A stretch of DNA of 64,000 nt from the NCBI RefSeq assembly GCF_017309185.1, contig NZ_JAEKJZ010000001.1, forward strand, positions 310,001-374,000, written 5' to 3'. Under the pieces are notes generated by a model that was not told the origin of the DNA, made no database searches, and saw nothing but the letters and a program-made list of their open reading frames with translations. This document shows, piece after piece, positions 1 to 64,000 of the stretch (position 1 is the first letter of the stretch; every line of letters begins with the position of its first letter). The position numbers were made by a program, and so were the translations under genes. Source of the DNA: Roseibium aggregatum. GTDB taxonomy: Bacteria; Pseudomonadota; Alphaproteobacteria; Rhizobiales; Stappiaceae.

Positions 1-243
1 CAGCACGTCCGCCGGCGAGTTTCGGCCTTCGGCGGCAATCCGTTCACCGAGACCCTTGGACGCGAAAACGACATTTGTCTTGATGCCGGTCTTGGCGGTG
101 AACGCCTCGAGCAGGGGCTGTATCAGGTAGGGCTGACGATAGGTGTAGATATTCACCTCACCGTCCGCGACCGCCGGGGCTGCGGCGAACAACGGCAGGG
201 CTACCGCTAAGGCACCGAAAATGAGACGGCGTGTGGAGGTCAT
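1..243 (-). CDS. Ferric-iron ABC transporter substrate-binding protein, N-terminal part (runs off the window)
   Basis: Only the first 81 codons are inside the window. The ATG is at 241-243. The reading begins with a typical Sec signal peptide (charged start, hydrophobic core, Ala-rich cleavage region) and continues with the GEVNIY start of mature FbpA/FutA-type iron-binding proteins, then SKGLGERI. The same words occur at the same place in the full-length neighbour at 551-1594, so this is a tandem paralogue. Such proteins bind Fe(III) in the periplasm and deliver it to an ABC permease; no permease lies inside the window, though it could lie beyond the left edge. An Irr-like palindrome sits 96 bases upstream of the ATG. 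Family assignment is firm; the exact iron ligand form is not visible. Confidence 0.85.
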   Translation of the reverse strand, partial: MTSTRRLIFGALAVALPLFAAAPAVADGEVNIYTYRQPYLIQPLLEAFTAKTGIKTNVVFASKGLGERIAAEGRNSPADVL

Positions 244-338
244 GGAGTTCTCCAGGGGACTGGTATTTATCTGTTGCGCTTTGCGCGAAATATGTCGTCA
301 GGACATCGTTAAGTCAATAAATTCAAAGAAATCAATAC

Positions 339-355
339 TTTAGAAATATTCAAAA
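339..355 (-). promoter_or_regulatory. Irr-type iron control element upstream of the first iron-binding protein
   Basis: The top strand reads TTTAGAA-ATA-TTCAAAA, one base away from the perfect palindrome TTTAGAA-N3-TTCTAAA known as the iron control element bound by Irr in alphaproteobacteria. It lies 96 bases upstream of the ATG of the partial gene ending at 243, and an equivalent site is found before the paralogue. Binding by Irr is inference. Confidence 0.55.
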
Positions 356-506
356 CTAACATGGAAGCATATCCGCGAAACTTCTGAAAAGCAGAGGAAA
401 AACAGGAGTTTGTCCCTCTACTTTCGCCTTGCCGCAAACCGTTACAACGGCCAGAGCAATCGGCGTTTGCGAAGGCTTCCGCATTGCGGACAAACCATCG
501 GCAAGC

Positions 507-532
507 AAAAGGCGCCGCTTGGGCGGCGCCTT
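507..532 (-). terminator. Rho-independent terminator after the second iron-binding protein
   Basis: On the minus strand a perfect 10-bp stem (AAGGCGCCGC/GCGGCGCCTT) with a 4-base loop is followed by TTTT. It lies 19 bases beyond the stop codon at 551, so it ends transcription of the 551-1594 gene and separates it from the downstream paralogue. Confidence 0.8.
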
Positions 533-550
533 CCGTGTCGGTATTCTCGG

Positions 551-1594
551 TCAGGAGGCGGGACCGTCGTCGAACCCAACCTTGTCGACGATGGTGCTCG
601 CAGCCTTCCTGTGCCTGGCGATATCCGCGAGCGGCAGCGGATCCTTTTTGATCTCGCCCCAGCTCTGGACGCGTTCGGAAACTTCGACACCCGGCTTGAC
701 CGGATACTCGTGGTTGGTTTCCGCATAGATCTTCTGAGCACCGTCGGAAGACAGGAATTCGATCAGCTTCAGCGCGTTGTCAGGATTCGGCGCCCCCTTG
801 ATCATGACGATACCGGCCAGATTGACGTGACTGCCGCGGCCCTCGGAGTTCGGGAACAGGATGCGCACGCTTTCGGCCCATTCCTTCTGAGCCGGCTCTT
901 TCTCGTTGGTCTGCATCAGGCCCATGTAATAGGTGTTGCCCAGCGCAATATCGCACTCCCCGGCGAAAATGGCCTGGACCTGCGCCCGGTCGTTGCCGGC
1001 AGGTTTGCGGGCCAGGTTGTTGCGGACGGCGGAGAGCCATTCCTCGGTCTTTTCCTCACCGTGATGGGCGACCATGGAAGCGATCAGCCCGATCGTATAG
1101 ACGTGCTGGCCTGAGCGGGTACAGATCCGGCCCTTCCATTTCGGATCGGCGAGTTCCTCGTAGGTGATGCTGTCCTGATCGACGCGATCCCGCGAGGCAT
1201 AGACGATCCGGGCTCTGTTCGTCAGTCCGATCCAGTGGCCTTCCGGATCGCGGAACTCTGCAGGTACGTTTGACTCAACGACATCGGAAACGACCGGCTG
1301 TGTGATTCCAAGCTGCTTTGCACCGTCAAGGCGTCCGATGTCCACTGTCAGGAGGACGTCGGCAGGGGAGCTCTCGCCTTCGGTGGCGATGCGCTCGCCA
1401 AGGCCTTTCGACGCAAAGATCACATTAGTCTTGACGCCGGTTTCCGAGGTGAACGCTTCGAGCAGCGGTTTGATGAGGTCGGGCTGGCGGTAGGAATAGA
1501 TGTTGACTTCGCCCTCTGCGAACGCCGGTGCGGATGCAAAGGCGGTGCCGCCGATCGCAAGGGCCCCGGCCAGGGTTCGAAAGTTGAAGCGCAT
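551..1594 (-). CDS. Ferric-iron ABC transporter substrate-binding protein (FbpA/FutA family), 347 aa
   Basis: Periplasmic Fe(III)-binding component of an ABC importer. The ATG at 1594 is chosen because GGGAG lies six bases before it and the protein then begins with a clean signal peptide (residues 1-26, cleavage after APAFA); a longer reading from 1675 lacks these. The mature part starts EGEVNIYSYRQ and contains SKGLGERIATEG, DVLLTVDIGRL and the tyrosine-rich C-terminal half (GNTYYMGL) that carries the Fe-ligand tyrosines in this family. Its length fits the family (about 340). It is a tandem paralogue of the gene at 1-243, with a separate promoter and its own terminator, so the two can be expressed independently. 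No permease or ATPase gene is next to it in the window. Confidence 0.9.
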   Translation of the reverse strand: MRFNFRTLAGALAIGGTAFASAPAFAEGEVNIYSYRQPDLIKPLLEAFTSETGVKTNVIFASKGLGERIATEGESSPADVLLTVDIGRLDGAKQLGITQPVVSDVVESNVPAEFRDPEGHWIGLTNRARIVYASRDRVDQDSITYEELADPKWKGRICTRSGQHVYTIGLIASMVAHHGEEKTEEWLSAVRNNLARKPAGNDRAQVQAIFAGECDIALGNTYYMGLMQTNEKEPAQKEWAESVRILFPNSEGRGSHVNLAGIVMIKGAPNPDNALKLIEFLSSDGAQKIYAETNHEYPVKPGVEVSERVQSWGEIKKDPLPLADIARHRKAASTIVDKVGFDDGPAS

Positions 1595-1905
1595 ATTGAT
1601 CTCCCAATTTGTTTTCATGCCCATGGCGCAAGGCCACGATGGGGAGGCATATATGTCGAATTGCCGCTGGGGCAAGATGGAAAAATCAACAATATCAATA
1701 GGTTAGAATAGTTATAATGTATCGAAACACGTATATTTTCGCACGTTCCGAAAACCGCTGAAAAAACAGGAGTTTAAACCTCAACTTTGCGAATCTGCGG
1801 CCACATCGGTACGGCCCACGCCGGAATTTGAACCGGCTGGCAGCGCCGGCGATGGTCTCTTACCGGCCAGCCGGCCGGATGAGACTCAGTCAAGGCCGCT
1901 TGCTG
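1595..1905. other. Intergenic region: iron-responsive promoter; no gene seen
   Basis: The 311 bases between the iron-binding protein start and the end of the large kinase hold the Irr-like box (1703-1717), the conserved word at 1762-1775 and a GC-rich hairpin near 1863-1878 (CCGGCC/GGCCGG) without a T tract. No open reading frame with a plausible ribosome site was found. Confidence 0.5.
1703..1717 (-). promoter_or_regulatory. Irr-type iron control element upstream of the second iron-binding protein
   Basis: The sequence TTAGAA-TAG-TTATAA has one mismatch from the core TTAGAA-N3-TTCTAA palindrome. It lies 109 bases upstream of the ATG at 1594. A shared word, AAAAACAGGAGTTT, follows 45 bases further upstream (1762-1775). 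The paralogue has the same word (398-411) 43 bases from its own box. The conserved layout supports a duplicated iron-responsive promoter. Confidence 0.5.
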
Positions 1906-4900
1906 TTACTCCGACAGGACGCGCTGGGTCGGAAAGACGATTTCCACTAGGGTTCCCTGATCGGGTGTTGAATCGATGTGGAAGCTTGCCCGGTTGGCTT
2001 CGACCAGCGCCTTGGTCAGAGGCAAACCGAGACCGGTTCCGCCACCCCTGCTGGAGGTGTGCACCTGACGGAAGGGTTCCAGCGCGGCCGCCAGTTGCTT
2101 GGGTGTCATGCCGGTGCCGGTATCGCGGACCCTAAGGGCGACCTCGCCGTTGCTTTCAAGCGCGGTCGACAGGATCACCTGGCCGCCGGACTTGTTGTAT
2201 TTGATGGCATTGGAAAGCAGGTTGAGCACGATCTGGCGCAAAGAGCGCGGATCGGCGACGACATCGGGAACGGATTCCGGCAGGCTGGCGCGGATGATCA
2301 CCCGCTCCCGGTTGGCCTGCGGCTGCATCAGCGCGACGCATTCGTTGATCACGTCGTTGGTGGACACCGCCGAGAAGTTCAGGTCCAGTTTGCCGGCCTC
2401 GATCTTGGAAAGGTCCAGAAGGTCGTTGATCAGGCTCATGATATGCGAGCCGGACGTGCGGATGTCTTTCAGGTAATCCTTGTAGCGGTCGTTGCCGATG
2501 GGCCCGAAGCGCTCCTCCATCATGACTTCGGAAAATCCGATGATGGCGTTCAGCGGCGTTCTGATCTCGTGGCTGATCTTGGCCAGAAAATCTGATTTCT
2601 GAGAACTGGCGTTCTCCGCGTGGCGTTTGGCCTGGGTCAGTTCCTCTTCGGCCGTTTTCCATTGGGTGATATCGCGCAGGACGGCACAGTACTTGGCGTC
2701 GTTCTCGCTGCTGGCGACCCGGCCGATGGTCATGAACAGGGGAATGAGCCCGCCGGACGGTACTTTGCCCAAGACTTCGCGCCCGTCATTGAGGATGCTG
2801 GCAACCCCGTTCCTCGAAAGCCCGTCGAGATAGTCGGTCGCGGCGCGCTGGCTTTCCGGGGCGAGATAGTCCGTAAAGGGCGCCCCGATCATGTCTGCCC
2901 GGTTCGCGCTGAAAAGAGCTTCGGCCGAACCGTTCACCTTCAGGATCGTGCCATGCACGTCCAGAACCAGCACACCGTCGGTCGCCGTCTCCAGAATCGT
3001 GTCCATCTCGGCGATCTGATTGCGGGCGGCGTCGAGCTCCGCGCGCACTTCCGCGAAAAAGTTGGGTGCGGCTGATGCCGCCGCTTCGTCCTGTGCCGGT
3101 TTGGCCGGGCGTTCGGTGACGGAGATCATCAGACCCCGGCTGCCGTTCCAGGGAACCGAGTGCATGTGGGCGTCGACGCAGATCACGCCGCCACCAGCCT
3201 TGCGCATTTTCATGGTCTCGTCGACTTCGCCGTCCATGCCGGCTGCGTCGGGCAGGTCTTCGGTGTCGTCAATGAACAGGGCTTCGAGACCGCCGGCTTC
3301 CGAGAGGGCCGTGATCGTCATGTAGCCGAGCATGCGCAACAGCGCCTTGTTGGCGTAAAGCACTTCCCGGTCATGCACGACGGCGATCCCGATCGGCAGC
3401 CGGTCGAGCAGGCTCGGATCGATCGGGCCGGTTTCAGGCACCTCCGGCGGCAACTCGCCTGCGCTCTCCTCAGTGCTCTCGGCCTCCTCGAAATCGTCCA
3501 GATCTCCTTCCAGCCGTGCGCCGAGGGCTTCCGCGATTTTGCGGAAGGCTTCCCGCTCCGGACGGGACAGACCGGATGTGTCGACGGGAACGACACGCGG
3601 CCGGGCCGTGGCCAGGGGAATGACTTCGCCGGTTTTTTCAACACGGGGAGGCGGTGCGCCGGCAGAGTCCGTTTCGTCGGCTTCGGCTTCGGCTTCGGCT
3701 TCCGATGCCCGGTCCTGCCTGTGGTAGGCCGCCGTTTCCTCAAAGAATTCCCGCTCGTCCAGATCGGCGTCTTCTTCCCGGGCGCCGGCATCCTCCGTCA
3801 CGCCGTCAGGAGTTTCCTGCTCATCCCGTTCATCGGCCGGGGAAACGTCCTCTTCATGCGGCAGCAGGTCATCATTGGCGGGCGGCTCGTCTTCGAACAG
3901 ATCCGGCGTCGCTTTTTCGGCGGACTTGTAGCTTTTTGCCAGGGATTTCACCGCGCTTTCGATCTCGGACGGCCGCAACGGCGCCGGACCGGCAATGCCG
4001 GACTGCGCCGTTTCCTCTTGCGGTGCCTTTTCGGACTTCAGTGTTTCGCCGGAGGGCGTGTCCCCGGCCTGGTCGTCCTCCAGGGCATCATCCGTCAAGC
4101 TGTCTGATGTCTCCGCGGCAAAACCGTCTTCCTCGGTTGGGGCCTCGTCTTCCGGCGCGGTCTCTTCCGCCGGCTGACCGTCCGTACCGTCTTCCTGCAT
4201 TTGCCCGGCTGTCTCTTCGATGCCTTCTTCTGTCGCCTCGTCGGAGGCCGCCGTCTCGTCCGGCTCCTCGTCGAGGGCTGCTGCCGCTGCTCGCAGGTCC
4301 GCCGTCAGATCTTCCCCGGGTGAAACGGTCTCGGTCGCCTCGGCGATTTCCGGTGTTTCCTCAGGCGCTTCCGGCGCAGCCGGAGCCGATTTTCCAGTTA
4401 TCTTTGCCAGAGAACCGACAAGCGCCGCCGCGCTCGCGCCGAGAAAAGTTTTGCCGGCAAAAGTATCAGGCTGCGCAGGCTTGAGGTCTTCGAGCCGCTG
4501 CTGCGGCAAGGCCTCTTCCGGAGCCGTTGCCGCTTCATCCAAGAGGTCCTCCTCCGGCGCCTCTATGGCGTGCGTTTCGAAGTCGGCCTCTTCGCTTGTA
4601 TCGGTGTGATCGTCCGTCAAGATTTCATCCGGCGAGGAGAGGGAACGGTCCGGATCCGTTGCCGTGTCCTGCACGGCCGGTTCAGTATCCGGTTCTTCCC
4701 GCAAGGTTTCGTTTGGCGGTTCGGCGTCCGTGCCGTTTCCGGTGTCGTCGTCGAGCGGAGCCGCCGGTCCGGCAACATATCCGTTGGGGTCCCGGAACGC
4801 ATCGGCGGTGCGGCAAACGCCGAACCCGCGATATCCCTCAAAGACCCGGTTCCGGTCGAAAGCCGGCAGGGCGGCCATATCCACCGGAACCCTCAATGCA

Positions 4901-6276
4901 GCGCCACTGACGGGCCAGTCGACGGTTTTTCCGCTCCAGGTGTCCCGGCGGTCGAGCGCGCGGGCGATGTGCCCGCGCGGGTCGAGACCGAACCGACCGC
5001 AGACCTCTTCCCACGTCAGCCCGGCGACATTTGCCGCGTCAGGGCCAAGCACGTCTGCAAATTCGTCGGACAGAAAAGTGAAGCGCTGATCGATATCCAT
5101 CTTCCAGGCGAACCGTACCGGCCGCCGCCGAGGATGGAAGACGAAGCTTTCCTCCGCGTCCAGGGGAGGGGAGGTTTCTTCTTCGACGGGGTCGGTCTCT
5201 TCTTCGTTCCGCTCGAACTCGGTTGGCGCCTCGGGCGCGACGTCAACAGGCGCTTGCGCGGCGTGGGGGGAGAAGGCTTCAATCTCTCCGGGAGCTTCCT
5301 CCGCTTTCGTCTCGTCCGGCAAGGCGTCTTCAGCCTTTTCCTGAGCCGGAGTTTCGGCGTCGGCGGCCTTCGGAGAACTCGGGACGGAGACGGTTTCGTC
5401 GTGAAGTTCGTCCGGTTCGAAGTAGAGTTCGTCGGCCCGGACCCACTCGGATACGCCCTCAGGTCCGTTCTCTGCGTTGTCCGGCCCGGAAGTTTCGCGG
5501 GAGGCGTCGTCGACCGGCTGTGGCGTTTCGTCCTGAAGCCGGTCGGCTTCATCCGCTGCCCTTGAAACGGAAGCCGGCGGACTTGCGATCAACTCCTCAA
5601 GGGCAGGCGCGTTTTCGGCTTTGCCATCGTCATTTGATGCGTTGTCGGCGGGCAGGGGCGTGTTGTTGAGAACGACCAGCTTCGGACCGGCGGGTACTTT
5701 CAGCAGGATGCCGTCGTGGTAGGCGCCCTTGAGATCGAGCGGGCCGGACAGCACCCTTTGGTCCTGCGGCAGGTCCAGATCTTCCGGGGCGCCTTCGAGG
5801 GTGCCCGATCGGTCTTCGACAACACCGTTGGAAAGAACAAAGACGGTCGTGCCTTCCGACTTGAGCAGATGCGCAAAGGCGGCAACCGGGTCCTTCTTTG
5901 TGGCCAGGCCCTTGTCGGTGCAGATGATCAACGCGGCGCTGCCGCCGTCTTCCAGATCGACCTTTTTGCACTGGCAGGTCAAAAGCATGACCCTCAGGCC
6001 GCGATAAAACCGGAGACGGTCGATGCTGAACCTGTCCGTCAACCCGGACTCCGCGATACGGGCGATATGCGGACGGGCGGGTGAGCGCTCCAGAGCGGAC
6101 AGACCGGTGAGTTCGGCAACGGTGCCGGCGGAAAAAAACGCGGCTCCGGCGGCATTGGACCACAGAATACGCGCACCGTCGGCCGACCAGAGCCAGGCGG
6201 CTCTTTTGTCTGCAACAAGCTGAACCAGATCATTCGAGGCCGTCAGTTCCAGGAATGATTGGATGCGTTGGTCCAT
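1906..6276 (-). CDS. Giant PAS-domain sensor histidine kinase, DivJ/PleC/PdhS type, 1456 aa
   Basis: Predicted cytosolic kinase of the family that controls the DivK/CtrA cell-cycle phosphorelay. Domains in order: a PAS domain at about residues 10-110 (WLWSADGARILWSNAAG); a very long low-complexity acidic linker, roughly 180-960, rich in E, D, A and P; two further PAS domains at about 965-1230; a HisKA domain with phospho-acceptor His near residue 1236 (KISHEIRTPLNAIIGF, then ERFGPIG and DLLDLSKIEAGK, the DivJ/PleC/PdhS signature); and a HATPase_c domain with an N box (NLLSNAIKY) and G boxes (DTGTGM, GTGLGL). No membrane segment is evident. The ATG at 6276 has GGAG seven bases before it; an upstream in-frame GTG at 6348 is possible. 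At 1456 aa it is longer than Brucella PdhS (about 1035 aa), mostly because of the linker. PdhS identity is inference; other DivJ/PleC-like kinases share the core. Confidence 0.8.
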   Translation of the reverse strand: MDQRIQSFLELTASNDLVQLVADKRAAWLWSADGARILWSNAAGAAFFSAGTVAELTGLSALERSPARPHIARIAESGLTDRFSIDRLRFYRGLRVMLLTCQCKKVDLEDGGSAALIICTDKGLATKKDPVAAFAHLLKSEGTTVFVLSNGVVEDRSGTLEGAPEDLDLPQDQRVLSGPLDLKGAYHDGILLKVPAGPKLVVLNNTPLPADNASNDDGKAENAPALEELIASPPASVSRAADEADRLQDETPQPVDDASRETSGPDNAENGPEGVSEWVRADELYFEPDELHDETVSVPSSPKAADAETPAQEKAEDALPDETKAEEAPGEIEAFSPHAAQAPVDVAPEAPTEFERNEEETDPVEEETSPPLDAEESFVFHPRRRPVRFAWKMDIDQRFTFLSDEFADVLGPDAANVAGLTWEEVCGRFGLDPRGHIARALDRRDTWSGKTVDWPVSGAALRVPVDMAALPAFDRNRVFEGYRGFGVCRTADAFRDPNGYVAGPAAPLDDDTGNGTDAEPPNETLREEPDTEPAVQDTATDPDRSLSSPDEILTDDHTDTSEEADFETHAIEAPEEDLLDEAATAPEEALPQQRLEDLKPAQPDTFAGKTFLGASAAALVGSLAKITGKSAPAAPEAPEETPEIAEATETVSPGEDLTADLRAAAAALDEEPDETAASDEATEEGIEETAGQMQEDGTDGQPAEETAPEDEAPTEEDGFAAETSDSLTDDALEDDQAGDTPSGETLKSEKAPQEETAQSGIAGPAPLRPSEIESAVKSLAKSYKSAEKATPDLFEDEPPANDDLLPHEEDVSPADERDEQETPDGVTEDAGAREEDADLDEREFFEETAAYHRQDRASEAEAEAEADETDSAGAPPPRVEKTGEVIPLATARPRVVPVDTSGLSRPEREAFRKIAEALGARLEGDLDDFEEAESTEESAGELPPEVPETGPIDPSLLDRLPIGIAVVHDREVLYANKALLRMLGYMTITALSEAGGLEALFIDDTEDLPDAAGMDGEVDETMKMRKAGGGVICVDAHMHSVPWNGSRGLMISVTERPAKPAQDEAAASAAPNFFAEVRAELDAARNQIAEMDTILETATDGVLVLDVHGTILKVNGSAEALFSANRADMIGAPFTDYLAPESQRAATDYLDGLSRNGVASILNDGREVLGKVPSGGLIPLFMTIGRVASSENDAKYCAVLRDITQWKTAEEELTQAKRHAENASSQKSDFLAKISHEIRTPLNAIIGFSEVMMEERFGPIGNDRYKDYLKDIRTSGSHIMSLINDLLDLSKIEAGKLDLNFSAVSTNDVINECVALMQPQANRERVIIRASLPESVPDVVADPRSLRQIVLNLLSNAIKYNKSGGQVILSTALESNGEVALRVRDTGTGMTPKQLAAALEPFRQVHTSSRGGGTGLGLPLTKALVEANRASFHIDSTPDQGTLVEIVFPTQRVLSE
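3679..3702. repeat. Hexanucleotide tandem repeat inside the kinase linker
   Basis: Four perfect copies of GGCTTC (minus strand GAAGCC) encode an alternating Glu-Ala run in the acidic linker. Six-base units keep the frame, so slippage would only change linker length. Confidence 0.8.
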
Positions 6277-6684
6277 GGTCTGCTCCAAGATCTGCGGGAC
6301 CGGTTGACGCGAGGTGTCTACGCGGGCTTCTCCTGCAGTGGTAAACACTCTGTTAATACAAGCTAAAGCCTGTTTCGTCCATGTAAAGCAAAGCTGCTAA
6401 AGAGGTTACATGAAGGCGTGGTTAACTCCCCCGCGCCGGTTGCCTGTAACGTCAAAAATACTGAGCTTGCGTTAACTGATCTTGAAGAGGACGGATCGGG
6501 AAGAGCTTTTCGCGCGTTCAGCGGCTCGAGAGCGCCGTAGTTCCGAAGCGCCAAGACGCCGGACGGGTAATATTATGATTTCATGACGCTGTTTACCGAA
6601 TTGCCATCTGCGTGTTACGAATTTTTGGCAAGGAGATCTTTGAAGATCCCTCCAGCAACTTTCCGCCACCTGAGGAGCGCTGAC
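6277..6684. other. Intergenic region between divergent kinase and phasin; no gene seen
   Basis: This 408-base gap must hold the promoters of both flanking divergent genes. Several TTAAC words are present (near 6353, 6421 and 6472). No convincing terminator, RNA gene or small reading frame was seen. Confidence 0.4.
6353..6367 (-). promoter_or_regulatory. CtrA-like half-site pair upstream of the PdhS-type kinase
   Basis: TTAA-N7-TAAA differs at one base from the CtrA consensus TTAA-N7-TTAA. It lies 77-91 bases upstream of the kinase ATG. A second one-mismatch site (TTAA-N7-TGAA) is at 6472-6486. Short AT motifs like this occur by chance, so this is tentative. Confidence 0.25.
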
Positions 6685-7071
6685 ATGAGCATGGACAAGA
6701 CCGGATACGAAATCCCGGAACAGATGCGAGATTTCGCTGAAAAGAGCGTTGACCAGGCCCGCAAGGCCTTTGACGATTTCATGGGGGCTACCCATAAAGC
6801 CGTGTCCAATGTGGAAGACAGCGCCAGCGCGGTGCAGGCCGGTGCCGCCGATGTCAACAAGAAGGCCCTGACCTACGCGGAAGAGCATGTCAACGCCGCG
6901 TTCAAGTTTGCTCAGGATCTCGTCAAGGCCGGCAGCGTTGAAGACATGATGAAGCTGCAGCAGGACTATCTGCGCGGTCAGATGGAAGCCATCGGCGAAC
7001 AGGCGCGGGAATTTTCCAACTCGGCGACCAAGGCTGTCCAGGACGCGGCCAAGGCGGCTCAGAAGAAGTGA
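6685..7071 (+). CDS. Phasin family protein, 128 aa
   Basis: A small amphipathic helical protein expected to coat polyhydroxyalkanoate granules. The start at 6685 is preceded by GAGGAG with a seven-base gap and gives MSMDKTGYEIPEQMRDFAEK; a longer in-frame reading from 6583 has no such site. The body shows the Phasin_2 pattern: EIPEQMRDFAEKSVDQARKA near the N terminus, a central helix with AEEHVNAAFKFAQDLVKA, then LQQDYLRGQMEAIGEQA and an Ala/Lys-rich tail. There is no signal peptide or membrane segment. It is followed 390 bases later by a second phasin, so the two form a pair. No PHA synthase or depolymerase is near, as is common for phasins. Confidence 0.88.
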   Translation: MSMDKTGYEIPEQMRDFAEKSVDQARKAFDDFMGATHKAVSNVEDSASAVQAGAADVNKKALTYAEEHVNAAFKFAQDLVKAGSVEDMMKLQQDYLRGQMEAIGEQAREFSNSATKAVQDAAKAAQKK

Positions 7072-7460
7072 GTCGAGCCCGTAAAAATAGATACTAAGAT
7101 CTATTCTGTCCGCATATCGAGATTGCGCGCGAGGGGTGGGGCGCCTCGCGCGATACTGCGAACGGATGACTTGCCAAAATTATCCATGGTTGTATTTTGT
7201 TGACTGCGCACCTCTTGTCCGGCTTCGGTTGCGCGCCGCGCGAAAAGAATTGCACAACCCGCAGTGTCCGGCGATCTGCCGGCGCATAAAATGCAAGCCC
7301 GCCCCTACGGAAAAATTTATTGTGCACTGCAAAAAATGTTGCAATGCAGCATCGGGTGCATTATAACTCTGGTTGCGGATGACGACAGGGTCCGCCGGCC
7401 AGAGATCCGGCGGTAAAAAATTTCACCAATGATCGCATCCGGGCTCAAGGAGATGAGATC
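7072..7460. other. Intergenic region between the two phasins
   Basis: A GC-rich hairpin (stem 7126-7134 with 7144-7152) may slow transcription after the first phasin but lacks a T tract. The rest is fairly AT-rich and holds the promoter candidate at 7339-7367. No reading frame with coding character was seen. Confidence 0.5.
7339..7367 (+). promoter_or_regulatory. Candidate sigma-70 promoter of the second phasin with TGCA-rich surroundings
   Basis: TTGCAA (7339-7344), a 17-base spacer and TATAAC (7362-7367) fit a housekeeping promoter about 95 bases before the phasin ATG. The -35 region sits inside a cluster of TGCA words (7323-7360), with CTGCA at 7328-7332 and TGCAG at 7345-7349 in inverted orientation. 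PhaR repressors of phasin genes bind TGC/GCA inverted repeats, so autoregulation by PhaR is possible. Confidence 0.35.
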
Positions 7461-7976
7461 ATGACTGCCACCACCACTGCGGAAAAACCGGCTCCGAAAA
7501 CCCGTGCCACGAAAGCGAAAGCCGCGCCGGCCGCCGGCGTTGCGTTCCCGGACTTCGAGGCCTTCCAGCTTCCGAAAATGGAGATCCCTTCAATGTTCCG
7601 TGAAGCGACCGAAAAAAGCATCGAAAGCGCGCGCGAAGCTTATGCAAAGGTCAAGACCGCTGCTGAAGACGCGACCGACCTGATGGAAGACACTTTCGAA
7701 ACCTCCCGTCAGGGCGTTGTCGAATTCAACCACAAAGCAGTTGATGCAGCGAAAGAAAATGCTGACGCCGCTTTCACCTTCATCAAGGACATCATGTCCG
7801 CGAAGACGCTTGCCGAGGCAATCGAGCTGCAGTCCACCTTCGCACGCAAGCAGTTCGACACGCTGAGCGCCCAGACCAAGGAAATGCAGGAGCTGGCAAC
7901 CAAGCTCGGTACGGATGTTTCCTCTCCGGTCAAGGAAGCCATGGAAAAATCCTTCAAGGATCTGAAAACCAAGTAA
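7461..7976 (+). CDS. Phasin family protein with Lys/Ala-rich N terminus, 171 aa
   Basis: The second granule-associated phasin of the pair. The ATG at 7461 follows AAGGAG (7447-7452) at a good distance. Residues 1-30 are Ala/Lys/Thr-rich (EKPAPKTRATKAKAAPAAG), like the basic tails of some phasins that may contact DNA or regulators. From about residue 38 the Phasin_2 core begins (PSMFREATEKSIESAREAYA), followed by NHKAVDAAKENADAAFTFIK and the conserved LQSTFARKQFDTLSAQTKE segment. No membrane segment is present. A strong terminator follows at 8018-8058, so the gene is its own transcription unit. Confidence 0.9.
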   Translation: MTATTTAEKPAPKTRATKAKAAPAAGVAFPDFEAFQLPKMEIPSMFREATEKSIESAREAYAKVKTAAEDATDLMEDTFETSRQGVVEFNHKAVDAAKENADAAFTFIKDIMSAKTLAEAIELQSTFARKQFDTLSAQTKEMQELATKLGTDVSSPVKEAMEKSFKDLKTK

Positions 7977-8017
7977 GCCGGTTGGACGGCGCGCTTCGCG
8001 CCGCACCTCAACTTTCG

Positions 8018-8058
8018 ATGCCCGGAGAGAACTGAGTTTTCTCCGGGCATTTGCTTTT
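8018..8058 (+). terminator. Rho-independent terminator after the second phasin
   Basis: ATGCCCGGAGA pairs with TCTCCGGGCAT around a loop of about 10 bases and is followed by TTGCTTTT. It lies 42 bases after the phasin stop. Confidence 0.85.
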
Positions 8059-8174
8059 CAACAGGCCGGAAATTTACAAAATTCCCGCTTGCCGGTTGGA
8101 AAAAACGAGGTTAGAAGACGTCGTTGCTATCGGCGGCCGGAACATTCGAGGTCCGCGCCCCTGAAAAGCCCTAT

Positions 8175-8251
8175 GCAGACGTAGCTCAGTTGGTTAGAGC
8201 GTCGGATTGTGGCTCCGAAGGTCGGTGGTTCGAATCCACTCGTCTGTACCA
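8175..8251 (+). tRNA. tRNA-His (anticodon GTG), alphaproteobacterial type without G-1
   Basis: The 77 bases fold as a complete cloverleaf: acceptor GCAGACG/CGTCTGT, D arm GCTC...GAGC, anticodon stem TCGGA/TCCGA with loop TTGTGGC (anticodon GTG), T arm GGTGG-TTCGAAT-CCACT, and encoded ACCA. The first acceptor pair is G1:U72 and the discriminator is A73. Most bacteria instead have an extra G-1 paired to C73 in tRNA-His. The G1:U72/A73 form is known from alphaproteobacteria, whose HisRS recognises U72, A73 and the anticodon. The base before G1 is T, so no G-1 is encoded. Confidence 0.96.
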
Positions 8252-8401
8252 CTTCTCCTCAAGAAATATCCTGCAAAGCGCCGGCAAGTTCCGCTGGAAT
8301 GTTGTGCCACCTTGCGGACTCAGGCTGAATGCCGTCGATGTCGTGCCGCTTCCCGTCGATGAAACGCACGGCAATGACCCGTGCACAGGGAGGACCGCGC
8401 A

Positions 8402-8908
8402 ATGGCCTATGAAAGACCTGGACTTGCCTATCGCTTGCTGCGCCTGCCGGGCCAGCTTCTGCTTGCCCTGATCAACGCGACGGCCTTGCTGGTCATCGCT
8501 GCCTGTGTTCTTGCGCTTGTGGTCCTCAACCGGGTCGACACGGCGGGTGAACGGATTGCAGGGGAGGTCACGCAGGCAGCTCTTTCGCGTCTCAAGGTGA
8601 CACCGGACGAATTCAGGTCCAGGCTCTCTGCTCTCGACGAAAGGCTTGAGACGCTGTCCGGCCAGTTGAAGAACCCGGAGCTTCAGGATCACTGGCAGGT
8701 AACGGAGCAGATCAGGGAGCTGAACCGGAACATCGCGGAGCTCAAGGTGGCCGCCAGGGGGATCGCCGCGGCCGGCCCGAAGGTCACGGCGACCGCTTTC
8801 GAACAGGCGGGCGATCTCCTCACCAAAACGCTCTTTGCCCTGCGTGGCTGCGAGGCAGGAAATGCGAGGCCGGAGCGGCCACAGGAACCGGCCAGTCCGT
8901 CGTCCTGA
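8402..8908 (+). CDS. Membrane-anchored coiled-coil protein of unknown function, 168 aa
   Basis: Not recognised. The start at 8402 follows GGGAGGA by seven bases. Residues about 17-42 form one long hydrophobic segment (LLLALINATALLVIAACVLA), followed by a helical region rich in E, L, R and Q (about 60-115; SALDERLETLSGQL and EQIRELNRNIAEL) that looks like a short coiled coil. The tail is Pro/Ser-rich. The predicted topology is a single anchor with the helical part on the periplasmic or cytosolic side. It follows tRNA-His by 150 bases and is convergent with the chemoreceptor gene. No functional clue comes from its neighbours. Confidence 0.6.
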   Translation: MAYERPGLAYRLLRLPGQLLLALINATALLVIAACVLALVVLNRVDTAGERIAGEVTQAALSRLKVTPDEFRSRLSALDERLETLSGQLKNPELQDHWQVTEQIRELNRNIAELKVAARGIAAAGPKVTATAFEQAGDLLTKTLFALRGCEAGNARPERPQEPASPSS

Positions 8909-9016
8909 CCGGGAAGGACGCCCGCTCTGCAACAGATCGGCCGTCCGCAGTTCGCGCGCCGGAATGTCCCCCGTGGGCCTTCCCGGGCAAACGCGATACC
9001 CCCGGAGGGGGCGTCA

Positions 9017-10438
9017 TCAACTCCGGCGGATTTCAGTCACGAAGCCGCTTACCTCGCCCTGAAGCTTTTGAATTCTTTCGGCGAATTCGCACGCTGTCTG
9101 AAAGACCTCCGAGGCGTTGTCGTTGATCTCGGCAAGTTGGCGAACCACATCCTTTACGGTGCTGCTTGCCTGCTGCGACTGTTCGTCCGCGGCATTGGCG
9201 TTTTCGGAGATTGTCTGGCCGCGCTGCTGCTGCGCGTCCATGGACGAGGAGATCGTCGTCGTCAGGTCGCTGATGCGGGAAATCGTTCCTGAAATCGCCT
9301 CGAACTCCTGGAGTGCCTCCGTGGCGAAGGCCTGGATTTCGTGGACCCTCTGGGCAATATCGTTCGTCGACTGTTCGGTCTGCGCGGCGAGTTCCTTCAC
9401 TTCGGAGGCAACGACGGCAAACCCGGCTCCCATCTCGCCCGCCCGGCTGGCTTCGATGGTTGCGTTGAGCGACAAAAGCTTGGTTTTCTCGGCAATCTTG
9501 TTGATGATCTCGACGATGCCTTCGATCTCCTGCGCGCCGGCCTTGAGGCTTTCGAATGTGCCCTTTGCCGCCACGATGCGATCCGTCGCCGTGGAAACCG
9601 TGGACCGTGTCCCGGCAAGTTCGCCCTGGATCTCATCGATCGTGGTCAGGAACTCTCCCGTGGCGTCCGACACGTCCCTGACCTGATGGGAGGATTGGGC
9701 CGATGCCTCGGAGCTGGAGCGGGAATTGGTCCGGGCATCGTCGGAGAGTTTGCTGACGGTTTCGGCGATCTGCCGAACCCTTTGCGCGGCGTCGGAGATG
9801 TCTTCCACGCACCGGGAGAACATTGTCTCCAGATCTTGCGCCAGCTCGCTCCGGCGCTGCGCAGCCCGGGAACGCTCGAGAACCGGCGCCACTTGCGTGC
9901 CCAGGTATTCCAGCAGACGTATCAGCAGCGGATCCGGATCCGCGGGCCGGTCGTCATAGAACTCGATGACCGCGGCAACCTCTCCCATCAGGAAAACGGG
10001 GCAACCGTAGCCCCCTTTCAAACCGCCTTCCTTGGCAAAGGGCTTTCGGGGGTAATTGTCGTCCTCGATGACGTCGAAAATCCAGTCGCACTTCTTCTTT
10101 TCATGAACCCTGCCGGGAAGTCCGATCCCCGATTTGAAACGCAGCGTCTCCGTCTTCGCCTTGAAGCTCTCGACGTGAACACCTTGCTGGATGTACCAGA
10201 TCTTGATGGAAGACAGTTCTTCGGGGTTATCGGCGCAAGGTGCCCAGGCATGCCCCAGTTTCCAGCCCGTGAAATCGCAGACGACCTTCATGAAGTGCCT
10301 GAGCCAGTCGTGAAAACCACTCGCCTGATGGCCGATGCGTTCAACCCGTTCGAGCAGATCGAACAGCGTGTCGAAACCAATGGCGGTCGCAGGCTGTGAT
10401 GAGTCTGATTTGCGCTGAAGCATTCGTTCTGCATCCAT
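9017..10438 (-). CDS. Cytosolic GAF-domain methyl-accepting chemotaxis protein, 473 aa
   Basis: A soluble chemoreceptor: there is no membrane segment, so the signal is sensed inside the cell. A GAF-like domain fills about residues 25-180 ([40 protein letters not shown]). A short helix then leads to the MCP signalling coiled coil. The conserved hairpin tip is clear near residue 345 ([19 protein letters not shown], then [15 protein letters not shown]). The start is uncertain: ATG at 10438, ATG at 10423 and an upstream GTG at 10474 are all in frame without a strong ribosome site. The ligand is unknown; GAF domains bind cyclic nucleotides, haem or small metabolites. A cheZ-like gene is in the window (58826-59578), but the main che operon is not. 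Confidence 0.88.
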
Positions 10439-10815
10439 CTGAGTTTCGTGTCGCCGCAAACCCCTGTTGCGCACCCGGATACAAGCGGTCAGTCAAAACG
10501 CGTCGTCACAAATATCCGTTGCCGAAGGGGACAAAGGCTTCGCTGCGAGACTTGGACGGATTTTCGCAATCAAGGGTCGATCTTCTGAAATAAAATATTA
10601 GTATTCGAAAGGATTGTCAGTTCGAAATTCAAGTTACAAGGCAAATCCAATACCAAAGTATGTAGTATTTTGTATTGCAAAAAATATACTGCAACGCACC
10701 AACTTCATGTAATTGAAAATAACGGACTTGAAGTATGTCCCTGGAGGACCCGTCGATGCGTCGCGGGGCGTGGGCGATGCCGCTTCGTTTTGACAACTCC
10801 CTCCGCCGCAGGTTC
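10439..10815. other. Intergenic region with an AT-rich stretch; no gene seen
   Basis: The stretch from about 10570 to 10735 is clearly AT-richer than its surroundings and contains repeated AGTAT/GTATT words. It lies between the 5' end of the chemoreceptor and the 3' end of the DUF3291-like gene, so it probably holds the chemoreceptor promoter. No terminator with a T tract and no RNA gene was recognised. Confidence 0.4.
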
Positions 10816-11379
10816 TTACTGTACGGCCCTGGGAGCATTCGCCCGAAGCCGATTGCGCTCCGCGATGGCTCTGGTTTTCTTTCCATCCACACTGACCGTG
10901 TGGCCGCTGGGGTCGAATGCCGCCTTGAAAGTGAAGGCATCGGGCGAAGGGCCATTGTCGCCAAGGTGCTCCAGGCGTTCGACGGCTTCGTCCCAGTCCG
11001 GTTGCCGGTCGCGCGGCACCCACCACAAGACATAGGGCGGATAGTCGTCCGCGGTCATGAAAAGAGGACCGAGGCGCAGGATTTCTCCATGCAGTCCGCG
11101 GTAAACGGCGGCAAGCGCGGTTTCCAGATCCTCCCACAGCGAGATGGTGGAGGGCGCCCAGCCGTCTCCGTTGTCGACCCAGTATTTCGGGAAAACCTGC
11201 TCGCCCCAGCTCTCGGGTCCGGGATCGTCCTCATATCCGGAGCGCGCGACATACCCTTCCGCGCGTTCCATCGCCGCCAGGACGGACGGTTCGTTGTTGA
11301 AGAACTCGTCGTTGACGGGATCGTCCGCCCGGGTCTTGAATTGAGCGAATGTGTAAACCGCAAGCCAGTGACCGGACAT
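10816..11379 (-). CDS. DUF3291-like conserved protein, 187 aa
   Basis: Probably a DUF3291 member, a small family related to the dimeric alpha-beta barrel (ABM) fold; no activity is established. The N-terminal half has the expected layout: WLAVYTFAQFKTRADDP, then a PSVLAAMERAEGYVARSGYE helix, then a PKYWVDNG and STISLWEDLETALAAVYRG stretch. This resembles a 'no mixing of large residual error' core followed by the strand-turn that closes the barrel. The C-terminal 50 residues (AFTFKAAFDPSGHTVSVDGK) look like an extra beta-hairpin. The ATG at 11379 has GGAGG only two bases before it, shorter than usual; an ATG at 11400 is the alternative. It is transcribed toward the chemoreceptor promoter region, with no partner gene. 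Confidence 0.55.
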   Translation of the reverse strand: MSGHWLAVYTFAQFKTRADDPVNDEFFNNEPSVLAAMERAEGYVARSGYEDDPGPESWGEQVFPKYWVDNGDGWAPSTISLWEDLETALAAVYRGLHGEILRLGPLFMTADDYPPYVLWWVPRDRQPDWDEAVERLEHLGDNGPSPDAFTFKAAFDPSGHTVSVDGKKTRAIAERNRLRANAPRAVQ

Positions 11380-11575
11380 CTCTCCTCCATTGCCGGGCAT
11401 GTGTCGCAGGCACACTGGTCACATTCCGTAACAACTTCAAGACTTGGTCACCGGAGGGAAGACAGTTTCTTCAGCTTTGCGGCTGGAAATAATGCTGTGA
11501 CTGGTCTAATCGCGGAAAGGCGCACTGAAACGCCCGCCGCTTTACCGGAAGCGGAAGCCAAAAAAGGAAGTCGAC

Positions 11576-12403
11576 GTGGAAGATCTCAGCCTCATGTCCC
11601 TCGGGCTCCTGGCCCTCGCCCTTCTGGCCACTGGTGTTGTGGCGGGGATCATCGCGGGTCTTCTCGGCGTCGGCGGCGGGATCGTTATCGTGCCGGTCCT
11701 CTATTACATGTTCACCGCGTTGAAAATCGACCCGTCGGTTCTCATGCATGTGGCGGTCGGCACCTCTTTGGCCACCATCCTGGCCACCGGCACATCGTCG
11801 GCCCGGGCCCACTACAAGCGCGGCAGCGTCGACATGGAACTCCTGAAACGCTGGTGGTGGGCGATCGCTATCGGTGTGGTTGCCGGCGCGACGCTGGCCG
11901 GCAATATTTCCGGCGGCGCGCTGACCCTGGTGTTCGGCTTTGTGGCGCTCGCCGTCTCCGCCAACATGATGTTCCGCAAGGACGGTGCCCATCTCGCCGA
12001 CAAGCTGCCGGGCACGCCGGTCAAAGAATTGCTCGGCTTTCTGATCGGCGGCATCTCCGTCATGATGGGGATCGGCGGCGGCACACTGGGTGTGCCGACC
12101 CTGACGCTGTTCAATTATCCGATCCGCAAGGCGGTCGGGACGGCGGCGGCCATTGGTCTGATCATCGCCGTTCCCGGAACGCTGATGTCCATCTATTTCG
12201 GCCTGGACGTCGAGGGCCGTCCGCCGTTCTCCCTCGGTTACGTCAATCTGATCGGCTTTCTGCTCATCATCCCGGCCTCGACCCTGGCGGCGCCCTTCGG
12301 AGCCAAAATCGCACACACGATCGATCCGTCGAAACTCAAGCTGGTCTTCGCGCTGTTTCTGGGCTTTACGGGGCTTCGGATGATCTACGGCGTCCTGTTT
12401 TGA
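11576..12403 (+). CDS. TauE/SafE family membrane permease (sulfite exporter type), 275 aa
   Basis: Predicted inner-membrane exporter for sulfite, sulfoacetate or related organosulfur anions; the substrate is not readable from sequence. The start is GTG at 11576, with AAGGAAG five bases upstream. The protein has about eight hydrophobic segments in two repeats, each with the family glycine signature: GLLGVGGGIVIVP at residues 28-40 and MGIGGGTLGVP near 160-171. The second half ends with APFGAKIAH, the usual DUF81 motif. No sulfur-metabolism gene adjoins it: upstream is a divergent DUF3291-like gene and downstream an AzlCD pair, separated by 133 bases. It is probably a single-gene unit. Confidence 0.88.
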   Translation: MEDLSLMSLGLLALALLATGVVAGIIAGLLGVGGGIVIVPVLYYMFTALKIDPSVLMHVAVGTSLATILATGTSSARAHYKRGSVDMELLKRWWWAIAIGVVAGATLAGNISGGALTLVFGFVALAVSANMMFRKDGAHLADKLPGTPVKELLGFLIGGISVMMGIGGGTLGVPTLTLFNYPIRKAVGTAAAIGLIIAVPGTLMSIYFGLDVEGRPPFSLGYVNLIGFLLIIPASTLAAPFGAKIAHTIDPSKLKLVFALFLGFTGLRMIYGVLF

Positions 12404-12536
12404 CCGTCCGGTGACCGCGGACGAAGAAACTGTGATGAGTGGATCAAAAGGTTTCATTGGAAACCTGATGCGGGATTTGGGATAATACGCGTTCTTCCCG
12501 CGTCAGATTTCGCGTTTCCAGACCCCTTGGACAGAC

Positions 12537-13238
12537 ATGCTTGAGAAAAACGTCACCCTCAGCCTGAAAGGCTGTTCACAGGGCGCCTGGATGTGCCTGC
12601 CGGTTTTCCCGGGCATCATTGCGCTTGGGGCGGTTTTCGGTACGGTTGCCGCGCAGAAGGGCCTGACCTTTCTGGAAGCCCTGATGATCAACTCGCTGGT
12701 TTTCGCCGGCGCCAGCCAGTTTGTCGCCATGGAGGTCTATGGCGATCCGCTTGCGTGGGGGACGCTGATCGCCATGGTTGGCGTCACGGGCGCGGTCAAT
12801 ATGCGTATGCTTCTGATCGGGGCGAGCCTGCGGCCCTGGCTGGGACAGGTTCCCGCCTACCAGACCTATCCGTCCCTGTTTCTTTTGACCGACCTCAACT
12901 GGCTGCTCGCCCTGTCGGAATACAACAAGGGCACCCGCGACTGGGGCATCTATCTCGGCAGTGGGCTGGTCGTCTGGTGCGTCTGGTCGCTTGCCGTCAT
13001 TCCGGGCTACTTCGCTGGCAGCCTGATTTCCGACCCCAAGGCCTTCGGTCTCGATGTTGTTCTGCCGGCCTTTTTCGCCGCACTGCTCGTTCCGTTGTGG
13101 AAGGGAAAGCGGCAGACGGTCAGCTGGCTGGTCACCGGGGCTGTCGCCACACTGACCTGGGCGCTGGTCGGCGGCTACTGGAGCATTTTCACCGGCGCCA
13201 TCGCCGGCGCGGCTGCCGGGGCCTATCTCGATGACTGA
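12537..13238 (+). CDS. azlC: AzlC family branched-chain amino acid exporter, large subunit, 233 aa
   Basis: Large subunit of a two-component amino-acid exporter (the BrnFE/AzlCD type exports branched-chain amino acids or analogues). The N terminus carries the family signature: CLPVFPGIIALGAVFGTVA, then FLEALMINSLVFAGASQFVA. The NMRMLLIGASLRPWL motif follows near residue 87, with six to seven hydrophobic segments overall. It overlaps the AzlD-type gene by eight bases (13231-13238), a normal translational coupling for this pair. The ATG at 12537 lacks a strong ribosome site but begins at the usual family position. The real substrate in this organism is unknown. Confidence 0.92.
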   Translation: MLEKNVTLSLKGCSQGAWMCLPVFPGIIALGAVFGTVAAQKGLTFLEALMINSLVFAGASQFVAMEVYGDPLAWGTLIAMVGVTGAVNMRMLLIGASLRPWLGQVPAYQTYPSLFLLTDLNWLLALSEYNKGTRDWGIYLGSGLVVWCVWSLAVIPGYFAGSLISDPKAFGLDVVLPAFFAALLVPLWKGKRQTVSWLVTGAVATLTWALVGGYWSIFTGAIAGAAAGAYLDD

Positions 13239-13551
13239 CCCGGCCTTCTCCGCGGATGGCATGTTCATGCTGGCCGTGCTCGGCATGGCGTCCGTCACCT
13301 ATGCCTTGAGAGCGGGAGGCTATTGGCTGATGGGCCGCCTGCCGATCACGCCGCGCGTCCGCCGCGGCCTGGAAGCCTTGCCCGGCGCGATCATCGTTTC
13401 GACCATTCTGCCTATCGTCCTGAAGGGTGGCATCGCCGTCGGTCTGTGCCTTGTGGTCGCCGCCGCGGCCCAGGTCGGACTTAAAAAGGAATATGTTGCC
13501 GTCTTCTGCGCCGCCGCCGTGGCGGCCGGACTTCGGTATGCCGGCCTGTAA
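13231..13551 (+). CDS. azlD: AzlD domain protein, small subunit of the amino acid exporter, 106 aa
   Basis: Partner of the AzlC-type protein. Three to four hydrophobic segments occupy most of the length; the family words TYALRAGGYWLMGRLP (near residue 24) and LPGAIIVSTILP (near 50) are present. The ATG lies inside the end of the upstream gene (eight-base overlap), so the two subunits are probably made in equal amounts. The stop at 13551 is four bases from the end of the convergent TetR gene. Confidence 0.9.
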   Translation: MTDPAFSADGMFMLAVLGMASVTYALRAGGYWLMGRLPITPRVRRGLEALPGAIIVSTILPIVLKGGIAVGLCLVVAAAAQVGLKKEYVAVFCAAAVAAGLRYAGL

Positions 13552-13554
13552 TCC

Positions 13555-14127
13555 TCAAAGTATGGAACGGAACACGGCGGCAACCTGATCCGTCGTCGGC
13601 TTCGGGCCCTGTCCTGTGGCATACATCAGCGAAATGCCGTCAATCAGTCCCGCGCAGGTTTCGATCGGAACGTCGGCCCCTCCGCCGGCAATCAGTTTCA
13701 GAAAGAAAGCGATAGGTCTTCGGGCCGCCGCCGTGAGCCTTTCGCCGGCGCCGGAAAGGTCTTCGCGGCGGGAAGCCGCCAGGGTCAGTTCCATCCGTGC
13801 CAGGAAAAGGTGGCGGGAACTTTCCGTGTAAGTGACCAGTTCGTCCGCGACATAGGCGACGGCGGCATCCATGCCTTCCCTGGCGGCCTTTTCCGCAAAC
13901 CCGACTTGCAGGTCCTCGCAGTCTTTTTCCAGGAGAGCGGCCAGGTGTTCGCACGCCGCGCTCAGCAGCTCCGCTTTCTTCGAAAAATAGTAGGAGGTCG
14001 ATCCTTGCGGCAGCCCTGCGATCTCGTCTGTGGCTCGGTGGGTGACACCTTCGAGACCACGTTGGGCCAGCAGGTCGATAACTCCGTCCAGAATGGCTTC
14101 CCGGCGCTCGGCTTTCTTCGTTGACAT
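13555..14127 (-). CDS. TetR/AcrR family transcriptional repressor, 190 aa
   Basis: Ligand-responsive repressor. Residues about 8-55 form the TetR helix-turn-helix: RREAILDGVIDLLAQRGLEG, then THRATDEIAGLPQGSTSYYF and SKKAELL. The remaining 130 residues are the helical ligand and dimer domain. The gene is divergent from a RidA-family gene; the 68-base space between them holds a perfect 12-base palindrome (14135-14146) eight bases from this start codon, so autoregulation and control of the RidA gene are likely. The ligand is unknown. The gene converges with azlCD with a three-base gap. Confidence 0.88.
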   Translation of the reverse strand: MSTKKAERREAILDGVIDLLAQRGLEGVTHRATDEIAGLPQGSTSYYFSKKAELLSAACEHLAALLEKDCEDLQVGFAEKAAREGMDAAVAYVADELVTYTESSRHLFLARMELTLAASRREDLSGAGERLTAAARRPIAFFLKLIAGGGADVPIETCAGLIDGISLMYATGQGPKPTTDQVAAVFRSIL

Positions 14128-14134
14128 TTAATCT

Positions 14135-14146
14135 CTACATATGTAG
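14135..14146. promoter_or_regulatory. Palindromic operator between TetR and RidA genes
   Basis: CTACATATGTAG is a perfect 12-base palindrome centred in the short divergent intergenic region, eight bases from the TetR ATG and 50 bases from the RidA ATG. Its position fits a TetR-family operator acting on both genes. Confidence 0.5.
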
Positions 14147-14195
14147 TGAAGTTTATGTTGACTGTATTTTTTCTCAATACAGAGGTCACGTTCTT

Positions 14196-14603
14196 ATGGC
14201 ACAGACAATCACCCGGATGAACCCGTCGTCCTTGTTCGATGCCGGTGAAAGCGGATATTCCCAGATTTCCGTCGTTGAGGCAGGGCGCACGGCTTACGTG
14301 TCCGGTCAGGTAGCCTGGCGTCCGGGAGGCGAGCCGGTTCCGGACGACCTCACGGAGCAGGCTGAAATCGTCATGGTGAACGCGAAGGCGGCGCTTGCGG
14401 CGCTTGGCGCGACGCCGGAAGACATCGCGATTGCGCGTTGCTACATGACGGATCTGACCCCGGAGCGTCTCGAAAAGGTGTTTCCGCCGCTTCTTGAGTT
14501 CTTCGGCGGGGCGCAGCCCTCGGTGACCGGCGTCGGAGTTGCCGCTCTTGCCGGGCCGAATTTGCAGATCGAGCTGGAATTAACCGTTCGGCTGCCGGAT
14601 TGA
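14196..14603 (+). CDS. RidA family protein (enamine/imine deaminase type), 135 aa
   Basis: Members hydrolyse reactive enamine/imine intermediates from pyridoxal-phosphate enzymes, or act in catabolic pathways. The ATG at 14196 (AGAGG upstream) gives MAQTITRMNPSSLFDAGESG. Family features include YVSGQVAWRPGG and the C-terminal ALAGPNLQIELELTVRLP; in canonical RidA the last strand carries an Arg-Val-Glu type motif (substrate Arg 105). That Arg is replaced here by a Gln-Ile-Glu context, so it belongs to a Rid subgroup rather than archetypal RidA. The gene is divergent from a TetR gene and overlaps the convergent kinase gene by 24 bases. Confidence 0.85.
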   Translation: MAQTITRMNPSSLFDAGESGYSQISVVEAGRTAYVSGQVAWRPGGEPVPDDLTEQAEIVMVNAKAALAALGATPEDIAIARCYMTDLTPERLEKVFPPLLEFFGGAQPSVTGVGVAALAGPNLQIELELTVRLPD

Positions 14604-16154
14604 CGGAGCCGGGGACAGCTCCCCGCGCGCGTTTTCGAGGGTTGTTTTTCTGTCGCCGCCTGCTTCGACAATCGGCCAGGACATCTGTCCCAGATCGTAG
14701 CCGAGCTGTTTTTCGACCACATCGATTGTCGCGTCGGAGGCATCCCCGCGTCTGGCGGCGACACGGTCCTTGAGAACCCTCTCGGGCGCCGACAGCCAGA
14801 GCCCGGTGAAGTCGGCTTCGACCCGGGCAGCGACGCTGCCGATTTGCTGTCTTTCGCTTTCGCGGGCGAAGACCGCGTCGAACACGGCGCTATGTCCCGC
14901 CGCGAGCACCCATTGAATCGTCTCGTCCAGTTTATCGTATACCTTGTCCGACGCCTCTGGCGTATAGGCCTCAGGCGGGGCGCTCTGCGTCTCCGGAATG
15001 TTCAGCAGTCGCTTGCGCATGACGTCCGTGCGCAGCACTCTTGCCCCGGGCGCGCGGCCGATCTCCGGCGCCAGCGCATAGGCGAGCGTCGTCTTTCCGG
15101 TCCCTGAAAGACCGCCGATCGCGACAAGCTGTGGCCGAGAGGGCTCCAGAAAGGTCAAGGCATGCCGGAAATAGGCTTTCGCCTGATCTTCCTGCGTTTT
15201 TTTCTGCGCCGGATCGGATTGGTTAAGTGCGGCGCTCGCCGCGATTTTCGACCGGATCGCTGCGCGCATGGACAGATAGAAGGGCAGGGCGGCGAGCCCT
15301 TCCGGGTGCGTGTCGAGGGAGGTCTTGTCCAGGTACCGGTTAAACACCCGGTTCGCCGCGCTTGGCTGCCCCCGTTCCCAGAGATCCATCAGCAGGAAGG
15401 CCAGATCGTAGAGCACGTCGCCGGTCGCGATCGCGTCGGAAAACTCGACGGCGTCGAAGAGGACAGGCTTGCCGTCGATCAGGACGATGTTGCGCAGATG
15501 CGCGTCACCGTGGCATCGGCGCACGAGACCCTGCTCGCCCCGTTTCAGGATCAGTTCGTGAAGCGAGGACAGGACGGAACGCGAGGTGTCGCTCAGGTGC
15601 CGAACCTCCTCGGCGGGGAAAAGCTCCGGATACTCGTGGAACGCGGCTTCGTTCTGCTCCACGTAGGAGGCAAGCTCGTCGAAGAAACCCTGCCCCCCCC
15701 GGAGCGGCGCCAGGTCGTGGGCCGCAACCATCATCGCCGCGAGCTCTTCGGACAGGTCATCCGGAAGGAGCGCCCGGGCCGCATAGACATCGAGTTCGTT
15801 TTCCCGGTCGAACCGGTTCATTTCGACAGCCCATTCGACAGGCTCCCCGGAACCGGCCAGTGCCAGCCCTCCATCCGTTTCCCGTGTGATGGGCAGGGCC
15901 CGCACGTAAATCTGCGGGGCGTTCGCCCTGTTGAAAGCAATCTCCGCCTTGCAGGCCTCCTCGCGCAGCGCAAGGGTGGAATAGTCGAGAAAGGGAAACT
16001 TGACCGTCCGCTTGATCTTGTAGGCTTTGCTGCCGGTCAGAAAAACGGTATTGGCGTGCGTGTCGATCCGTTCGGTTCCGGGGCTGCGCGGATCGTCGGA
16101 AGGTAAACCTTGCAGGAACTCAAGGACATCATCGTGATTTCCGTCCTGATTCAT
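14580..16154 (-). CDS. Bifunctional aminoglycoside phosphotransferase-like / AAA P-loop kinase, 524 aa
   Basis: A two-domain protein. The N-terminal two thirds resembles APH-type small-molecule kinases, with the catalytic motif RRCHGDAHLRNIVL and a following DAVEFSD metal site near residues 210-235. The C-terminal third is a COG0645-type P-loop kinase with Walker A GGLSGTGKTTLA near 345. The ATG at 16154 has AAGGA seven bases upstream. The physiological substrate is unknown; despite the name this is not evidence of antibiotic resistance. Relatives in actinobacteria and rhizobia are known from hypoxia regulons (for example Rv2004c of the DosR regulon), and two FNR-like boxes lie in the divergent region upstream. 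Its 3' end overlaps the RidA gene by 24 bases in opposite orientation. Confidence 0.85.
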   Translation of the reverse strand: MNQDGNHDDVLEFLQGLPSDDPRSPGTERIDTHANTVFLTGSKAYKIKRTVKFPFLDYSTLALREEACKAEIAFNRANAPQIYVRALPITRETDGGLALAGSGEPVEWAVEMNRFDRENELDVYAARALLPDDLSEELAAMMVAAHDLAPLRGGQGFFDELASYVEQNEAAFHEYPELFPAEEVRHLSDTSRSVLSSLHELILKRGEQGLVRRCHGDAHLRNIVLIDGKPVLFDAVEFSDAIATGDVLYDLAFLLMDLWERGQPSAANRVFNRYLDKTSLDTHPEGLAALPFYLSMRAAIRSKIAASAALNQSDPAQKKTQEDQAKAYFRHALTFLEPSRPQLVAIGGLSGTGKTTLAYALAPEIGRAPGARVLRTDVMRKRLLNIPETQSAPPEAYTPEASDKVYDKLDETIQWVLAAGHSAVFDAVFARESERQQIGSVAARVEADFTGLWLSAPERVLKDRVAARRGDASDATIDVVEKQLGYDLGQMSWPIVEAGGDRKTTLENARGELSPAPSIRQPNG

Positions 16155-16216
16155 ATGAGGTCCTTCTGCGTGTGCCGGGCGGTGAAACGATCCGACCCGA
16201 GAACGGGCCACCCGAT

Positions 16217-16230
16217 TTGATCCTACTCAA
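16217..16230. promoter_or_regulatory. FNR/FixK-like box between divergent genes
   Basis: TTGAT-CCTA-CTCAA differs at one base from TTGAT-N4-ATCAA, the site for FNR/FixK/FnrL-type oxygen regulators. It is centred about 69 bases upstream of the APH-like/AAA gene and about 64 bases upstream of the gene at 16288. A weaker site with two mismatches (TTGGC-ACAT-ATCAA) is at 16248-16261. Confidence 0.4.
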
Positions 16231-16287
16231 TGTATGCTGATATCGATTTGGCACATATCAATGACAAAGTCAGCAAAGGAGGAAACC

Positions 16288-16668
16288 ATGAGCGACTATC
16301 CGGCCTTGAAAAAGATCAGGCTGAACCTGGCAAGGACGAAGGAGTATCCGCAAGGTTCCGCGCGTCACGGTTACGAATTTACGGCTCCTTTGGACGAAAC
16401 CGGCCATATCGACGCGGGGCTCTGGAAAAAGGAGCGCGATCATTGCCGCGTGCGCCGGTTCTGGGGCGACGAGGAAGAGGAAGTCGGACACCTGATCCAT
16501 CGCCCCGGCGGATCCTGGGCCTTCCACTACGATATCGATGGCGATGACGACGACGAGGCCGGCTACCGGTTTGGAGCGCATGCCTTCAATCCGGGCGAAT
16601 ACGTCTCCATCAAGGACGAGGACGGCGAGTTGCACACATTCCAGGTGGTTACGGTACTATCGGTTTGA
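16288..16668 (+). CDS. Small acidic conserved protein of unknown function, 126 aa
   Basis: Not recognised. The start at 16288 has a very strong ribosome site (AAGGAGGAAACC). The protein is soluble and acidic, with a Glu run near residue 65 (WGDEEEEVGHLIHR), an Asp run near 86 (GDDDDEAGYRFGAHAF) and a beta-rich ending (GEYVSIKDEDGELHTFQVV) that could be a small barrel. There is no signal peptide or membrane segment. It is divergent from the APH-like/AAA gene and shares the FNR-like boxes, so it may respond to low oxygen. A terminator at 16741-16771 ends the unit. Confidence 0.7.
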   Translation: MSDYPALKKIRLNLARTKEYPQGSARHGYEFTAPLDETGHIDAGLWKKERDHCRVRRFWGDEEEEVGHLIHRPGGSWAFHYDIDGDDDDEAGYRFGAHAFNPGEYVSIKDEDGELHTFQVVTVLSV

Positions 16669-16740
16669 GCCTTCGCCCCACCGCTGCATGATTGATGGGA
16701 AGCGCAAGGAATGAAGCAAACGCTTTCTCTGGGAAAACAA

Positions 16741-16771
16741 AAGGCGCCGGGAGACCGGTGCCTTTTTCTTT
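16741..16771 (+). terminator. Rho-independent terminator after the small acidic protein
   Basis: AAGGCGCCGG pairs with CCGGTGCCTT (one G-T pair) around GAGA, followed by TTTCTTTT. It lies 73 bases after the stop at 16668. Confidence 0.85.
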
Positions 16772-16904
16772 TCTGCCGCCAAATGTCAGGTTCTTCCATT
16801 TCGGAATGAACTCATTGCGAATTAATCTGGTTTCACGCTCTGACAGGCCGGTCTTTCATACGCTATAGAATGACCACAAGCTTCTTTAGTTCGGGAATCG
16901 TGAC

Positions 16905-18572
16905 ATGGACCAGAAAACCGGCGGTGAGTTGTTGGTGGAGGCGCTGGAGCGCCACGGCGCGGAGCGGGTCTTCTGCGTGCCGGGCGAAAGTTATCTGGCG
17001 GTCCTCGACGCGCTATACGATGCCTCGATTCCGGTCACCGTCTGCCGCCAGGAAGGCGGAGCGGCCATGATGGCCGATGCTCATGGCAAGCTGACCGGAA
17101 AACCGGGGATCTGCATGGTCACGCGCGGACCGGGGGCGACCAACGCCTCCGCCGGCGTTCACGTTGCCGCCCAGGACAGCACCCCGATGATCCTTTTCAT
17201 CGGTCAGATCGAGCGCGGCATGCGCGAACGCGAAGCCTTCCAGGAAGTCGACTACCGGCAGATGTTCGGCGGCATCGCCAAATGGGTCGCCGAGATCGAT
17301 CATGCCGAACGCGTGCCGGAATTCATCTCGCGGGCGTATCACGTGGCGACATCCGGCCGTCCTGGCCCGGTCGTGCTGGCGCTTCCCGAAGACATGCTGG
17401 TCGAAACGGCGGCCGTGGCGCAGCCGCCCGCGTGGCGGCAGGTGGAAACCCACCCCGGCCTGACGCAAATGGCCGACCTGCAGAAGCGCCTTTGGGCCGC
17501 TGAACGTCCGATCGCCATTCTGGGTGGCAGCAGGTGGTCCGAGGAGGCGGTTGCCGCCTTCACGCGGTTCGCCGAGCGCTTCGACCTGCCGGTTGCCTGC
17601 TCCTTCCGGCGCCAGATGCTGTTCGACAACCTTCACGGCAACTACGCCGGCGACGTCGGCATAGGCATCAACCCGAAACTGCTGCAACGGATCAAGGCGT
17701 CCGATCTCATTCTCCTGGTCGGAGGACGGATGTCGGAGATGCCGAGCCAGTCCTATACCCTGCTCGATATCCCGTCTCCGGCACAACAGTTCGTCCATAT
17801 CCATCCGGACGCGGAGGAACTTGGCCGCGTCTACAGCCCGGCGCTTGCGATCCATGCGAGCCCGACTGCCTTCTGCAAGGCGGCCGAAGGGCTGCAGCCG
17901 CCCAACGAGATCAAGGGTGCGGGCGGGGCGGCCGATGCGCACCGGGACTATCTGGAGTGGTCCGGCGCGCGGCCTCAGGTCCCGGGCGACCTGCAGATGT
18001 CGGGCGTGATGGACTGGCTGGAAGACAATCTGGCTCCGGACGCGATCTGCACCAACGGTGCCGGAAACTACGCGACCTGGCTGCACCGTTTTCACCGGTT
18101 CCGGCGTTTCGGCACCCAGGCCGCGCCGACCTCGGGCTCCATGGGCTACGGCCTGCCGGGCGCGGTCGCCGCGAAACTTGCCTTCCCGGATCGTGAAGTG
18201 GTGTGTTTCGCCGGCGACGGCTGCCTGCAGATGACCATGCAGGAATTCGGCACGGCTTGCCAGGAGGGCGCCGACATCGTCGTGCTTGCCGTCGACAACG
18301 GCATGTATGGCACCATCCGCATGCACCAGGAACGCACTTACCCGGGGCGTCCGTCCGCGACCAGGCTGGTCAATCCGGATTTCGCGGCCCTTGCCAGAAG
18401 CTACGGTGCCTTCGGCGAGACGGTCGAAAAGACCGAAGACTTCGGCCCGGCGTTTGAGCGCGCCCGGGCGTCCGGAGCACCGGCCATCCTTCACCTGAAG
18501 CTCGATCCGGAAGCGATCACTCCGGCGGCGTCGCTCAGCCAGATCAGGGCGGCGGCCGAGGCGAAAAAGTAA
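16905..18572 (+). CDS. Thiamine-diphosphate enzyme of the acetolactate synthase-like family, 555 aa
   Basis: A three-domain ThDP-dependent enzyme that acts on 2-oxo acids. Visible features are the catalytic Glu50 in VTVCRQEGGAAMMADAHG, the glycine-rich VTRGPGATNASAGVH, the central domain near 190-330, and the ThDP/Mg site GDGCLQMTMQEFG followed by the conserved DNGMYG near residue 465. The length is typical (550-570). It is annotated in many genomes as a thiamine pyrophosphate-binding protein; it is probably not the biosynthetic acetolactate synthase because no small regulatory subunit (IlvH) follows. Its 3' end converges with the Pat-like acetyltransferase gene. The actual substrate cannot be read from sequence. 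Confidence 0.87.
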   Translation: MDQKTGGELLVEALERHGAERVFCVPGESYLAVLDALYDASIPVTVCRQEGGAAMMADAHGKLTGKPGICMVTRGPGATNASAGVHVAAQDSTPMILFIGQIERGMREREAFQEVDYRQMFGGIAKWVAEIDHAERVPEFISRAYHVATSGRPGPVVLALPEDMLVETAAVAQPPAWRQVETHPGLTQMADLQKRLWAAERPIAILGGSRWSEEAVAAFTRFAERFDLPVACSFRRQMLFDNLHGNYAGDVGIGINPKLLQRIKASDLILLVGGRMSEMPSQSYTLLDIPSPAQQFVHIHPDAEELGRVYSPALAIHASPTAFCKAAEGLQPPNEIKGAGGAADAHRDYLEWSGARPQVPGDLQMSGVMDWLEDNLAPDAICTNGAGNYATWLHRFHRFRRFGTQAAPTSGSMGYGLPGAVAAKLAFPDREVVCFAGDGCLQMTMQEFGTACQEGADIVVLAVDNGMYGTIRMHQERTYPGRPSATRLVNPDFAALARSYGAFGETVEKTEDFGPAFERARASGAPAILHLKLDPEAITPAASLSQIRAAAEAKK

Positions 18573-18599
18573 GGAGCAGGAGACCCGAACGTTCTCTCC

Positions 18600-18636
18600 G
18601 GTCCCGGATCTCCGCTTGCGCTGCGTCCGGGATGAC
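18600..18636. repeat. Solo arm of a dispersed palindromic repeat (REP/RIME-like)
   Basis: The minus strand reads GTCATCCCGG, a variable middle ACGCAGCGCAAGCGGAG, then ATCCGGGACC. This matches one arm of the large inverted repeats at 39960-40087 and 63326-63455. Here it stands alone between two convergent genes and may act as a transcription boundary. Confidence 0.65.
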
Positions 18637-18704
18637 GCCGGCAGGTGGTTTACCGACTTGAATTTATCACATCATCGCCGGCAAGGAGACGGGTGGACGC
18701 GCCG

Positions 18705-21434
18705 TCAAACCTCGTCCGTCAACCCCGTCACCGGCAGGGTGACGAGCGCGATGCCCGGGTCGTCCGGTGAGGTGCCAATCTGGAATCCGAGGGCTTGGCA
18801 GACGGAGATCATCGAGGTGTTTTCCTTCAGCACCTCGCCCTTGATGGTCGCGATTCCGTCCGCCTTGGCGTAGCGGATAATCAGTTTCATCAGGGCCCAG
18901 CCGAGGCCGCGCCCCTTCAGGTCGGAGCGTACGATGACGGCGTATTCACCGGTCTGATGGTCGGGATCGGCGTGAAGGCGCACGACGCCGAGCAGCTTGC
19001 CGTCGTTGGGATCAATTGCCGCGAAAGCCATTGCACGGGCATAGTCGAGCTGGGTCAGCCGTGCGAGAAACCGGTGGCTGAAGTCGCGCACAGGCGCAAA
19101 GAAACGCAGACGCAGATCTTCCGGCGTGACCGATTCGAAGAAGGCCTTGACCAGCTCTTCGTCTTCCGGCCGGATCGGCCGGACGAAAACGCTCCAGTCG
19201 TCTTTCAAGGTGAGCGTTTGCTCCCATTCCTGCGGATAGGGGGCGATTGCAAGGCGTGAGCTGCCGGCCCGTCCAGGACGCTTTTCCGGGTGACACAGCG
19301 TCATGCGGGCGTCGAGGGCGATCATCCCGTTGGGCAGGGCGACCATCGGATTGATATCGAGCTCCCGGATCTCGGGAAGGTCGATGGTGATCTGCGACAG
19401 CTTGACCAGGGCTTCGGCAAGCGCGTCCCGGTCGAGCGCCGGGCGCGAAGGCCCGCCGTCGAGCAACCGGGCGATCCGTGTCCGGCCGATTTGCGCCTTG
19501 GCGAGGTTCAGGTCGAGCGGCGGCAGCTCCAGCGCGATATCCACGCTCTCCTCGATGGACGTTCCGCCATGGCCGAAAACCAGCACAGGCCCGAAAGCCG
19601 AGGTTTCCGCCAGACCCATATAGAGTTCGAGCCCGTGCCGGTCCTCAAGCATCGGGTGAATGGAGACACCCGCGATTTCGGCGTCGGGATAGTTCTGCCG
19701 GGTCTTGGAAATCAGCTCTTCGGCCGCCTCCCTGACGGCTTCCGGGTCCTCCACGCCAAGCCGGACGCCGTCGATGCGCGACTTGAAGGGAAGGTCGGGG
19801 GAGATCAGCTTGACCACGCAGTGGTGAGCGTTTTCAAAGAACCGTCTGGAGGCTTCGGCGGCCTCTTCCGGCGTCGACGCCATTTCCGTTGCCATGATCG
19901 GCAGATCGTAGGCCTCGAGAACCTGGCACACCTCGCTCGGGTCCAGCCAGGACCGTCCCTCGTTGAGTGCCGCCTCGACGACACTGCGCGCCCGGGCGCT
20001 GTCGGGGGTGAACGTGCTGGGCAGGCTGGGCGGCACGGCCATCAGGAATTCGCGCGCCTGGGCGTCGTGGGCCAGATGCATCAGGCTGCGGGCGGCTTCC
20101 GCGGGGCTGTTGTAGTTGGGCACTTTCGCGGCCGCCAGTTCGGCCCGGATCGCGCCGTCGCTGCCGGGAAGCCCGGCGACCAGGGCCTTGCGCCGTCCCG
20201 TTCTTTTACGGTCGGCATTGGCCGCATCTCCGATCGCCTTGGCGATCGCCGTCAGCGGCTGAAAGGCACTCGCGGCCTGCAGTACCACGGCGCCGTCGAC
20301 TTCCGGATCCTTCAAGACGGTTGTGATCGCGTCGGTGATCTCCTCGGTCGATACGCTTTCGCGCAGGATGACGGATCCCTTTGCCGCCCGGGTGGCATCC
20401 AGCACGGAATAGTTCCGGCTGATGTCCTTAAGGGCCGCCCGCGTTTCCTCGTTCAGTTCCGCGAACCGTCCGCCGAGATCCATCAGCCGGTCGGCGGCGA
20501 GGCTCGCAAGGCTGCGGCCGTTGGAAATGACGGCGAATTTGTCGCAGCGCGGCACCCGGATATGGGACAACGTCTCCAGCGCCTCGAACATCTCGTCGAG
20601 GTCCTCCACGCGCAACAGCCCGGTGCGGCGGAAAACCGTTTCGTAGACCAGGTCGGTCCGGGCAAGGCGCCCCGCATGGGTGCGGCCCGTGCCGCCGGTG
20701 TCGCGGACCTTGCCGGAGCGGATGACGATCACCGGCTTGCTGCGCGCAGCGGCACGAGCGGCCGAAATGAATTTTCTCGGGTCGGCGATCCCCTCCAGAT
20801 GAAGCACGATCGAGCGGGTTCGATAATCCTGGGCGAAGTAGTCGATCAGGTCGCCGATATCCATGTCCATGCGCGCGCCAAGCGAAACCACCGCCGAAAA
20901 CCCTGTGCTGTGGGTTTTCGCCCAGGACAGGGTGGCGTTCAAGACGGCGCTGGAGCGGGAGAAAAAGGCGACATCGCCCTTGGTGGCCGGCTCGGCGCTC
21001 AAAAGCGCGTTCAGTCCGGTGGAAGGAACCGAGAAGCCGAGGCTGCCCGGCCCGAGCATGCGCAGGTTGGTCGCCCTCGCAGCGTCCCGGCAGGCCTGCA
21101 TGAGCGGTTCGGGCCAGGTTTCGTAACCGGGCGAGGGGATCAGAACCGCCTTGGTGCCGCCGGCGCCGAGCTTCGTAATGGTTTCCGGCAGCAACTCGGC
21201 TGCGGCGAGATAGATCACCAGATCCGGCATGCGGTCCAGGTCGTCAAGGCTGGCCGCCCGGGTCCCATTGAAGGACACGTCGTCTTCAATGCCGACGAGG
21301 CAGACCCGGTGGCCGGCCGCGATATCGTGAAGGCAATCGATAAGTTTGCGCGTCAGGACGCCGGGATGTCGGCAAGGACCGATCACGGCGATTGAGTCCG
21401 GTGCGAAAAATCCCTCGAGATTGCGTATCGTCAC
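18705..21434 (-). CDS. Bifunctional ADP-forming acyl-CoA synthetase-like / GNAT protein acetyltransferase (Pat/PatZ type), 909 aa
   Basis: The domain order matches bacterial Pat/PatZ: CoA-binding NDP-forming synthetase domain (start FAPDSIAVIG), succinyl-CoA-ligase-like flavodoxin domain, ATP-grasp domain (about 480-700) and a C-terminal GNAT domain (from about 740; RSDLKGRGLGWALMKLIIRYA is the acetyl-CoA loop). Pat enzymes acetylate lysines of metabolic enzymes such as acetyl-CoA synthetase. In active ADP-forming synthetases a phospho-His lies in an SHTG-type motif; here the aligned segment reads GRTHAGRLA, so a His is present. GTG at 21434 is the preferred start (MTIRNLEGFF); a longer ATG reading begins at 21512. 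It lies 116 bases downstream of the universal stress protein on the same strand and may share its promoter. Confidence 0.87.
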   Translation of the reverse strand: MTIRNLEGFFAPDSIAVIGPCRHPGVLTRKLIDCLHDIAAGHRVCLVGIEDDVSFNGTRAASLDDLDRMPDLVIYLAAAELLPETITKLGAGGTKAVLIPSPGYETWPEPLMQACRDAARATNLRMLGPGSLGFSVPSTGLNALLSAEPATKGDVAFFSRSSAVLNATLSWAKTHSTGFSAVVSLGARMDMDIGDLIDYFAQDYRTRSIVLHLEGIADPRKFISAARAAARSKPVIVIRSGKVRDTGGTGRTHAGRLARTDLVYETVFRRTGLLRVEDLDEMFEALETLSHIRVPRCDKFAVISNGRSLASLAADRLMDLGGRFAELNEETRAALKDISRNYSVLDATRAAKGSVILRESVSTEEITDAITTVLKDPEVDGAVVLQAASAFQPLTAIAKAIGDAANADRKRTGRRKALVAGLPGSDGAIRAELAAAKVPNYNSPAEAARSLMHLAHDAQAREFLMAVPPSLPSTFTPDSARARSVVEAALNEGRSWLDPSEVCQVLEAYDLPIMATEMASTPEEAAEASRRFFENAHHCVVKLISPDLPFKSRIDGVRLGVEDPEAVREAAEELISKTRQNYPDAEIAGVSIHPMLEDRHGLELYMGLAETSAFGPVLVFGHGGTSIEESVDIALELPPLDLNLAKAQIGRTRIARLLDGGPSRPALDRDALAEALVKLSQITIDLPEIRELDINPMVALPNGMIALDARMTLCHPEKRPGRAGSSRLAIAPYPQEWEQTLTLKDDWSVFVRPIRPEDEELVKAFFESVTPEDLRLRFFAPVRDFSHRFLARLTQLDYARAMAFAAIDPNDGKLLGVVRLHADPDHQTGEYAVIVRSDLKGRGLGWALMKLIIRYAKADGIATIKGEVLKENTSMISVCQALGFQIGTSPDDPGIALVTLPVTGLTDEV

Positions 21435-21550
21435 GTCGGCGGCCCTTTCCAGAAAACGGCAACAACGCGGAGAATAATATACGATAAACTCTAACCAATA
21501 CCTGCGGGCCATCCCGGAAACGGTCCGCAGGGAGACTGATTTGCCTGGCT

Positions 21551-22384
21551 CTAGTGGGCCATCAGCACCGGAACGGTCATGGCCTGCAGAATTTCCTTGG
21601 TGGCGCCGCCAAAGAGAAATTCGCGCATGCGGCTGTGGCCGTAACCGCCCATCACGACAAGATCGTTGCCGTTGTCCGAAACATAGTTGAGCACCGTGTC
21701 GGCGATCCCGGTTTGCGGGTTCGTGACGACTTCCACGGTGACGTTCATGTTGTGGCGCGCGAGGTAATTGGCGACATCCGCGCCCGGTTGTCCGTTCGCC
21801 GTGGTCGATTTCCTTTCAATCACCAGAACGGTGATCTTGTCGGCCTTCTCCAGCACCGGCAGAGCCGCGTGGATAGCCCGTGTGGCGGTGGAGCTGCCGT
21901 CCCAGCCGATCAGAACGTTTTTGGGTTCAAAAGAGCTGCTGCCGATGTAAGGCACCAGCATGACGGGGACGCCGCTTTCGAAAAGGACGGTCTCGATCAG
22001 GAGTTCGCGCATCGGTTCCGGCTGGTCGGGGTTGGATTGACCGAGAACCACCAGATCCGTCGGCCGGCAGTGAACGAGCACGTTCTCCAGCGGCCCGCCG
22101 GTGAGAATTTCCGCCACCCGGCTCTCGCTCTTCACGGCCGCCAGCCGGGCGAGCTCGTCATACTGTTTCTTGGCTTCGTTGGCTGCGGATATCGCCTGTT
22201 CATGGGCGGCCTGAAGATAATCGACCGGCATGGGCGCGGCGGCAAAGGCGGGCACCACCGGCTCGAACGAAACCGCCAGGCCGGTGACATGGGCGTCGTA
22301 GTTGCGTCCGAACTCCAGGGCGTATTTGGCGGCGGGCTGATCTCCGGCAAGGTCCAGTATGGTCAAAATATCTTTGATAGGCAT
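21551..22384 (-). CDS. Tandem universal stress protein (two Usp domains), 277 aa
   Basis: Cytosolic stress protein made of two fused Usp domains. The ATG at 22384 has an AGGAGGG site and starts MPIKDILTILDLAGDQPAAK; the first domain runs to about residue 145 and the second to the end. The second domain has the nucleotide-binding signature GGYGHSRMREFLFGGATKEI (G-2x-G-9x-G type), so ATP binding is likely there. Tandem Usp proteins accumulate under low oxygen or energy stress in many alphaproteobacteria. An FNR/FixK-like box is centred 85 bases upstream. The downstream Pat-like gene may be co-transcribed. Confidence 0.9.
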   Translation of the reverse strand: MPIKDILTILDLAGDQPAAKYALEFGRNYDAHVTGLAVSFEPVVPAFAAAPMPVDYLQAAHEQAISAANEAKKQYDELARLAAVKSESRVAEILTGGPLENVLVHCRPTDLVVLGQSNPDQPEPMRELLIETVLFESGVPVMLVPYIGSSSFEPKNVLIGWDGSSTATRAIHAALPVLEKADKITVLVIERKSTTANGQPGADVANYLARHNMNVTVEVVTNPQTGIADTVLNYVSDNGNDLVVMGGYGHSRMREFLFGGATKEILQAMTVPVLMAH

Positions 22385-22462
22385 GTTTCCCTCCTTTGGC
22401 AGGCAACGTTGCTTGGCGCCGGCCTGGCGACGATTAGTATGCAACGCCCCAAGCGGGCGTCC

Positions 22463-22476
22463 TTGACGCGTATCAA
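22463..22476. promoter_or_regulatory. FNR/FixK-like box upstream of the universal stress protein
   Basis: TTGAC-GCGT-ATCAA has one mismatch from TTGAT-N4-ATCAA. It is centred about 85 bases before the Usp ATG on the minus strand, and about 68 bases before the dctB start on the plus strand. Oxygen-dependent control of usp by an FNR/FixK protein is a common arrangement in this class. Confidence 0.5.
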
Positions 22477-22537
22477 ACCGGGTATAGGCCGGGACGATGA
22501 AGCGACTGTTGGATATCAGGGTTTGGGCTTGGCTACG

Positions 22538-24391
22538 ATGAAAATCGGGAAGTTTTTCAACTGGCTGGCAGCCTTCGAAAAATTGCGCAAAACTGCGTCC
22601 ATGTCAAAACGCGTGTTCTACCTGGCGCTGCCGCCTCTGCTTCTTGTCGTCTCGGCTTTCTTTCTCGTCCAACTGGTCCTTGGCCTCGACGAGGAAAGCG
22701 CCGATGCCAAGGCCGCGGAGCGCCTGACGCTCTATCGCCAGACCATCCTGGGTGAATACCAGAAGTACCGCTATCTGCCCTACATGATCGCGCGCGATCC
22801 TCGGGCGACGGCGGCGCTCGGGCTGGGGCAGCCGGTTGAAAGCGCCAATCGGTTCCTCCAGGAAATGGCGCAGAACTCGGGAGCGAACCTGCTTTATGTC
22901 ATGAATGCCAAGGGGACCACGCTCGCTGCCAGCAACTGGCAGGACAAGCTTTCGCTGGTCGGCCGGAACTACGGCTACCGGCCGTATTTCAAATCCGCGA
23001 TGAACGGGGAGGAAGGTCGTTTCTTCGCCATCGGCGCAACGCTGGGCGAACCGGGACTTTTCCTGGCGCGGCCGACGCCTGTCTCGGGAGAAGCGCTCGG
23101 CGTGGCCGTCGTCAAGGTGGACATGGAGCCCCTGGAAGAGGCCTGGGCGGAAGGTGGCGAACTCGTATTCGCGTCCGACGAAAACGGCGTGATCTTTCTC
23201 TCCAGCCGCCCGGAATGGCGCTACAAGACGCTCTCGGTCCTGCCGGAACGGGTTCAGGAGACGATCCGTTCGACCCGCCAGTATGCCGGCCAGAACCTTG
23301 AGCCGGTGAGCGGACAACCGGTGCACTCGAACGGCATCGTGACCATCGACGGGAAGGCATACCGCCACAATTCGGCGGAAGTCGGCCTGTTGGGCTGGAC
23401 CCTGCATTTTCTGGTGCCGGTCGTGGAGACCCGCAAGAACGTCCTGCCGATCTGGACCGCGACCGTCACGCTGTGCCTCGTCTATCTGGTGATCGTGCTT
23501 GTCCTGGGAGGACGGCGGTTGCGCAAGGCCTCCGTCAGGTTACGCCGGGAGTCCGACGAGCTGAAGGAACTCAACGCGAGGCTGCTGGAGGAAGTGCAGG
23601 AGCGCCGCCGGGTGGAAAGCGAACTTCTGGAAGCACAGCGCGGGCTTGCGCGCTCCAGCCGCCTTGCGGCGGTGGGCGAAATGTCCGCGGCCGTGGTTCA
23701 CGAACTGAGCCAGCCGCTGGCCGCTCTTCGAATGTTTGTCGCCGGGACACGAAAATTCCTGGAAAAGGGCGACACGCGGACCGCTTCGGAAAACCTGACG
23801 GAGATCGAATCCCTGCAGATGCGGATGGCGCATATGACGCAGGAACTGAAGCGTTTCGCGCGCCCGGGCGAGAGCCGGATCGAAAAGATCGATTTGAGGG
23901 AATGCATTCGCATGGCGGAAAAAATCGTCCGTCCGCGATTTGATGAAACCGGCGTCTGTTTGGAACTCGATTTGCCGGCGGAGCCTCTTGTGGTGGAAAC
24001 CGCGCCGATGCGGGTCGAGCAGATTCTTGTGAACCTCCTGCGCAACGGCGCGGATGCGGCGGCACCGGAAACGCAGGGCCTGGTGTCGCTTCGGGCTTTT
24101 CCGGAGAGTGGCGAAGCGGTGGTGCGGGTCGCCGACAACGGTCCGGGTATAACCGAAGACCAGCGCGAACGGATTTTCGACCCGTTTTTTTCGACAAAGC
24201 CCGGCTCGGAGGGGATGGGTCTGGGCCTGGCGATATCAATGCGCCTGGTTGAGGATCTGGGGGGCAGCTTGTCAGTCGGCGTGAACGCGCCTAAAGGAGC
24301 GGTATTCGAACTCAAGCTGCCGGCTCCGGCCTGCAGCATCGCCTCTGACGAAACGCCGTCGACCGTCCGGGAAACCGAAGCCGCCAAATGA
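22538..24391 (+). CDS. dctB: C4-dicarboxylate sensor histidine kinase DctB, 617 aa
   Basis: Membrane sensor of a two-component system. A first membrane segment (about residues 28-50, LPPLLLVVSAFFLVQLVLGL) is followed by a periplasmic double-PDC sensor of about 250 residues that includes the RNYGYRPYFKSAM motif typical of DctB. A second membrane segment lies near 305-328. Next come a coiled coil (ARLLEEVQERRRVESEL), HisKA with phospho-acceptor His388 (VVHELSQPLAAL) and HATPase_c (NLLRNGADA, FFSTKPGSEGMGLGLAI). Two starts are possible, ATG 22538 or ATG 22601; neither has a strong ribosome site. The last four bases overlap dctD (ATGA), so the pair is translationally coupled. Ligands are expected to be succinate-like acids or the solute of the downstream TRAP system. 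Confidence 0.9.
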   Translation: MKIGKFFNWLAAFEKLRKTASMSKRVFYLALPPLLLVVSAFFLVQLVLGLDEESADAKAAERLTLYRQTILGEYQKYRYLPYMIARDPRATAALGLGQPVESANRFLQEMAQNSGANLLYVMNAKGTTLAASNWQDKLSLVGRNYGYRPYFKSAMNGEEGRFFAIGATLGEPGLFLARPTPVSGEALGVAVVKVDMEPLEEAWAEGGELVFASDENGVIFLSSRPEWRYKTLSVLPERVQETIRSTRQYAGQNLEPVSGQPVHSNGIVTIDGKAYRHNSAEVGLLGWTLHFLVPVVETRKNVLPIWTATVTLCLVYLVIVLVLGGRRLRKASVRLRRESDELKELNARLLEEVQERRRVESELLEAQRGLARSSRLAAVGEMSAAVVHELSQPLAALRMFVAGTRKFLEKGDTRTASENLTEIESLQMRMAHMTQELKRFARPGESRIEKIDLRECIRMAEKIVRPRFDETGVCLELDLPAEPLVVETAPMRVEQILVNLLRNGADAAAPETQGLVSLRAFPESGEAVVRVADNGPGITEDQRERIFDPFFSTKPGSEGMGLGLAISMRLVEDLGGSLSVGVNAPKGAVFELKLPAPACSIASDETPSTVRETEAAK

Positions 24392-25782
24392 CCGAACCCC
24401 TGGAAAAAACGCCCGTTCTGATCGTCGACGACGATCCTTCCATGAGGGCGGCATTGCGCCAATGGATCAGGCTGGCGGGCTTCGGCACTCTGGAAGTCGC
24501 GACGGCCGACCAGGCGATGGCGAAGCTTTCGCCGGAGTTCAGCGGCTGCGTCGTGTCCGATGTTATGCTCGAGGGTGAAGACGGTGTCGCCCTGCTGCAC
24601 AGGATCGCCGCGCTGGACGGCGACCTGCCGGTCGTCCTGATCACAGGACACGGAGACGTGCCGATGGCTGTCGAGGCCATGCGGGCCGGCGCCTACGACT
24701 TCGTCGAGAAACCCTTCGATCCGGACCACATCGCCGAAGTGGTGCGCCGCGCATGCGAAAGACGGGCCCTTGTGCTGGAAAACCGGTCGCTCAAGGTCCG
24801 GCTCGCGGACGCGGCGGGCCTCGAAGGCCGGCTGATCGGCAACAGTCCAGCGATGCAGGCCCTGCGCCGTCAGATCCTGCATTTCGCCGGGACCGGCGCA
24901 TCCGTCCTGATCACCGGAGAAACGGGCACGGGCAAGGAGGTCATTGCGCAGGCCCTGCATGATTTCGGCGCCTGCAAGGACGGCCCCTTCGTGGCGATCA
25001 ATGCGGCCGCATTGCCGGACGCGATGGTGGAAGCCGAGCTCTTCGGGCACGAGGCCGGCGCCTTCACCGGAGCGGACCGCCAGCGCAAGGGCCGGATCGA
25101 GGCTGCGGACGGTGGCGTTCTGTTCCTGGACGAAATCGTATCCATGCCGCTCGGTCTGCAGCCGAAACTGCTGCGGGTTCTTCAGGAGAAGAAGGTGGAT
25201 CGCATCGGCGGTGTGAAACCGGTGGACGTTGATATCAGGCTGATCAGCGCCGCCAATGTCGATCCCAGGGAAGCCGTGAAGTCCGGCCGTCTCCGCGAGG
25301 ACCTGCTCTTCCGGCTGAACGCAATCGAAATAGCGGTGCCGCCGCTGCGCGAGCGCGGTCGGGACGCCCTGCTTTTGTTCGAGACATTCCTCAACCGGTT
25401 CGCCGTTCAATACGGTCTGGAGGTGCCGGAAACGACCGCGCAGGACGAAGCCTTCCTGCAAACCTACGCCTGGCCGGGCAACGTCCGCGAGTTGCGCAAT
25501 GCAGCGGAGCGGTTCGTCCTGAGCGCCGGTGTCGGTCCCCGGCCTTTGGAGGCCCTGATCACCGGCCGGAGGGACGAAGGAATACCGGCGTCCGGCGGAG
25601 GGTTGAAGGATCTGATGGATACCTACGAGCGCAACCTGATCGAAAGCGCCTTGCGTCGCCACGGCGGGAGGATCACCGACGTCATGCGCGAGCTCAATCT
25701 CCCCCGACGGACCCTGAACGAAAAAATGGTGCGGCACGGGCTGAGCCGGGATCTGGCGGCGGCGGACTCCGGGGACAGCTGA
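24388..25782 (+). CDS. dctD: Sigma-54-dependent response regulator DctD, 464 aa
   Basis: NtrC-type activator. The receiver domain has phospho-acceptor Asp58 (CVVSDVML) and the acidic pocket VDDD at residues 13-16. The AAA+ domain has Walker A GETGTGKE (177-184), the sigma-54 contact loop GAFTGA (224-229), Walker B GGVLFLDEI and the R-finger region. A Fis-type DNA-binding helix is at the C terminus (GGRITDVMRELNLPRRTLNE). All functional motifs are intact. It is coupled to dctB and directly precedes the TRAP operon at 26023, which carries two enhancer-like repeats and a -24/-12 promoter, so that operon is the expected target. Confidence 0.95.
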   Translation: MTEPLEKTPVLIVDDDPSMRAALRQWIRLAGFGTLEVATADQAMAKLSPEFSGCVVSDVMLEGEDGVALLHRIAALDGDLPVVLITGHGDVPMAVEAMRAGAYDFVEKPFDPDHIAEVVRRACERRALVLENRSLKVRLADAAGLEGRLIGNSPAMQALRRQILHFAGTGASVLITGETGTGKEVIAQALHDFGACKDGPFVAINAAALPDAMVEAELFGHEAGAFTGADRQRKGRIEAADGGVLFLDEIVSMPLGLQPKLLRVLQEKKVDRIGGVKPVDVDIRLISAANVDPREAVKSGRLREDLLFRLNAIEIAVPPLRERGRDALLLFETFLNRFAVQYGLEVPETTAQDEAFLQTYAWPGNVRELRNAAERFVLSAGVGPRPLEALITGRRDEGIPASGGGLKDLMDTYERNLIESALRRHGGRITDVMRELNLPRRTLNEKMVRHGLSRDLAAADSGDS

Positions 25783-25792
25783 AGGAGGCGTT

Positions 25793-25846
25793 CGGCGAAA
25801 ATCCGCCGGTGCGTTTGAGGTGTCGGCGAAATCTTGCCGAGGTGCG
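25793..25846. promoter_or_regulatory. Pair of enhancer-like imperfect inverted repeats (candidate DctD sites)
   Basis: CGGCGAAAATCCGCCGGTGCG (25793-25813, split here only for reading) and CGGCGAAATCTTGCCG-AGGTGCG (25824-25846) are related: each has a CGGCG-A/T core-CGCCG or TGCCG dyad followed by GGTGCG. They are 31 bases apart start to start, about three helical turns, and lie some 70-135 bases upstream of the -24/-12 promoter. This fits tandem DctD enhancer sites. Confidence 0.5.
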
Positions 25847-25913
25847 CTGCGGCAAAGGGCAGCCCTCCGAAAAGAAAGCTCCTTTTCCCCTCAGTCATCT
25901 GTTGTCAAGCCGA

Positions 25914-25932
25914 TGTGGCACAGGTCATGCTA
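25914..25932 (+). promoter_or_regulatory. Sigma-54 (-24/-12) promoter of the TRAP operon
   Basis: TGTGGCACAGGTCATGCTAT has the invariant GG (25917-25918) and GC (25929-25930) separated by 10 bases, with TGGCAC as the -24 element and ATGCT as the -12 element. A second TTGGCAC word (25945-25951) lacks a GC at the right spacing. The start codon of dctP lies about 80 bases downstream of the expected start site. Confidence 0.7.
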
Positions 25933-26022
25933 TGGGGTCATGACTTGGCACGGGTCCGCTGCGCGCAATGCGAACGGGCTGAGCAGCCAGGGAAATGAGC
26001 TCTATGGATCTGGGAGGATTAC

Positions 26023-27039
26023 ATGCTCTTTTCATTGAAGTCCGCAACCGCCGTCTCCGCGGCTGCGCTCTCTCTCGTTTTCGCAACCGAAACTTTCGCC
26101 GCTGATGTAACCTGGAACGTTTCTCTCTGGGGCAAGCGCCGGGCCTTTACCGAACATGTCGAGAAACTGGCCGAGGAAGTGTCGGCGAAGACGGACGGCA
26201 AGTTCGAAATCAAATTGCATTACGGCGGCGCCCTGTCGAAATCCCGTGAAAACCTCGACGGCATTTCCTTCGGCGCTTTCGAGATGGCTCAGTTCTGCGC
26301 CTCTTATCATGCCGACAAGAACCCGAGCCTGACCGTTCTCGAGCTTCCGTTCCTCGGCGTTTCCGATCTGGAGACCGAGGTCAAGGCGGACATGGCGCTT
26401 TATCAGCACCCCGCGGTGCAGAAGGACCTGGCCCGCTGGAACGCCAAACTGCTGATGCCGTCTCCCATGCCGCAGTATAACTTTGCCGGCAAAGGCGACG
26501 CGCCGACGAAGATCTCCGACTTTGACGGCATGCGTGTCCGCGCGCTGGGCGGCCTCGGCAAGATCATGGAAGCCGTTGGGGCGGTTCCGACCTCCGTGAC
26601 CGCCTCCGAAACCTATCAGGCCATCGACTCCGGTACCGTCAACGCCGCAGGCTTCGCGCCGCACGCGCATATGTCCTTCAAGGTGGTCGAGGTCGCCGAC
26701 TGGTGGACCAAGAACCTGAATCCGGGCACCGTGCATTGTCCGGTCGTCGTCAACACCGATGCCTATGAAGCTCTGCCTGACGATTTCAAGACGGCTCTTG
26801 ACGAATCTGTCGATCCGGCAATCGCCCACTACCTCGACAACTACAACAAGCTCTATGACAAATGGTGGCCGGAGCTGGAAAGCCGCGGCATCGTGCAGGT
26901 CGAGTTCTCCGATGAGGAACTCGCGGCATTCGCGGAAAAAGCCGCGCCGATCCAGGAAGCCTGGGTCAAGGAGCAGACGGCCAACGGCCTGCCCGCGCAG
27001 GAACTGCTCGATCTGGTCAAGTCGACCATTTCGCAATAA
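26023..27039 (+). CDS. dctP: TRAP transporter substrate-binding protein, DctP family, 338 aa
   Basis: Periplasmic receptor of a tripartite ATP-independent transporter. The ATG at 26023 follows GGGAGGATTAC. Signal peptide residues 1-27 end ETFAA. The mature protein begins DVTWNVSLWGKRRAFTEHVE, and the family segment FDGMRVRALGGLGKIMEAVG near residues 165-185 carries the arginine that normally binds the carboxylate of the solute. The length is standard. It is first in a P-Q-M operon under a sigma-54 promoter next to dctBD, which suggests a C4-dicarboxylate or similar acid; the binding-pocket sequence departs from classical DctP, so the solute should not be assumed. Confidence 0.92.
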   Translation: MLFSLKSATAVSAAALSLVFATETFAADVTWNVSLWGKRRAFTEHVEKLAEEVSAKTDGKFEIKLHYGGALSKSRENLDGISFGAFEMAQFCASYHADKNPSLTVLELPFLGVSDLETEVKADMALYQHPAVQKDLARWNAKLLMPSPMPQYNFAGKGDAPTKISDFDGMRVRALGGLGKIMEAVGAVPTSVTASETYQAIDSGTVNAAGFAPHAHMSFKVVEVADWWTKNLNPGTVHCPVVVNTDAYEALPDDFKTALDESVDPAIAHYLDNYNKLYDKWWPELESRGIVQVEFSDEELAAFAEKAAPIQEAWVKEQTANGLPAQELLDLVKSTISQ

Positions 27040-27121
27040 GGCAGTGATGCCGGTCTGACCTTCCCGCTCCCTGGCGCCCGTCGAACGGTGCGCCAGGGAC
27101 CCTCGTTCGGGGCTCAATACC

Positions 27122-27769
27122 ATGATGACAATCGATCCCGGTTCGCGTTCCGGAACGGAACGGCCGGTTACCTATATTCGCTTCGATGGCTGGCTCGCCC
27201 ATGTCGAGAACGCCTTCAACCTGATTGCCGCCTTCTCCATTCTGGCCTTGATGCTGCTGGCGGTTGTCCAGGTCTTTGGACGGCTGTTCCTGAATCTTCC
27301 CGTACCGGGCTTCATCGATATCACCGAACAGGCGATGGCGATCTTCGCCTTCGCGGGTGTTGCCTATTGCCAGAGGGTCGGAGGTCACATCCGGATGGAA
27401 ATCGTGCTCGGCAAGCTGTCCGGCCGCACGCTCTACCTTTTGGAAATGCTTGGTGTCATCGTGATCGCGTTCACGGTTGCGCTGTTGATCTGGGGCTCCT
27501 GGTACCACTTTGGCCGCTCCTGGGGCATCGGCGACAGCACCATGGACATCCGTCTGCCGACCTGGCCGTCCAAGCTGGTGATTCCGGTCGCGCTCAGCCT
27601 TCTTTTTCTGCGTCTGCTCATGCAGGCCTACGGCTATGCCCGCCTTGTTGCGGACCCGACGCGCGAGGCGATTGCGGTCCCCGTTATCGAAGATGTGGAA
27701 GAGCACGCCAGGCATGAGATCGAAGAGGCGTTTGGCGATGATGAAACAAACGAAGGAGGCTCCAAATGA
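27122..27769 (+). CDS. dctQ: TRAP transporter small permease, DctQ family, 215 aa
   Basis: Small membrane subunit that joins the large permease to the receptor. There are four hydrophobic segments: about 36-58 (FSILALMLLAVVQVFGRLFL), 72-92, 112-134 and 155-175. The N terminus precedes the family word HVENAFNLIAAFSI. The C-terminal 40 residues are acidic and cytosolic. It begins 82 bases after dctP and overlaps dctM by four bases (ATGA), which indicates translational coupling. Confidence 0.92.
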   Translation: MMTIDPGSRSGTERPVTYIRFDGWLAHVENAFNLIAAFSILALMLLAVVQVFGRLFLNLPVPGFIDITEQAMAIFAFAGVAYCQRVGGHIRMEIVLGKLSGRTLYLLEMLGVIVIAFTVALLIWGSWYHFGRSWGIGDSTMDIRLPTWPSKLVIPVALSLLFLRLLMQAYGYARLVADPTREAIAVPVIEDVEEHARHEIEEAFGDDETNEGGSK

Positions 27770-29136
27770 CGCCGTTTGAAGTTGGTCTCCTTATGACGGG
27801 CGTCCTGCTCGTTCTCGTCATCTTCGGCGTGCGCGTGGCCTTCGCCGCCGCCTTTACCGGACTTGTGGGCCTGATCGTCCATTTCTCCATGAAAATGGGC
27901 TTCGAGCGCGGGTTTTTCGTTGCCCTGAAAATGGCGGGCACCATTCCGCATTCCAAATCCGTCACCTATTCGCTCTCGGTGCTGCCGACCTTCATTCTGA
28001 TCGGTTTTCTCGCCTTCTACGCAGGCTTCACCAAGCAGCTGTTCGAGGCCTCGAAACGTTGGCTCGGCTGGTTGCCCGGCGGCATGGCGGTGGGCACGGT
28101 GTTTTCCACGGCCGGCTTTGCGGCCGTCTCGGGCGCGTCCGTCGCGACAGCGGCGGTCTTTGCCCGTGTGGCCATTCCGGAAATGCTTGCAGCCGGGTAT
28201 TCCAAGCGTCTGTCGGCTGCTGTGGTGGCCGCCGGCGGGACGTTGGCGTCCCTGATCCCACCTTCCGCGATCCTGGTGATCTATGCCATTCTGGTGGAAC
28301 AGTCCGTCGGCAAGCTTCTGATCGCCGGGTTCCTGCCCGGGATTTTCTCCGCGCTGATTTATGTGGCCATCATCATCGGCGTCTCCGCCTGGCGCGGCGA
28401 CGCGCCGCCGATCAAGGGCTTTACATGGGCAGAGCGCATCGAGAGCGTGCCGGGAACTTTGCCGATCATTGCGGTCGTCGGGATCATCTTCTGTTCCTTC
28501 TTCTTCGGGCTCGCGACACCGACCGAAGCGGGCTCTCTCGGCGCGTTCGTTGTTTTGGTCGTGGCCTTCATCAAGGGCATGAGGTTCAAGCAACTCGGCC
28601 AGGCCCTGCATGAGACGGCCAAGCTCACGGTGATGATCTTCACCCTGATCTGGGGCGTTCTGGTCTATGTGCGCTTCCTGGGCTTCGCCGGTCTGCCGGA
28701 CGCCTTCAAGGACTTCATCGTCGCGCTGGAATTCTCGCCCTGGCTGGTGATGGTCTGCATCCTGCTCGCCTATGCCGTCCTCGGCATGTTCATGGATGCC
28801 ATCGGCATGCTGATCCTGACGCTTCCGGTCGTTTATCCGGCTGTGATCGCGCTCAATGGCGGCGAAGGGGTTTCGGCGGCCGACAGCACGTTCGGCATGT
28901 CCGGCGAGGCCTGCGCGATCTGGTTCGGCATCCTGGTGGTGAAGATGGCCGAGCTCTGTCTGATCACGCCACCCATCGGCCTCAACTGCTTCGTGGTCTC
29001 CGGCGTGCGTCCGGATATTCCGGTTCAGGAAGTCTTTCGCGGCTGCGTTCCGTTTTTCATCGCGGACGTGCTGACCATCGCCGGCCTGCTGGCCTTCCCG
29101 TCCATCATCACGATCCTGCCGGAGATGATGGGGTAG
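27766..29136 (+). CDS. dctM: TRAP transporter large permease, DctM family, 456 aa
   Basis: Sodium-coupled membrane transport subunit with about 12 hydrophobic segments. Typical DctM words are AAVVAAGGTLASLIPPSAIL near residue 150 and GMFMDAIGMLILTLPVVYP near 340, and KMAELCLITPPIGLNCFVV precedes the last helices. It completes the P-Q-M operon, which is then closed by a strong terminator at 29182-29220. Confidence 0.95.
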   Translation: MTPFEVGLLMTGVLLVLVIFGVRVAFAAAFTGLVGLIVHFSMKMGFERGFFVALKMAGTIPHSKSVTYSLSVLPTFILIGFLAFYAGFTKQLFEASKRWLGWLPGGMAVGTVFSTAGFAAVSGASVATAAVFARVAIPEMLAAGYSKRLSAAVVAAGGTLASLIPPSAILVIYAILVEQSVGKLLIAGFLPGIFSALIYVAIIIGVSAWRGDAPPIKGFTWAERIESVPGTLPIIAVVGIIFCSFFFGLATPTEAGSLGAFVVLVVAFIKGMRFKQLGQALHETAKLTVMIFTLIWGVLVYVRFLGFAGLPDAFKDFIVALEFSPWLVMVCILLAYAVLGMFMDAIGMLILTLPVVYPAVIALNGGEGVSAADSTFGMSGEACAIWFGILVVKMAELCLITPPIGLNCFVVSGVRPDIPVQEVFRGCVPFFIADVLTIAGLLAFPSIITILPEMMG

Positions 29137-29181
29137 AGGGTTCTGTCGGTCGAAGCGCCGATCGGTTCGCAACAAAGCGAG

Positions 29182-29220
29182 AAAGCGCCGTTGAAGTTCG
29201 TCTTCAACGGCGCTTTTGGT
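29182..29220 (+). terminator. Rho-independent terminator of the dctPQM operon
   Basis: A perfect 15-base stem (AAAGCGCCGTTGAAG with CTTCAACGGCGCTTT) around TTCGT, followed by TGGTTT. It lies 46 bases after the dctM stop. Confidence 0.92.
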
Positions 29221-29385
29221 TTGTGGAAGGTCTACCCTTCGAAGCGGACATCGCCGCACAGGCAGCCGCCGGTGACCCTGTCCATCCCGAAACTCCTCCG
29301 ATTGTCACTTCGTCCGGACCGAAGGACAAATCACTAGCGCAGAGTGCTCAAGTTGTCAGGATTGGAAGACTTTGGCTTGTTCGGC

Positions 29386-29934
29386 TCAAATCTGGTCGAA
29401 CTGGTTGCGCCCGACATCGCCCGGAACGAAGCAGTTCTTGAACCATTGCCAGAGGAAGATGAAGGCGCCGGCGATCGGGATGAACCAGGCGAAGATCCAG
29501 AAGGCGGACACACCTCGGTCATGCATTCTGCGCGCTTCGAGCGCCCAGCGGTACACGCTGCCGATGACATAGACCAAGGCAAACGCATAGAAGGCGGGCT
29601 GGTCCATGGCCTGTTCGAATTCCTCGGGGCTCTGCAGGTTCTCCAGGCCCAATGTGCCGCACCAGACAACGAAGGCGACACCCATGACCGCCATGAACAG
29701 CAGATAGGCCAGACCCTGGACCCAATAGCCCAGCAGACCCGTGCGTCCGGTAAAATCGAAGGCCGAGAAGATCGCCCCGGCGAGAGAACCGAAAACTGAG
29801 GATTCGCTGCCGGAAACTGCCGCGCCTGAGGAGACCGGCATCGCGGCCGGGTAGCTGGCGACGGCCGCCTGAGGATGTCCCCATCCCGAAGAGGCCGACG
29901 TTTCGCCCCTCTTGCCGAATTGTTTTCGCTGCAT
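29386..29934 (-). CDS. DUF805 family membrane protein, 182 aa
   Basis: The ATG at 29934 is preceded by GAGGAGG. Residues 1-65 are polar and low in order (Gly/Ser/Ala-rich). The DUF805 core then begins near residue 66 (TGRTGLLGYWVQGLAYLLF). It has four hydrophobic segments and the family words RWALEARRMHDRGVSAFW and FIFLWQWFKNCFVPGD. DUF805 (YhaH type) proteins are inner-membrane proteins without an established function. It is a single gene, convergent with the dctPQM operon. Confidence 0.88.
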   Translation of the reverse strand: MQRKQFGKRGETSASSGWGHPQAAVASYPAAMPVSSGAAVSGSESSVFGSLAGAIFSAFDFTGRTGLLGYWVQGLAYLLFMAVMGVAFVVWCGTLGLENLQSPEEFEQAMDQPAFYAFALVYVIGSVYRWALEARRMHDRGVSAFWIFAWFIPIAGAFIFLWQWFKNCFVPGDVGRNQFDQI

Positions 29935-30210
29935 TGCCAAGTGCCTCCTCGAAGAAGACCAAATGTCTAAACCTGAGAAAAGACTAGAAAAGCAAGCTTA
30001 AGATTGCCGTAAGGGACGTGGTAAAAATTGCATGAAGAGAAATGACGAGAGTGTGCAATCAGACGCAAAGGAAAAGAAACATCCTGGAGGCGATCCGAGA
30101 AAGGGCGCTGAAAGGTCTGCGTCGGTACCCATATACACCGGATGTTTCCGAACGAAGCGGCACGTCACATCGGCTGAAACGCCGTCACGGCCGCAGAGCG
30201 GAACAGCCTG

Positions 30211-31779
30211 TCAGAACAACGAGCCCTGGCTCGCCGGCGCGGTTTTGCCCGAAGCGGCCTTCTTCGCTTTCGGCTTTGCGCTCTTCGAAGGGCCGCCATC
30301 GCCGGTGGCGACCGCATCGACGGAGCCGTCGGAGAGCTCTATGGACAGCGCGGCTCCGGCCGGCACCGAGGCCACGGAACGCACCGGCTGGCCGGTGTCG
30401 TCGCGCACCACCGCATAACCGCGTGCCAGTACGTCCTTGTAGGACAGGGATTTCAGGAGTTTCTGCAGGCCGTCAAGCCGTGCCTTGTCCTGGGACACGC
30501 GCGCAAGAAAAGCCCGCTTCAGGCGGTCGGAAAATCCGGCAAGACGCTCCTGGCCCAACACGGTCTGCTGCGAGAGCCGGGCTGGCGTCAGTCTCGTGGA
30601 AACGGCCTCGAAGGATTGCCGCTTTTGAGCCACTGCGACTTTGAGCGCACGCTGTTGCCGGTCGCCGGTCAGGGCGAGGTCCTGGCGCGCCTTCGAACTC
30701 AGACGGGTGAGCAGGATCGGCGAGAGCCGTGCGGAAGCGTTCTGGAAGGCGGACCGGTGATGCCGGGTGTTGACGATCAGCCCGCGTTCCAGGCTGGTCG
30801 CGGCCGTGTCGAAACGCTGCCGGGGAAGCGCGAGCAGGTCGCGTGGGGCAGGCAAGGCAGCACCCGCCGCCCGCAGTTCCGTGCGCCGCGAGGTGACATA
30901 GCGGACAAGGCCAGAGTTCAGCCGCCGGGCCCGGTCGTCGACCATCGCCATCAGTTCGGCCCTGACAGGCACGGCGATTTCGGCCGCCCCGGTTGGCGTA
31001 GGCGCGCGGACATCGGCGGCCAGGTCGATCAGGGTCCAGTCGGTTTCGTGGCCGACCGCGGAAATCAGGGGAATCCGGCTGTCTGCGGCGGCGCGCACGA
31101 CGGCTTCCTCGTTGAACCCCCAGAGATCCTCGATGCTGCCGCCGCCGCGCGCGACGATCAGAAGGTCTGGCCTCGGAATCGGGCCGTTCGGATCAAGCGC
31201 GTTGAAGCCCCGGATGCCGTTGGCGACTTCAGCGCCGCAGGTCTCGCCCTGGACCCGCACCGGCCAGACCAGCACATGCAAGGGAAAACGATCGGCGATG
31301 CGATGAAGAATGTCCCGAATGACGGCCCCGGTCGGCGAGGTGACCACGCCGATCACCTTCGGCAAAGAGGGCAGGGGCCGCTTGCGCTCTTCCGCGAACA
31401 GCCCTTCCGCTGCGAGCTTTTTCTTGCGTTCCTCGAGAAGCGCCATCAGGGCGCCGGCGCCTGCCGGCTCCAGCGCGTCAATCACCATCTGGTATTTGGA
31501 CTGACCGGGAAAGGTAGTGATCTTGCCGGTGGCGATCACCTCCAGCCCCTGCTCGGGCTGGATCTTCAGCTTCGAGGCCACGCCGCGCCAGATCACGCCG
31601 GACAGCACGGCCCGGTCGTCCTTCAGGTCCAGATAGATATGTCCGGAACCGGGCCTCGAAATCCGTCCTAGTTCTCCGCGCACCCGCACATACCCGAATG
31701 CGTCTTCCATCGTACGCTTGATGGAAAACGAGATCTCGGAGACGGAGAATTCGGCGACGTTCGAGGCGTTATCGGACAC
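30211..31779 (-). CDS. xseA: Exodeoxyribonuclease VII large subunit, 522 aa
   Basis: Catalytic subunit of the single-strand exonuclease. GTG at 31779 is chosen because AAGGAA lies seven bases upstream and the protein then starts with the usual [16 protein letters not shown]; the frame is open for 53 more codons without homology. An N-terminal OB-fold spans residues 10-110 ([20 protein letters not shown]). The nuclease domain has the conserved [31 protein letters not shown], and [22 protein letters not shown] long helical region and a C-terminal Lys/Ala tail follow. The small subunit gene (xseB) is not nearby. Confidence 0.96.
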
Positions 31780-32186
31780 GAATGATTCCTTCTGACTTCC
31801 GAAAACCTGTCGGGAAAGCGCGGCAGGGTCAAGCGGCCGGAGAAAGTTATTGCACCGGCCGGCGATGGAAACAGGCGTGTTGGGAAAAAGGATGGTAAGA
31901 CCGGTGTTCTCCGCCTTGAAACACTCACAATCGCGCACATAGCTAGGAAGGGGAACGCCCCATAAGATTGTCCGTTCTGGTCGCTCAGGAAAGGACTGTT
32001 TTCAAGCTTTCACAACGCAGGAGACAGTCTTTCCCTGAACGATCCAGAGGACACCAGTCGGGCGTTGAAAAGCCGCGTCAAAGCCTTTGACCTATGCGAA
32101 AGCACAGCTCAGGAGGCATTTCCTTGCTTTTCTGTGCCCGAATGACGCCTGAGAGCACAACTTTAAGAGGCCGTACCCAGAAGTCC
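31780..32186. other. Intergenic region between divergent xseA and rsmE; no gene seen
   Basis: The 407 bases must contain the promoters of both genes. Both coding frames stay open some way into it, but no ribosome site or conserved start supports longer proteins. No terminator, RNA gene or repeat was recognised. Confidence 0.4.
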
Positions 32187-32945
32187 ATGGGCAAATATGA
32201 GTTTAAAATGCAGCGACTGTTTTTGCGTCACATTCTCGCCGATGGCGCCCGGATCGAAACGGACCGGGGTCAGGCGAATTATCTCCAGAACGTTCTGCGC
32301 CTCAAGGATGGCGACTATGTGCTGGTTTTCAACGGCAGCGACGGCGAATGGCTTGCCAAGATTGCCACGAACGGCCGCAGGGACTGCGCGCTGCAGCTGA
32401 TAGACCGCACACGCGAGCAGACCGAGCGCAACGATCTGATGTATATGTTCGCGCCGCTAAAGCATGCCCGTCTCGACTACATGGTGCAAAAGGCCGTCGA
32501 GATGGGAGCGGGCAGCCTCAAGCCGGTCATGACGCAACACACCCAGGCGAGCCGGGTCAATCTGGAGCGGATGGAAGCCAATGTGATCGAGGCCGCCGAG
32601 CAATGCGGCGTGCTTTCGATTCCGGAAGTGCTGGCGCCGCAGCCCCTGAAGGATGTTCTGGCGGTCTGGCCCGAAGCCCAGCCTGGACGCCGGCTCCTGT
32701 TTTGCGACGAGGCGGAGGGGACGAACAATCCCCTTTTGACCCTGGCGCAGATCAAGGAATCCGGCGTGCAGCCGATCGCCGTGCTGATCGGCCCGGAAGG
32801 CGGGTTCTCCGATGAAGAGAGGGAACATCTGCGTAGCCTGGATTTTGTCACGGCCATTCCGCTCGGCCCCCGTATTCTGAGGGCGGATACGGCGGCGGTG
32901 GCGGCACTTGCGGTCGTCCAGGCAACCATCGGCGATTGGAAGTAA
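32187..32945 (+). CDS. rsmE: 16S rRNA (uracil-1498-N3)-methyltransferase RsmE, 252 aa
   Basis: SPOUT-class enzyme that methylates U1498 of 16S rRNA using S-adenosylmethionine. An N-terminal PUA-like domain starts with QRLFLRHIL. The SPOUT domain has [28 protein letters not shown], and the knot motifs [14 protein letters not shown] and [20 protein letters not shown] 32187 ([12 protein letters not shown]) is chosen; ATG 32208 is a possible alternative, and a longer reading from 32094 lacks support. It is followed 157 bases later by gshA on the same strand. Confidence 0.95.
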
Positions 32946-33102
32946 ATCGCCGGACAAGGGTGCGCCGAAAGGCAGTCAATCAAGCGGCCGTGAACGGTGC
33001 AGACCGGCGGGCCCTGCCAATGCCGCTTGCATTCTGCCTTCAAGACTCCTAAATCTCGCTGGCTCTAAAGTCTGATATAAGAAATTTTTCTGGGACGGAT
33101 TC

Positions 33103-34476
33103 ATGGCCCGCGATACGGTCGATTCAACACCGATTGAAACAATTGCGGACCTCGCCGCGACGCTCGAAGGGGGCTGTAAGCCGGAAAGCCGGTTCCGGAT
33201 CGGCACGGAGCACGAGAAATTCCTCTTTTGTGAAAAGAAACTGTGCCCGATCCCTTACGAGGGCGGCAACGGCATCCAGGCGGTCCTGAACGGCATGGAG
33301 AAGCTTCTCGGCTGGGAGCGGATCGAGGATGCCGGAAATATCATCGGGCTGGCGGACGATCATGGCGGCGGCGCGATTTCCATCGAGCCCGGCGGACAAT
33401 TCGAACTCTCCGGCGCACCGCTTGAGAACCTCCACGAAACCTGCCGGGAGGCCAATCAGCACCTGGCCCATGTCCGTGAGGTGGCGGATCCGCTCGGTGT
33501 GGGCTTTCTCGGCATTGGCATGACGCCGACCTGGTCGCGCGCCGACATGCCGCGCATGCCGAAATCGCGTTACGACATCATGACCAACTACATGCCCAAG
33601 GTCGGTTCCCTGGGGCTCGACATGATGTACCGTACGGCGACCATCCAGGTGAACCTCGACTTTTCCTCCGAAGCCGACATGGTCCGCAAGATGCGGGTCG
33701 GACTTGCGCTGCAACCGATCGCCACCGCTATTTTCGCGAACTCCCCCTTCACGGAGGGCAAGCCGAACGGGTTCAAGTCCTTCCGGGCGCAGATCTGGAC
33801 GGACACCGACGCGGACCGCACGGGCGACATGCCCTTTGCCTTCGACGACGGTTTCGGCTTCGAGGCCTACGTCGACTGGGCGCTGGACGTGCCGATGTAT
33901 TTCATCAAGCGCGGCGACACCTACTACGATGTGACCGGCACAACGTTCCGTCAGTTCATGAACGGTGCTCTCGAAGGCAAGGTGCCGGATGCCAAGCCCA
34001 ATCACGGCGACTGGAACAACCATCTGGGCACGTTGTTCCCGGATGTGCGGCTGAAGAAATATATCGAGATGCGCGGCGCGGACGGCGGTCCCTGGCGGCG
34101 GATCTGCGCATTGCCGGCTCTCTGGGTCGGGCTGCTCTACGATCAGGGCGTCCTGGACCAGGCCTGGGAACTGGTCAGGGACTGGACACGGGAAGAACGG
34201 GCGGCATTGCGCCGTGAGGTTCCGAAATCCGCGCTGCAGACACCGTTCCGGGATCGTACGGTGCTGGACGTGGCCAAGGAGGTTCTCGCCCTGTCGCAGG
34301 AAGGCCTCAAGCGGCGCAACCGTCTGAGCGATGGCGATCTCGACGAACGGGTCCATCTTGCGCCGGTTGAAGAAGGACTGGCGTCGGGCATGTGCCCCGC
34401 CGATGTGCTTCTTCAGCGCTACAACGGATCCTGGAAGGGTGACCTCTCCCAGGTCTTTCGCGACTACGCCTACTAA
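33103..34476 (+). CDS. gshA: Glutamate-cysteine ligase, 457 aa
   Basis: First enzyme of glutathione synthesis, ATP-dependent, cytosolic, of the plant/alphaproteobacterial GCS2 class. Family features are RIGTEHEKFLF near residue 35, the ISIEPGGQFELSGAPLENLHET nucleotide/substrate region split around 100-120, and the central ADMPRMPKSRYDIMTNYMP. MRVGLALQPIATAIFANSPF follows. The length is typical for the class. The ribosome site GGGACGG precedes the ATG. The two cysteines of plant-type redox control cannot be assessed by eye. Confidence 0.96.
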   Translation: MARDTVDSTPIETIADLAATLEGGCKPESRFRIGTEHEKFLFCEKKLCPIPYEGGNGIQAVLNGMEKLLGWERIEDAGNIIGLADDHGGGAISIEPGGQFELSGAPLENLHETCREANQHLAHVREVADPLGVGFLGIGMTPTWSRADMPRMPKSRYDIMTNYMPKVGSLGLDMMYRTATIQVNLDFSSEADMVRKMRVGLALQPIATAIFANSPFTEGKPNGFKSFRAQIWTDTDADRTGDMPFAFDDGFGFEAYVDWALDVPMYFIKRGDTYYDVTGTTFRQFMNGALEGKVPDAKPNHGDWNNHLGTLFPDVRLKKYIEMRGADGGPWRRICALPALWVGLLYDQGVLDQAWELVRDWTREERAALRREVPKSALQTPFRDRTVLDVAKEVLALSQEGLKRRNRLSDGDLDERVHLAPVEEGLASGMCPADVLLQRYNGSWKGDLSQVFRDYAY

Positions 34477-34703
34477 TGCCCCGTGCGGCGTTCGATTTCC
34501 CGGAATTAAAACCGGGTGCACGCCGCGTGTTGACCCAACTGACATTTCGTCCCGCTTCTTGAAGCGATTTGTGGGCGAACGTGTCCGATAATTGCTCTCA
34601 CGAATTGACCTGACGCCTTCAAAAGGCCACTCTGGACAAGGGTATCACGTGGCTTGGTCTTGTTTCTCAAGGTCTTGCGGTACACTTTTACTGGAGCAGC
34701 GCG

Positions 34704-35495
34704 ATGAGTGGCAGCGACGCGGCAGCACCTCCATTCGACATCTTTTCTCTGACGAAGGATGTCCATGAGCGGTTTGGCTGGTCAAACGAGGATCTGAGCC
34801 GGGTTATGGAGCAGCTCATGCCTGCTGCATTCAAGGGGTTCGATTACTTCGGCGGCGCGGCTCCCGACTTTACCGGTTTCATGAAGCCGGCCTCCTCCTC
34901 GGCATCTGGTTTTGACCTGCCGTTCGGCGGCTTTCCCGGGTTTGTGCAAAGCTCTTCGGAAACCGCGCTGACACCCTTCTTCGGCCCTGAATCCGTGCAA
35001 CGAGCGCTTGCGGGGCAAATATCCGGTCTCACCGGCCTGCAAAGCGACGCGATCCGCGAAATGATGCCGGTCGCGGCAACGCTCGCGATGGGACAGATTG
35101 CCCGGCCGTTCGTCCATGGCGAAGCGCGCAATCTCCTGGATGCCTATCTCAGAGGGTTTGCCAGGGGAAGGCCCAAGCCGCAGCCGACGCCTGTCGACTA
35201 CCTTCAGGGCTATGCCGAGGCCATGCAGTCCTTTTGGGGTGCCTTCCTGCAGCCCATGAGATCCGCCAGCGGGGACACCGGAACGCCGGAAACGGAACTC
35301 GAAGAGCCGGATCCGGACATCGAAGAGGCGGAAATGACAGGCGCGGAAACGGAGCCCCTGCCTCAGGACGGCGGCTCCGAATTCGACGAAATGGTCTCCG
35401 GCTGGATGGCGGCCGGCCGGGATTTTCAATCCAACCAGTTCAAGGCCTTCGACAGTTTCTTCGAAAAGGCGGCCAGGGATCTTCGCAATTCCTGA
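34704..35495 (+). CDS. Conserved protein with a DUF937-like core, 263 aa
   Basis: Not firmly recognised. Residues about 25-150 resemble the DUF937 pattern: a leading LSRVMEQLMPAAFKGFDYFG repeat-like helix, then FGPESVQRALAGQISGLTGL and IREMMPVAATLAMGQIAR, as in proteins with LLP repeats. The middle is Gly/Phe/Ser-rich and the region 190-225 is acidic (EEPDPDIEEAEMTGAETE). The C terminus has FQSNQFKAFDSFFEKAARD, which resembles phasin-like helices. There is no signal peptide or membrane segment. It is a single gene after gshA. The function is unknown. Confidence 0.6.
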   Translation: MSGSDAAAPPFDIFSLTKDVHERFGWSNEDLSRVMEQLMPAAFKGFDYFGGAAPDFTGFMKPASSSASGFDLPFGGFPGFVQSSSETALTPFFGPESVQRALAGQISGLTGLQSDAIREMMPVAATLAMGQIARPFVHGEARNLLDAYLRGFARGRPKPQPTPVDYLQGYAEAMQSFWGAFLQPMRSASGDTGTPETELEEPDPDIEEAEMTGAETEPLPQDGGSEFDEMVSGWMAAGRDFQSNQFKAFDSFFEKAARDLRNS

Positions 35496-35516
35496 AGGCC
35501 GGAGAGTCCGCATCCC

Positions 35517-35543
35517 AAAAAAAGACCCGCCGGGAGGCGGGTC
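35517..35543 (-). terminator. Rho-independent terminator of the DUF1127 gene
   Basis: On the minus strand GACCCGCC pairs with GGCGGGTC around TCCC and is followed by seven T. It lies 95 bases beyond the DUF1127 stop and may also work weakly for the plus-strand gene ending at 35495. Confidence 0.85.
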
Positions 35544-35637
35544 AAGTGTGTCAGCAAGGCGTTGCCGACAGGGGCTGCAATACCAGTGCGCGTCCAACCG
35601 AGCGCTCACCGGTGGATTCCCATCGTTCCAGGGAAAG

Positions 35638-35958
35638 TCAGGCGGCCAGCGGTCCGCTTTCGTCCGAGCGCGGTTTCACCGTTTTCAGACGCGTGGTCTT
35701 CCGGGGGCTGTTGGCCGCGGTCAAGGCGAGCGACTGACCCAGCGCCGGAGCAGAGGCCATGCGCGACGTCGGATCCGTGTAAAACGGCAGGTCCAGCGCT
35801 CGGCGAACCTGGGCCCGGGTCAGCCCGATATCGTCGAGCTGTTCGTCGGTCCAGTTCCGAAGCTCGGCGAACTGGCGGCGGTGCTTGAACACGCGCCATG
35901 CACGGGCAGCCATCTGCCCGAAGAGAGCGAAGAAGGGGGTGCTAGTGGTGTGTGTCAT
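35638..35958 (-). CDS. DUF1127 domain protein, 106 aa
   Basis: Small alphaproteobacterial protein with the Arg-rich DUF1127 motif near residues 25-60: RRQFAELRNWTDEQLDDIGL followed by TRAQVRRALDLPF. Members in related bacteria are tied to RNA turnover, phosphate or stress responses, but this one carries a long basic extension after the domain (ANSPRKTTRLKTVKPRSDES). The ATG at 35958 has AGGAG nine bases upstream; longer readings lack a ribosome site. Its upstream region is AT-rich and shared with the LysR gene at 36225. It ends at a strong terminator. Confidence 0.88.
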   Translation of the reverse strand: MTHTTSTPFFALFGQMAARAWRVFKHRRQFAELRNWTDEQLDDIGLTRAQVRRALDLPFYTDPTSRMASAPALGQSLALTAANSPRKTTRLKTVKPRSDESGPLAA

Positions 35959-36224
35959 GGCAAAAAACTCCTGTGAGCGGCCGGAGGGATTTCCGGCAGC
36001 CTGTCCCGCGCCAATGCTGGCTGTCCTTGTTTCTGGAACACCTCCTAGATGGAGGCTTCTCAAATATAATTCCAACGAATGTTTGTGATCTGAATAATCG
36101 TTTTTTGTGATATTATATTTGTCTCTCGTCCAGCGGAGAGCAGGATGGGTCGGTTCGCCTTAAACATTTCACAGTTTGATGGGAGCCGTATCAATCATGG
36201 AAAACCCTTATTAATGAGGCGGCT

Positions 36225-37100
36225 ATGCTCGATCTTGACCAGCTTCGAACCTTTGTGGCGATTGCGGAAAGCGGCAGTTTCACGAAAGCCGCGGAGAACG
36301 TTCACAAGACCCAATCCGCCGTTTCGATGCAGATGCGCCGGCTGGAAGAACGGATTGGCAAGCCGCTGTTCACGCGGGTCGGGCGCCAGTCCCGGCTGAC
36401 CGAGCACGGCGAGCGGCTGCTGCATTACGCACGCCGGCTGGTCCAACTCAACGACGAGACCCTGGCGGCCTTCGACGACACCGAACTCGCCGGTCTGGTC
36501 AGGCTCGGCACACCGGATGACTATGCCGACCGGTTCCTGCCCGAGATCCTGGCGCGGTTTTCAAGGTCCAACCCCAAGGCGGAAGTGAGCGTGGTCTGTG
36601 CGCCGACCCCCAATCTGGCCGACATGATCGCGGACGGCGAACTCGATGTCGCCATCATCACCCACGTGCAGAGGAAGGGGCGCAAGCAGGTTGAACTCGT
36701 CCGCCGGGAGCCGCTTCTCTGGGTTGCCTCGGCCCGCCACGCGGTGGAAAACGAAACGCCGTTGCCTCTGGCGCTCGGCCGGGCGACCTGCGACTGGCGC
36801 AAGGCGGCCATAAGCGTCCTTGAAGAGCAGGGCCGCGAACACCGGCTGCTTTACTCCAGCTGGAACTCGACCGCGGTCGGCGCCGCCGTGCTTGCCGGGC
36901 TCGCCATTTCGGTGCTGCCGGAATCGGCGCTCCGCTCCGGAATGCGGGTTCTGACCGAAGCCGACGGCTTTCCGAGGCTGCCGGAATGCGAAATCGGAAT
37001 CATGCGGTCCTGGCAGAAGAACTCCAGGGTTACGGAGGCGCTTGTCGAACACATCGTGTCTTCGCTCGACAATCTCTCTGTTCCGCAGGCAGCCGAATAA
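36225..37100 (+). CDS. LysR family transcriptional regulator, 291 aa (first of a tandem pair)
   Basis: N-terminal winged helix-turn-helix (residues 4-62): LDQLRTFVAIAESGSFTKAA, VHKTQSAVSMQMRRLEERIG. The effector domain follows (from about 90; LVRLGTPDDYADRFLPEIL). The recognition helix is nearly identical to that of the next gene, and the two proteins align along their whole length, so they are recent paralogues. AT-rich DNA before the start (36090-36180) is likely its promoter. Targets are unknown; the downstream DMT exporter gene is on the other strand and convergent. Confidence 0.92.
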   Translation: MLDLDQLRTFVAIAESGSFTKAAENVHKTQSAVSMQMRRLEERIGKPLFTRVGRQSRLTEHGERLLHYARRLVQLNDETLAAFDDTELAGLVRLGTPDDYADRFLPEILARFSRSNPKAEVSVVCAPTPNLADMIADGELDVAIITHVQRKGRKQVELVRREPLLWVASARHAVENETPLPLALGRATCDWRKAAISVLEEQGREHRLLYSSWNSTAVGAAVLAGLAISVLPESALRSGMRVLTEADGFPRLPECEIGIMRSWQKNSRVTEALVEHIVSSLDNLSVPQAAE

Positions 37101-37203
37101 TGTGATTACGTTGAATCCTAATTATTCTTGATATATTATCAGTTGATTAATTCGAATCTCATATCGCCTTTCGGGTACGACGCTCTTCTTTTGAGGATCC
37201 AGC

Positions 37204-38097
37204 ATGAACCACGCTCTGGATATCGACCAGCTTCGGACCTTTTTGGCAATCGCGGAGCTTGGGAGTTTCACCAAGGCAGGCGAGGCGGTGCACAAGACCC
37301 AGTCCGCCGTATCCATGCAGATGCGCCGGCTCGAGGAACGCGTCGGTCAGCCGATCTTCATAAAGGACGGACGCCAGTCCAGACTGACCGAAGACGGCCA
37401 GCGGCTGGTGGAATATGCCCGGCGGATGATCCTTCTGAACGACGAGACGCTGTCCGCCTTCAACGGCCGCAAGGAAGTCGGTCACGTGAAGCTCGGCGTT
37501 CCCGACGACTATGCGGATCGTTTGCTGCCCCAGGTTCTGGCGGCCTTCAACAGGCTGAACCCGTCGATTGAAGTTCAGGTCGAATGTTCCTCGAGTGCGA
37601 AACTGACCGAGGCGATCCGGGACAAGGCATTGGATGTCGCCATCACGACTTCGGGCGATAGCGTTGACCTGCGCGGCGAGATCATTCGCCGCGAGCCGCT
37701 TTACTGGGTGACCTCGTCCCAGCATTCCGCCCACACCGAAGATGTGGTGCGGCTGGCGCTCGGGCCGTCGACCTGCAGCTGGCGACGTCTGTCCATGGAA
37801 GCGCTCGACAGGGCCGGACGGCAATACCGCGTGTCCTACACGAGCTCCAGCGCGGCCGCGCTCGTAGGAGCGGTGCAGGCCGGTCTGGCGGTGACGGTTT
37901 TCCCGGAAAGCGCGATCCGCGACGGCATGCGCATTCTGGACGAGAAGGACGGGTTCCCGGCGCTGCCTTATTGCGACATTGCACTGCTGAGGGCGGATAC
38001 GGCCCGCGAGGCCATGCACGACACCCTTTGCAATCATCTGATCGCGGCGATCGGAAACGTAGGCCCCGGGGCTCCCAGCCAGCTTGCCGCCGAATAG
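37204..38097 (+). CDS. LysR family transcriptional regulator, 297 aa (second of a tandem pair)
   Basis: Paralogue of the preceding gene. The helix-turn-helix reads IDQLRTFLAIAELGSFTKAG then VHKTQSAVSMQMRRLEERVG, and the effector domain starts HVKLGVPDDYADRLLPQVLA. The recognition helix is the same as in the neighbour, so both may bind related sites, while the effector halves have diverged. It has its own AT-rich upstream region (37105-37190) and GAGG before the ATG. It converges with the DMT exporter gene at 38131. Confidence 0.92.
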   Translation: MNHALDIDQLRTFLAIAELGSFTKAGEAVHKTQSAVSMQMRRLEERVGQPIFIKDGRQSRLTEDGQRLVEYARRMILLNDETLSAFNGRKEVGHVKLGVPDDYADRLLPQVLAAFNRLNPSIEVQVECSSSAKLTEAIRDKALDVAITTSGDSVDLRGEIIRREPLYWVTSSQHSAHTEDVVRLALGPSTCSWRRLSMEALDRAGRQYRVSYTSSSAAALVGAVQAGLAVTVFPESAIRDGMRILDEKDGFPALPYCDIALLRADTAREAMHDTLCNHLIAAIGNVGPGAPSQLAAE

Positions 38098-38130
38098 GCG
38101 CCGGAGTAAGGCGCGAAAACGGGGCCCGGT

Positions 38131-39045
38131 TCAGCGGGACCGGATCATAAGGATGTTGCCGGCGATGACGAGGGCCAGTCCCGCCGCGGCCGTCAGGGTC
38201 CACTGGTAGCCTTCGAAAAGCGTCGACACGGTCAGGGCGACGACGGGAAACAGAACGGTGACGTAGCCCGCGCCGGCAGCGCCGATACGGCCGAGCAGCG
38301 TCAGGTAGGACGCGAAGGCGATGACGGAGGCAACCAGCGCCAGATACACTAGGCTGCCAAGATAGGTCACCGATAATTCGGGGGCGAAACTCTGGCCTCT
38401 GAGCGCGGAGACAAGTCCGATAAAGCCTGTCCCGTAGAGCATGCCCCAGGCCGTGGCGGGCATCACGGAAATGCCCTGACGCTGGGCCTGTGCCGACAGC
38501 ATGTTGCCGGTGCAAAAGGACAGGGTGCCGCCGACGCAGAGGGCCAGTCCCAAAAAGGCTTCGGCGTTGAAATCCGCGCCGGCCAGTTTCGGCCAGAACA
38601 TGAGACCGACGCCGCAAAAGCCGAGAAGGCCCGCCGTGAGGGCGAGCGGGTTCGGACGCTGACCGAAAAACAGGAAACCCAGACCCAGGTTGAAAACGGA
38701 AGCGGTCGAAAAGATCACCGCGAGCAGGCCGGAGGGAAGGCTGGCCGCACCGTAATAGAACAGCGTGAAATTGGTCGAGAACATCAGCACACCGAGGCCG
38801 GCGAAGCGAAAATGGTCCTTGAGCGGAAAGGCCATTCTGTCGCCCCGGATCTTCACCCATACCATCATGATCGCGGCGGCCAGAACGAAACGCCAGAAGA
38901 CGGACACCTCCGGCGCGACCGTCGCGATCTGCCCTTTCATGGCGATCCAGCTGAAACCCCAGGCAAAGACGGTAACCGCGTAGAGCCCGAAATCGGCGGC
39001 GGCTCCGCCGGTCTGGCTGCGGAGGGAAGGCGTGGCGACGCTCAT
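38131..39045 (-). CDS. EamA/DMT family transporter, 304 aa
   Basis: Ten-helix drug/metabolite transporter with two EamA repeats. The first begins LYAVTVFAWGFSWIAMKGQI near residue 20, the second around 150-165 (LALCVGGTLSFCTGNML). Substrates of DMT exporters are mostly amino acids or metabolites and are not predictable. ATG 39045 is used, with ATG 39054 as an alternative; neither has a clear ribosome site. It is divergent from the GATase gene, with a 140-base AT-rich region between. Confidence 0.87.
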   Translation of the reverse strand: MSVATPSLRSQTGGAAADFGLYAVTVFAWGFSWIAMKGQIATVAPEVSVFWRFVLAAAIMMVWVKIRGDRMAFPLKDHFRFAGLGVLMFSTNFTLFYYGAASLPSGLLAVIFSTASVFNLGLGFLFFGQRPNPLALTAGLLGFCGVGLMFWPKLAGADFNAEAFLGLALCVGGTLSFCTGNMLSAQAQRQGISVMPATAWGMLYGTGFIGLVSALRGQSFAPELSVTYLGSLVYLALVASVIAFASYLTLLGRIGAAGAGYVTVLFPVVALTVSTLFEGYQWTLTAAAGLALVIAGNILMIRSR

Positions 39046-39185
39046 GAACAACATCCGGAAGGGTGGAAACGCCTGCCAATTTGCGCCTCTGCAAACTTCA
39101 ACGCAAATGATTGTTTTTGATATTCCTATCAGGGTATTGAATAGCTGATTTTGCGCGGATGGGATTGAGAAGGGGTCTACGGGAC

Positions 39186-39884
39186 ATGGATTTTCTCGTG
39201 ATCGAGAACTACCGCGGCACGGACCTCGGGCTGATGGGACGGGTTGCGGCGGCGGACGGTTTCCGGTGGCATACCGTATCGGCGTGGCAGGGCGAAGCGG
39301 TTCCCGAGGCGGCCGGCGCGTACCGTGGTCTTGTTGTCCTGGGCGGCGCGCAGGACGCGCTTGCCGACGACGACTACCCCTTTCTGCCCGAGGTCTGCGC
39401 CTTGATCCGGGCGTTCCACCGTCTGGACAGGCCCGTTCTAGGCATCTGCCTCGGGAGCCAGCTGATTGCCCGTGCCTTCGGCGGAGGCAACGTTCTCGGC
39501 CGGCCTGTCGAGTTCGGATGGCAGGCCGTGGTGCCCACGGAGGAAGGCAGGTCGGACCCGGTCCTCGCAACGCTTGAGGATGGTGCGCCGCTGTTTCACT
39601 GGCACTCGGACACGGTCACCCTGCCCGAGGGCGCGGTGCATCTGGCGCAAAGCGACATGACGCCGGTCCAGGCCTTTCGCCTGGGCCGCGCGACCTATGC
39701 GATCCAGTTCCACTTCGAGACGGGACTGGAGGATGTGCGCCGGTGGAGCGAAACCTTTCCGGACGATATCCGCGTGCACACCCCGGACTGGGACACCCGT
39801 TTTGAAACCGAAGCCGCACGCCACGCCTCCGAGGCGGACGCAACCGGCACAGCCCTCAGCCGGGCCTGGCTGTCGCTGCTGTAG
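39186..39884 (+). CDS. Class I glutamine amidotransferase-like protein, 232 aa
   Basis: Triad-type GATase: the nucleophile is Cys88 in VLGICLGSQL, with His176 and Glu178 in QFHFET. The oxyanion strand is VVLGGAQDALADDD. No synthetase domain is fused, which is usual for the stand-alone GMP-synthase-like family (COG0518) that includes gamma-glutamyl hydrolase-type enzymes. ATG 39186 follows a GAGAAGGGG sequence. Its partner, if any, is not in this region. The substrate is unknown. Confidence 0.85.
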   Translation: MDFLVIENYRGTDLGLMGRVAAADGFRWHTVSAWQGEAVPEAAGAYRGLVVLGGAQDALADDDYPFLPEVCALIRAFHRLDRPVLGICLGSQLIARAFGGGNVLGRPVEFGWQAVVPTEEGRSDPVLATLEDGAPLFHWHSDTVTLPEGAVHLAQSDMTPVQAFRLGRATYAIQFHFETGLEDVRRWSETFPDDIRVHTPDWDTRFETEAARHASEADATGTALSRAWLSLL

Positions 39885-39959
39885 CGAAAGAGGGCAGGTT
39901 CCCTAAGTCGAGAACACAAGGATCATGCCCTGGCCGGGCCTTTTCAATCATGCTTGAGG

Positions 39960-40087
39960 TTGTCGTCCCGGTTTGACGCGAAGCGTCAAGACCGGGATCC
40001 AGTACCCCGTGAGGATCGCTTCCGGGAAATCTGCACTGTCAATTGATTACTGGGTCCCGGTCCTGGCTGACGCCAAACCGGGACAAC
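39960..40087. repeat. Large imperfect inverted repeat, REP/RIME-like element
   Basis: The left arm starts GTCGTCCCGGTTTGACGCG at 39962 and runs through ACCGGGATCCAGTA (to about 40004). The right arm runs from TACTGGGTCCCGG (40048) through CCAAACCGGGACAAC (to 40087). The two arms are complementary over most of about 40 bases, and each arm contains its own smaller palindrome. It fills most of the gap between the GATase gene and lldD-type gene. Related copies are at 18600-18636 and 63326-63455. Confidence 0.75.
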
Positions 40088-40214
40088 AAGTGAATCGACG
40101 AAATGCGCCGTTGATCAACCTGCGTTGGCTTGACCGGACGGCAGTGGACCAAATCCGGCAGTGACAAAGCGAGAATGTTCACCGTAAGGGCAAGGCCGCT
40201 CCGGTGGGCCGGCG

Positions 40215-41351
40215 TCACAGCACCAGATTGTGACGCCCGACCTTCGTGATGTCGGTTTCGCCGCACAATCCCATGGTGACGTCCAGTTCCTTCTGAAGGA
40301 TTTCCAGAACCCGGGTCACGCCGGGCTTGCCCATGGCGCCGAGGCCGTAGACGAAGGCGCGGCCGATGAAGGTGCTGTGAGCCCCCATGGCGACGGCCTT
40401 GAAGATGTCCTGTCCGGAACGGATGCCGCTGTCGAAATGGACTTCGATCTTGTCGCCGACCGCGTCGACGATATCGCCGAGCACTTCATAGGATGCCAGC
40501 GCCCCGTCGAGCTGGCGGCCGCCGTGGTTGGAGACGACGATGGCGTCCGCGCCGGTCTCCACGGCAAGCTTCGCGTCCTCGACATCGTTGATGCCCTTCA
40601 GGATCAACTTGCGGTCCCAATGTTTCTTGACCCATTCGACGGACGACCAGTCGAGCGTCGGGTCGAACTGGCTCGCGGTCCATTCAGAGAGCGAACTCAT
40701 GTCGTCAACACCGGAAACGTGGCCGTGAATGTTGCCGAACTGGTGCCGCTTGGTCTTCATCATGTTCCAGCACCAGCGCGGCTTGAAGAGAAGGTCGACG
40801 AGCACGTTGGGTTTTGGTTTCGGGGGCGTGCTGAGGCCGTTCTTGATGTCCTGGTGGCGCTGGCCGAGCACCTGGAGGTCCAGGGTGAGCACGAGAGCGG
40901 AGCAGCCGGCGTCCTTCGCCCGGCGCATCAGGCTTTCCGAAAAACCCCGGTCGCGCATCACATAGAGCTGAAACCAGTAGGGTTTGCTGGTGTGGGCGGC
41001 AACATCCTCGATGGAACAGACGCTCATGGTGGAGAGGGTGAACGGAACGCCGAACGCCTCGGCGGCCTGGGCGGCGAGAATTTCTCCATCCGCATGCTGC
41101 ATGCCGGTGATGCCGACAGGGGCGAGTGCGACCGGCATGGAGACGTCCTCTCCGATCATCGTCGTTTTGAGAGACCGGTTGTCGATGTTGCAGGCAACCC
41201 GCTGGCGCAGTTTCTGGCGCTGCAGGGCCGCCTCGTTTTCCCGGTAGGTGCTCTGGGTCCAGGAGCCCGTGTCGGCATAGTCGTAAAACATTTTCGGCAC
41301 CCGGCGCCTGGCCAGCGCCTGCATGTCCGCAACATCAGTCACAACGGTCAT
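40215..41351 (-). CDS. FMN-dependent alpha-hydroxy-acid oxidase/dehydrogenase (LldD family), 378 aa
   Basis: TIM-barrel flavoprotein that oxidises L-lactate or another L-2-hydroxy acid. The start (MTVVTDVADMQALARRRVP, ATG 41351, AGGA upstream) is typical. FMN and substrate motifs are PVALAPVGITGMQHADGE, WFQLYVMRDRGF, KGINDVEDAKLAVETGADAI and VVSNHGGRQLDG with the catalytic His, then DSGIRSGQDIFKA. It overlaps the upstream FCD regulator by four bases (ATGA), so the two form one operon. L-lactate dehydrogenase is the most common role of this pairing, but mandelate or glycolate type activity is not excluded. Confidence 0.9.
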   Translation of the reverse strand: MTVVTDVADMQALARRRVPKMFYDYADTGSWTQSTYRENEAALQRQKLRQRVACNIDNRSLKTTMIGEDVSMPVALAPVGITGMQHADGEILAAQAAEAFGVPFTLSTMSVCSIEDVAAHTSKPYWFQLYVMRDRGFSESLMRRAKDAGCSALVLTLDLQVLGQRHQDIKNGLSTPPKPKPNVLVDLLFKPRWCWNMMKTKRHQFGNIHGHVSGVDDMSSLSEWTASQFDPTLDWSSVEWVKKHWDRKLILKGINDVEDAKLAVETGADAIVVSNHGGRQLDGALASYEVLGDIVDAVGDKIEVHFDSGIRSGQDIFKAVAMGAHSTFIGRAFVYGLGAMGKPGVTRVLEILQKELDVTMGLCGETDITKVGRHNLVL

Positions 41352-42148
41352 TGAGTAGTCCTCCGGGTGTCTCGGCCTCGAGACGGTTGTTTGAGAGATT
41401 TTGTGCGCCTGAGACCCGCCAGCTGTTCCCGCTGCTGCATGTCCTCGGCCTCGGCGAGAGCGCCGCGCACATAGTCGATGTGGTCTTGCGATACGCTTCT
41501 GGCCCTTGCGGGGTCGCCATCGCGAATGGCATCGGCGATGGCCTTGTGCTGCCGCAGAAGCTCGACACGGGCGGTCGGATGGCCGTAAAGCTGCCCGCGA
41601 TTGTAAAAGACACCGTTTTCCAACAGCCGGTAGCAAGACCGCAGGGTGTGCAGAAGCACCACATTGTGCGCCGCTTCGCCGACCGCATTGTGAAAGTCCA
41701 CATCCAGCCGGCTTTCCGCGGAAAGGTTTACGGTCTCGTGGGCGACCTGCATTCGCTCGACGATGGCGTCGAGCCGGGCGACGTCGGAAGGGGCGGCTCG
41801 CCGCGCGGCCTGTTCCGCCGCCTGAGCCTCGATCCCGCGCCGGAACTCGAAGTAATCGTCGATCGCCTTGGGGTGACGTGCGATCAGGTCGATGACCGCT
41901 TCGGAAAAGACCGGGCCGATCAGGTCGCAGACAAAGGTTCCGCCACCACGGCGGGCCTCGATCAGCTGACGCTCCTCCAGGGTCTTCAGCGCATCCCGCA
42001 GGACTGGCCGCGAGACCTTGAGTTGCTCGGCCAGATCGCGTTCGGACGGCAGTCGGTCGCCGGAGGTCAGAACGCCCTTGAGGATCAGGTCCTCGATTTG
42101 CTCGATCACGGTGCTGGCCGTGTTCTGATGCTCAACGGGCTGGAACAA
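41348..42148 (-). CDS. GntR family (FCD/FadR subgroup) transcriptional regulator, about 266 aa
   Basis: Winged helix-turn-helix near residues 8-75 (TVIEQIEDLILKGVLTSGDR, LPSERDLAEQLKVSRPVLRD, RRGGGTFV) followed by a helical FCD ligand domain. No ATG or GTG fits the usual start; TTG at 42148 is proposed, giving FQPVEHQNTAST as in relatives, with AGGAT about ten bases upstream. The frame stays open to 42253. The gene is translationally coupled to the hydroxy-acid oxidase, so it probably responds to that substrate (LldR-like). Half-sites TTGGTCA (42197) and TGACCA (42226) upstream resemble FadR-type operator halves. Confidence 0.82.
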   Translation of the reverse strand: MFQPVEHQNTASTVIEQIEDLILKGVLTSGDRLPSERDLAEQLKVSRPVLRDALKTLEERQLIEARRGGGTFVCDLIGPVFSEAVIDLIARHPKAIDDYFEFRRGIEAQAAEQAARRAAPSDVARLDAIVERMQVAHETVNLSAESRLDVDFHNAVGEAAHNVVLLHTLRSCYRLLENGVFYNRGQLYGHPTARVELLRQHKAIADAIRDGDPARARSVSQDHIDYVRGALAEAEDMQQREQLAGLRRTKSLKQPSRGRDTRRTTQ

Positions 42149-42328
42149 TTGTGGCGGATCCTGTTTGACCGGCGCACCGTAGTTTTGAAAACAGCATTGG
42201 TCAATTTTTTTATCCAATTTGACGATGACCAGACCCCATGCGGCAAAACGCAAGCGGCGATTGGCGTTCCCTTTTCCTTAAGATCGATGTAGGAAACTTG
42301 AAAAGAGAGGAAACACAGGAGCGGCCGC

Positions 42329-43627
42329 GTGGATCGAAGATCTGAAAACGGGTCGGCACTTCCGGCCTTCAGGTCGTCGCCGCTGCGCGAGCGGGTGCTG
42401 GGCGAAATGCATGCCCGGCCGTTCCGGCCGCTGAGCAGTCCCCGAATTGTCTTGCACTATGCCTTCCTGACCAATGCAGAGGAGGCGTCCGCCGATCAGG
42501 CCTGGTTTTCCGAGTTCTGCATTTCCCACGGCAACAATGGCCCGGCCAGGGGCACACGCCACCACACGCTGGCCTTTGGCGGCGGAACACTGAGTTGGGA
42601 GCAGCACGCGGAGTTCACCACCTATACCTGGGACGGCGCCGCGCCGCCGGACAAGGTGTTCGGGCCGGTTCCCGCGAGCCATCCGTTCGGGGCGGCCTTC
42701 CGGGCGCCGGGCGATCTTCTGGTGGCGGCGCGTCTGGAGCTCAAGGCCCCGGTCGAAGGAGAGGACTGGCGCAACCACTTCGACCCAAGCAGCCTGACGG
42801 TCTCCAACGTGGCGGACGGCGAAGCGATGGTGGCGACGGACTTCAGGCAGGATGGCGATGGTCTCACCCGGTTTCTGGTCTTCAACCGGACCTTGAGCGA
42901 GACACAGTCGGGCGCCGTTGTGCAGCGCCTTCTGGAAATCGAGACCTATCGCACGCTTGCCATGCTTGGCCTGTTCGAGGCCTCGGCGCTTCAGCCGGAC
43001 ATCCGCCGCTACGAAATCGAGTTGGCCGAGCTCACCGGTAAGATGAAGGACACGGCGGCTCTGGGCGCGAACCAGGATCTGCTGCATCAACTGTCGGTGC
43101 TCGCCGCGGCGCTGGAGGCCGGGGCGACGGCAAGTACGTTCCGCTTCGGCGCGAGTCGGGCCTATCATGAAATCGTGAAATCGCGGATCGGCGTGTTGCA
43201 GGAAGAGGCCGCGCCCGGGGAATTGTCCCTGACCGGATTTCTGTCCCGGCGCCTCGCGCCCGCCATGCGCACCTGTCAGGCGATCGAGGAACGTCAGGCA
43301 ATGTTGTCGAGAAAACTCGCCCGGGCGACCACGCTGCTGCGAACGCGGGTGGATGTGGAGCTGGAACAGCAGAACCGCAGCCTGTTGGAATCCATGAACC
43401 GCCGGGCGCATCTCCAGCTCAGGCTGCAGCAGACCGTGGAAGGACTGTCGGTCGCGGCGGTGAGCTACTATGTGGTCGGCCTGATTTCCTATCTCTCGAA
43501 GGCCGCCAAGCATGCGGGGCTCCCGGTCCCCGATTCGAACGTGATGACCGGGGTCGCGGTCCCGGTCGTTGTGCTGGCGATCTGGTGGACCGTGCGCCGT
43601 ATCCGCAAACAGCACGGTGAGCATTGA
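42329..43627 (+). CDS. DUF3422 family membrane-anchored protein, 432 aa
   Basis: Belongs to a conserved proteobacterial family without an assigned function. GTG at 42329 follows AGGAG by seven bases. The N terminus has the family signature RERVLGEMHARPFRPLSSPR, then RHHTLAFGGGTLSWEQHAEF and TTYTWDG. The middle is alpha-helical (LAARTLLRTRVDVELEQQN-like region near 335-370). Two hydrophobic segments at the end (about 375-395 and 405-422) anchor the large domain to the inner membrane. It is divergent from the FCD regulator gene. Confidence 0.9.
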   Translation: MDRRSENGSALPAFRSSPLRERVLGEMHARPFRPLSSPRIVLHYAFLTNAEEASADQAWFSEFCISHGNNGPARGTRHHTLAFGGGTLSWEQHAEFTTYTWDGAAPPDKVFGPVPASHPFGAAFRAPGDLLVAARLELKAPVEGEDWRNHFDPSSLTVSNVADGEAMVATDFRQDGDGLTRFLVFNRTLSETQSGAVVQRLLEIETYRTLAMLGLFEASALQPDIRRYEIELAELTGKMKDTAALGANQDLLHQLSVLAAALEAGATASTFRFGASRAYHEIVKSRIGVLQEEAAPGELSLTGFLSRRLAPAMRTCQAIEERQAMLSRKLARATTLLRTRVDVELEQQNRSLLESMNRRAHLQLRLQQTVEGLSVAAVSYYVVGLISYLSKAAKHAGLPVPDSNVMTGVAVPVVVLAIWWTVRRIRKQHGEH

Positions 43628-43703
43628 AGAAGAGAGACAGGAAACCCTAATCCCTGACGTGCCGGGCAGGTCTGCGAAGACGTCTCTGCCGCCGTTTTCG
43701 ATC

Positions 43704-44483
43704 CTATGCGCTCAGCTTGCCCAGGACAGCGGTGTGAAGCTCCGGTGACGCACACGCGACGATGGCTCCGCTCGAGGCAAGCGTCAGAGATTGACCCTCC
43801 CAGCCGGAAATAATGCCACCCGCTTCCTGCACGACCGGGCACAGGGCGCATATGTCATAGGCGTCCAGGTCGTCCGCGTTGAGGCATATGTCTATCAGGC
43901 CACGCGACAGCGCGCCGTAAGCCGGAGCCCCGCCATCGAACACTCTCAGCCGGCCGCTCGTCCGGAGCCGGTCGTATCCCCTGGCGCATCGGCCGACGAA
44001 GCTGTCGGGGTTGGCCAGGCTGACGATGGCCTCATCGATATCTTGCCGTCCGCTGCTTCGGACCAGGCGCCCGCCGAACCGTGTGCCTTTTCCTTCCGCA
44101 GCGACATATCGAGTTCCCGTCAACGGAAGATCGATAATGCCCAGAACCGGGGTCCCGTCCCGGCATACGCTTATGAGGGACGCGAAGTTGAGCAGACCTG
44201 TCCCGAACTGGCGCGTGCCGTCGATCGGGTCGAGAACCCAGGTGAAGGCACTTTTGCCGATGTCGGAGCCATATTCCTCGCCGAGGAGCCCATGGGACGG
44301 GAAAAGCGCCTGTATCCGCTCCCGCCACAGGGTTTCGATGGACAGATCGGCGTCCGTCAGGGAAGACCCGTCAGGTTTGTAGGTGACTGCCAGATCGCTT
44401 TGCCAGGCTCGGCGCGCCAGGTTCGAGCCAGCTTCGGCGAGGCTGACGGCCGCCGCCAGGATTTCGTCGAGTTCAATAGACAT
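43704..44483 (-). CDS. Inositol monophosphatase / histidinol-phosphatase-like protein, 259 aa
   Basis: Mg-dependent phosphatase of the IMPase fold. Metal-site motifs are GLLGEEYG (Glu pair near residue 70) and WVLDPIDGTRQFGTG (near 87), with DAYDICALCPVVQEAGG near 215 as the third site. The ATG at 44483 begins MSIELDEIL; the frame is open to 44540. Substrates in this family include inositol-1-phosphate, histidinol phosphate (HisN) and PAP; the RQFGTG variant after DPIDGT is frequent in HisN-like members. The window ends in hisG, but 20 kb away, so no operon link supports histidine synthesis. Confidence 0.87.
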   Translation of the reverse strand: MSIELDEILAAAVSLAEAGSNLARRAWQSDLAVTYKPDGSSLTDADLSIETLWRERIQALFPSHGLLGEEYGSDIGKSAFTWVLDPIDGTRQFGTGLLNFASLISVCRDGTPVLGIIDLPLTGTRYVAAEGKGTRFGGRLVRSSGRQDIDEAIVSLANPDSFVGRCARGYDRLRTSGRLRVFDGGAPAYGALSRGLIDICLNADDLDAYDICALCPVVQEAGGIISGWEGQSLTLASSGAIVACASPELHTAVLGKLSA

Positions 44484-44548
44484 CAGGGGCTCACGTGAAG
44501 GGCTGGCAACTGCATCACGATCATGATTCGAAGGCTGCATGAATCAAC

Positions 44549-44574
44549 AAACCCCTGACGAATGCCAGGGGTTT
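44549..44574 (-). terminator. Rho-independent terminator of the cytochrome c gene
   Basis: On the minus strand AAACCCCTG pairs with CAGGGGTTT around an 8-base loop; the stem itself ends in TTT. It lies 59 bases after the cytochrome stop and upstream of the phosphatase start. Confidence 0.75.
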
Positions 44575-44632
44575 GCAAGCGGTCAGAAGCCGGGTGAATC
44601 CGGCCATGCCGGGCTTGTAAGCGCGACAAGCC

Positions 44633-45028
44633 CTATTCGCTGGAACCGTCTTCCTTGAACTGGGCGAGATAGGCGATGACATCGGCCCGGTCCTGTTCCT
44701 TCTTCAGGCCGGCAAAGGCCATCTTGCCTTTCGGGATGACGTCCTTGGGCTTTGTCAGGTAGGCGTCGAGGGTCTCGACATCCCAGACCTTGCCGTCGCC
44801 CAGTTCAATGAGCGCTTTGGAATATTTGTAACCTTCGACCTCGCCCCAGCTTCGGTCGACGACGCCGTTCAGTTGCGGTCCGACCTTGTTTTTCGCCTTG
44901 GGGCCGACGGCATGGCATGCCTTGCATTTCTTGAAGACTTTCTCGCCCTTGGCGACGTCGCCCTCGGCGCTCGCCTGAACGGTCAGGGCCAGAAGTGCGG
45001 TTCCGGCGATCATCAGCAGTCGCTGCAT
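44633..45028 (-). CDS. Class I c-type cytochrome, 131 aa
   Basis: Periplasmic electron carrier of the cytochrome c2/c550 class. Signal peptide residues 1-21 (MQRLLMIAGTALLALTVQASA), haem attachment CKACH at about residues 34-38, and the axial Met in KGKMAFAGLKK near 103. ATG 45028 is chosen for spacing to GGGAG; ATG 45031 is equally possible. The protein is monohaem, soluble and lysine-rich, like carriers that dock to oxidases or dehydrogenases. It forms a single-gene unit closed by the terminator at 44549-44574. Confidence 0.95.
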   Translation of the reverse strand: MQRLLMIAGTALLALTVQASAEGDVAKGEKVFKKCKACHAVGPKAKNKVGPQLNGVVDRSWGEVEGYKYSKALIELGDGKVWDVETLDAYLTKPKDVIPKGKMAFAGLKKEQDRADVIAYLAQFKEDGSSE

Positions 45029-45191
45029 CATTTTCTCCCTCAAATTGGGTGAATAAAAACCCGGACGATAGAGAACAGGATATCAGCTTCTTATGCAAGT
45101 GACGGACGGTCGCATCTGGTTGGAGCAGGCCCTGTCCGGTTGCCGGCCGATGCGGCAATGATCGCGGACGGTCTTGCCGGCACCGGGAGCT

Positions 45192-46136
45192 TCAAACCGC
45201 GCGTGCGTTGCTCGGGATCCGAAGCCACTTCTCCAATCCCGCGTCCCAATAAGGCGAGGACCCGTAAAGCTGCGCCAGGAAATCGATGAACACTCTGACT
45301 TTGGCCGGAAGGAACTGGCGACTCGGATAGACCGCGTAGAGGCCGACATCCTTGGACGCCCGGTATTCGGGCAACAGGATATGCAACCTGCCCTCGCGCA
45401 GTTCGGGACCGATGTCCCAGGTGGAGCGCAGGGCGATGCCGACGCCGGCAAGCAGGCATTCGCGGACCACCTCGTTGGAGTTGGTCTTGACCGGAGCCTG
45501 CGTGCGCACCGTCACGATGCCGTCGGGCCCCGCCAGACGCCAGGGGTCCTGGTTGGTCGCCGCGAGCGTGACATGGTTTTCCATCAGGTCTTCGATATTG
45601 TTCGGTGCGCCGTGTTTTTCCAGATAATCCGTGCTGGCGCAGAGGATTCGGTGTACCGGCGCCAGGCGCCGCGCCACCAGGCTGGAATCGGACAGCTCCG
45701 CGATCCGGATCGCGAGGTCGTAGCCGTCGCCGACGATATCGACGAAATCGTCCGAGAGATCCAGATTGACCGAGAGGTCTGGGTTTTCAGTCAGGAACCT
45801 GGCCATATGCGGTGCAATGTGCAGCCGTCCGAAAGAGGTCGGCACGGCGACACGGAGATTTCCCCGCGCCTTCGCCGATCCCCGCGACACAAAGGACTCG
45901 GCCTCCTCCACGGAGGCAAGAATGGCGACAACGCGTTCGTAAAATCCCTGTCCGGCTTCGGTCATCGCAATCTGCCGGGTGGTCCGTTGCAGGAGACGGG
46001 TGCCGAGCTTCTCCTCCAGACGGCGGATGCGCTTGGAGACGACTGCGGGCGACAGGCTCATCTCGCGGCCGGCGGCCGACATGCTGCCGGCGCTCACCAC
46101 CCGTGCGAAGATCTCCATGTCGGTCAGATTGCTCAT
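45192..46136 (-). CDS. LysR family transcriptional regulator, 314 aa
   Basis: Helix-turn-helix at residues 4-62 (MEIFARVVSAGSMSAAGREM, LSPAVVSKRIRRLEEKLGTR). The effector domain follows (NLRVAVPTSFGRLHIAPHMA), of the CrgA/DmlR-like subgroup that often controls an adjacent oxidoreductase or transport gene; here no such divergent gene is present, as the next gene is a small membrane protein 262 bases away. The ATG at 46136 is preceded by GAGAGATT. It is unrelated to the tandem pair at 36225-38097. Confidence 0.92.
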   Translation of the reverse strand: MSNLTDMEIFARVVSAGSMSAAGREMSLSPAVVSKRIRRLEEKLGTRLLQRTTRQIAMTEAGQGFYERVVAILASVEEAESFVSRGSAKARGNLRVAVPTSFGRLHIAPHMARFLTENPDLSVNLDLSDDFVDIVGDGYDLAIRIAELSDSSLVARRLAPVHRILCASTDYLEKHGAPNNIEDLMENHVTLAATNQDPWRLAGPDGIVTVRTQAPVKTNSNEVVRECLLAGVGIALRSTWDIGPELREGRLHILLPEYRASKDVGLYAVYPSRQFLPAKVRVFIDFLAQLYGSSPYWDAGLEKWLRIPSNARAV

Positions 46137-46397
46137 TTTCAATCTCTCAGAAACGCGATTGATCGTTTGCCGAAGGTTTTCCGCAGACGTTACACTTTCC
46201 AGACTAAGGGAAAGGCATTGAATTGCCACCCCGGAATAAGACTGAGCCCCATGGTTCAGCCGCCATCGGCCTCACTCTCGAAACGCCGGAACGAGCAATT
46301 CGCCCCCGGGAGGGGTCTCAATCCTTGTCGTACGGTCAACGGTGTGTAGTGTGGTCGGTGTATTGATTCCGCGGTTTCTTTCAATTGGGGCACGATC

Positions 46398-46757
46398 ATG
46401 AACGAACAGTCCGATGTTGCAGGTTATCTCGAACCGGGCGGCAAGAACGTTACGCTCGTCTATATTCTTTATCTTGTAAGTATCGTCGTTGGCATCACAG
46501 GCATTGTCGGCGTCGTTTTTGCCTATCTGAACCGAGGCAAGGGCGCGGCCTGGGTCGATTCCCACTACACCTTCCAGATAAGGACCTTCTGGATCGGCAT
46601 TCTGTTCAGTCTGATCGGCTTCATCCTGATGTTTGTCTTCATCGGTATCTTCGTGCTGATCGCGGTTCTGATCTGGATGATCATCCGGTGCATCAAGGGG
46701 CTGCAACTGGCCGGCAAGGAAGAAGCCGTGCCGAACCCGCAGACCTGGATGTTCTGA
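46398..46757 (+). CDS. Small integral membrane protein (DUF4870-like), 119 aa
   Basis: The protein has three hydrophobic segments: about 18-43 (TLVYILYLVSIVVGITGIVG), 63-80 and 82-100. Loop residues NRGKGAAWVDSHYTFQIRTF match the pattern of the short DUF4870/YtpI-type membrane proteins. The C terminus is polar. Function is unknown. A strong terminator follows directly (46780-46815), and the gene converges with the TRAP permease gene. Confidence 0.8.
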   Translation: MNEQSDVAGYLEPGGKNVTLVYILYLVSIVVGITGIVGVVFAYLNRGKGAAWVDSHYTFQIRTFWIGILFSLIGFILMFVFIGIFVLIAVLIWMIIRCIKGLQLAGKEEAVPNPQTWMF

Positions 46758-46779
46758 TCCCGGGGGAAGGATCGATATC

Positions 46780-46815
46780 AAGCCCGCACGCATCCGCGTC
46801 GCGGGCTTTTTCTTT
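46780..46815 (+). terminator. Rho-independent terminator after the small membrane protein
   Basis: AAGCCCGC pairs with GCGGGCTT around a 13-base loop and is followed by TTTCTTT. It begins 23 bases after the stop. Confidence 0.88.
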
Positions 46816-46924
46816 CCGTGACTTCATCCTTCCCGGATCAACCGGAAGCGATGTCTTCGGGCATCATGTCCAACCGCCAAGAACAGCGCCCAGTCCGGCG
46901 GTGTTCTCTCAGTTGCGGTTGGCA

Positions 46925-48208
46925 TTACATCAGGTTCGGCAGCCACAGGGTGATTTCCGGAAAGGCGATCAGCAGGGCCAGGACCGCGACCTCCATGACG
47001 ATGAAGGGGATCAGCCCTCTGAAGATCGTGGCCAGGGGAACCCGGGTCTGTGCCGAGGCAACATAGGCGTTCAATCCGAGCGGAGGCGTCAGGAGGCCGA
47101 TTTCCACGGTCTTGGTAACGATGATGCCGAACCAGACCGGGTCGAAGTCGAGCGCCATCGCCGCCGGAAACGCCAGCGGCATGGAAAGCGACAGGATCGC
47201 GAGCTGGTCCATGAACATGCCCATCACCAGCAGCACGAAGACCATGATCATGAGAATTGCATAGCGCGGCATCTCTGAAGTGGTGACGGCCTCCAGGATG
47301 GTCTGGGTCACCCGTGTGAAGGTCAGGTAGTTGGCGAAAATGGCCGAGCAGGCGACGATCGCAACGATCATCACGGTGGCCTTGACGGCGTTGCTCAGCG
47401 CGCCGCCGAAAGCCTTCGGCCGGAAGGTCCGCTGGAAAACGCATACGATGATCGAGCCGAGAACACCCAGAGCGGCCGCCTCCGACGGCGATGCCAGACC
47501 GAGATATATGGCGCCGATAACCGCGACGATCAGCAGGATCATCGGCACGACATAAATGCTGGTGCTCACGGCTTTGCCCAGTTCGAAGGGCTCGCCTTCC
47601 GGGGCATAATCGGTCTTGTGGGCGATGACCTTTATGACGAACGCCAGACTGAGCGCCGTCAGAATGCCTGGAATGACACCGGCGATGAACAGCTTGCCGA
47701 TGGAGGTCTCCGTCAAAACGCCATAGACGACCAGAACAATGCTCGGCGGCACGACCACGGCCAGCGTTCCGCCGACGCTGACGACGGCCGAAGACAGGCG
47801 GTCGTTGTAGCGGTGACGGCGCATTTCCGGAAAGGCGGAGGTTGCCATCGCGGCCGTCGACGCGGTGCTGCTCCCCACCAGGGCGGCCAGAAGAACGGAC
47901 GCGCCGACCGTTGCCATGGCGAGGCCTCCCTTCACATGGCCGATCCAGGACTGACAGGCGACGATGGCACGGCGTGTGACATCTCCGGAGGTCAGCACTT
48001 CCGCCATCAGGATGAAGAGAGGGATCGCCACAAGGACGAAGGAAGACGCCGTATCGAAAAACGTGCGTTCCAGTACCGAAAGGGCCGGCCGGGTGCCGAT
48101 TTGCATGGCCAGACCGGTGGCTCCGGCAATCCCCATCGCAAAGGCGATGGGCAACCGGATGATCATCAGAACGGCCAGGACGACGAGAAGAATGAAAAAG
48201 GACAGCAT
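46925..48208 (-). CDS. TRAP transporter large permease, DctM family, 427 aa (catabolic cluster)
   Basis: Sodium-coupled transport subunit with about 12 hydrophobic segments. DctM words include SAVVSVGGTLAVVVPPSIVL near residue 142, GMFMDQLAILSLSMPLAFP near 335 and KTVEIGLLTPPLGLNAYVA before the end. ATG 48208 is used; a TTG two codons earlier is possible. It is last in the ligase-MaoC-Q-P-M operon. A terminator-like hairpin (48229-48254) lies between this gene and the receptor gene, so it is probably expressed at a lower level than the receptor. Confidence 0.93.
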   Translation of the reverse strand: MLSFFILLVVLAVLMIIRLPIAFAMGIAGATGLAMQIGTRPALSVLERTFFDTASSFVLVAIPLFILMAEVLTSGDVTRRAIVACQSWIGHVKGGLAMATVGASVLLAALVGSSTASTAAMATSAFPEMRRHRYNDRLSSAVVSVGGTLAVVVPPSIVLVVYGVLTETSIGKLFIAGVIPGILTALSLAFVIKVIAHKTDYAPEGEPFELGKAVSTSIYVVPMILLIVAVIGAIYLGLASPSEAAALGVLGSIIVCVFQRTFRPKAFGGALSNAVKATVMIVAIVACSAIFANYLTFTRVTQTILEAVTTSEMPRYAILMIMVFVLLVMGMFMDQLAILSLSMPLAFPAAMALDFDPVWFGIIVTKTVEIGLLTPPLGLNAYVASAQTRVPLATIFRGLIPFIVMEVAVLALLIAFPEITLWLPNLM

Positions 48209-48228
48209 CCGCAACAGACCTTGAAGGG

Positions 48229-48254
48229 AAAAAAGGCGGCCGGAACCGGCCGCC
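48229..48254 (-). terminator. Hairpin with T tract between TRAP receptor and large permease genes
   Basis: On the minus strand GGCGGCCGG pairs perfectly with CCGGCCGCC around TT and is followed by six T. It lies 24 bases after the receptor stop and 21 bases before the permease ATG. It has all features of an intrinsic terminator or 3' stabiliser, so it likely makes the receptor more abundant than the permease. Confidence 0.8.
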
Positions 48255-48277
48255 AGGTTCGTGGTAACGCTCCGACG

Positions 48278-49288
48278 TTATTCGCTCGTCAGTTTGCGAT
48301 AGTCTTCAAGGACGGCCTTGGCGGTTTCACTGCCGCCGCCGACGCGCTGGACCCAGTCAGCCGAGACTTCGGCCATGGATGCATTCAGTTCCGCCAGTTC
48401 CTCGGGTGTGAAATCGTAGACCTCGAGTTCCTGTTCGGTCCACTCGTCCACCAGTTTCTCGATGGAGGCGTCCTGTGCTTCGGCAACATGAAGGGCGATG
48501 TCCTTGCCGGCGTCCAGCATCGCGGTCTTCACAGTTTCCGGAAGCCCGTCGAAGCGATCTTTCTGGACGACCATCACGAAGCTGTACCCGCCGAACGAGC
48601 CGTTCTTCGAGATGTGGCTGACGACTTCCTGCAGATTGTAACCCGGCACGGAGGCGAGCGGGAACAGGATGCCGTCAAGGCGTGAGCGCTCCACGGCCGT
48701 ATAGACCTCCGGACCGGGAATGCTCACGCCGACGGCGCCGAGGCTCCTTGCGGTCATGGCCTGGGTCGAACCGCTGGTGCGGATATCGAGGCCGGTCCAG
48801 TCGCCCGGCCCTCCCAGATGTTTCTTGGCAAGAACCTGGTAGGGCGGCAGAACGAAACCGAATATCGGCACGACTTCCGCCGCAAGCAGTTCATCGCGCA
48901 AGGGGCCTTTTGCCAGCATCTCTTGAAGCGCCTTGGTGCCGTGAACCGCCGAGCTGTAATACCCGGGGAGGGCGACCACCGAGTTCAGCGGCAGATCCTT
49001 GCTGTGATAGGGCGTGCCGATGAGGGCGGCATCCAGAATGCCGGCCTTCACGGCATCGAGTTGCGCTGCCGCCTTCGCCGCCTGGGCGGAAGGATAGTGC
49101 TCGAATTCGATCTCCCCGCCGGTCGCCTCCTCCACGGCCTTCATCCAGCGGGTCGTGCCTTCGATCGATACGATATGCGTCGTTGACTGAAAGTCGCCGA
49201 GACGCAGCGTTTCGGCGGAAGCGCCAACCGTTCCAAGGGCCAGAGCGCCGGCAAGCAGGGATGCTGCTGCTTTCGAGAATTTCATCAT
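48278..49288 (-). CDS. TRAP transporter substrate-binding protein, DctP family, 336 aa (catabolic cluster)
   Basis: Periplasmic receptor. Strong ribosome site GGGAGGAAAT before ATG ATG; signal peptide residues 1-26 end VGASAE. The mature protein begins TLRLGDFQSTTHIVSIEGTT, unlike the DctP-type receptor at 26023, and the ligand-arginine region is WTGLDIRTSGSTQAMTARSL near residue 165. Sequence words such as STTHIVSIEG and GPEVYTAVERSRLDGI place it among receptors for larger or aromatic/branched carboxylates rather than succinate, but this is inference. It sits between the small and large permease genes in the unusual order Q-P-M. Confidence 0.9.
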   Translation of the reverse strand: MMKFSKAAASLLAGALALGTVGASAETLRLGDFQSTTHIVSIEGTTRWMKAVEEATGGEIEFEHYPSAQAAKAAAQLDAVKAGILDAALIGTPYHSKDLPLNSVVALPGYYSSAVHGTKALQEMLAKGPLRDELLAAEVVPIFGFVLPPYQVLAKKHLGGPGDWTGLDIRTSGSTQAMTARSLGAVGVSIPGPEVYTAVERSRLDGILFPLASVPGYNLQEVVSHISKNGSFGGYSFVMVVQKDRFDGLPETVKTAMLDAGKDIALHVAEAQDASIEKLVDEWTEQELEVYDFTPEELAELNASMAEVSADWVQRVGGGSETAKAVLEDYRKLTSE

Positions 49289-49312
49289 ATTTCCTCCCGT
49301 ATGAATGGTTTG

Positions 49313-49807
49313 TCATGACGAGGTGTTTGACACACCTTCTTCCGTTGCTTCGTAGAGGAGCCGCACCATGAGAATGCCGCAGCCCAAGGGGACGGTGAGA
49401 TAAGCCCAGCCGAGAGGCCAGTCGACCGCGCCGAACTCGACTTCTCCCTGCGCGAAGGCTTCAAAGGCGAATTGCCCGGACATGTATGTGACCGCCGCGA
49501 AAAACCCCGCCGCCAGCAACAGCCGGAAAATCCGGAGCAAATGCCAGTGAGGTCCGGACAATCCGCCCGGTATGACGTCGAGCGCCAGATGTCCGCCATC
49601 CCGGAAGACCCGTGACAGGGACAGACAGGCCAGCGCGGGCATCAGATAAAGCTCTGTCATCTCGAACTGGATCTGTATGGGGATGCCGAAGAACAGCCGC
49701 ATGAGAATGTCGGCGTTCAACAGCACCGCCACCGTCAGCAGGGAAAGGCATCCTGCGTAATGCAGGATGTCCTCAACCCGGGTCAGGTACTTTCCGAAAG
49801 TGTTCAA
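49313..49807 (-). CDS. TRAP transporter small permease, DctQ family, 164 aa (TTG start)
   Basis: Four hydrophobic segments. The best start is TTG at 49807, which has a near-perfect ribosome site (GGGAGGAAAGC) and begins NTFGKYLTRVEDILHYAG; upstream codons of the same frame run into the MaoC gene. Family words: LLNADILMRLFFGIPIQIQF and MTELYLMPALACLSLSRVFR. The gap from the MaoC stop is 28 bases and to the receptor ATG 24 bases, so it is part of one operon. Confidence 0.9.
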   Translation of the reverse strand: MNTFGKYLTRVEDILHYAGCLSLLTVAVLLNADILMRLFFGIPIQIQFEMTELYLMPALACLSLSRVFRDGGHLALDVIPGGLSGPHWHLLRIFRLLLAAGFFAAVTYMSGQFAFEAFAQGEVEFGAVDWPLGWAYLTVPLGCGILMVRLLYEATEEGVSNTSS

Positions 49808-49835
49808 GCTTTCCTCCCAGACGCTTGAAACCCGG

Positions 49836-50975
49836 TCAGCGAGCAGGCAATTCCACGATCGCCGAACCCATTGCCGACAGTTCGCCGTCCTGTTGTTCGG
49901 CGCGCTGCGAAATCTCGACGAGATGCTTGCCGTCTTCGACGAATTTCCGGGTGACGTCACCGTTGATGAGAATGATGTCGCCCTCCGGATTGTGCCGGCG
50001 GACCTGGCATTTCGCCTTGCGCAGGAAACCGTCGTCGCCCATCCAGTTGGTGATCTGGTGCTGCAGCCACGACGTGCGTTCCGGCCCATAGTCATAGGCA
50101 CCCGGCGCGCCGACCATCAGGGCGAAGTCTTCTTCCCAGTGGACGCGTTCCGGGCAGTCCGGAATGCCGAAACGATTCTTGATGCCGGCGCCCGGGTGCT
50201 TCTGCTGGAGTTGCCAGGCAAGCTTGTTGGCCCGGATATAGAGGCCGCCCCATCCTTGTGCATAGGCAATGAAGCCGGTCACGGTCATCGGCCCCTTGAC
50301 CATGGTCGGCAGGGCTTCGCCTTCGGAGACGTCGTCCCAGTAAAGCCTGTCTGCGCCGCGGATCTTTTCCTGCGCGTAGTACTTGGAGAAGCTGTCGAGT
50401 TCCTCCTGGGTGTAGACACGCGGCTCGCGGTTGCGGACCTCCGTATATTTGGTGCCGTTTTCCCGCGCGGCGTCGCGGTCGGTCCGGAAACACCAGCTGT
50501 CGGCTTCCGCCAGCAGGTCGCCGTTTTTCTCGTCGAAAAACTTGACGTGATAGATCTGCTGGATCGCGCGGCCGGCAAACCGGGTCTGGTGCGGGATCAG
50601 GTCTTTCAGCCAGGCTTCCGTGCGGATGACCGTGTCCCGCAGGATCGGCTTGTGCCAGGTCCAGTCGGCGCCGGACCACATGGCGTGAACCCCCGGCAGC
50701 CCGCCGACGTAGCCGGATATGATGCGGCTGGTCGCGAATAGGAAACTGGGCAAGGCGATCACGTCGCCATATTTCGTGGTTCTGGCGTAGTCCGGGTCGC
50801 ACCAGAGCGGGTTGTCGTCACCGATACCGTGCGCATAGTGGCGGATGTTGTCGCGAGTCGCTTCGTAGCACCAGGGCTCGACGGTGTTCTCGATCTTGAC
50901 TCCGATACGTGCGCGCAGGTCATCGAGACCTTCTTCCGTAATCTTCGGAAATTGCTTGTGTGCAATTTCGTTCAT
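49836..50975 (-). CDS. Double-hotdog MaoC-family acyl dehydratase/hydratase, 379 aa
   Basis: The enzyme has two hotdog halves. The N-terminal half resembles the FAS1-type dehydratase (MaoC N-terminal) domain: YEATRDNIRHYAHGIGDDNP near residue 42, then WTWHKPILRDTVIRTEAWL near 105. The C-terminal half begins about 215 (YWDDVSEGEALPTMVKGPMT) and ends RRHNPEGDIILINGDVTRKF. Enzymes of this shape hydrate enoyl-CoA or dehydrate hydroxyacyl-CoA thioesters. The usual catalytic Asp/His pair of the MaoC hydratase-2 motif is not obvious, so it belongs to a variant subfamily. ATG 50975 has GGAGGAAGG. It lies in the operon between an acyl-CoA ligase and TRAP genes. Confidence 0.85.
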   Translation of the reverse strand: MNEIAHKQFPKITEEGLDDLRARIGVKIENTVEPWCYEATRDNIRHYAHGIGDDNPLWCDPDYARTTKYGDVIALPSFLFATSRIISGYVGGLPGVHAMWSGADWTWHKPILRDTVIRTEAWLKDLIPHQTRFAGRAIQQIYHVKFFDEKNGDLLAEADSWCFRTDRDAARENGTKYTEVRNREPRVYTQEELDSFSKYYAQEKIRGADRLYWDDVSEGEALPTMVKGPMTVTGFIAYAQGWGGLYIRANKLAWQLQQKHPGAGIKNRFGIPDCPERVHWEEDFALMVGAPGAYDYGPERTSWLQHQITNWMGDDGFLRKAKCQVRRHNPEGDIILINGDVTRKFVEDGKHLVEISQRAEQQDGELSAMGSAIVELPAR

Positions 50976-51015
50976 GCCTTCCTCCATTAAGTAATGTGCT
51001 TTCGCCGGGGAACGG

Positions 51016-52575
51016 TCAGGCGGCGCCTGCCGTTTCCTTGGCTTCCGCGTCTCTGAGAACCTTGCGGTTGACTTTTCCCGCCGGTGTCTTCGGCAGGGAT
51101 TTCACGAACTCGACCTGGCGCGGGTATTCGTGCCGGCTGAGATTGTTGCGGACGAGATCCTGAATTTCGTGGACGAGGTCCCCGGCTTCTCCGGCCTTCA
51201 GAACGATGAAGGCCTTGACCACCTGGCCGCGGACCGGATCTGGCACGCCGATGGCGGCGGCTTCGGCGACCTTCGGGTGTTTCAGAATGGCGTCCTCGAT
51301 CTCGACGGCGCCGATCGTCCAGCCCGCGGAGATAATGACGTCGTCGGCCCGGCCGCCGTGATAGAAGTAGCCATCCTCGTCGACCCGGCCGAGATCCTTG
51401 GTCGGGAACCATTGGCCGCCCTTCTTGACCATCAACTCGCCGGTTTCGCCGGGCTTGACCGGATTGCCGTCCGGGCCCTGCACCTCGACTTCCACGCCGG
51501 GAACGGCCTTCCCCATGGCGCCGTCCCGCACTTCCAGGTCGTCGGCGCCCGGATAGTTGGAAATGATGACGCCGATCTCGGTGGTGCCGTACATGGATCG
51601 GACCTTGGTGCCGAACACCTTTTCACAGAAGCTTGCGGTCTCGCTGTCGATTGGCTCGCCGGTGAAGGTCAGCTTTTCGAAGGCATAGGTGAAGTTCTCC
51701 GCCTCGCCGGAATTGCGCATCATCCGGTAGTGGGTCGCGGCGGCGGTGAGATTGGTGATCTTGAAGTCCTGAAGGGCTTTCAGAAGGCGCACCGGGTCGA
51801 ACTTTCCAGAAAACGTTCCGGTCGAGACCCCAAGCGAAAGCGGCGCCAGCGTGCCGTGCCAGAGACCGTGCCCCCAGGCCGGCGAGGACGGGCAGAAGAA
51901 CCGGTCACCGGGACGGATGCCGGTCGCGTAAAGCGCGGCGACCATCAAGGTAACGATGGAGCGGTGGGTGTGTTCGACGGCGGCCGGCAGCAGGCGGGTG
52001 GTTCCGGAGGTGTATTGCAGCACGGCGAGATCGCTTCCTGCTGTCCGCCACTCGAAGGTTTTGGGAAGTTCACAGATCGAGCTGAGAAAGTCGCTGTCCG
52101 CGACGACCACGTTAAGGTTGCCCGCTTCGAGGCAGTCCTTGGATTTCTCCCGATTGGTGAACATCAGCTTCGGCTTGCAGTCTTCCGCACGCAGCCGAAT
52201 GCCTTCCGGACCGAAAAGCGTGAACATCGGCACGGCGACGGCACCCGACTTCATCGTGCCGAAAAGCGCCGCGTAATAGGCAAGTGACGGTTCCAGCATG
52301 ACGGCGACACGGTCGCCTTTTTGCACACCCCGGTTTCTCAGGTAGTGGGCGAAGCGGGAAGACAGATGGCTGAGGTCCGCGAAGGTGACGATTTCGTCCC
52401 GGCCGTCGGCATGGGCGATGCGCAGGGCGACGTTGTCGCCGTCCACATGCCGGTCGATGCATTCATGCGCGATGTTGAAGCTTTCGCGCGTGCCGTCGAA
52501 CAGCTCCCAAAGGGCTTCCTTCGTGTAGTGCTTCTGCGCATCCGCATACGACGTGTAGTCGGTCAGCCGCGTCAT
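51016..52575 (-). CDS. AMP-forming acyl-CoA synthetase with an atypical P-loop motif, 519 aa
   Basis: Activates a carboxylic acid to its CoA thioester through an acyl-adenylate. The ANL superfamily layout is clear: A5-like MYGTTEIG near residue 330, the A7/A8 region FPTKDLGRVDEDGYFYHGGR and DDVIISAGWTIGAVEIEDAI, and the catalytic lysine Lys501 in KTPAGKVNRK. The usual P-loop (TSGTTGxPK) here reads TSGTTRLLPAAV at 189-200, without the lysine. The protein is closest in style to medium-chain or aromatic acid ligases. GGGAGG precedes the ATG. It is first in the operon, divergent from the IclR gene. Confidence 0.9.
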   Translation of the reverse strand: MTRLTDYTSYADAQKHYTKEALWELFDGTRESFNIAHECIDRHVDGDNVALRIAHADGRDEIVTFADLSHLSSRFAHYLRNRGVQKGDRVAVMLEPSLAYYAALFGTMKSGAVAVPMFTLFGPEGIRLRAEDCKPKLMFTNREKSKDCLEAGNLNVVVADSDFLSSICELPKTFEWRTAGSDLAVLQYTSGTTRLLPAAVEHTHRSIVTLMVAALYATGIRPGDRFFCPSSPAWGHGLWHGTLAPLSLGVSTGTFSGKFDPVRLLKALQDFKITNLTAAATHYRMMRNSGEAENFTYAFEKLTFTGEPIDSETASFCEKVFGTKVRSMYGTTEIGVIISNYPGADDLEVRDGAMGKAVPGVEVEVQGPDGNPVKPGETGELMVKKGGQWFPTKDLGRVDEDGYFYHGGRADDVIISAGWTIGAVEIEDAILKHPKVAEAAAIGVPDPVRGQVVKAFIVLKAGEAGDLVHEIQDLVRNNLSRHEYPRQVEFVKSLPKTPAGKVNRKVLRDAEAKETAGAA

Positions 52576-52625
52576 GGGCCTGTTTCCTCCCCGAACATTT
52601 TTTCCGGAACGGCTAAGCGTCCCAA

Positions 52626-52639
52626 CCTTGTTGACAAGG
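52626..52639. promoter_or_regulatory. Palindromic operator candidate near the acyl-CoA ligase promoter
   Basis: CCTTGT-TG-ACAAGG is a perfect palindrome 51 bases upstream of the ligase ATG. It lies just downstream of a possible minus-strand promoter with TTGACA (52666-52661) and a weak CTAGCC -10. This position would suit repression by the divergent IclR regulator. Confidence 0.4.
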
Positions 52640-52679
52640 CTAGGGGAAGCGGATCAGTATTGTCAATATGATTTCTTTA

Positions 52680-52693
52680 TTGTATATAGACAA
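52680..52693. promoter_or_regulatory. Palindromic operator candidate near the IclR gene start
   Basis: TTGT-ATATAG-ACAA shares TTGT/ACAA half-sites with the palindrome at 52626 and lies 27 bases upstream of the IclR ATG. It is a candidate autoregulatory IclR site. Confidence 0.35.
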
Positions 52694-52719
52694 CAAAATC
52701 AAGTTGTCAGGAACAAAAA

Positions 52720-53502
52720 ATGCAGGAAGAACAAAAGACCATTCGCAAGCGACAGGTGCCCGCGGTCACCCGGGCCGTGGCGATCCTTCGTCAGTTGGCA
52801 CGCGAGGAGGAGCCCGTGGGGGTCAACCCTCTGGCGCGTTCGCTCGATCTGATTCCGAGTACTTGCCTGCATATTCTCAGAGCGCTTCAGGACGAGGGGC
52901 TTGTCGCTTTCGATCCCGAAACCAAACGCTATTCCATCGGCCTTGGGATCCTGCCGCTGGCGCGTTCCGCTCTGCAGCGCAACACCTTCGCGACCCTCGT
53001 TCAGCCGCGGCTCGACCGGTTGTCGGAGGACTTCGGGGTCACGGGGATCGCCACGCAGCTCACCCAGCCCGGGCACATGGTCGTCATAGCCATGTCGCAG
53101 TCCAGCATTCCCTTCCGGCTACAGGTGGATCTGGGCAGCCGGTTTCCCGCGCTCATCAGCGCGACCGGCCGCTGCTTCGCCGCCTTCAATCGCGAGAAAG
53201 ACGAACAGTTGCGCAAGGATTTCGAAGATCTGAGCTGGGATCATCCGCCTGCTTACGAGGACTGGCTGACCGAGGTTTCACAAGCCAGGGACAAGGGCTA
53301 TGCGGTGGATGCCGGCACTTACATTTCGGGTGTGACGGTCATAGCCGTCCCCCTCTTCGACGCGGGCGGCCGCATGGCCCGCAGCCTCGTCGCCATCGGT
53401 ATTTCCGAACGCATTCAGACCACCGGGGCAGACCGGGTCGCTGACGCCATGCTGGCGCTGCGCGATCAGATGTCCAGCACACAGATGACAATGGAAGGAT
53501 GA
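52720..53502 (+). CDS. IclR family transcriptional regulator, 260 aa
   Basis: N-terminal winged helix-turn-helix (residues 15-70; VTRAVAILRQLAREEEPVGV, SLDLIPSTCLHILRALQDEG) and a GAF-like effector domain (from about 90; RLDRLSEDFGVTGIATQL, and VSQARDKGYAVDAGTYISG with the ligand loop near 195). It is divergent from the ligase operon and is followed four bases later by the thioesterase gene, so one regulator probably controls both arms of the cluster. The effector is likely the imported acid or its CoA ester. Confidence 0.93.
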   Translation: MQEEQKTIRKRQVPAVTRAVAILRQLAREEEPVGVNPLARSLDLIPSTCLHILRALQDEGLVAFDPETKRYSIGLGILPLARSALQRNTFATLVQPRLDRLSEDFGVTGIATQLTQPGHMVVIAMSQSSIPFRLQVDLGSRFPALISATGRCFAAFNREKDEQLRKDFEDLSWDHPPAYEDWLTEVSQARDKGYAVDAGTYISGVTVIAVPLFDAGGRMARSLVAIGISERIQTTGADRVADAMLALRDQMSSTQMTMEG

Positions 53503-53505
53503 CAC

Positions 53506-53979
53506 ATGACAGGAGACGCCTCGGAGGATGGGCGCGCGGAGGAGAACGGCTGGAAGGAACTGAAGATCGGCGGGTTCATGGACCGGGCCGGGCCGTTGCT
53601 GGCGCAAAGGCGGAACGGCTCCTGGATCTACGGTCTCCACACGGACGAGAGCCACACCAACCCGGCAGGGGTGCTTCATGGCGGCGTGACGGCCAGCCTG
53701 GTCGACCACGCCATCGCAATGGTTGCCTGGGAGGCGACGGGGAGGGTGCCCTGTGTCACCGTTCAGGTGGACCTGCGCTATCTCGAAGCGGCAAAAGCCG
53801 GAGACAGGCTGGAGGCACGGGTGGCCATGAGGCACCGTACGAAGTCACTGCTCTTTCTGGATGCGGACGTCACGGTTTCCGGCAAGGCGATCGCATCCGC
53901 TTCAGCCGTCATGAAGCCGATCCGAAGAACCTCGGCACCTGTCTCAGACCAGACCGCAGAGAAACAAGATGAGCGATAG
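53506..53979 (+). CDS. PaaI-type hotdog thioesterase, 157 aa
   Basis: Acyl-CoA thioesterase of the HGG class. Motif GVLHGGVTASLVDHAIAMVA (HGG at about residues 66-68, acid residue in LVDHA) is followed by VTVQVDLRYLEAAKAGDRLE. Members release CoA from aromatic or aliphatic acyl-CoA, often to rescue CoA when a catabolic step stalls. It starts three bases after the IclR stop and overlaps the CoA-transferase gene by 11 bases, so the three are tightly coupled. Confidence 0.92.
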   Translation: MTGDASEDGRAEENGWKELKIGGFMDRAGPLLAQRRNGSWIYGLHTDESHTNPAGVLHGGVTASLVDHAIAMVAWEATGRVPCVTVQVDLRYLEAAKAGDRLEARVAMRHRTKSLLFLDADVTVSGKAIASASAVMKPIRRTSAPVSDQTAEKQDER

Positions 53980-55216
53980 CAATCAACCTGAAACCGGCCG
54001 GAGGGGACCCTTGTCCGGCGTTCGTGTCCTCGACTTTTCCCGCATTCTTTCGGGGCCCTACGCGAGCATGGTGCTGGCGGACCTTGGCGCGGAAGTCATC
54101 AAGGTCGAGCCGGTTGGGAGCGGCGACGAAACGCGCAATTTTCCGCCGTTCAAGGGGCCTCTCAGCCACTATTACATCGCGCTCAACCGCAGCAAGAAGA
54201 GCCTGGCGCTCGATCTCAAGTCGCCCAGGGGCAACAAGATCGCCAGGGATCTCGCCGGTCACTGCGATATCGTCCTGGAAAATTTCCGCCCCGGAGTCAT
54301 GGAGCGCCTGGGCCTGGACTACGAAACGCTTTCCGCCGACCGTCCTGAGCTGATCTACTGTTCGATAACCGGCTTCGGTGACGACAGCCCGTTGGCGAAC
54401 AAGCCTGCCTTTGACATTGTCGCCCAGGCGCTGTCCGGGATCATGAGCGTCAACCGGGAACCGGGAGCAGCTCCGAACAAGCTTGGCCTGCCTCTGGGAG
54501 ACATGGCCGGAAGCATCTTTTCCGTGTTCGGCATTCTGGCCGCGCTGGTCGAGCGCGGTCGGACCGGCAGGGGCCAGAAGGTCGATGTCGCCATGCTCGA
54601 CGGGCTGATCGCCATGCTGGGGTACCTGTCGCAGATATTCTTCGTCACCGGGACGGCTCCGCAACCGATCGGCACCCAGCATCCGAGCATCGTTCCTTAC
54701 GGCTCGTTCAAGACCAGGGACGGCCATGTCATCGTCGCGTGCCTGACGGAACGCTTCTGGATAAATTTTGCCGAATGCCTTGGCCTCTCGCACCTGACAA
54801 AGGATCCGCGTTTTGTGCTTTACCAGGACCGGCTGGCCAACCGAGATCAGCTAGAGCCCCTGATCAGCGAACGCATGCGGCAGGACACGACGGCTTACTG
54901 GCTCGACCGTCTGGCGGAATTCGATGTCCCGAACGCGCCCATACTGGACGTCGCAGAAGCGCTGCAACAGGAACATGTCCAGAAGCGGGGGCTCGTGGAA
55001 AAGGTTTCCCATCCGGTGGTCGGCGAGATGGATCTCGTTGGAAACCCGATCCGCTTCGGCAACGCGCGGCAAGCGCCTTCCACGGCCCCTTCTCTTCTCG
55101 GAGAGGACAGTTATTCCGTACTCAAGCAGTATCTGGATCTGGAGCAAGAGGAATTGCAGGACCTCGCCTCGGAAGGCATCGTTCAATTCGGAGACCGAAA
55201 GATGGACGGTTTGTGA
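53969..55216 (+). CDS. CaiB/BaiF family (class III) CoA-transferase, 415 aa
   Basis: Moves CoA between carboxylic acids through a covalent aspartyl intermediate. The N terminus is typical: LSGVRVLDFSRILSGPYASM, VLADLGAEVIKVEPVGSGDE, then LDLKSPRG. The catalytic Asp is in LPLGDMAGSIFSVFG near residue 175. The length is standard. The start overlaps the thioesterase gene. It ends the plus-strand arm of the cluster. Together with the acyl-CoA ligase on the other strand, the cell has two alternative ways to activate acids here. Confidence 0.94.
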   Translation: MSDSNQPETGRRGPLSGVRVLDFSRILSGPYASMVLADLGAEVIKVEPVGSGDETRNFPPFKGPLSHYYIALNRSKKSLALDLKSPRGNKIARDLAGHCDIVLENFRPGVMERLGLDYETLSADRPELIYCSITGFGDDSPLANKPAFDIVAQALSGIMSVNREPGAAPNKLGLPLGDMAGSIFSVFGILAALVERGRTGRGQKVDVAMLDGLIAMLGYLSQIFFVTGTAPQPIGTQHPSIVPYGSFKTRDGHVIVACLTERFWINFAECLGLSHLTKDPRFVLYQDRLANRDQLEPLISERMRQDTTAYWLDRLAEFDVPNAPILDVAEALQQEHVQKRGLVEKVSHPVVGEMDLVGNPIRFGNARQAPSTAPSLLGEDSYSVLKQYLDLEQEELQDLASEGIVQFGDRKMDGL

Positions 55217-55325
55217 GCCGGATCGTTCCGGTCCCTGCAACGGCCCGGCCGATGCGGGGCGGGCGCAGCATCTCACGTCTCCAGTCGAGGCTCCGCAAGC
55301 TGCGGATCCGGAATTTTCCAGGCGG

Positions 55326-56684
55326 TCAGCTTTCCCGCGTTCCCAGCTGAACCGGGGTTTTTCCGTCGGCCGGGTCGTCCGGTTTCTCGCCGGCGAGCCG
55401 CAGGGTGCGTTCCAGGAGCTCCTCGTAGACCGGGCGCCCGCCGAGCTGGTGGGCCGTCAGCGAAGCGGTCGTACAGGTCACCAGCACCGGCATGATCAGG
55501 GCATAGGCGCCGGTCAGTTCCATGACCAGCACGACACCCACGAGCGGGGCTCGTACGGAGGCCGCGAAGAACCCGCCCATCGCGGCGACGGCGCAGGCGG
55601 CGCGGAAATCCGGTTCGAGCGGAAAAAGGTCGATCGAGGCGACGCCGAAAGCAAGCCCGGCACAGGTCGCAATCGACAGCATCGGTGCGAAGATGCCGCC
55701 GGGCACGCCCGAGGCGTAGGAAAACAGCACCCCGCTGAAACGAAGAAGCGTCAGGATCATCAGGACGCCAATTCCGTGGTGCGAGGTGATCAGGCCGTGG
55801 ACGAGATCCTCTCCGCCGCCGGTGGCTTCCGGCAGGGCATTCAGGAGGGCACCGGTAACCCCGCCGATCGCCAGCGCCGGCAGCCAGCGGAATCCGGATG
55901 GGATCTTCAGGAAAAGGTCCATGACAGCGATCAGCGCCCGGTTGAAGAACACGCCGAGCGCGCCGAGAAAAACGCCCATAAGGGCCAGCAAGGCAAAGCT
56001 CCAGACCGGAACATAGGTGACGTTCACCAGAAGCAGCGGCCCGATATGCGTGAGTTCCTCCGTTATCGCCGCGCTCAGGATCGAGGCGATGATGACCGCC
56101 ATATAGGTCCGGTAGTTGAACGGGAACTGGCGTCGCGTTTCCTCCACGATGAACAGGATGGCGGCGAGCGGCGCATTGAAGGCGGCGGCGAGGCCGGCGG
56201 CGGCGCCTGAGGCGAGAAGTCCCTTGTGATCGTCGGGCCGGATGGCATGGGACCTGGCCAGCGCTTCGGCGGTCATCGCGCCCATGTGAATCGTCGGCCC
56301 CTCGCGGCCAAGCACAAGCCCGGACCCAAGTGCCAGGAGCCCGCCGAAGAACTTGGCGAAGAGCACATTGGGCCAATGCAGCGGGCGCTTGTTCTCCATG
56401 GCGCCTTCGATTTCCTGGATGCCGCTTCCCGCCGCTTCCGGCGCAACCCGCCGGACAAGCAGAAAGGCGGCGCTGACACAGGCGGCCGATACGGCAATCG
56501 ACACGGCATAAGACAGGGCTCCGCCACCCAGTTCGGCCCTCAAGGCCGCATAGCGGGTAAGCAGGAATTCCACTCCCGAGTGGAATCCGGTCGACAGGCC
56601 GCCAACGAGAATGCCGACGACAGCGGCCTTCAGGAAATACGCGGCATCGGAGCCCGGCGCAAAGGGGCGGATTCGGTCTGTCAT
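55326..56684 (-). CDS. ClC family chloride channel/antiporter, 452 aa
   Basis: Double-barrelled membrane protein, probably an H+/Cl- exchanger. Motifs: GSGIQEIEG at 86-94 (usually GSGIP), GREGPTIHMG at 126-135 with gating Glu128, VEETRRQF with the internal proton-path Glu181/182, GGIFAPML near 340, and the tyrosine in RPVYEELL near 422. Presence of both glutamates favours antiport over a passive channel. No CBS domain follows. ATG 56684 is chosen; its ribosome site is weak. It is convergent with the CoA-transferase gene. Confidence 0.93.
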   Translation of the reverse strand: MTDRIRPFAPGSDAAYFLKAAVVGILVGGLSTGFHSGVEFLLTRYAALRAELGGGALSYAVSIAVSAACVSAAFLLVRRVAPEAAGSGIQEIEGAMENKRPLHWPNVLFAKFFGGLLALGSGLVLGREGPTIHMGAMTAEALARSHAIRPDDHKGLLASGAAAGLAAAFNAPLAAILFIVEETRRQFPFNYRTYMAVIIASILSAAITEELTHIGPLLLVNVTYVPVWSFALLALMGVFLGALGVFFNRALIAVMDLFLKIPSGFRWLPALAIGGVTGALLNALPEATGGGEDLVHGLITSHHGIGVLMILTLLRFSGVLFSYASGVPGGIFAPMLSIATCAGLAFGVASIDLFPLEPDFRAACAVAAMGGFFAASVRAPLVGVVLVMELTGAYALIMPVLVTCTTASLTAHQLGGRPVYEELLERTLRLAGEKPDDPADGKTPVQLGTRES

Positions 56685-56850
56685 ATCAGGGCTCACGGAG
56701 CGGCCGTTGAAACGGGCCGGGAGAATTCTGGGGTCAAACTGCAAGAAAGGGAAGGCCGTTCAAGAAAAGCCTTCTCGGCCAAACGGAAAACGCGCGGAGT
56801 GTCCGCGCGTTTTGCTTGACTGGGAATTGGTCCGGCGGCCCGGACCACGG

Positions 56851-57609
56851 TCAGATCACATGGACGGTGGTGCCGACGCCGACACGCTCGTAGAGGTCGA
56901 TCACGTCTTCGTTGCGCATGCGGATGCAGCCCGAGGAGACCGCATGACCGATGGTCCACGGCTGGTTCGAGCCGTGAATGCGGTAAAGCGTGGAGCCGAG
57001 ATACAGCGCGCGGGCGCCGAGCGGATTTTGCGGGCCGCCGGCCATGTGCACCGGCAGGTCGGGGCGCCGTTTGCGCATTTCCGCCGGCGGCCGCCAGTCC
57101 GGCCATTCCGCCTTGCGCGTGATCTTGTGCGTGCCCGCCCATTCGAAACCGGGTTTGCCGACGCCGACACCGTAGCGGCGGGCCGTGCCATCCCTTTGCA
57201 CGAGGTAGAGGTAGCGCTCATTGGTGTCGATCACGATCGTGCCGGGTTTGCGCGAACCCGTGTAGTTGACGATGGTCGGCAGGAACTGCGGCGCGACCTG
57301 CCGTGTCTGCTGCGTCCGTCTTTGTGCCCGGGGGGCGGGCTCGAGACTGCGCGACCACCAGTTCGCGCGACGGACCTGCGGCTGCTGAACCTGGCGCGGC
57401 TGGTAGCGGCGCTGCTGAACGGGCGCCTGAACACGACGGGCTGCCCCGGGCTGCAGCTGCAGAACCCAGGGTTCGGTCAGGTTCGGACTGAGAACGAGCG
57501 GCGGCGGCGCCACCTGGCCGGCAATTGCTCCGCCGCTGAGGACGGAAACGGCAAACAGGGCGCCGGCGACGAGCCGGACCTTTGAGGAAACGCTTTGAAC
57601 GAACACCAT
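56851..57609 (-). CDS. L,D-transpeptidase (YkuD domain), 252 aa
   Basis: Periplasmic enzyme that links peptidoglycan stems or anchors proteins to them. Signal peptide residues 1-31 (charged start, ALFAVSVLSGGAIA), then an Arg/Gln/Pro-rich linker to about residue 110, then the YkuD domain (TIVIDTNERYLYLV). Catalytic residues: His212 (IHGSN), His222 and Cys228 in HAVSSGCIRM. ATG 57609 follows AAGAG; a GTG at 57639 is an alternative. The length and layout match the many LDT paralogues of alphaproteobacteria. Confidence 0.94.
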   Translation of the reverse strand: MVFVQSVSSKVRLVAGALFAVSVLSGGAIAGQVAPPPLVLSPNLTEPWVLQLQPGAARRVQAPVQQRRYQPRQVQQPQVRRANWWSRSLEPAPRAQRRTQQTRQVAPQFLPTIVNYTGSRKPGTIVIDTNERYLYLVQRDGTARRYGVGVGKPGFEWAGTHKITRKAEWPDWRPPAEMRKRRPDLPVHMAGGPQNPLGARALYLGSTLYRIHGSNQPWTIGHAVSSGCIRMRNEDVIDLYERVGVGTTVHVI

Positions 57610-57839
57610 GGCAGCACTCTTTAACTTGTCATCGACCACGCCGGTTAACGGATTGGCAACGATGATAGGCAGAGGCAGGAAGCCAAAAAGTGAATCCCGA
57701 ACGTGGAATTCCGGTAATTGTTTCTTATGGTTAGTGCTTGGTTGAGGAACAGGCTTAACAAAGTCCTAGCCGTCACGGCGCGTGGAATTAGGCTGCCGCG
57801 AACGGGATTGAAAACCTTGCTCTTTCGGAAAAAGGTTGG

Positions 57840-58562
57840 TTAACGCACCCGCCTGCGGGCATCGCGGGCCACCAGGGGCAGGACCTGCCGTGTCTGCTTC
57901 ATGGACATGCCTGGTTTGATCCGCGGATCGTAAAGCATGTTCAGGATGAGCTGATCGAACACCGTGAACCGGCTGTGGCGGGACGAATCGTTAAACACGG
58001 AATGAATGAGTTCCGAATCGTCGTTCATGGGGCCGAGACCCTGCAGAAGTTCTTCCACGAGGCAGCGTTTGAAAAGGAACTCGCCTTCGTCGGAGACGAT
58101 CACCGCCGCGGAGCGCTTGATGCCGCGCGACCCGGAGACCACCCGGACAAGGCATCTGCCTGGCACCCGGGCGCGGTCGTTCTTGTAGACATCCTTCTTG
58201 ACCACCGGCTCGTACTGCGAACGGTCGACAACATAGACCTCGAAATTCGCGCGCGCAGGATCCTTCGCGATAGCCGTTGTCAGGCCGCCGATCCGGTTGC
58301 CGATCTCACGTATGAACCGGTGGACCGTGTTCCGCCGGTCGCGCCTCGAAAGATTGTGTACGTAAAAAAGAACAGGCTTGGTGAATTTCTTGACCTGGTA
58401 CGGCCGCCAGCTCCAGCTTCGGTATTCAAGCCCGAAGACGGTTTTTTCGAAACCGGCAATCAGTTCCTCGGTCGAAAAGGAGTCGCTTGCGGCGCGTGCC
58501 GGAAGCGGAACGAAGAGCAAGGCAATCGAGAGGATGGTCAGGAACGAACGCATGGATGTCAT
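57840..58562 (-). CDS. DUF2927 family secreted protein, 240 aa
   Basis: Signal peptide residues 1-24 (MTSMRSFLTILSIALLFVPL then PARAA). The DUF2927 family words follow: STEELIAGFEKTVFGLEYRS, FYVHNLSRRDRRNTV, RCLVEELLQGLGPMNDDSEL and HSVFNDSSRH. The domain has the look of a zinc-less metzincin-like fold but no HExxH is present. Function is unknown. ATG 58562 or 58553 are both possible. The gene lies between the L,D-transpeptidase gene and cheZ, with no apparent operon. Confidence 0.87.
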   Translation of the reverse strand: MTSMRSFLTILSIALLFVPLPARAASDSFSTEELIAGFEKTVFGLEYRSWSWRPYQVKKFTKPVLFYVHNLSRRDRRNTVHRFIREIGNRIGGLTTAIAKDPARANFEVYVVDRSQYEPVVKKDVYKNDRARVPGRCLVRVVSGSRGIKRSAAVIVSDEGEFLFKRCLVEELLQGLGPMNDDSELIHSVFNDSSRHSRFTVFDQLILNMLYDPRIKPGMSMKQTRQVLPLVARDARRRVR

Positions 58563-58825
58563 TGAGCTTTGAAAAACCGTTGTGACCCTTTCGGCATTGT
58601 CCCTTCGAGGCCGCCACCCAAGCGTATGGTCAAGCCGGTCCCTTCCAGGTGCCGCAGAAGATAGCCAAAGCGTCTTGAAGAGGGAAGCAAAGAAACCGTT
58701 ACCGCCGGGATGCCGCCCTTGTAAATTCCTGCAATTCTTGAAAAAACAATTCTTTAAACTTCGCCGGTTATAACTGAAGCCTGTTGCGCTAAGAAACGCC
58801 CCAGGGGCAAGGGACGGGAGACGGC

Positions 58826-59578
58826 ATGGCCGCGGTGAAGAAATCTTTTCGGGCGGAAAACCTGATACGAATGCATTCCGGAGCTCAGGAAGACCCTCTC
58901 TTCGTTGAGGAGCGCCGCCACCAGGAGATTCTGGAGGAGATCGCCGGCCTCAAATCCATGATCCGCAAAGGCGGCGGGGGTTCACAGCAGGCGGTGGATC
59001 CACAGGAGATGAGCGAAAAGTTCATGTCCGAGTTCCGCAAGGAACTGTCGGAAGCCGCGAAACTCAAGGTCGAACTCGACTCGATTTACGAGGCGATCGC
59101 GCAGACCAAGAAGGAAATCGCGACCCTGCATGTCACGACCGGCTCCAAGGGCGAGGAAATGACACGGGTCACCAACGAGCTGGATGCGGTCGTGGTCGGC
59201 ACCGAAGGGGCGACGGAAAGAATTCTGTCCGCGGCGGAATTCATCGACGAAACAGCCAATACCCTGTCCGGCCGGGTCGACCGGGACGATGCAGGACTCA
59301 CATCCGACATTCAGGAGCAGGTCGTTCAGATCTTCGAAGCCTGTAACTTCCAGGATCTGACCGGTCAGCGCATTACGAAAGTCGTCGCCACGCTGCGCTT
59401 CGTCGAGGACCGTATCATCCAGATGATGGATATCTGGGGCGGTATCGAGACATTCAAGGACATCGAAGTCGACGAGCGGGAAGTCAAGGAAGGCGACGCG
59501 GCTCTCCTCAACGGCCCGTCGCTGGAAAGCGACGTGGATGTCGCCTCCCAGGACGATATCGACGCCTTGTTCGCCTGA
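58826..59578 (+). CDS. cheZ: CheZ-type CheY-phosphate phosphatase, 250 aa
   Basis: Removes phosphate from CheY in chemotaxis. A long helical hairpin spans about 60-200, with the catalytic motif FQDLTGQRI at 175-183 (Gln176 equals the catalytic Gln147 of the E. coli enzyme). The C terminus ends SQDDIDALFA, which looks like the CheY-binding peptide of FliM (SQxEIDALL) and replaces the E. coli CheZ tail as the CheY tether. GGGAGA precedes the ATG. A terminator follows at 59604. The gene stands alone, away from a che operon. Confidence 0.93.
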   Translation: MAAVKKSFRAENLIRMHSGAQEDPLFVEERRHQEILEEIAGLKSMIRKGGGGSQQAVDPQEMSEKFMSEFRKELSEAAKLKVELDSIYEAIAQTKKEIATLHVTTGSKGEEMTRVTNELDAVVVGTEGATERILSAAEFIDETANTLSGRVDRDDAGLTSDIQEQVVQIFEACNFQDLTGQRITKVVATLRFVEDRIIQMMDIWGGIETFKDIEVDEREVKEGDAALLNGPSLESDVDVASQDDIDALFA

Positions 59579-59603
59579 GTTTTTCTGTCTCACGCAAGAT
59601 TGG

Positions 59604-59626
59604 CCCGGCCCTCGCGCCGGGTTTTT
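59604..59626 (+). terminator. Rho-independent terminator of cheZ
   Basis: CCCGGC pairs with GCCGGG around CCTCGC, followed by TTTTTC. It begins 26 bases after the stop. Confidence 0.85.
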
Positions 59627-59719
59627 CATGTCCGGACCCTGGAAGCGGTCTCCGGTGTCTTGCGCTTTCCGGACCGTAGCGGTATGAGTTGAGAACAAAC
59701 AGTGAATATTCGAGGGGCC

Positions 59720-60394
59720 ATGGCCGACACGAAATCCGCAACCGCTGCAAAGCCTGAACGCGATCCGGTGACCGGTCTTCTGGAAGGCACGGACGGATTG
59801 AAACGCTGCTGGTGGCACGGCGGTCTGGACGATTATCAGCGCTATCACGACACCGAATGGGGCTGGCCGGTCGACGAGGACTGGCGCCTGTTCGAGAAAA
59901 TCTGCCTGGAGGGGTTTCAGTCAGGCCTGTCCTGGCTGACGATCCTGCGCAAGCGCGAGGCCTTCCGGGCGGCCTTCGCCAATTTCGAGTTCGAGAAGGT
60001 GGCCGTCTTCACCGAAGCGGATGTGGAGCGGTATCTTCAGGACAGCGGGATTGTCCGCCACAGAAAGAAGATCGAATCCACCATCAACAACGCGAAGCGC
60101 GCGCTGGACCTGGTATCCGAATTCGGGTCGCTGGCCGCCTATTTCTGGTCCTTTGAACCCAAGCCGGAAAACCGCCCGCCCAGGCTCGATTTCGAGACCG
60201 CCCGAACTCTCGGCAAGACGGCGGAAAGCACGGCCTTGTCCAAGGATCTCAAGAAGCGGGGCTGGAGTTTCGTCGGCCCGACCACCGTCTACGCCTTCAT
60301 GCAGTCCATGGGGATGGTCAACGACCACCTGGAAGGCTGCTGCTGCCGGGAGAAGGTCGAGCAGGCGCGGGCGGACTTCCTGAGGCCGGTCTGA
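59720..60394 (+). CDS. tag: DNA-3-methyladenine glycosylase I, 224 aa
   Basis: Base-excision repair enzyme that removes 3-methyladenine. Zinc-site residues are visible: Cys30 and His43 near the N terminus (RCWWHGGLDDYQRYHDTEWG) and His/Cys in NDHLEGCCC near the end. The glycosylase helix region is SGLSWLTILRKREAFRAAF and WSFVGPTTVYAFMQSMGMVN. The N terminus is about 20 residues longer than in E. coli Tag. ATG 59720 follows GAGGGG. It converges with the AraC gene. Confidence 0.95.
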   Translation: MADTKSATAAKPERDPVTGLLEGTDGLKRCWWHGGLDDYQRYHDTEWGWPVDEDWRLFEKICLEGFQSGLSWLTILRKREAFRAAFANFEFEKVAVFTEADVERYLQDSGIVRHRKKIESTINNAKRALDLVSEFGSLAAYFWSFEPKPENRPPRLDFETARTLGKTAESTALSKDLKKRGWSFVGPTTVYAFMQSMGMVNDHLEGCCCREKVEQARADFLRPV

Positions 60395-60415
60395 TCGTCT
60401 GACGAAGGTTTACTT

Positions 60416-61381
60416 CTATCCGGCGCCCTGGGTGTCGGAGCCGGGTGTCGTTCCGAAACGCTTCTTGTAGGCGGTGACGAAATTCGAAACATGGGCGTAG
60501 CCCGCCTCATGGGCAATTTCCTTCAGCACGCGGGACCCGTCCAGAAGGCTGAGGCGCGCGCTATCGAGCCGCTGCGCCTTGGCGAAACCGAAAATGGTCG
60601 ACCCGAAAAGTGTCTTGAAGGCCTGGTTCAAGGTCTTCCGGTCGATCCCGGTGTCTCTTGCCAGGGTCTCAAGATCCGGCAGGTTCAAGGGATCCGAGAC
60701 AATCCGGTCGCGGATGTCATGAACGGCATTCCTGACACGGGGAGGCACGGGGGTGGTGTTCGCGATGTTCTCGGCGCCGGGATCGTCGAGCAGGTGGGCG
60801 AGCAGCACGCGCGCCATTCCGTCAACCTGCAGGGCGCGCAAGGATCCGGTGAGCTTTTCCTGAAACAGGCTGGCGCCCAGATATTGAAGAGCGGCCGGAT
60901 TTTGTCTGCGAACCTGACCGGTCCTTAAGCCCTCGTCCTCCAGAAGGTGCTGGAACCTGTGCGGCACAACGCCAGTGAGACGGTTGTCGAGCTCGTCGCG
61001 CGACAAGGTGTAGGTGATCATCCTGAGAGCGGAATTGGCCTGAAAGGAAAAGGTCGCCACAGTGCCCGGCAGGCCGTGCGCGGTTGACGTTCCAGCCTGG
61101 TAACGTGCGTTCACGCCGTCTTCCACATCGAGGGCATAGTGCCCGGCAAGCGTCGACTGCAGGCAGAGGCAGTCTCCCTGTTCGCGGATGTCGGTTGTTA
61201 GCTGAAAAGGCCGTTTGGCCTTGATTTCCGAGACATTCGCGACGATGCCGGGTCCGACGACCAGGCGTTCCAGAGCAACGCTGCCATAGTCCGCGGTCAG
61301 CTCCTTGATGTCTGTCAGCCGGAACGCATCCCGCTTTCTGGTGTCTTCCAGAACCCGCCAATCGATGGATGACTGCGCCAT
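60416..61381 (-). CDS. AraC family transcriptional regulator, 321 aa
   Basis: C-terminal AraC DNA-binding domain with two helix-turn-helix units (about 225-315): DLETLARDTGIDRKTLNQAF and LKEIAHEAGYAHVSNFVTAY, ending KKRFGTTPG. The N-terminal half is an AraC ligand-binding-2-like domain (LTTDIREQGDCLCLQSTLAG), the type seen in siderophore (PchR-like) or organic-ligand regulators. ATG 61381 has GGGAGAAG. It is a single gene; no iron transport gene adjoins it, so its target is unknown. Confidence 0.93.
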   Translation of the reverse strand: MAQSSIDWRVLEDTRKRDAFRLTDIKELTADYGSVALERLVVGPGIVANVSEIKAKRPFQLTTDIREQGDCLCLQSTLAGHYALDVEDGVNARYQAGTSTAHGLPGTVATFSFQANSALRMITYTLSRDELDNRLTGVVPHRFQHLLEDEGLRTGQVRRQNPAALQYLGASLFQEKLTGSLRALQVDGMARVLLAHLLDDPGAENIANTTPVPPRVRNAVHDIRDRIVSDPLNLPDLETLARDTGIDRKTLNQAFKTLFGSTIFGFAKAQRLDSARLSLLDGSRVLKEIAHEAGYAHVSNFVTAYKKRFGTTPGSDTQGAG

Positions 61382-61473
61382 TTCTTCTCCCGCCGCCTTC
61401 AGGTTCGGCAATGGCGGAAAAGTTACGCATTTTCGAAACAATCGTCCACGTTGTACGGCATGTTTCGCAAAGT

Positions 61474-62529
61474 TTATTGGGTGATGGTGTCCATCAGCGC
61501 TCCGACTTCGGCCAATCCGGTTGAAAGCGGCAACCCGTTATAGGCCTTGAGCACTCGGGACCTTGCATCGTCCGACGAAATGTCGCCGGTGCTGACGAGA
61601 TAGGTTCCGGGATCGAGTGGCAGGACGCTGCAGTCGATCGGATGCATCGCTCCCCAGGAGAAATTGAATGTCGTGGCGCCGAACGCGTTTTGGCCCAGAA
61701 CCGGTTCGACCGGAGAAATCTCCTGGCCGATGCCTTCAAGCAGTCTGCCGACAGGCCCGGCAAGGGGCATCTCCGAGTTGAGCAGATAGGCCGTTTCGCA
61801 AAGGGTTGCGAGGCCTTGAGCGTTGAGGGACGCACCGGGGACGCCGATCAGCGCGATGTCCAGGAGTGCCGCCTTGTGCAGCGTGTCGATGAAAAACCCT
61901 GGACCGCCCGTATTGCGCAAGAGTTCCAGCGTCACTTCGATGGGAAAGCGTCTGTGAACCGAATGGACCGCGCCGTTTCGGTCCCTCGAGATGCTGCCGG
62001 CTGTCAGGATCTCGTACAAGGCCCGGTAAGCTGTCGCACTGGACTGCTCCGTTTCGCCGGCATCGAGCGAAAAGCCCAGAACCGAACTGGGCGACATTGC
62101 CCTGAGCGGCCCGACGCCGGTCGGGTAATCGATGGTGCCGCCCATGAAAGCCAGGGCGCAGGGACCCGTGCAGGTCTGTCCCGGGCCGACAACGGTGCCG
62201 ATCTTCCTGTCCGCGAAGAAATTGGCAAGATCGACTGCGGCGGCATTGTCGCCTCCTTCGCCGGCAAGGCAGACATTCAACCCCCATTCCCCGGCCGCTT
62301 CGAACGCCGCGTCGGGTTGAGCCGCCAGATCCCGGAAGGTGTCCTTGAACCGGGCGACGGTGTCACCGTCGATGGGACCGGAGATCTCTACACCGCACTG
62401 GCCCGACAGGCGCAACTCTGGGGGAAGAGCCTGGTTATCCAGGACGATGACGTCGGCGCTGGCGCTCGTCGGCAGGGCCAGTAGCGCTGCAAGGAAAAGC
62501 GTCAGCGGCTTGAAAGGCAGCAGTCTCAT
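61474..62529 (-). CDS. Exported protein with a Clp/crotonase-like fold, 351 aa
   Basis: Not recognised as a named family. Signal peptide residues 1-25 (LTLFLAALLALPTSASA). The middle follows the pattern of periplasmic ClpP-like proteins: VEISGPIDGDTVARFKDTF, then NVCLAGEGGDNAAAVDLANF, VVGPGQTCTGPCALAFMGG and YRALYEILTAGSI. The GPCALAFMGG segment is at the place where ClpP-like proteases have Ser; here Cys-Ala-Leu-Ala occupies it, so serine-protease activity is not supported. ATG 62529 is used. It is separated by 14 bases from the upstream lipoprotein gene, so the two form an operon. Confidence 0.65.
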   Translation of the reverse strand: MRLLPFKPLTLFLAALLALPTSASADVIVLDNQALPPELRLSGQCGVEISGPIDGDTVARFKDTFRDLAAQPDAAFEAAGEWGLNVCLAGEGGDNAAAVDLANFFADRKIGTVVGPGQTCTGPCALAFMGGTIDYPTGVGPLRAMSPSSVLGFSLDAGETEQSSATAYRALYEILTAGSISRDRNGAVHSVHRRFPIEVTLELLRNTGGPGFFIDTLHKAALLDIALIGVPGASLNAQGLATLCETAYLLNSEMPLAGPVGRLLEGIGQEISPVEPVLGQNAFGATTFNFSWGAMHPIDCSVLPLDPGTYLVSTGDISSDDARSRVLKAYNGLPLSTGLAEVGALMDTITQ

Positions 62530-62543
62530 GTCGCCCACCGTTT

Positions 62544-63068
62544 TCAGCCGACCGGTTTCTGGACGAGGATCTTGTAGTTGAACCGCAGTCCGGTGTTCGT
62601 CTCTATCGAGAAGTGATCGTAGTAGTTCCCTTTGCCCGGAGGGGCCTGGTAGTAGATCGCCTGGCCGGTGCTGCGCAGGCCGGCGCAGCGTTGCATGGTC
62701 GCCGCGCCGCGCCCGTCGACTGACCTGTTCGGCAGGAAGAAATTGGTGGGCTGAACATAGGCGCGGCCATAGCGGGGCGGCTTTACGATCCGGACTTTCA
62801 CCGGGAGCGGCGAGCAGTCCTTGTTCAATCTCCAGCGAATTCCGACTTCCAGAGGAACGCCGGCGATGGCCTCATGCTGTTCGTTGCGGACGACTTTCCG
62901 CTTTGAATTCGCGGCCAGGACCGGACCCGTCGACGCCTTCGAACCGTCCCAGGCGTTGTCCGCCAGAAACTTGTTTGCCTGTGTCCACTCCTCCTGAGAG
63001 GGAAGCGTGGAATTGCAACCGGTCAGAATGCCGGCCGACAAGACAGCGGTAAGAACAACGGTCCGCAT
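62544..63068 (-). CDS. Small lipoprotein of unknown function, 174 aa
   Basis: The ATG at 63068 has AAGGAG. Lipoprotein signal: VVLTAVLSAGILTGC, with the lipobox LTGC and Cys18. The remainder has beta-rich words (VPLEVGIRWRLNKDCSPLPV, KVRIVKPPRYGRAYV, YYDHFSIETNTGLRFNYKIL) and is likely a small periplasmic beta domain. No named family is recognised. It is first in an operon with the Clp/crotonase-fold protein, so the two may act together on the cell surface. Confidence 0.75.
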   Translation of the reverse strand: MRTVVLTAVLSAGILTGCNSTLPSQEEWTQANKFLADNAWDGSKASTGPVLAANSKRKVVRNEQHEAIAGVPLEVGIRWRLNKDCSPLPVKVRIVKPPRYGRAYVQPTNFFLPNRSVDGRGAATMQRCAGLRSTGQAIYYQAPPGKGNYYDHFSIETNTGLRFNYKILVQKPVG

Positions 63069-63588
63069 GCGAACTCCTTCTGGAACGGATGAGCTTTCGT
63101 GCGCGCACCATAAGTGCCTGTCCAGAGGCACGGGCTCCCAAAATCTTATGCAAAACGGGATTTTTGTTATGGGTTTTGGGTATCGCAAGGCCGGGGCGCC
63201 AGGATCGGAAGTGTGTCCTCCGCGTGGGTCGGGCCGGCGCATGCCGTCAACGATTTTGGAGTACTTGGTTGGCCCGGTCTTGAGTTCAGAGGCGCAAACT
63301 TGGGGAACCCGCCATTTTCTTCGGTGTCATCCCGGACAAGCGCAGCGCAGATCCGGGACCCACTCGCCCTTCCTGTTGGCAACGCTGGATTTTGTTCCAC
63401 TTCGCTCTGAAAATGAGTGGGCCGCGGGTCTTCGCTCCGCTGCGTCCGGGGTGACCACGAAGGGGATTGCGAGGCCCGACGGCAAAAGGCAGAGCCTAAG
63501 CCTTGAGCCAGGACCTATTCTTCAGCGGTTGAACTGGTCTCGGATCTGGACACGGTCCGGGGAGTTGCTGCCGTGAAGCCTACCGGCC
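63069..63588. other. Intergenic region with a large palindromic repeat; no gene seen
   Basis: The 520 bases upstream of the lipoprotein gene and downstream of hisG contain one large inverted repeat (63326-63455) and no convincing reading frame, despite several long open frames caused by the GC-rich arms. The promoter of the lipoprotein gene must lie at its left end. Confidence 0.6.
63326..63455. repeat. Large inverted repeat, REP/RIME-like element
   Basis: The left arm begins GTCATCCCGGACAAGCGCAG (63326) and continues through ATCCGGGACCCACTC. The right arm, read in reverse complement, begins GTCACCCCGGACGCAGCGGA and continues through CCCACTC. The arms are about 40 bases each around a 50-base loop, so the element could fold into one long hairpin. 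Copies of the same consensus are at 18600-18636 and 39960-40087. Confidence 0.8.
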
Positions 63589-64000
63589 TCACCCGCCAAC
63601 CTTCTCCTTCAGTGGAGAAAACAGCGGATTGTCCTTCGAAAAGACGTAGTCGAGCGTTTCGACGGTGACCGTTTCCGCGCCTTCCTCGATCAGAAGCTTG
63701 GCGCAGTCGGCGACCGCGTCCTTCGGGCAGAGCACGTTGACGCGGTGGCTGTCGCCGCTGTCGGCGAAGCGCTGCACGGCGCCGACATTGCTGACGGCTC
63801 TCAGCGCCTGGGTCCGGTCGTCGACCTGGGCCTTGACCAGCTTGACGTTGCGCGCGGCTTCCTCCGCCGCCACCCGGTCCAGGATCGCGCGTGCGGCGGC
63901 AAGGGCGGATTGCGACCAGTCGGCGCTCAGCGAGGCGACCAGATTGGCCTGGCTTTTCAGCATCACGCCGTCAGTCAGGATCTTAAGGTTGTTGGCCTGA
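63589..64000 (-). CDS. hisG: ATP phosphoribosyltransferase HisG, C-terminal part (runs off the window)
   Basis: First enzyme of histidine biosynthesis. The frame enters from the right edge and shows the family words NNLKILTDGVMLKSQANLVA, then DRVAAEEAARNVKLVKAQVD and the C-terminal tail ETVTVETLDYVFSKDNPLFS. About 136 residues are present. The segment around LVASLSADW is conserved in alphaproteobacterial HisG. The rest of the gene, and any hisZ partner, lie outside the window. Assignment rests on these motifs. Confidence 0.88.
   Translation of the reverse strand, partial: QANNLKILTDGVMLKSQANLVASLSADWSQSALAAARAILDRVAAEEAARNVKLVKAQVDDRTQALRAVSNVGAVQRFADSGDSHRVNVLCPKDAVADCAKLLIEEGAETVTVETLDYVFSKDNPLFSPLKEKVGG

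Follow-up and report, generated by a model that had tools for sequence, protein, structure and literature searches.

A tRNA-His gene without an encoded G-1 and its histidyl-tRNA synthetase in Roseibium aggregatum

The tRNA-His gene and its surroundings

The window, meaning the whole 64-kb stretch of DNA analysed here, corresponds to C1:310001-374000 of a 6.12 Mb assembly in 15 contigs that is 99.99% complete. Two phasin genes (Pfam Phasin_2) are arranged in tandem on the forward strand, at 6583-7071 and 7461-7976, just upstream of a tRNA-His gene. The second of them is followed by a terminator-like hairpin on the same strand (8017..8051; shuffled sequences average 0.7 such sites), which presumably terminates this phasin gene. 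A promoter scan detected no sigma-70-like promoter in 7950-8400, and the ORF that closely follows the tRNA gene (8381-8908, forward strand; 175 aa) matched nothing in Pfam or NCBIfam at E 0.001. A mechanically called ORF of 248 aa runs antisense through the tRNA gene (8186-8932, reverse strand); it ends in RRVDSNHRPSEPQSDALTN, the translation of the strand complementary to the tRNA, and it is likely spurious. ARAGORN also called a tRNA-Val at 24102-24195, which was rejected as false: it is unmatched by Rfam and overlaps an open frame with VRVADNGPGI...GMGLGLAIS, which we take to be a histidine-kinase ATPase motif.

ARAGORN places the tRNA-His (gtg) at 8175-8251 on the forward strand, and the Rfam model RF00005 matches the same interval with 72.5 bits (gathering score 29; E 6.5e-14), so its status as a tRNA is far beyond chance. 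The gene is 77 nt long, with the anticodon GTG at 8209..8211 (ARAGORN position 35) and an encoded CCA at 8249-8251. The acceptor pairs computed by script are G1:T72, C2:G71, A3:T70, G4:C69, A5:T68, C6:G67 and G7:C66. The discriminator is A73 (position 8248), which forms with the preceding U72 the two changed identity positions (8247..8248), and position -1 (8174) is T, that is, G-1 is not encoded. These ends, with T before G1, a G1:U72 pair and A73, are those given by the initial annotation, and the sequence itself, ARAGORN and Rfam all bear them out. Folding by energy only did not return a cloverleaf (z -1.2, with 26 of 200 shuffles folding equally well or better), which is not unusual for tRNA sequences.

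Canonical bacterial tRNA-His carries an encoded G-1 paired with C73; the gene described here shares its anticodon and overall tRNA structure but has T-1, U72 and A73 instead. The GTG anticodon, the tRNA score, A73 together with U72, and T rather than G at position -1 are the traits expected of the tRNA-His of the RRCH clade, which comprises Rhodobacteraceae, Rhizobiales, Caulobacterales and Hyphomonadaceae (PMC3937112, in extract). According to the extracts of that study, A73 and the absence of a templated G-1 define the clade, Gly123 is the derived residue of its histidyl-tRNA synthetase (HisRS), and the data set covers Stappia and Labrenzia, which are related to the present organism.

The gene with its flanks was searched in 61 genomes, our own included, and all 61 gave a match, many of those in the same order being partial and maybe belonging to another tRNA. 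The ends were read with ARAGORN in the best 30 loci, our own among them and none from outside the genus. In these, the tRNA body is near-identical and G1, U72 and A73 are fixed (30/30), while the base at -1 is T in 14, A in 10, G in 4 and C in 2. A variable base next to a near-identical body suggests that position -1 acts as leader and lies outside the mature tRNA.

Histidyl-tRNA synthetase, tRNA complement and Thg1 in the genome

The hisS match lies on the minus strand at C1:375863-377152, starting 1.9 kb beyond the end of the window, and scores 377 bits with TIGR00442 (cut-off 286.75). An adjoining ORF of 384 aa matched that model less strongly and is presumably hisZ. The motif-2 loop of the HisRS reads FRNEKPGPGRFRQF and contains KPGPGRF, with Gly where Gln is usual; this Gly was equated by eye with the Gln123 position, the residue name being that used in the extracts of PMC3937112. 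The genome thus has hisS of the derived type, a point that the initial annotation had proposed to check. In a named collection, which may leave out records of this or a very near genome, the protein is at most 91% identical (best segment) to those of Roseibium/Labrenzia, and NEKPGPGRFRQF was present in all 80 loci retained from the 582 relatives found.

ARAGORN, run on the stretches around 44 RF00005 hits of the assembly, called 42 tRNAs, of which one is tRNA-His. A second tRNA-His with G-1:C73, which according to the initial annotation would have spoken against its reading, is not among them. Neither tRNA-Ile(GAT) nor tRNA-Ala(TGC) nor an initiator-like tRNA was among the 42 called, which suggests that the rRNA operons of this assembly are probably missing or collapsed; a further tRNA-His copy may lie in a missing operon. 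Elsewhere in this set, a non-Watson-Crick 1:72 pair was found in one of the two tRNA-Met(CAT) and in both tRNA-Glu. At C7:65095-65356 (L041), two adjoining tRNA-like sequences (RF00005, 51 bits) were left uncalled by ARAGORN; their anticodon loops, CCTGTAA and CATTTAA, lack U33 by eye, and a tRNA-Ser-like fragment follows. The locus has the appearance of a decayed tRNA array, possibly one belonging to a mobile element.

Eukaryotic tRNA-His likewise combines A73 with the lack of an encoded G-1 (PMC6471195, in extract), and a G-1 absent from the gene could be added after transcription opposite A73, as it is by eukaryotic Thg1. We regard this as extremely improbable here, given that the Thg1 family (PF04446) had no match in the genome, in a search whose control matched one of 14 genomes, that of Methanosarcina acetivorans. 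The HisRS loop, moreover, is without the Gln that is reported to contact G-1:C73 (PMC3937112, in extract), and the extracts of PMC4284800 describe these alphaproteobacteria as having no Thg1. The gene therefore shares A73 and the lack of an encoded G-1 with eukaryotic tRNA-His but not, as far as the assembly goes, the enzyme. The extracts of both PMC6471195 and PMC4284800 describe these bacteria as neither encoding G-1 nor adding it.

We are thus highly confident that the only tRNA-His detected in this genome is of the RRCH type without G-1 and is charged by a HisRS with a Gly loop, no G-1 being added. RNase P would most likely cut the precursor at +1 and leave no extra 5' nucleotide, and no G-1 would be added later because this assembly has no Thg1 homologue. 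In the resident HisRS, Gly would stand in for the Gln that contacts G-1:C73, and charging would most likely proceed through A73, U72 and the anticodon, which are the determinants of histidine identity reported from in vitro work on Caulobacter (PMC9976931, in extract). The absence of an encoded G-1, A73, U72, the Gly for Gln in HisRS and the lack of a Thg1 match are all shared with the RRCH system, from which no difference was found; the reported biochemistry concerns other organisms. The pairing of an alphaproteobacterial tRNA-His lacking G-1 with a divergent HisRS, as the initial annotation had it, is upheld by the derived loop, the lack of a Thg1 match and the single tRNA-His among the 42 tRNAs.

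Wang in 2007, Ardell and Andersson in 2006 and Yuan in 2011 reportedly dealt with the G-1-less tRNA-His and divergent HisRS of the RRCH clade. The codivergence of tRNA-His and HisRS is already known from a 2014 study and from reviews, to go by their extracts, and the present gene is an unexceptional case, a clean example of a known change of tRNA identity with little weight as a discovery. In Caulobacter, codon suppression has been carried out with the HisRS/tRNA-His pair of E. coli, which is orthogonal to the native pair (PMC3875453, in extract). The form had also been called rare and a good taxonomic marker. It is indeed an alphaproteobacterial form, but it is general in the RRCH clade, as far as the extracts cited above go, and hence not rare inside that clade; as a marker, it assigns the DNA to the RRCH clade and no finer. 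Besides this use, it offers a fresh check of how tRNA-His and HisRS types covary, for 385 genomes of the class as far as these could be typed.

Covariation of tRNA-His and HisRS types and the base at position -1

Each of the 385 genomes was scanned for the derived tRNA, for the C72-C73 tRNA and, at the DNA level, for HisRS, with one pattern for each. The derived U72-A73 pattern matched 51 genomes; five were removed and two that it had missed (G361 and G238) were added, which brings the total to 48. Matches to the C72-C73 pattern came from 288 of the 385, a number of genomes with a pattern match rather than of confirmed tRNAs, at least one among the matches listed (G232) being un-tRNA-like by eye. 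No genome belongs to both groups, and 49 of the 385 were assigned neither type. Rejected as U72-A73 tRNA-His were the matches in four genomes of family f50 (G047, G172, G268 and G345), at places that ARAGORN calls tRNA-Leu, and a chance match in G002; in all five genomes, the tRNA-His itself has G-1, C72 and C73. Two genomes with a derived HisRS (G049 and G036) yet had no tRNA-His that we could find, and two more (G239 and G314) were matched by neither tRNA pattern. In the 20 ancestral control genomes whose tRNA-His ends were read, which are among the 27 with a Gln loop described below, G-1, G1, C72 and C73 were present without exception.

For two genomes, G143 (copy incomplete) and G176 (contig edge), the 3' part of the tRNA-His alone was read; they were scored as derived because U72 and A73 were read, although -1 and position 1 lie outside the part read. 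G143 has two identical tRNA-His 3' parts about 71 kb apart, at C2:1864311 and C2:1935151, and the former (L074) has no matching 5' half, as at the attachment site of an integrated element.

Of the 48 derived genomes, 47 have a HisRS loop without Gln (45 with Gly and 2 with Asp), 24 of these loops being based on loci and 23 on the DNA pattern alone. The P-G-x-G-R DNA pattern was present in 26 of the 48, and in three of these the loop was also read as protein (G000, G361 and G238). The 21 further derived hisS loci comprise 17 with PGPGR[FY]REF, 1 with IGPGR, 1 with PGPGRFCEF (G057, where Cys replaces the motif's second Arg) and 2 with PDPGR. The latter two, G176 and G272 (family f144; L104 and L088), combine a U72-A73 tRNA-His with Asp, not Gly, in the loop (KPDPGR). 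In the derived genome G294, which is 83% complete, no hisS match above the cut-off was found. Among ancestral-type genomes, hand-picked across families and thus a non-random set, 31 of 32 have the Gln loop (27 plus the four of f50), and the loop of G005 was unread. G175 was rejected as a carrier of derived HisRS: the DNA pattern had matched it, but the loop in its hisS is AQKGR and it carries an ancestral tRNA-His. It is the one false hit that typing by this pattern gave in 29 genomes. Among those of the 385 class genomes that could be typed, the form of tRNA-His varies together with that of HisRS.

The base at -1 was read for all but two of the 48 derived genomes and is T in 35, G in 9, C in 2 and A in none of these 46, counts that are not independent, as genomes within families are kin. 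The frequency of T and the lack of A would suit a mature tRNA-His in which a U-1 left by RNase P pairs with A73, as T-1 can, and substitutes for G-1:C73. The same-genus loci argue against it, with A-1 in 10 of 30 beside T-1 in 14 despite fixed G1, U72 and A73. Before the other 22 A73 tRNAs of our genome, T and A are equally frequent (8 each, with C in 4 and G in 2), so T-1 is nothing special, and the extracts of PMC6471195 have RNase P take off N-1 in these bacteria. We therefore consider a retained U-1 very improbable and keep to the reading of a tRNA-His without any nucleotide at -1, charged by the Gly-loop HisRS.

The nine genomes with G at -1 opposite A73 (G003, G054, G057, G123, G137, G139, G174, G227 and G349) show the arrangement of eukaryotic mature tRNA-His, encoded in the DNA, and indicate that a G is possible there without C73. 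Together with the G-1 in four of the 30 same-genus loci, these 9 of 46 mean that the absence of an encoded G-1 is not a strict feature of the type.

Phylogeny of HisRS

A tree of 59 HisRS proteins was built with the motif-2 loop excised before alignment; its root is a midpoint only, its bootstrap had yet to settle, and 2 of the 7 neighbour rows have long branches. The 28 HisRS with a derived loop form one side of a branch with support of 100/98. Next to them stands a group (support 94/83) of seven Gln-loop proteins from the class (G047 L080, G268 L106, G014 L293, G015 L290, G028 L291, G051 L287 and G175 L289), and the other 24 Gln-loop HisRS are distant, beyond a long branch. In all seven neighbour genomes, the tRNA-His was read and is canonical. 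This hints that, in a neighbouring lineage, HisRS that retain the old loop occur alongside canonical tRNA-His, the tree giving no order or direction, and the seven are possibly relatives of the state that preceded the identity switch. The tree agrees with the lateral origin of the RRCH HisRS put forward in the extracts of PMC3937112.
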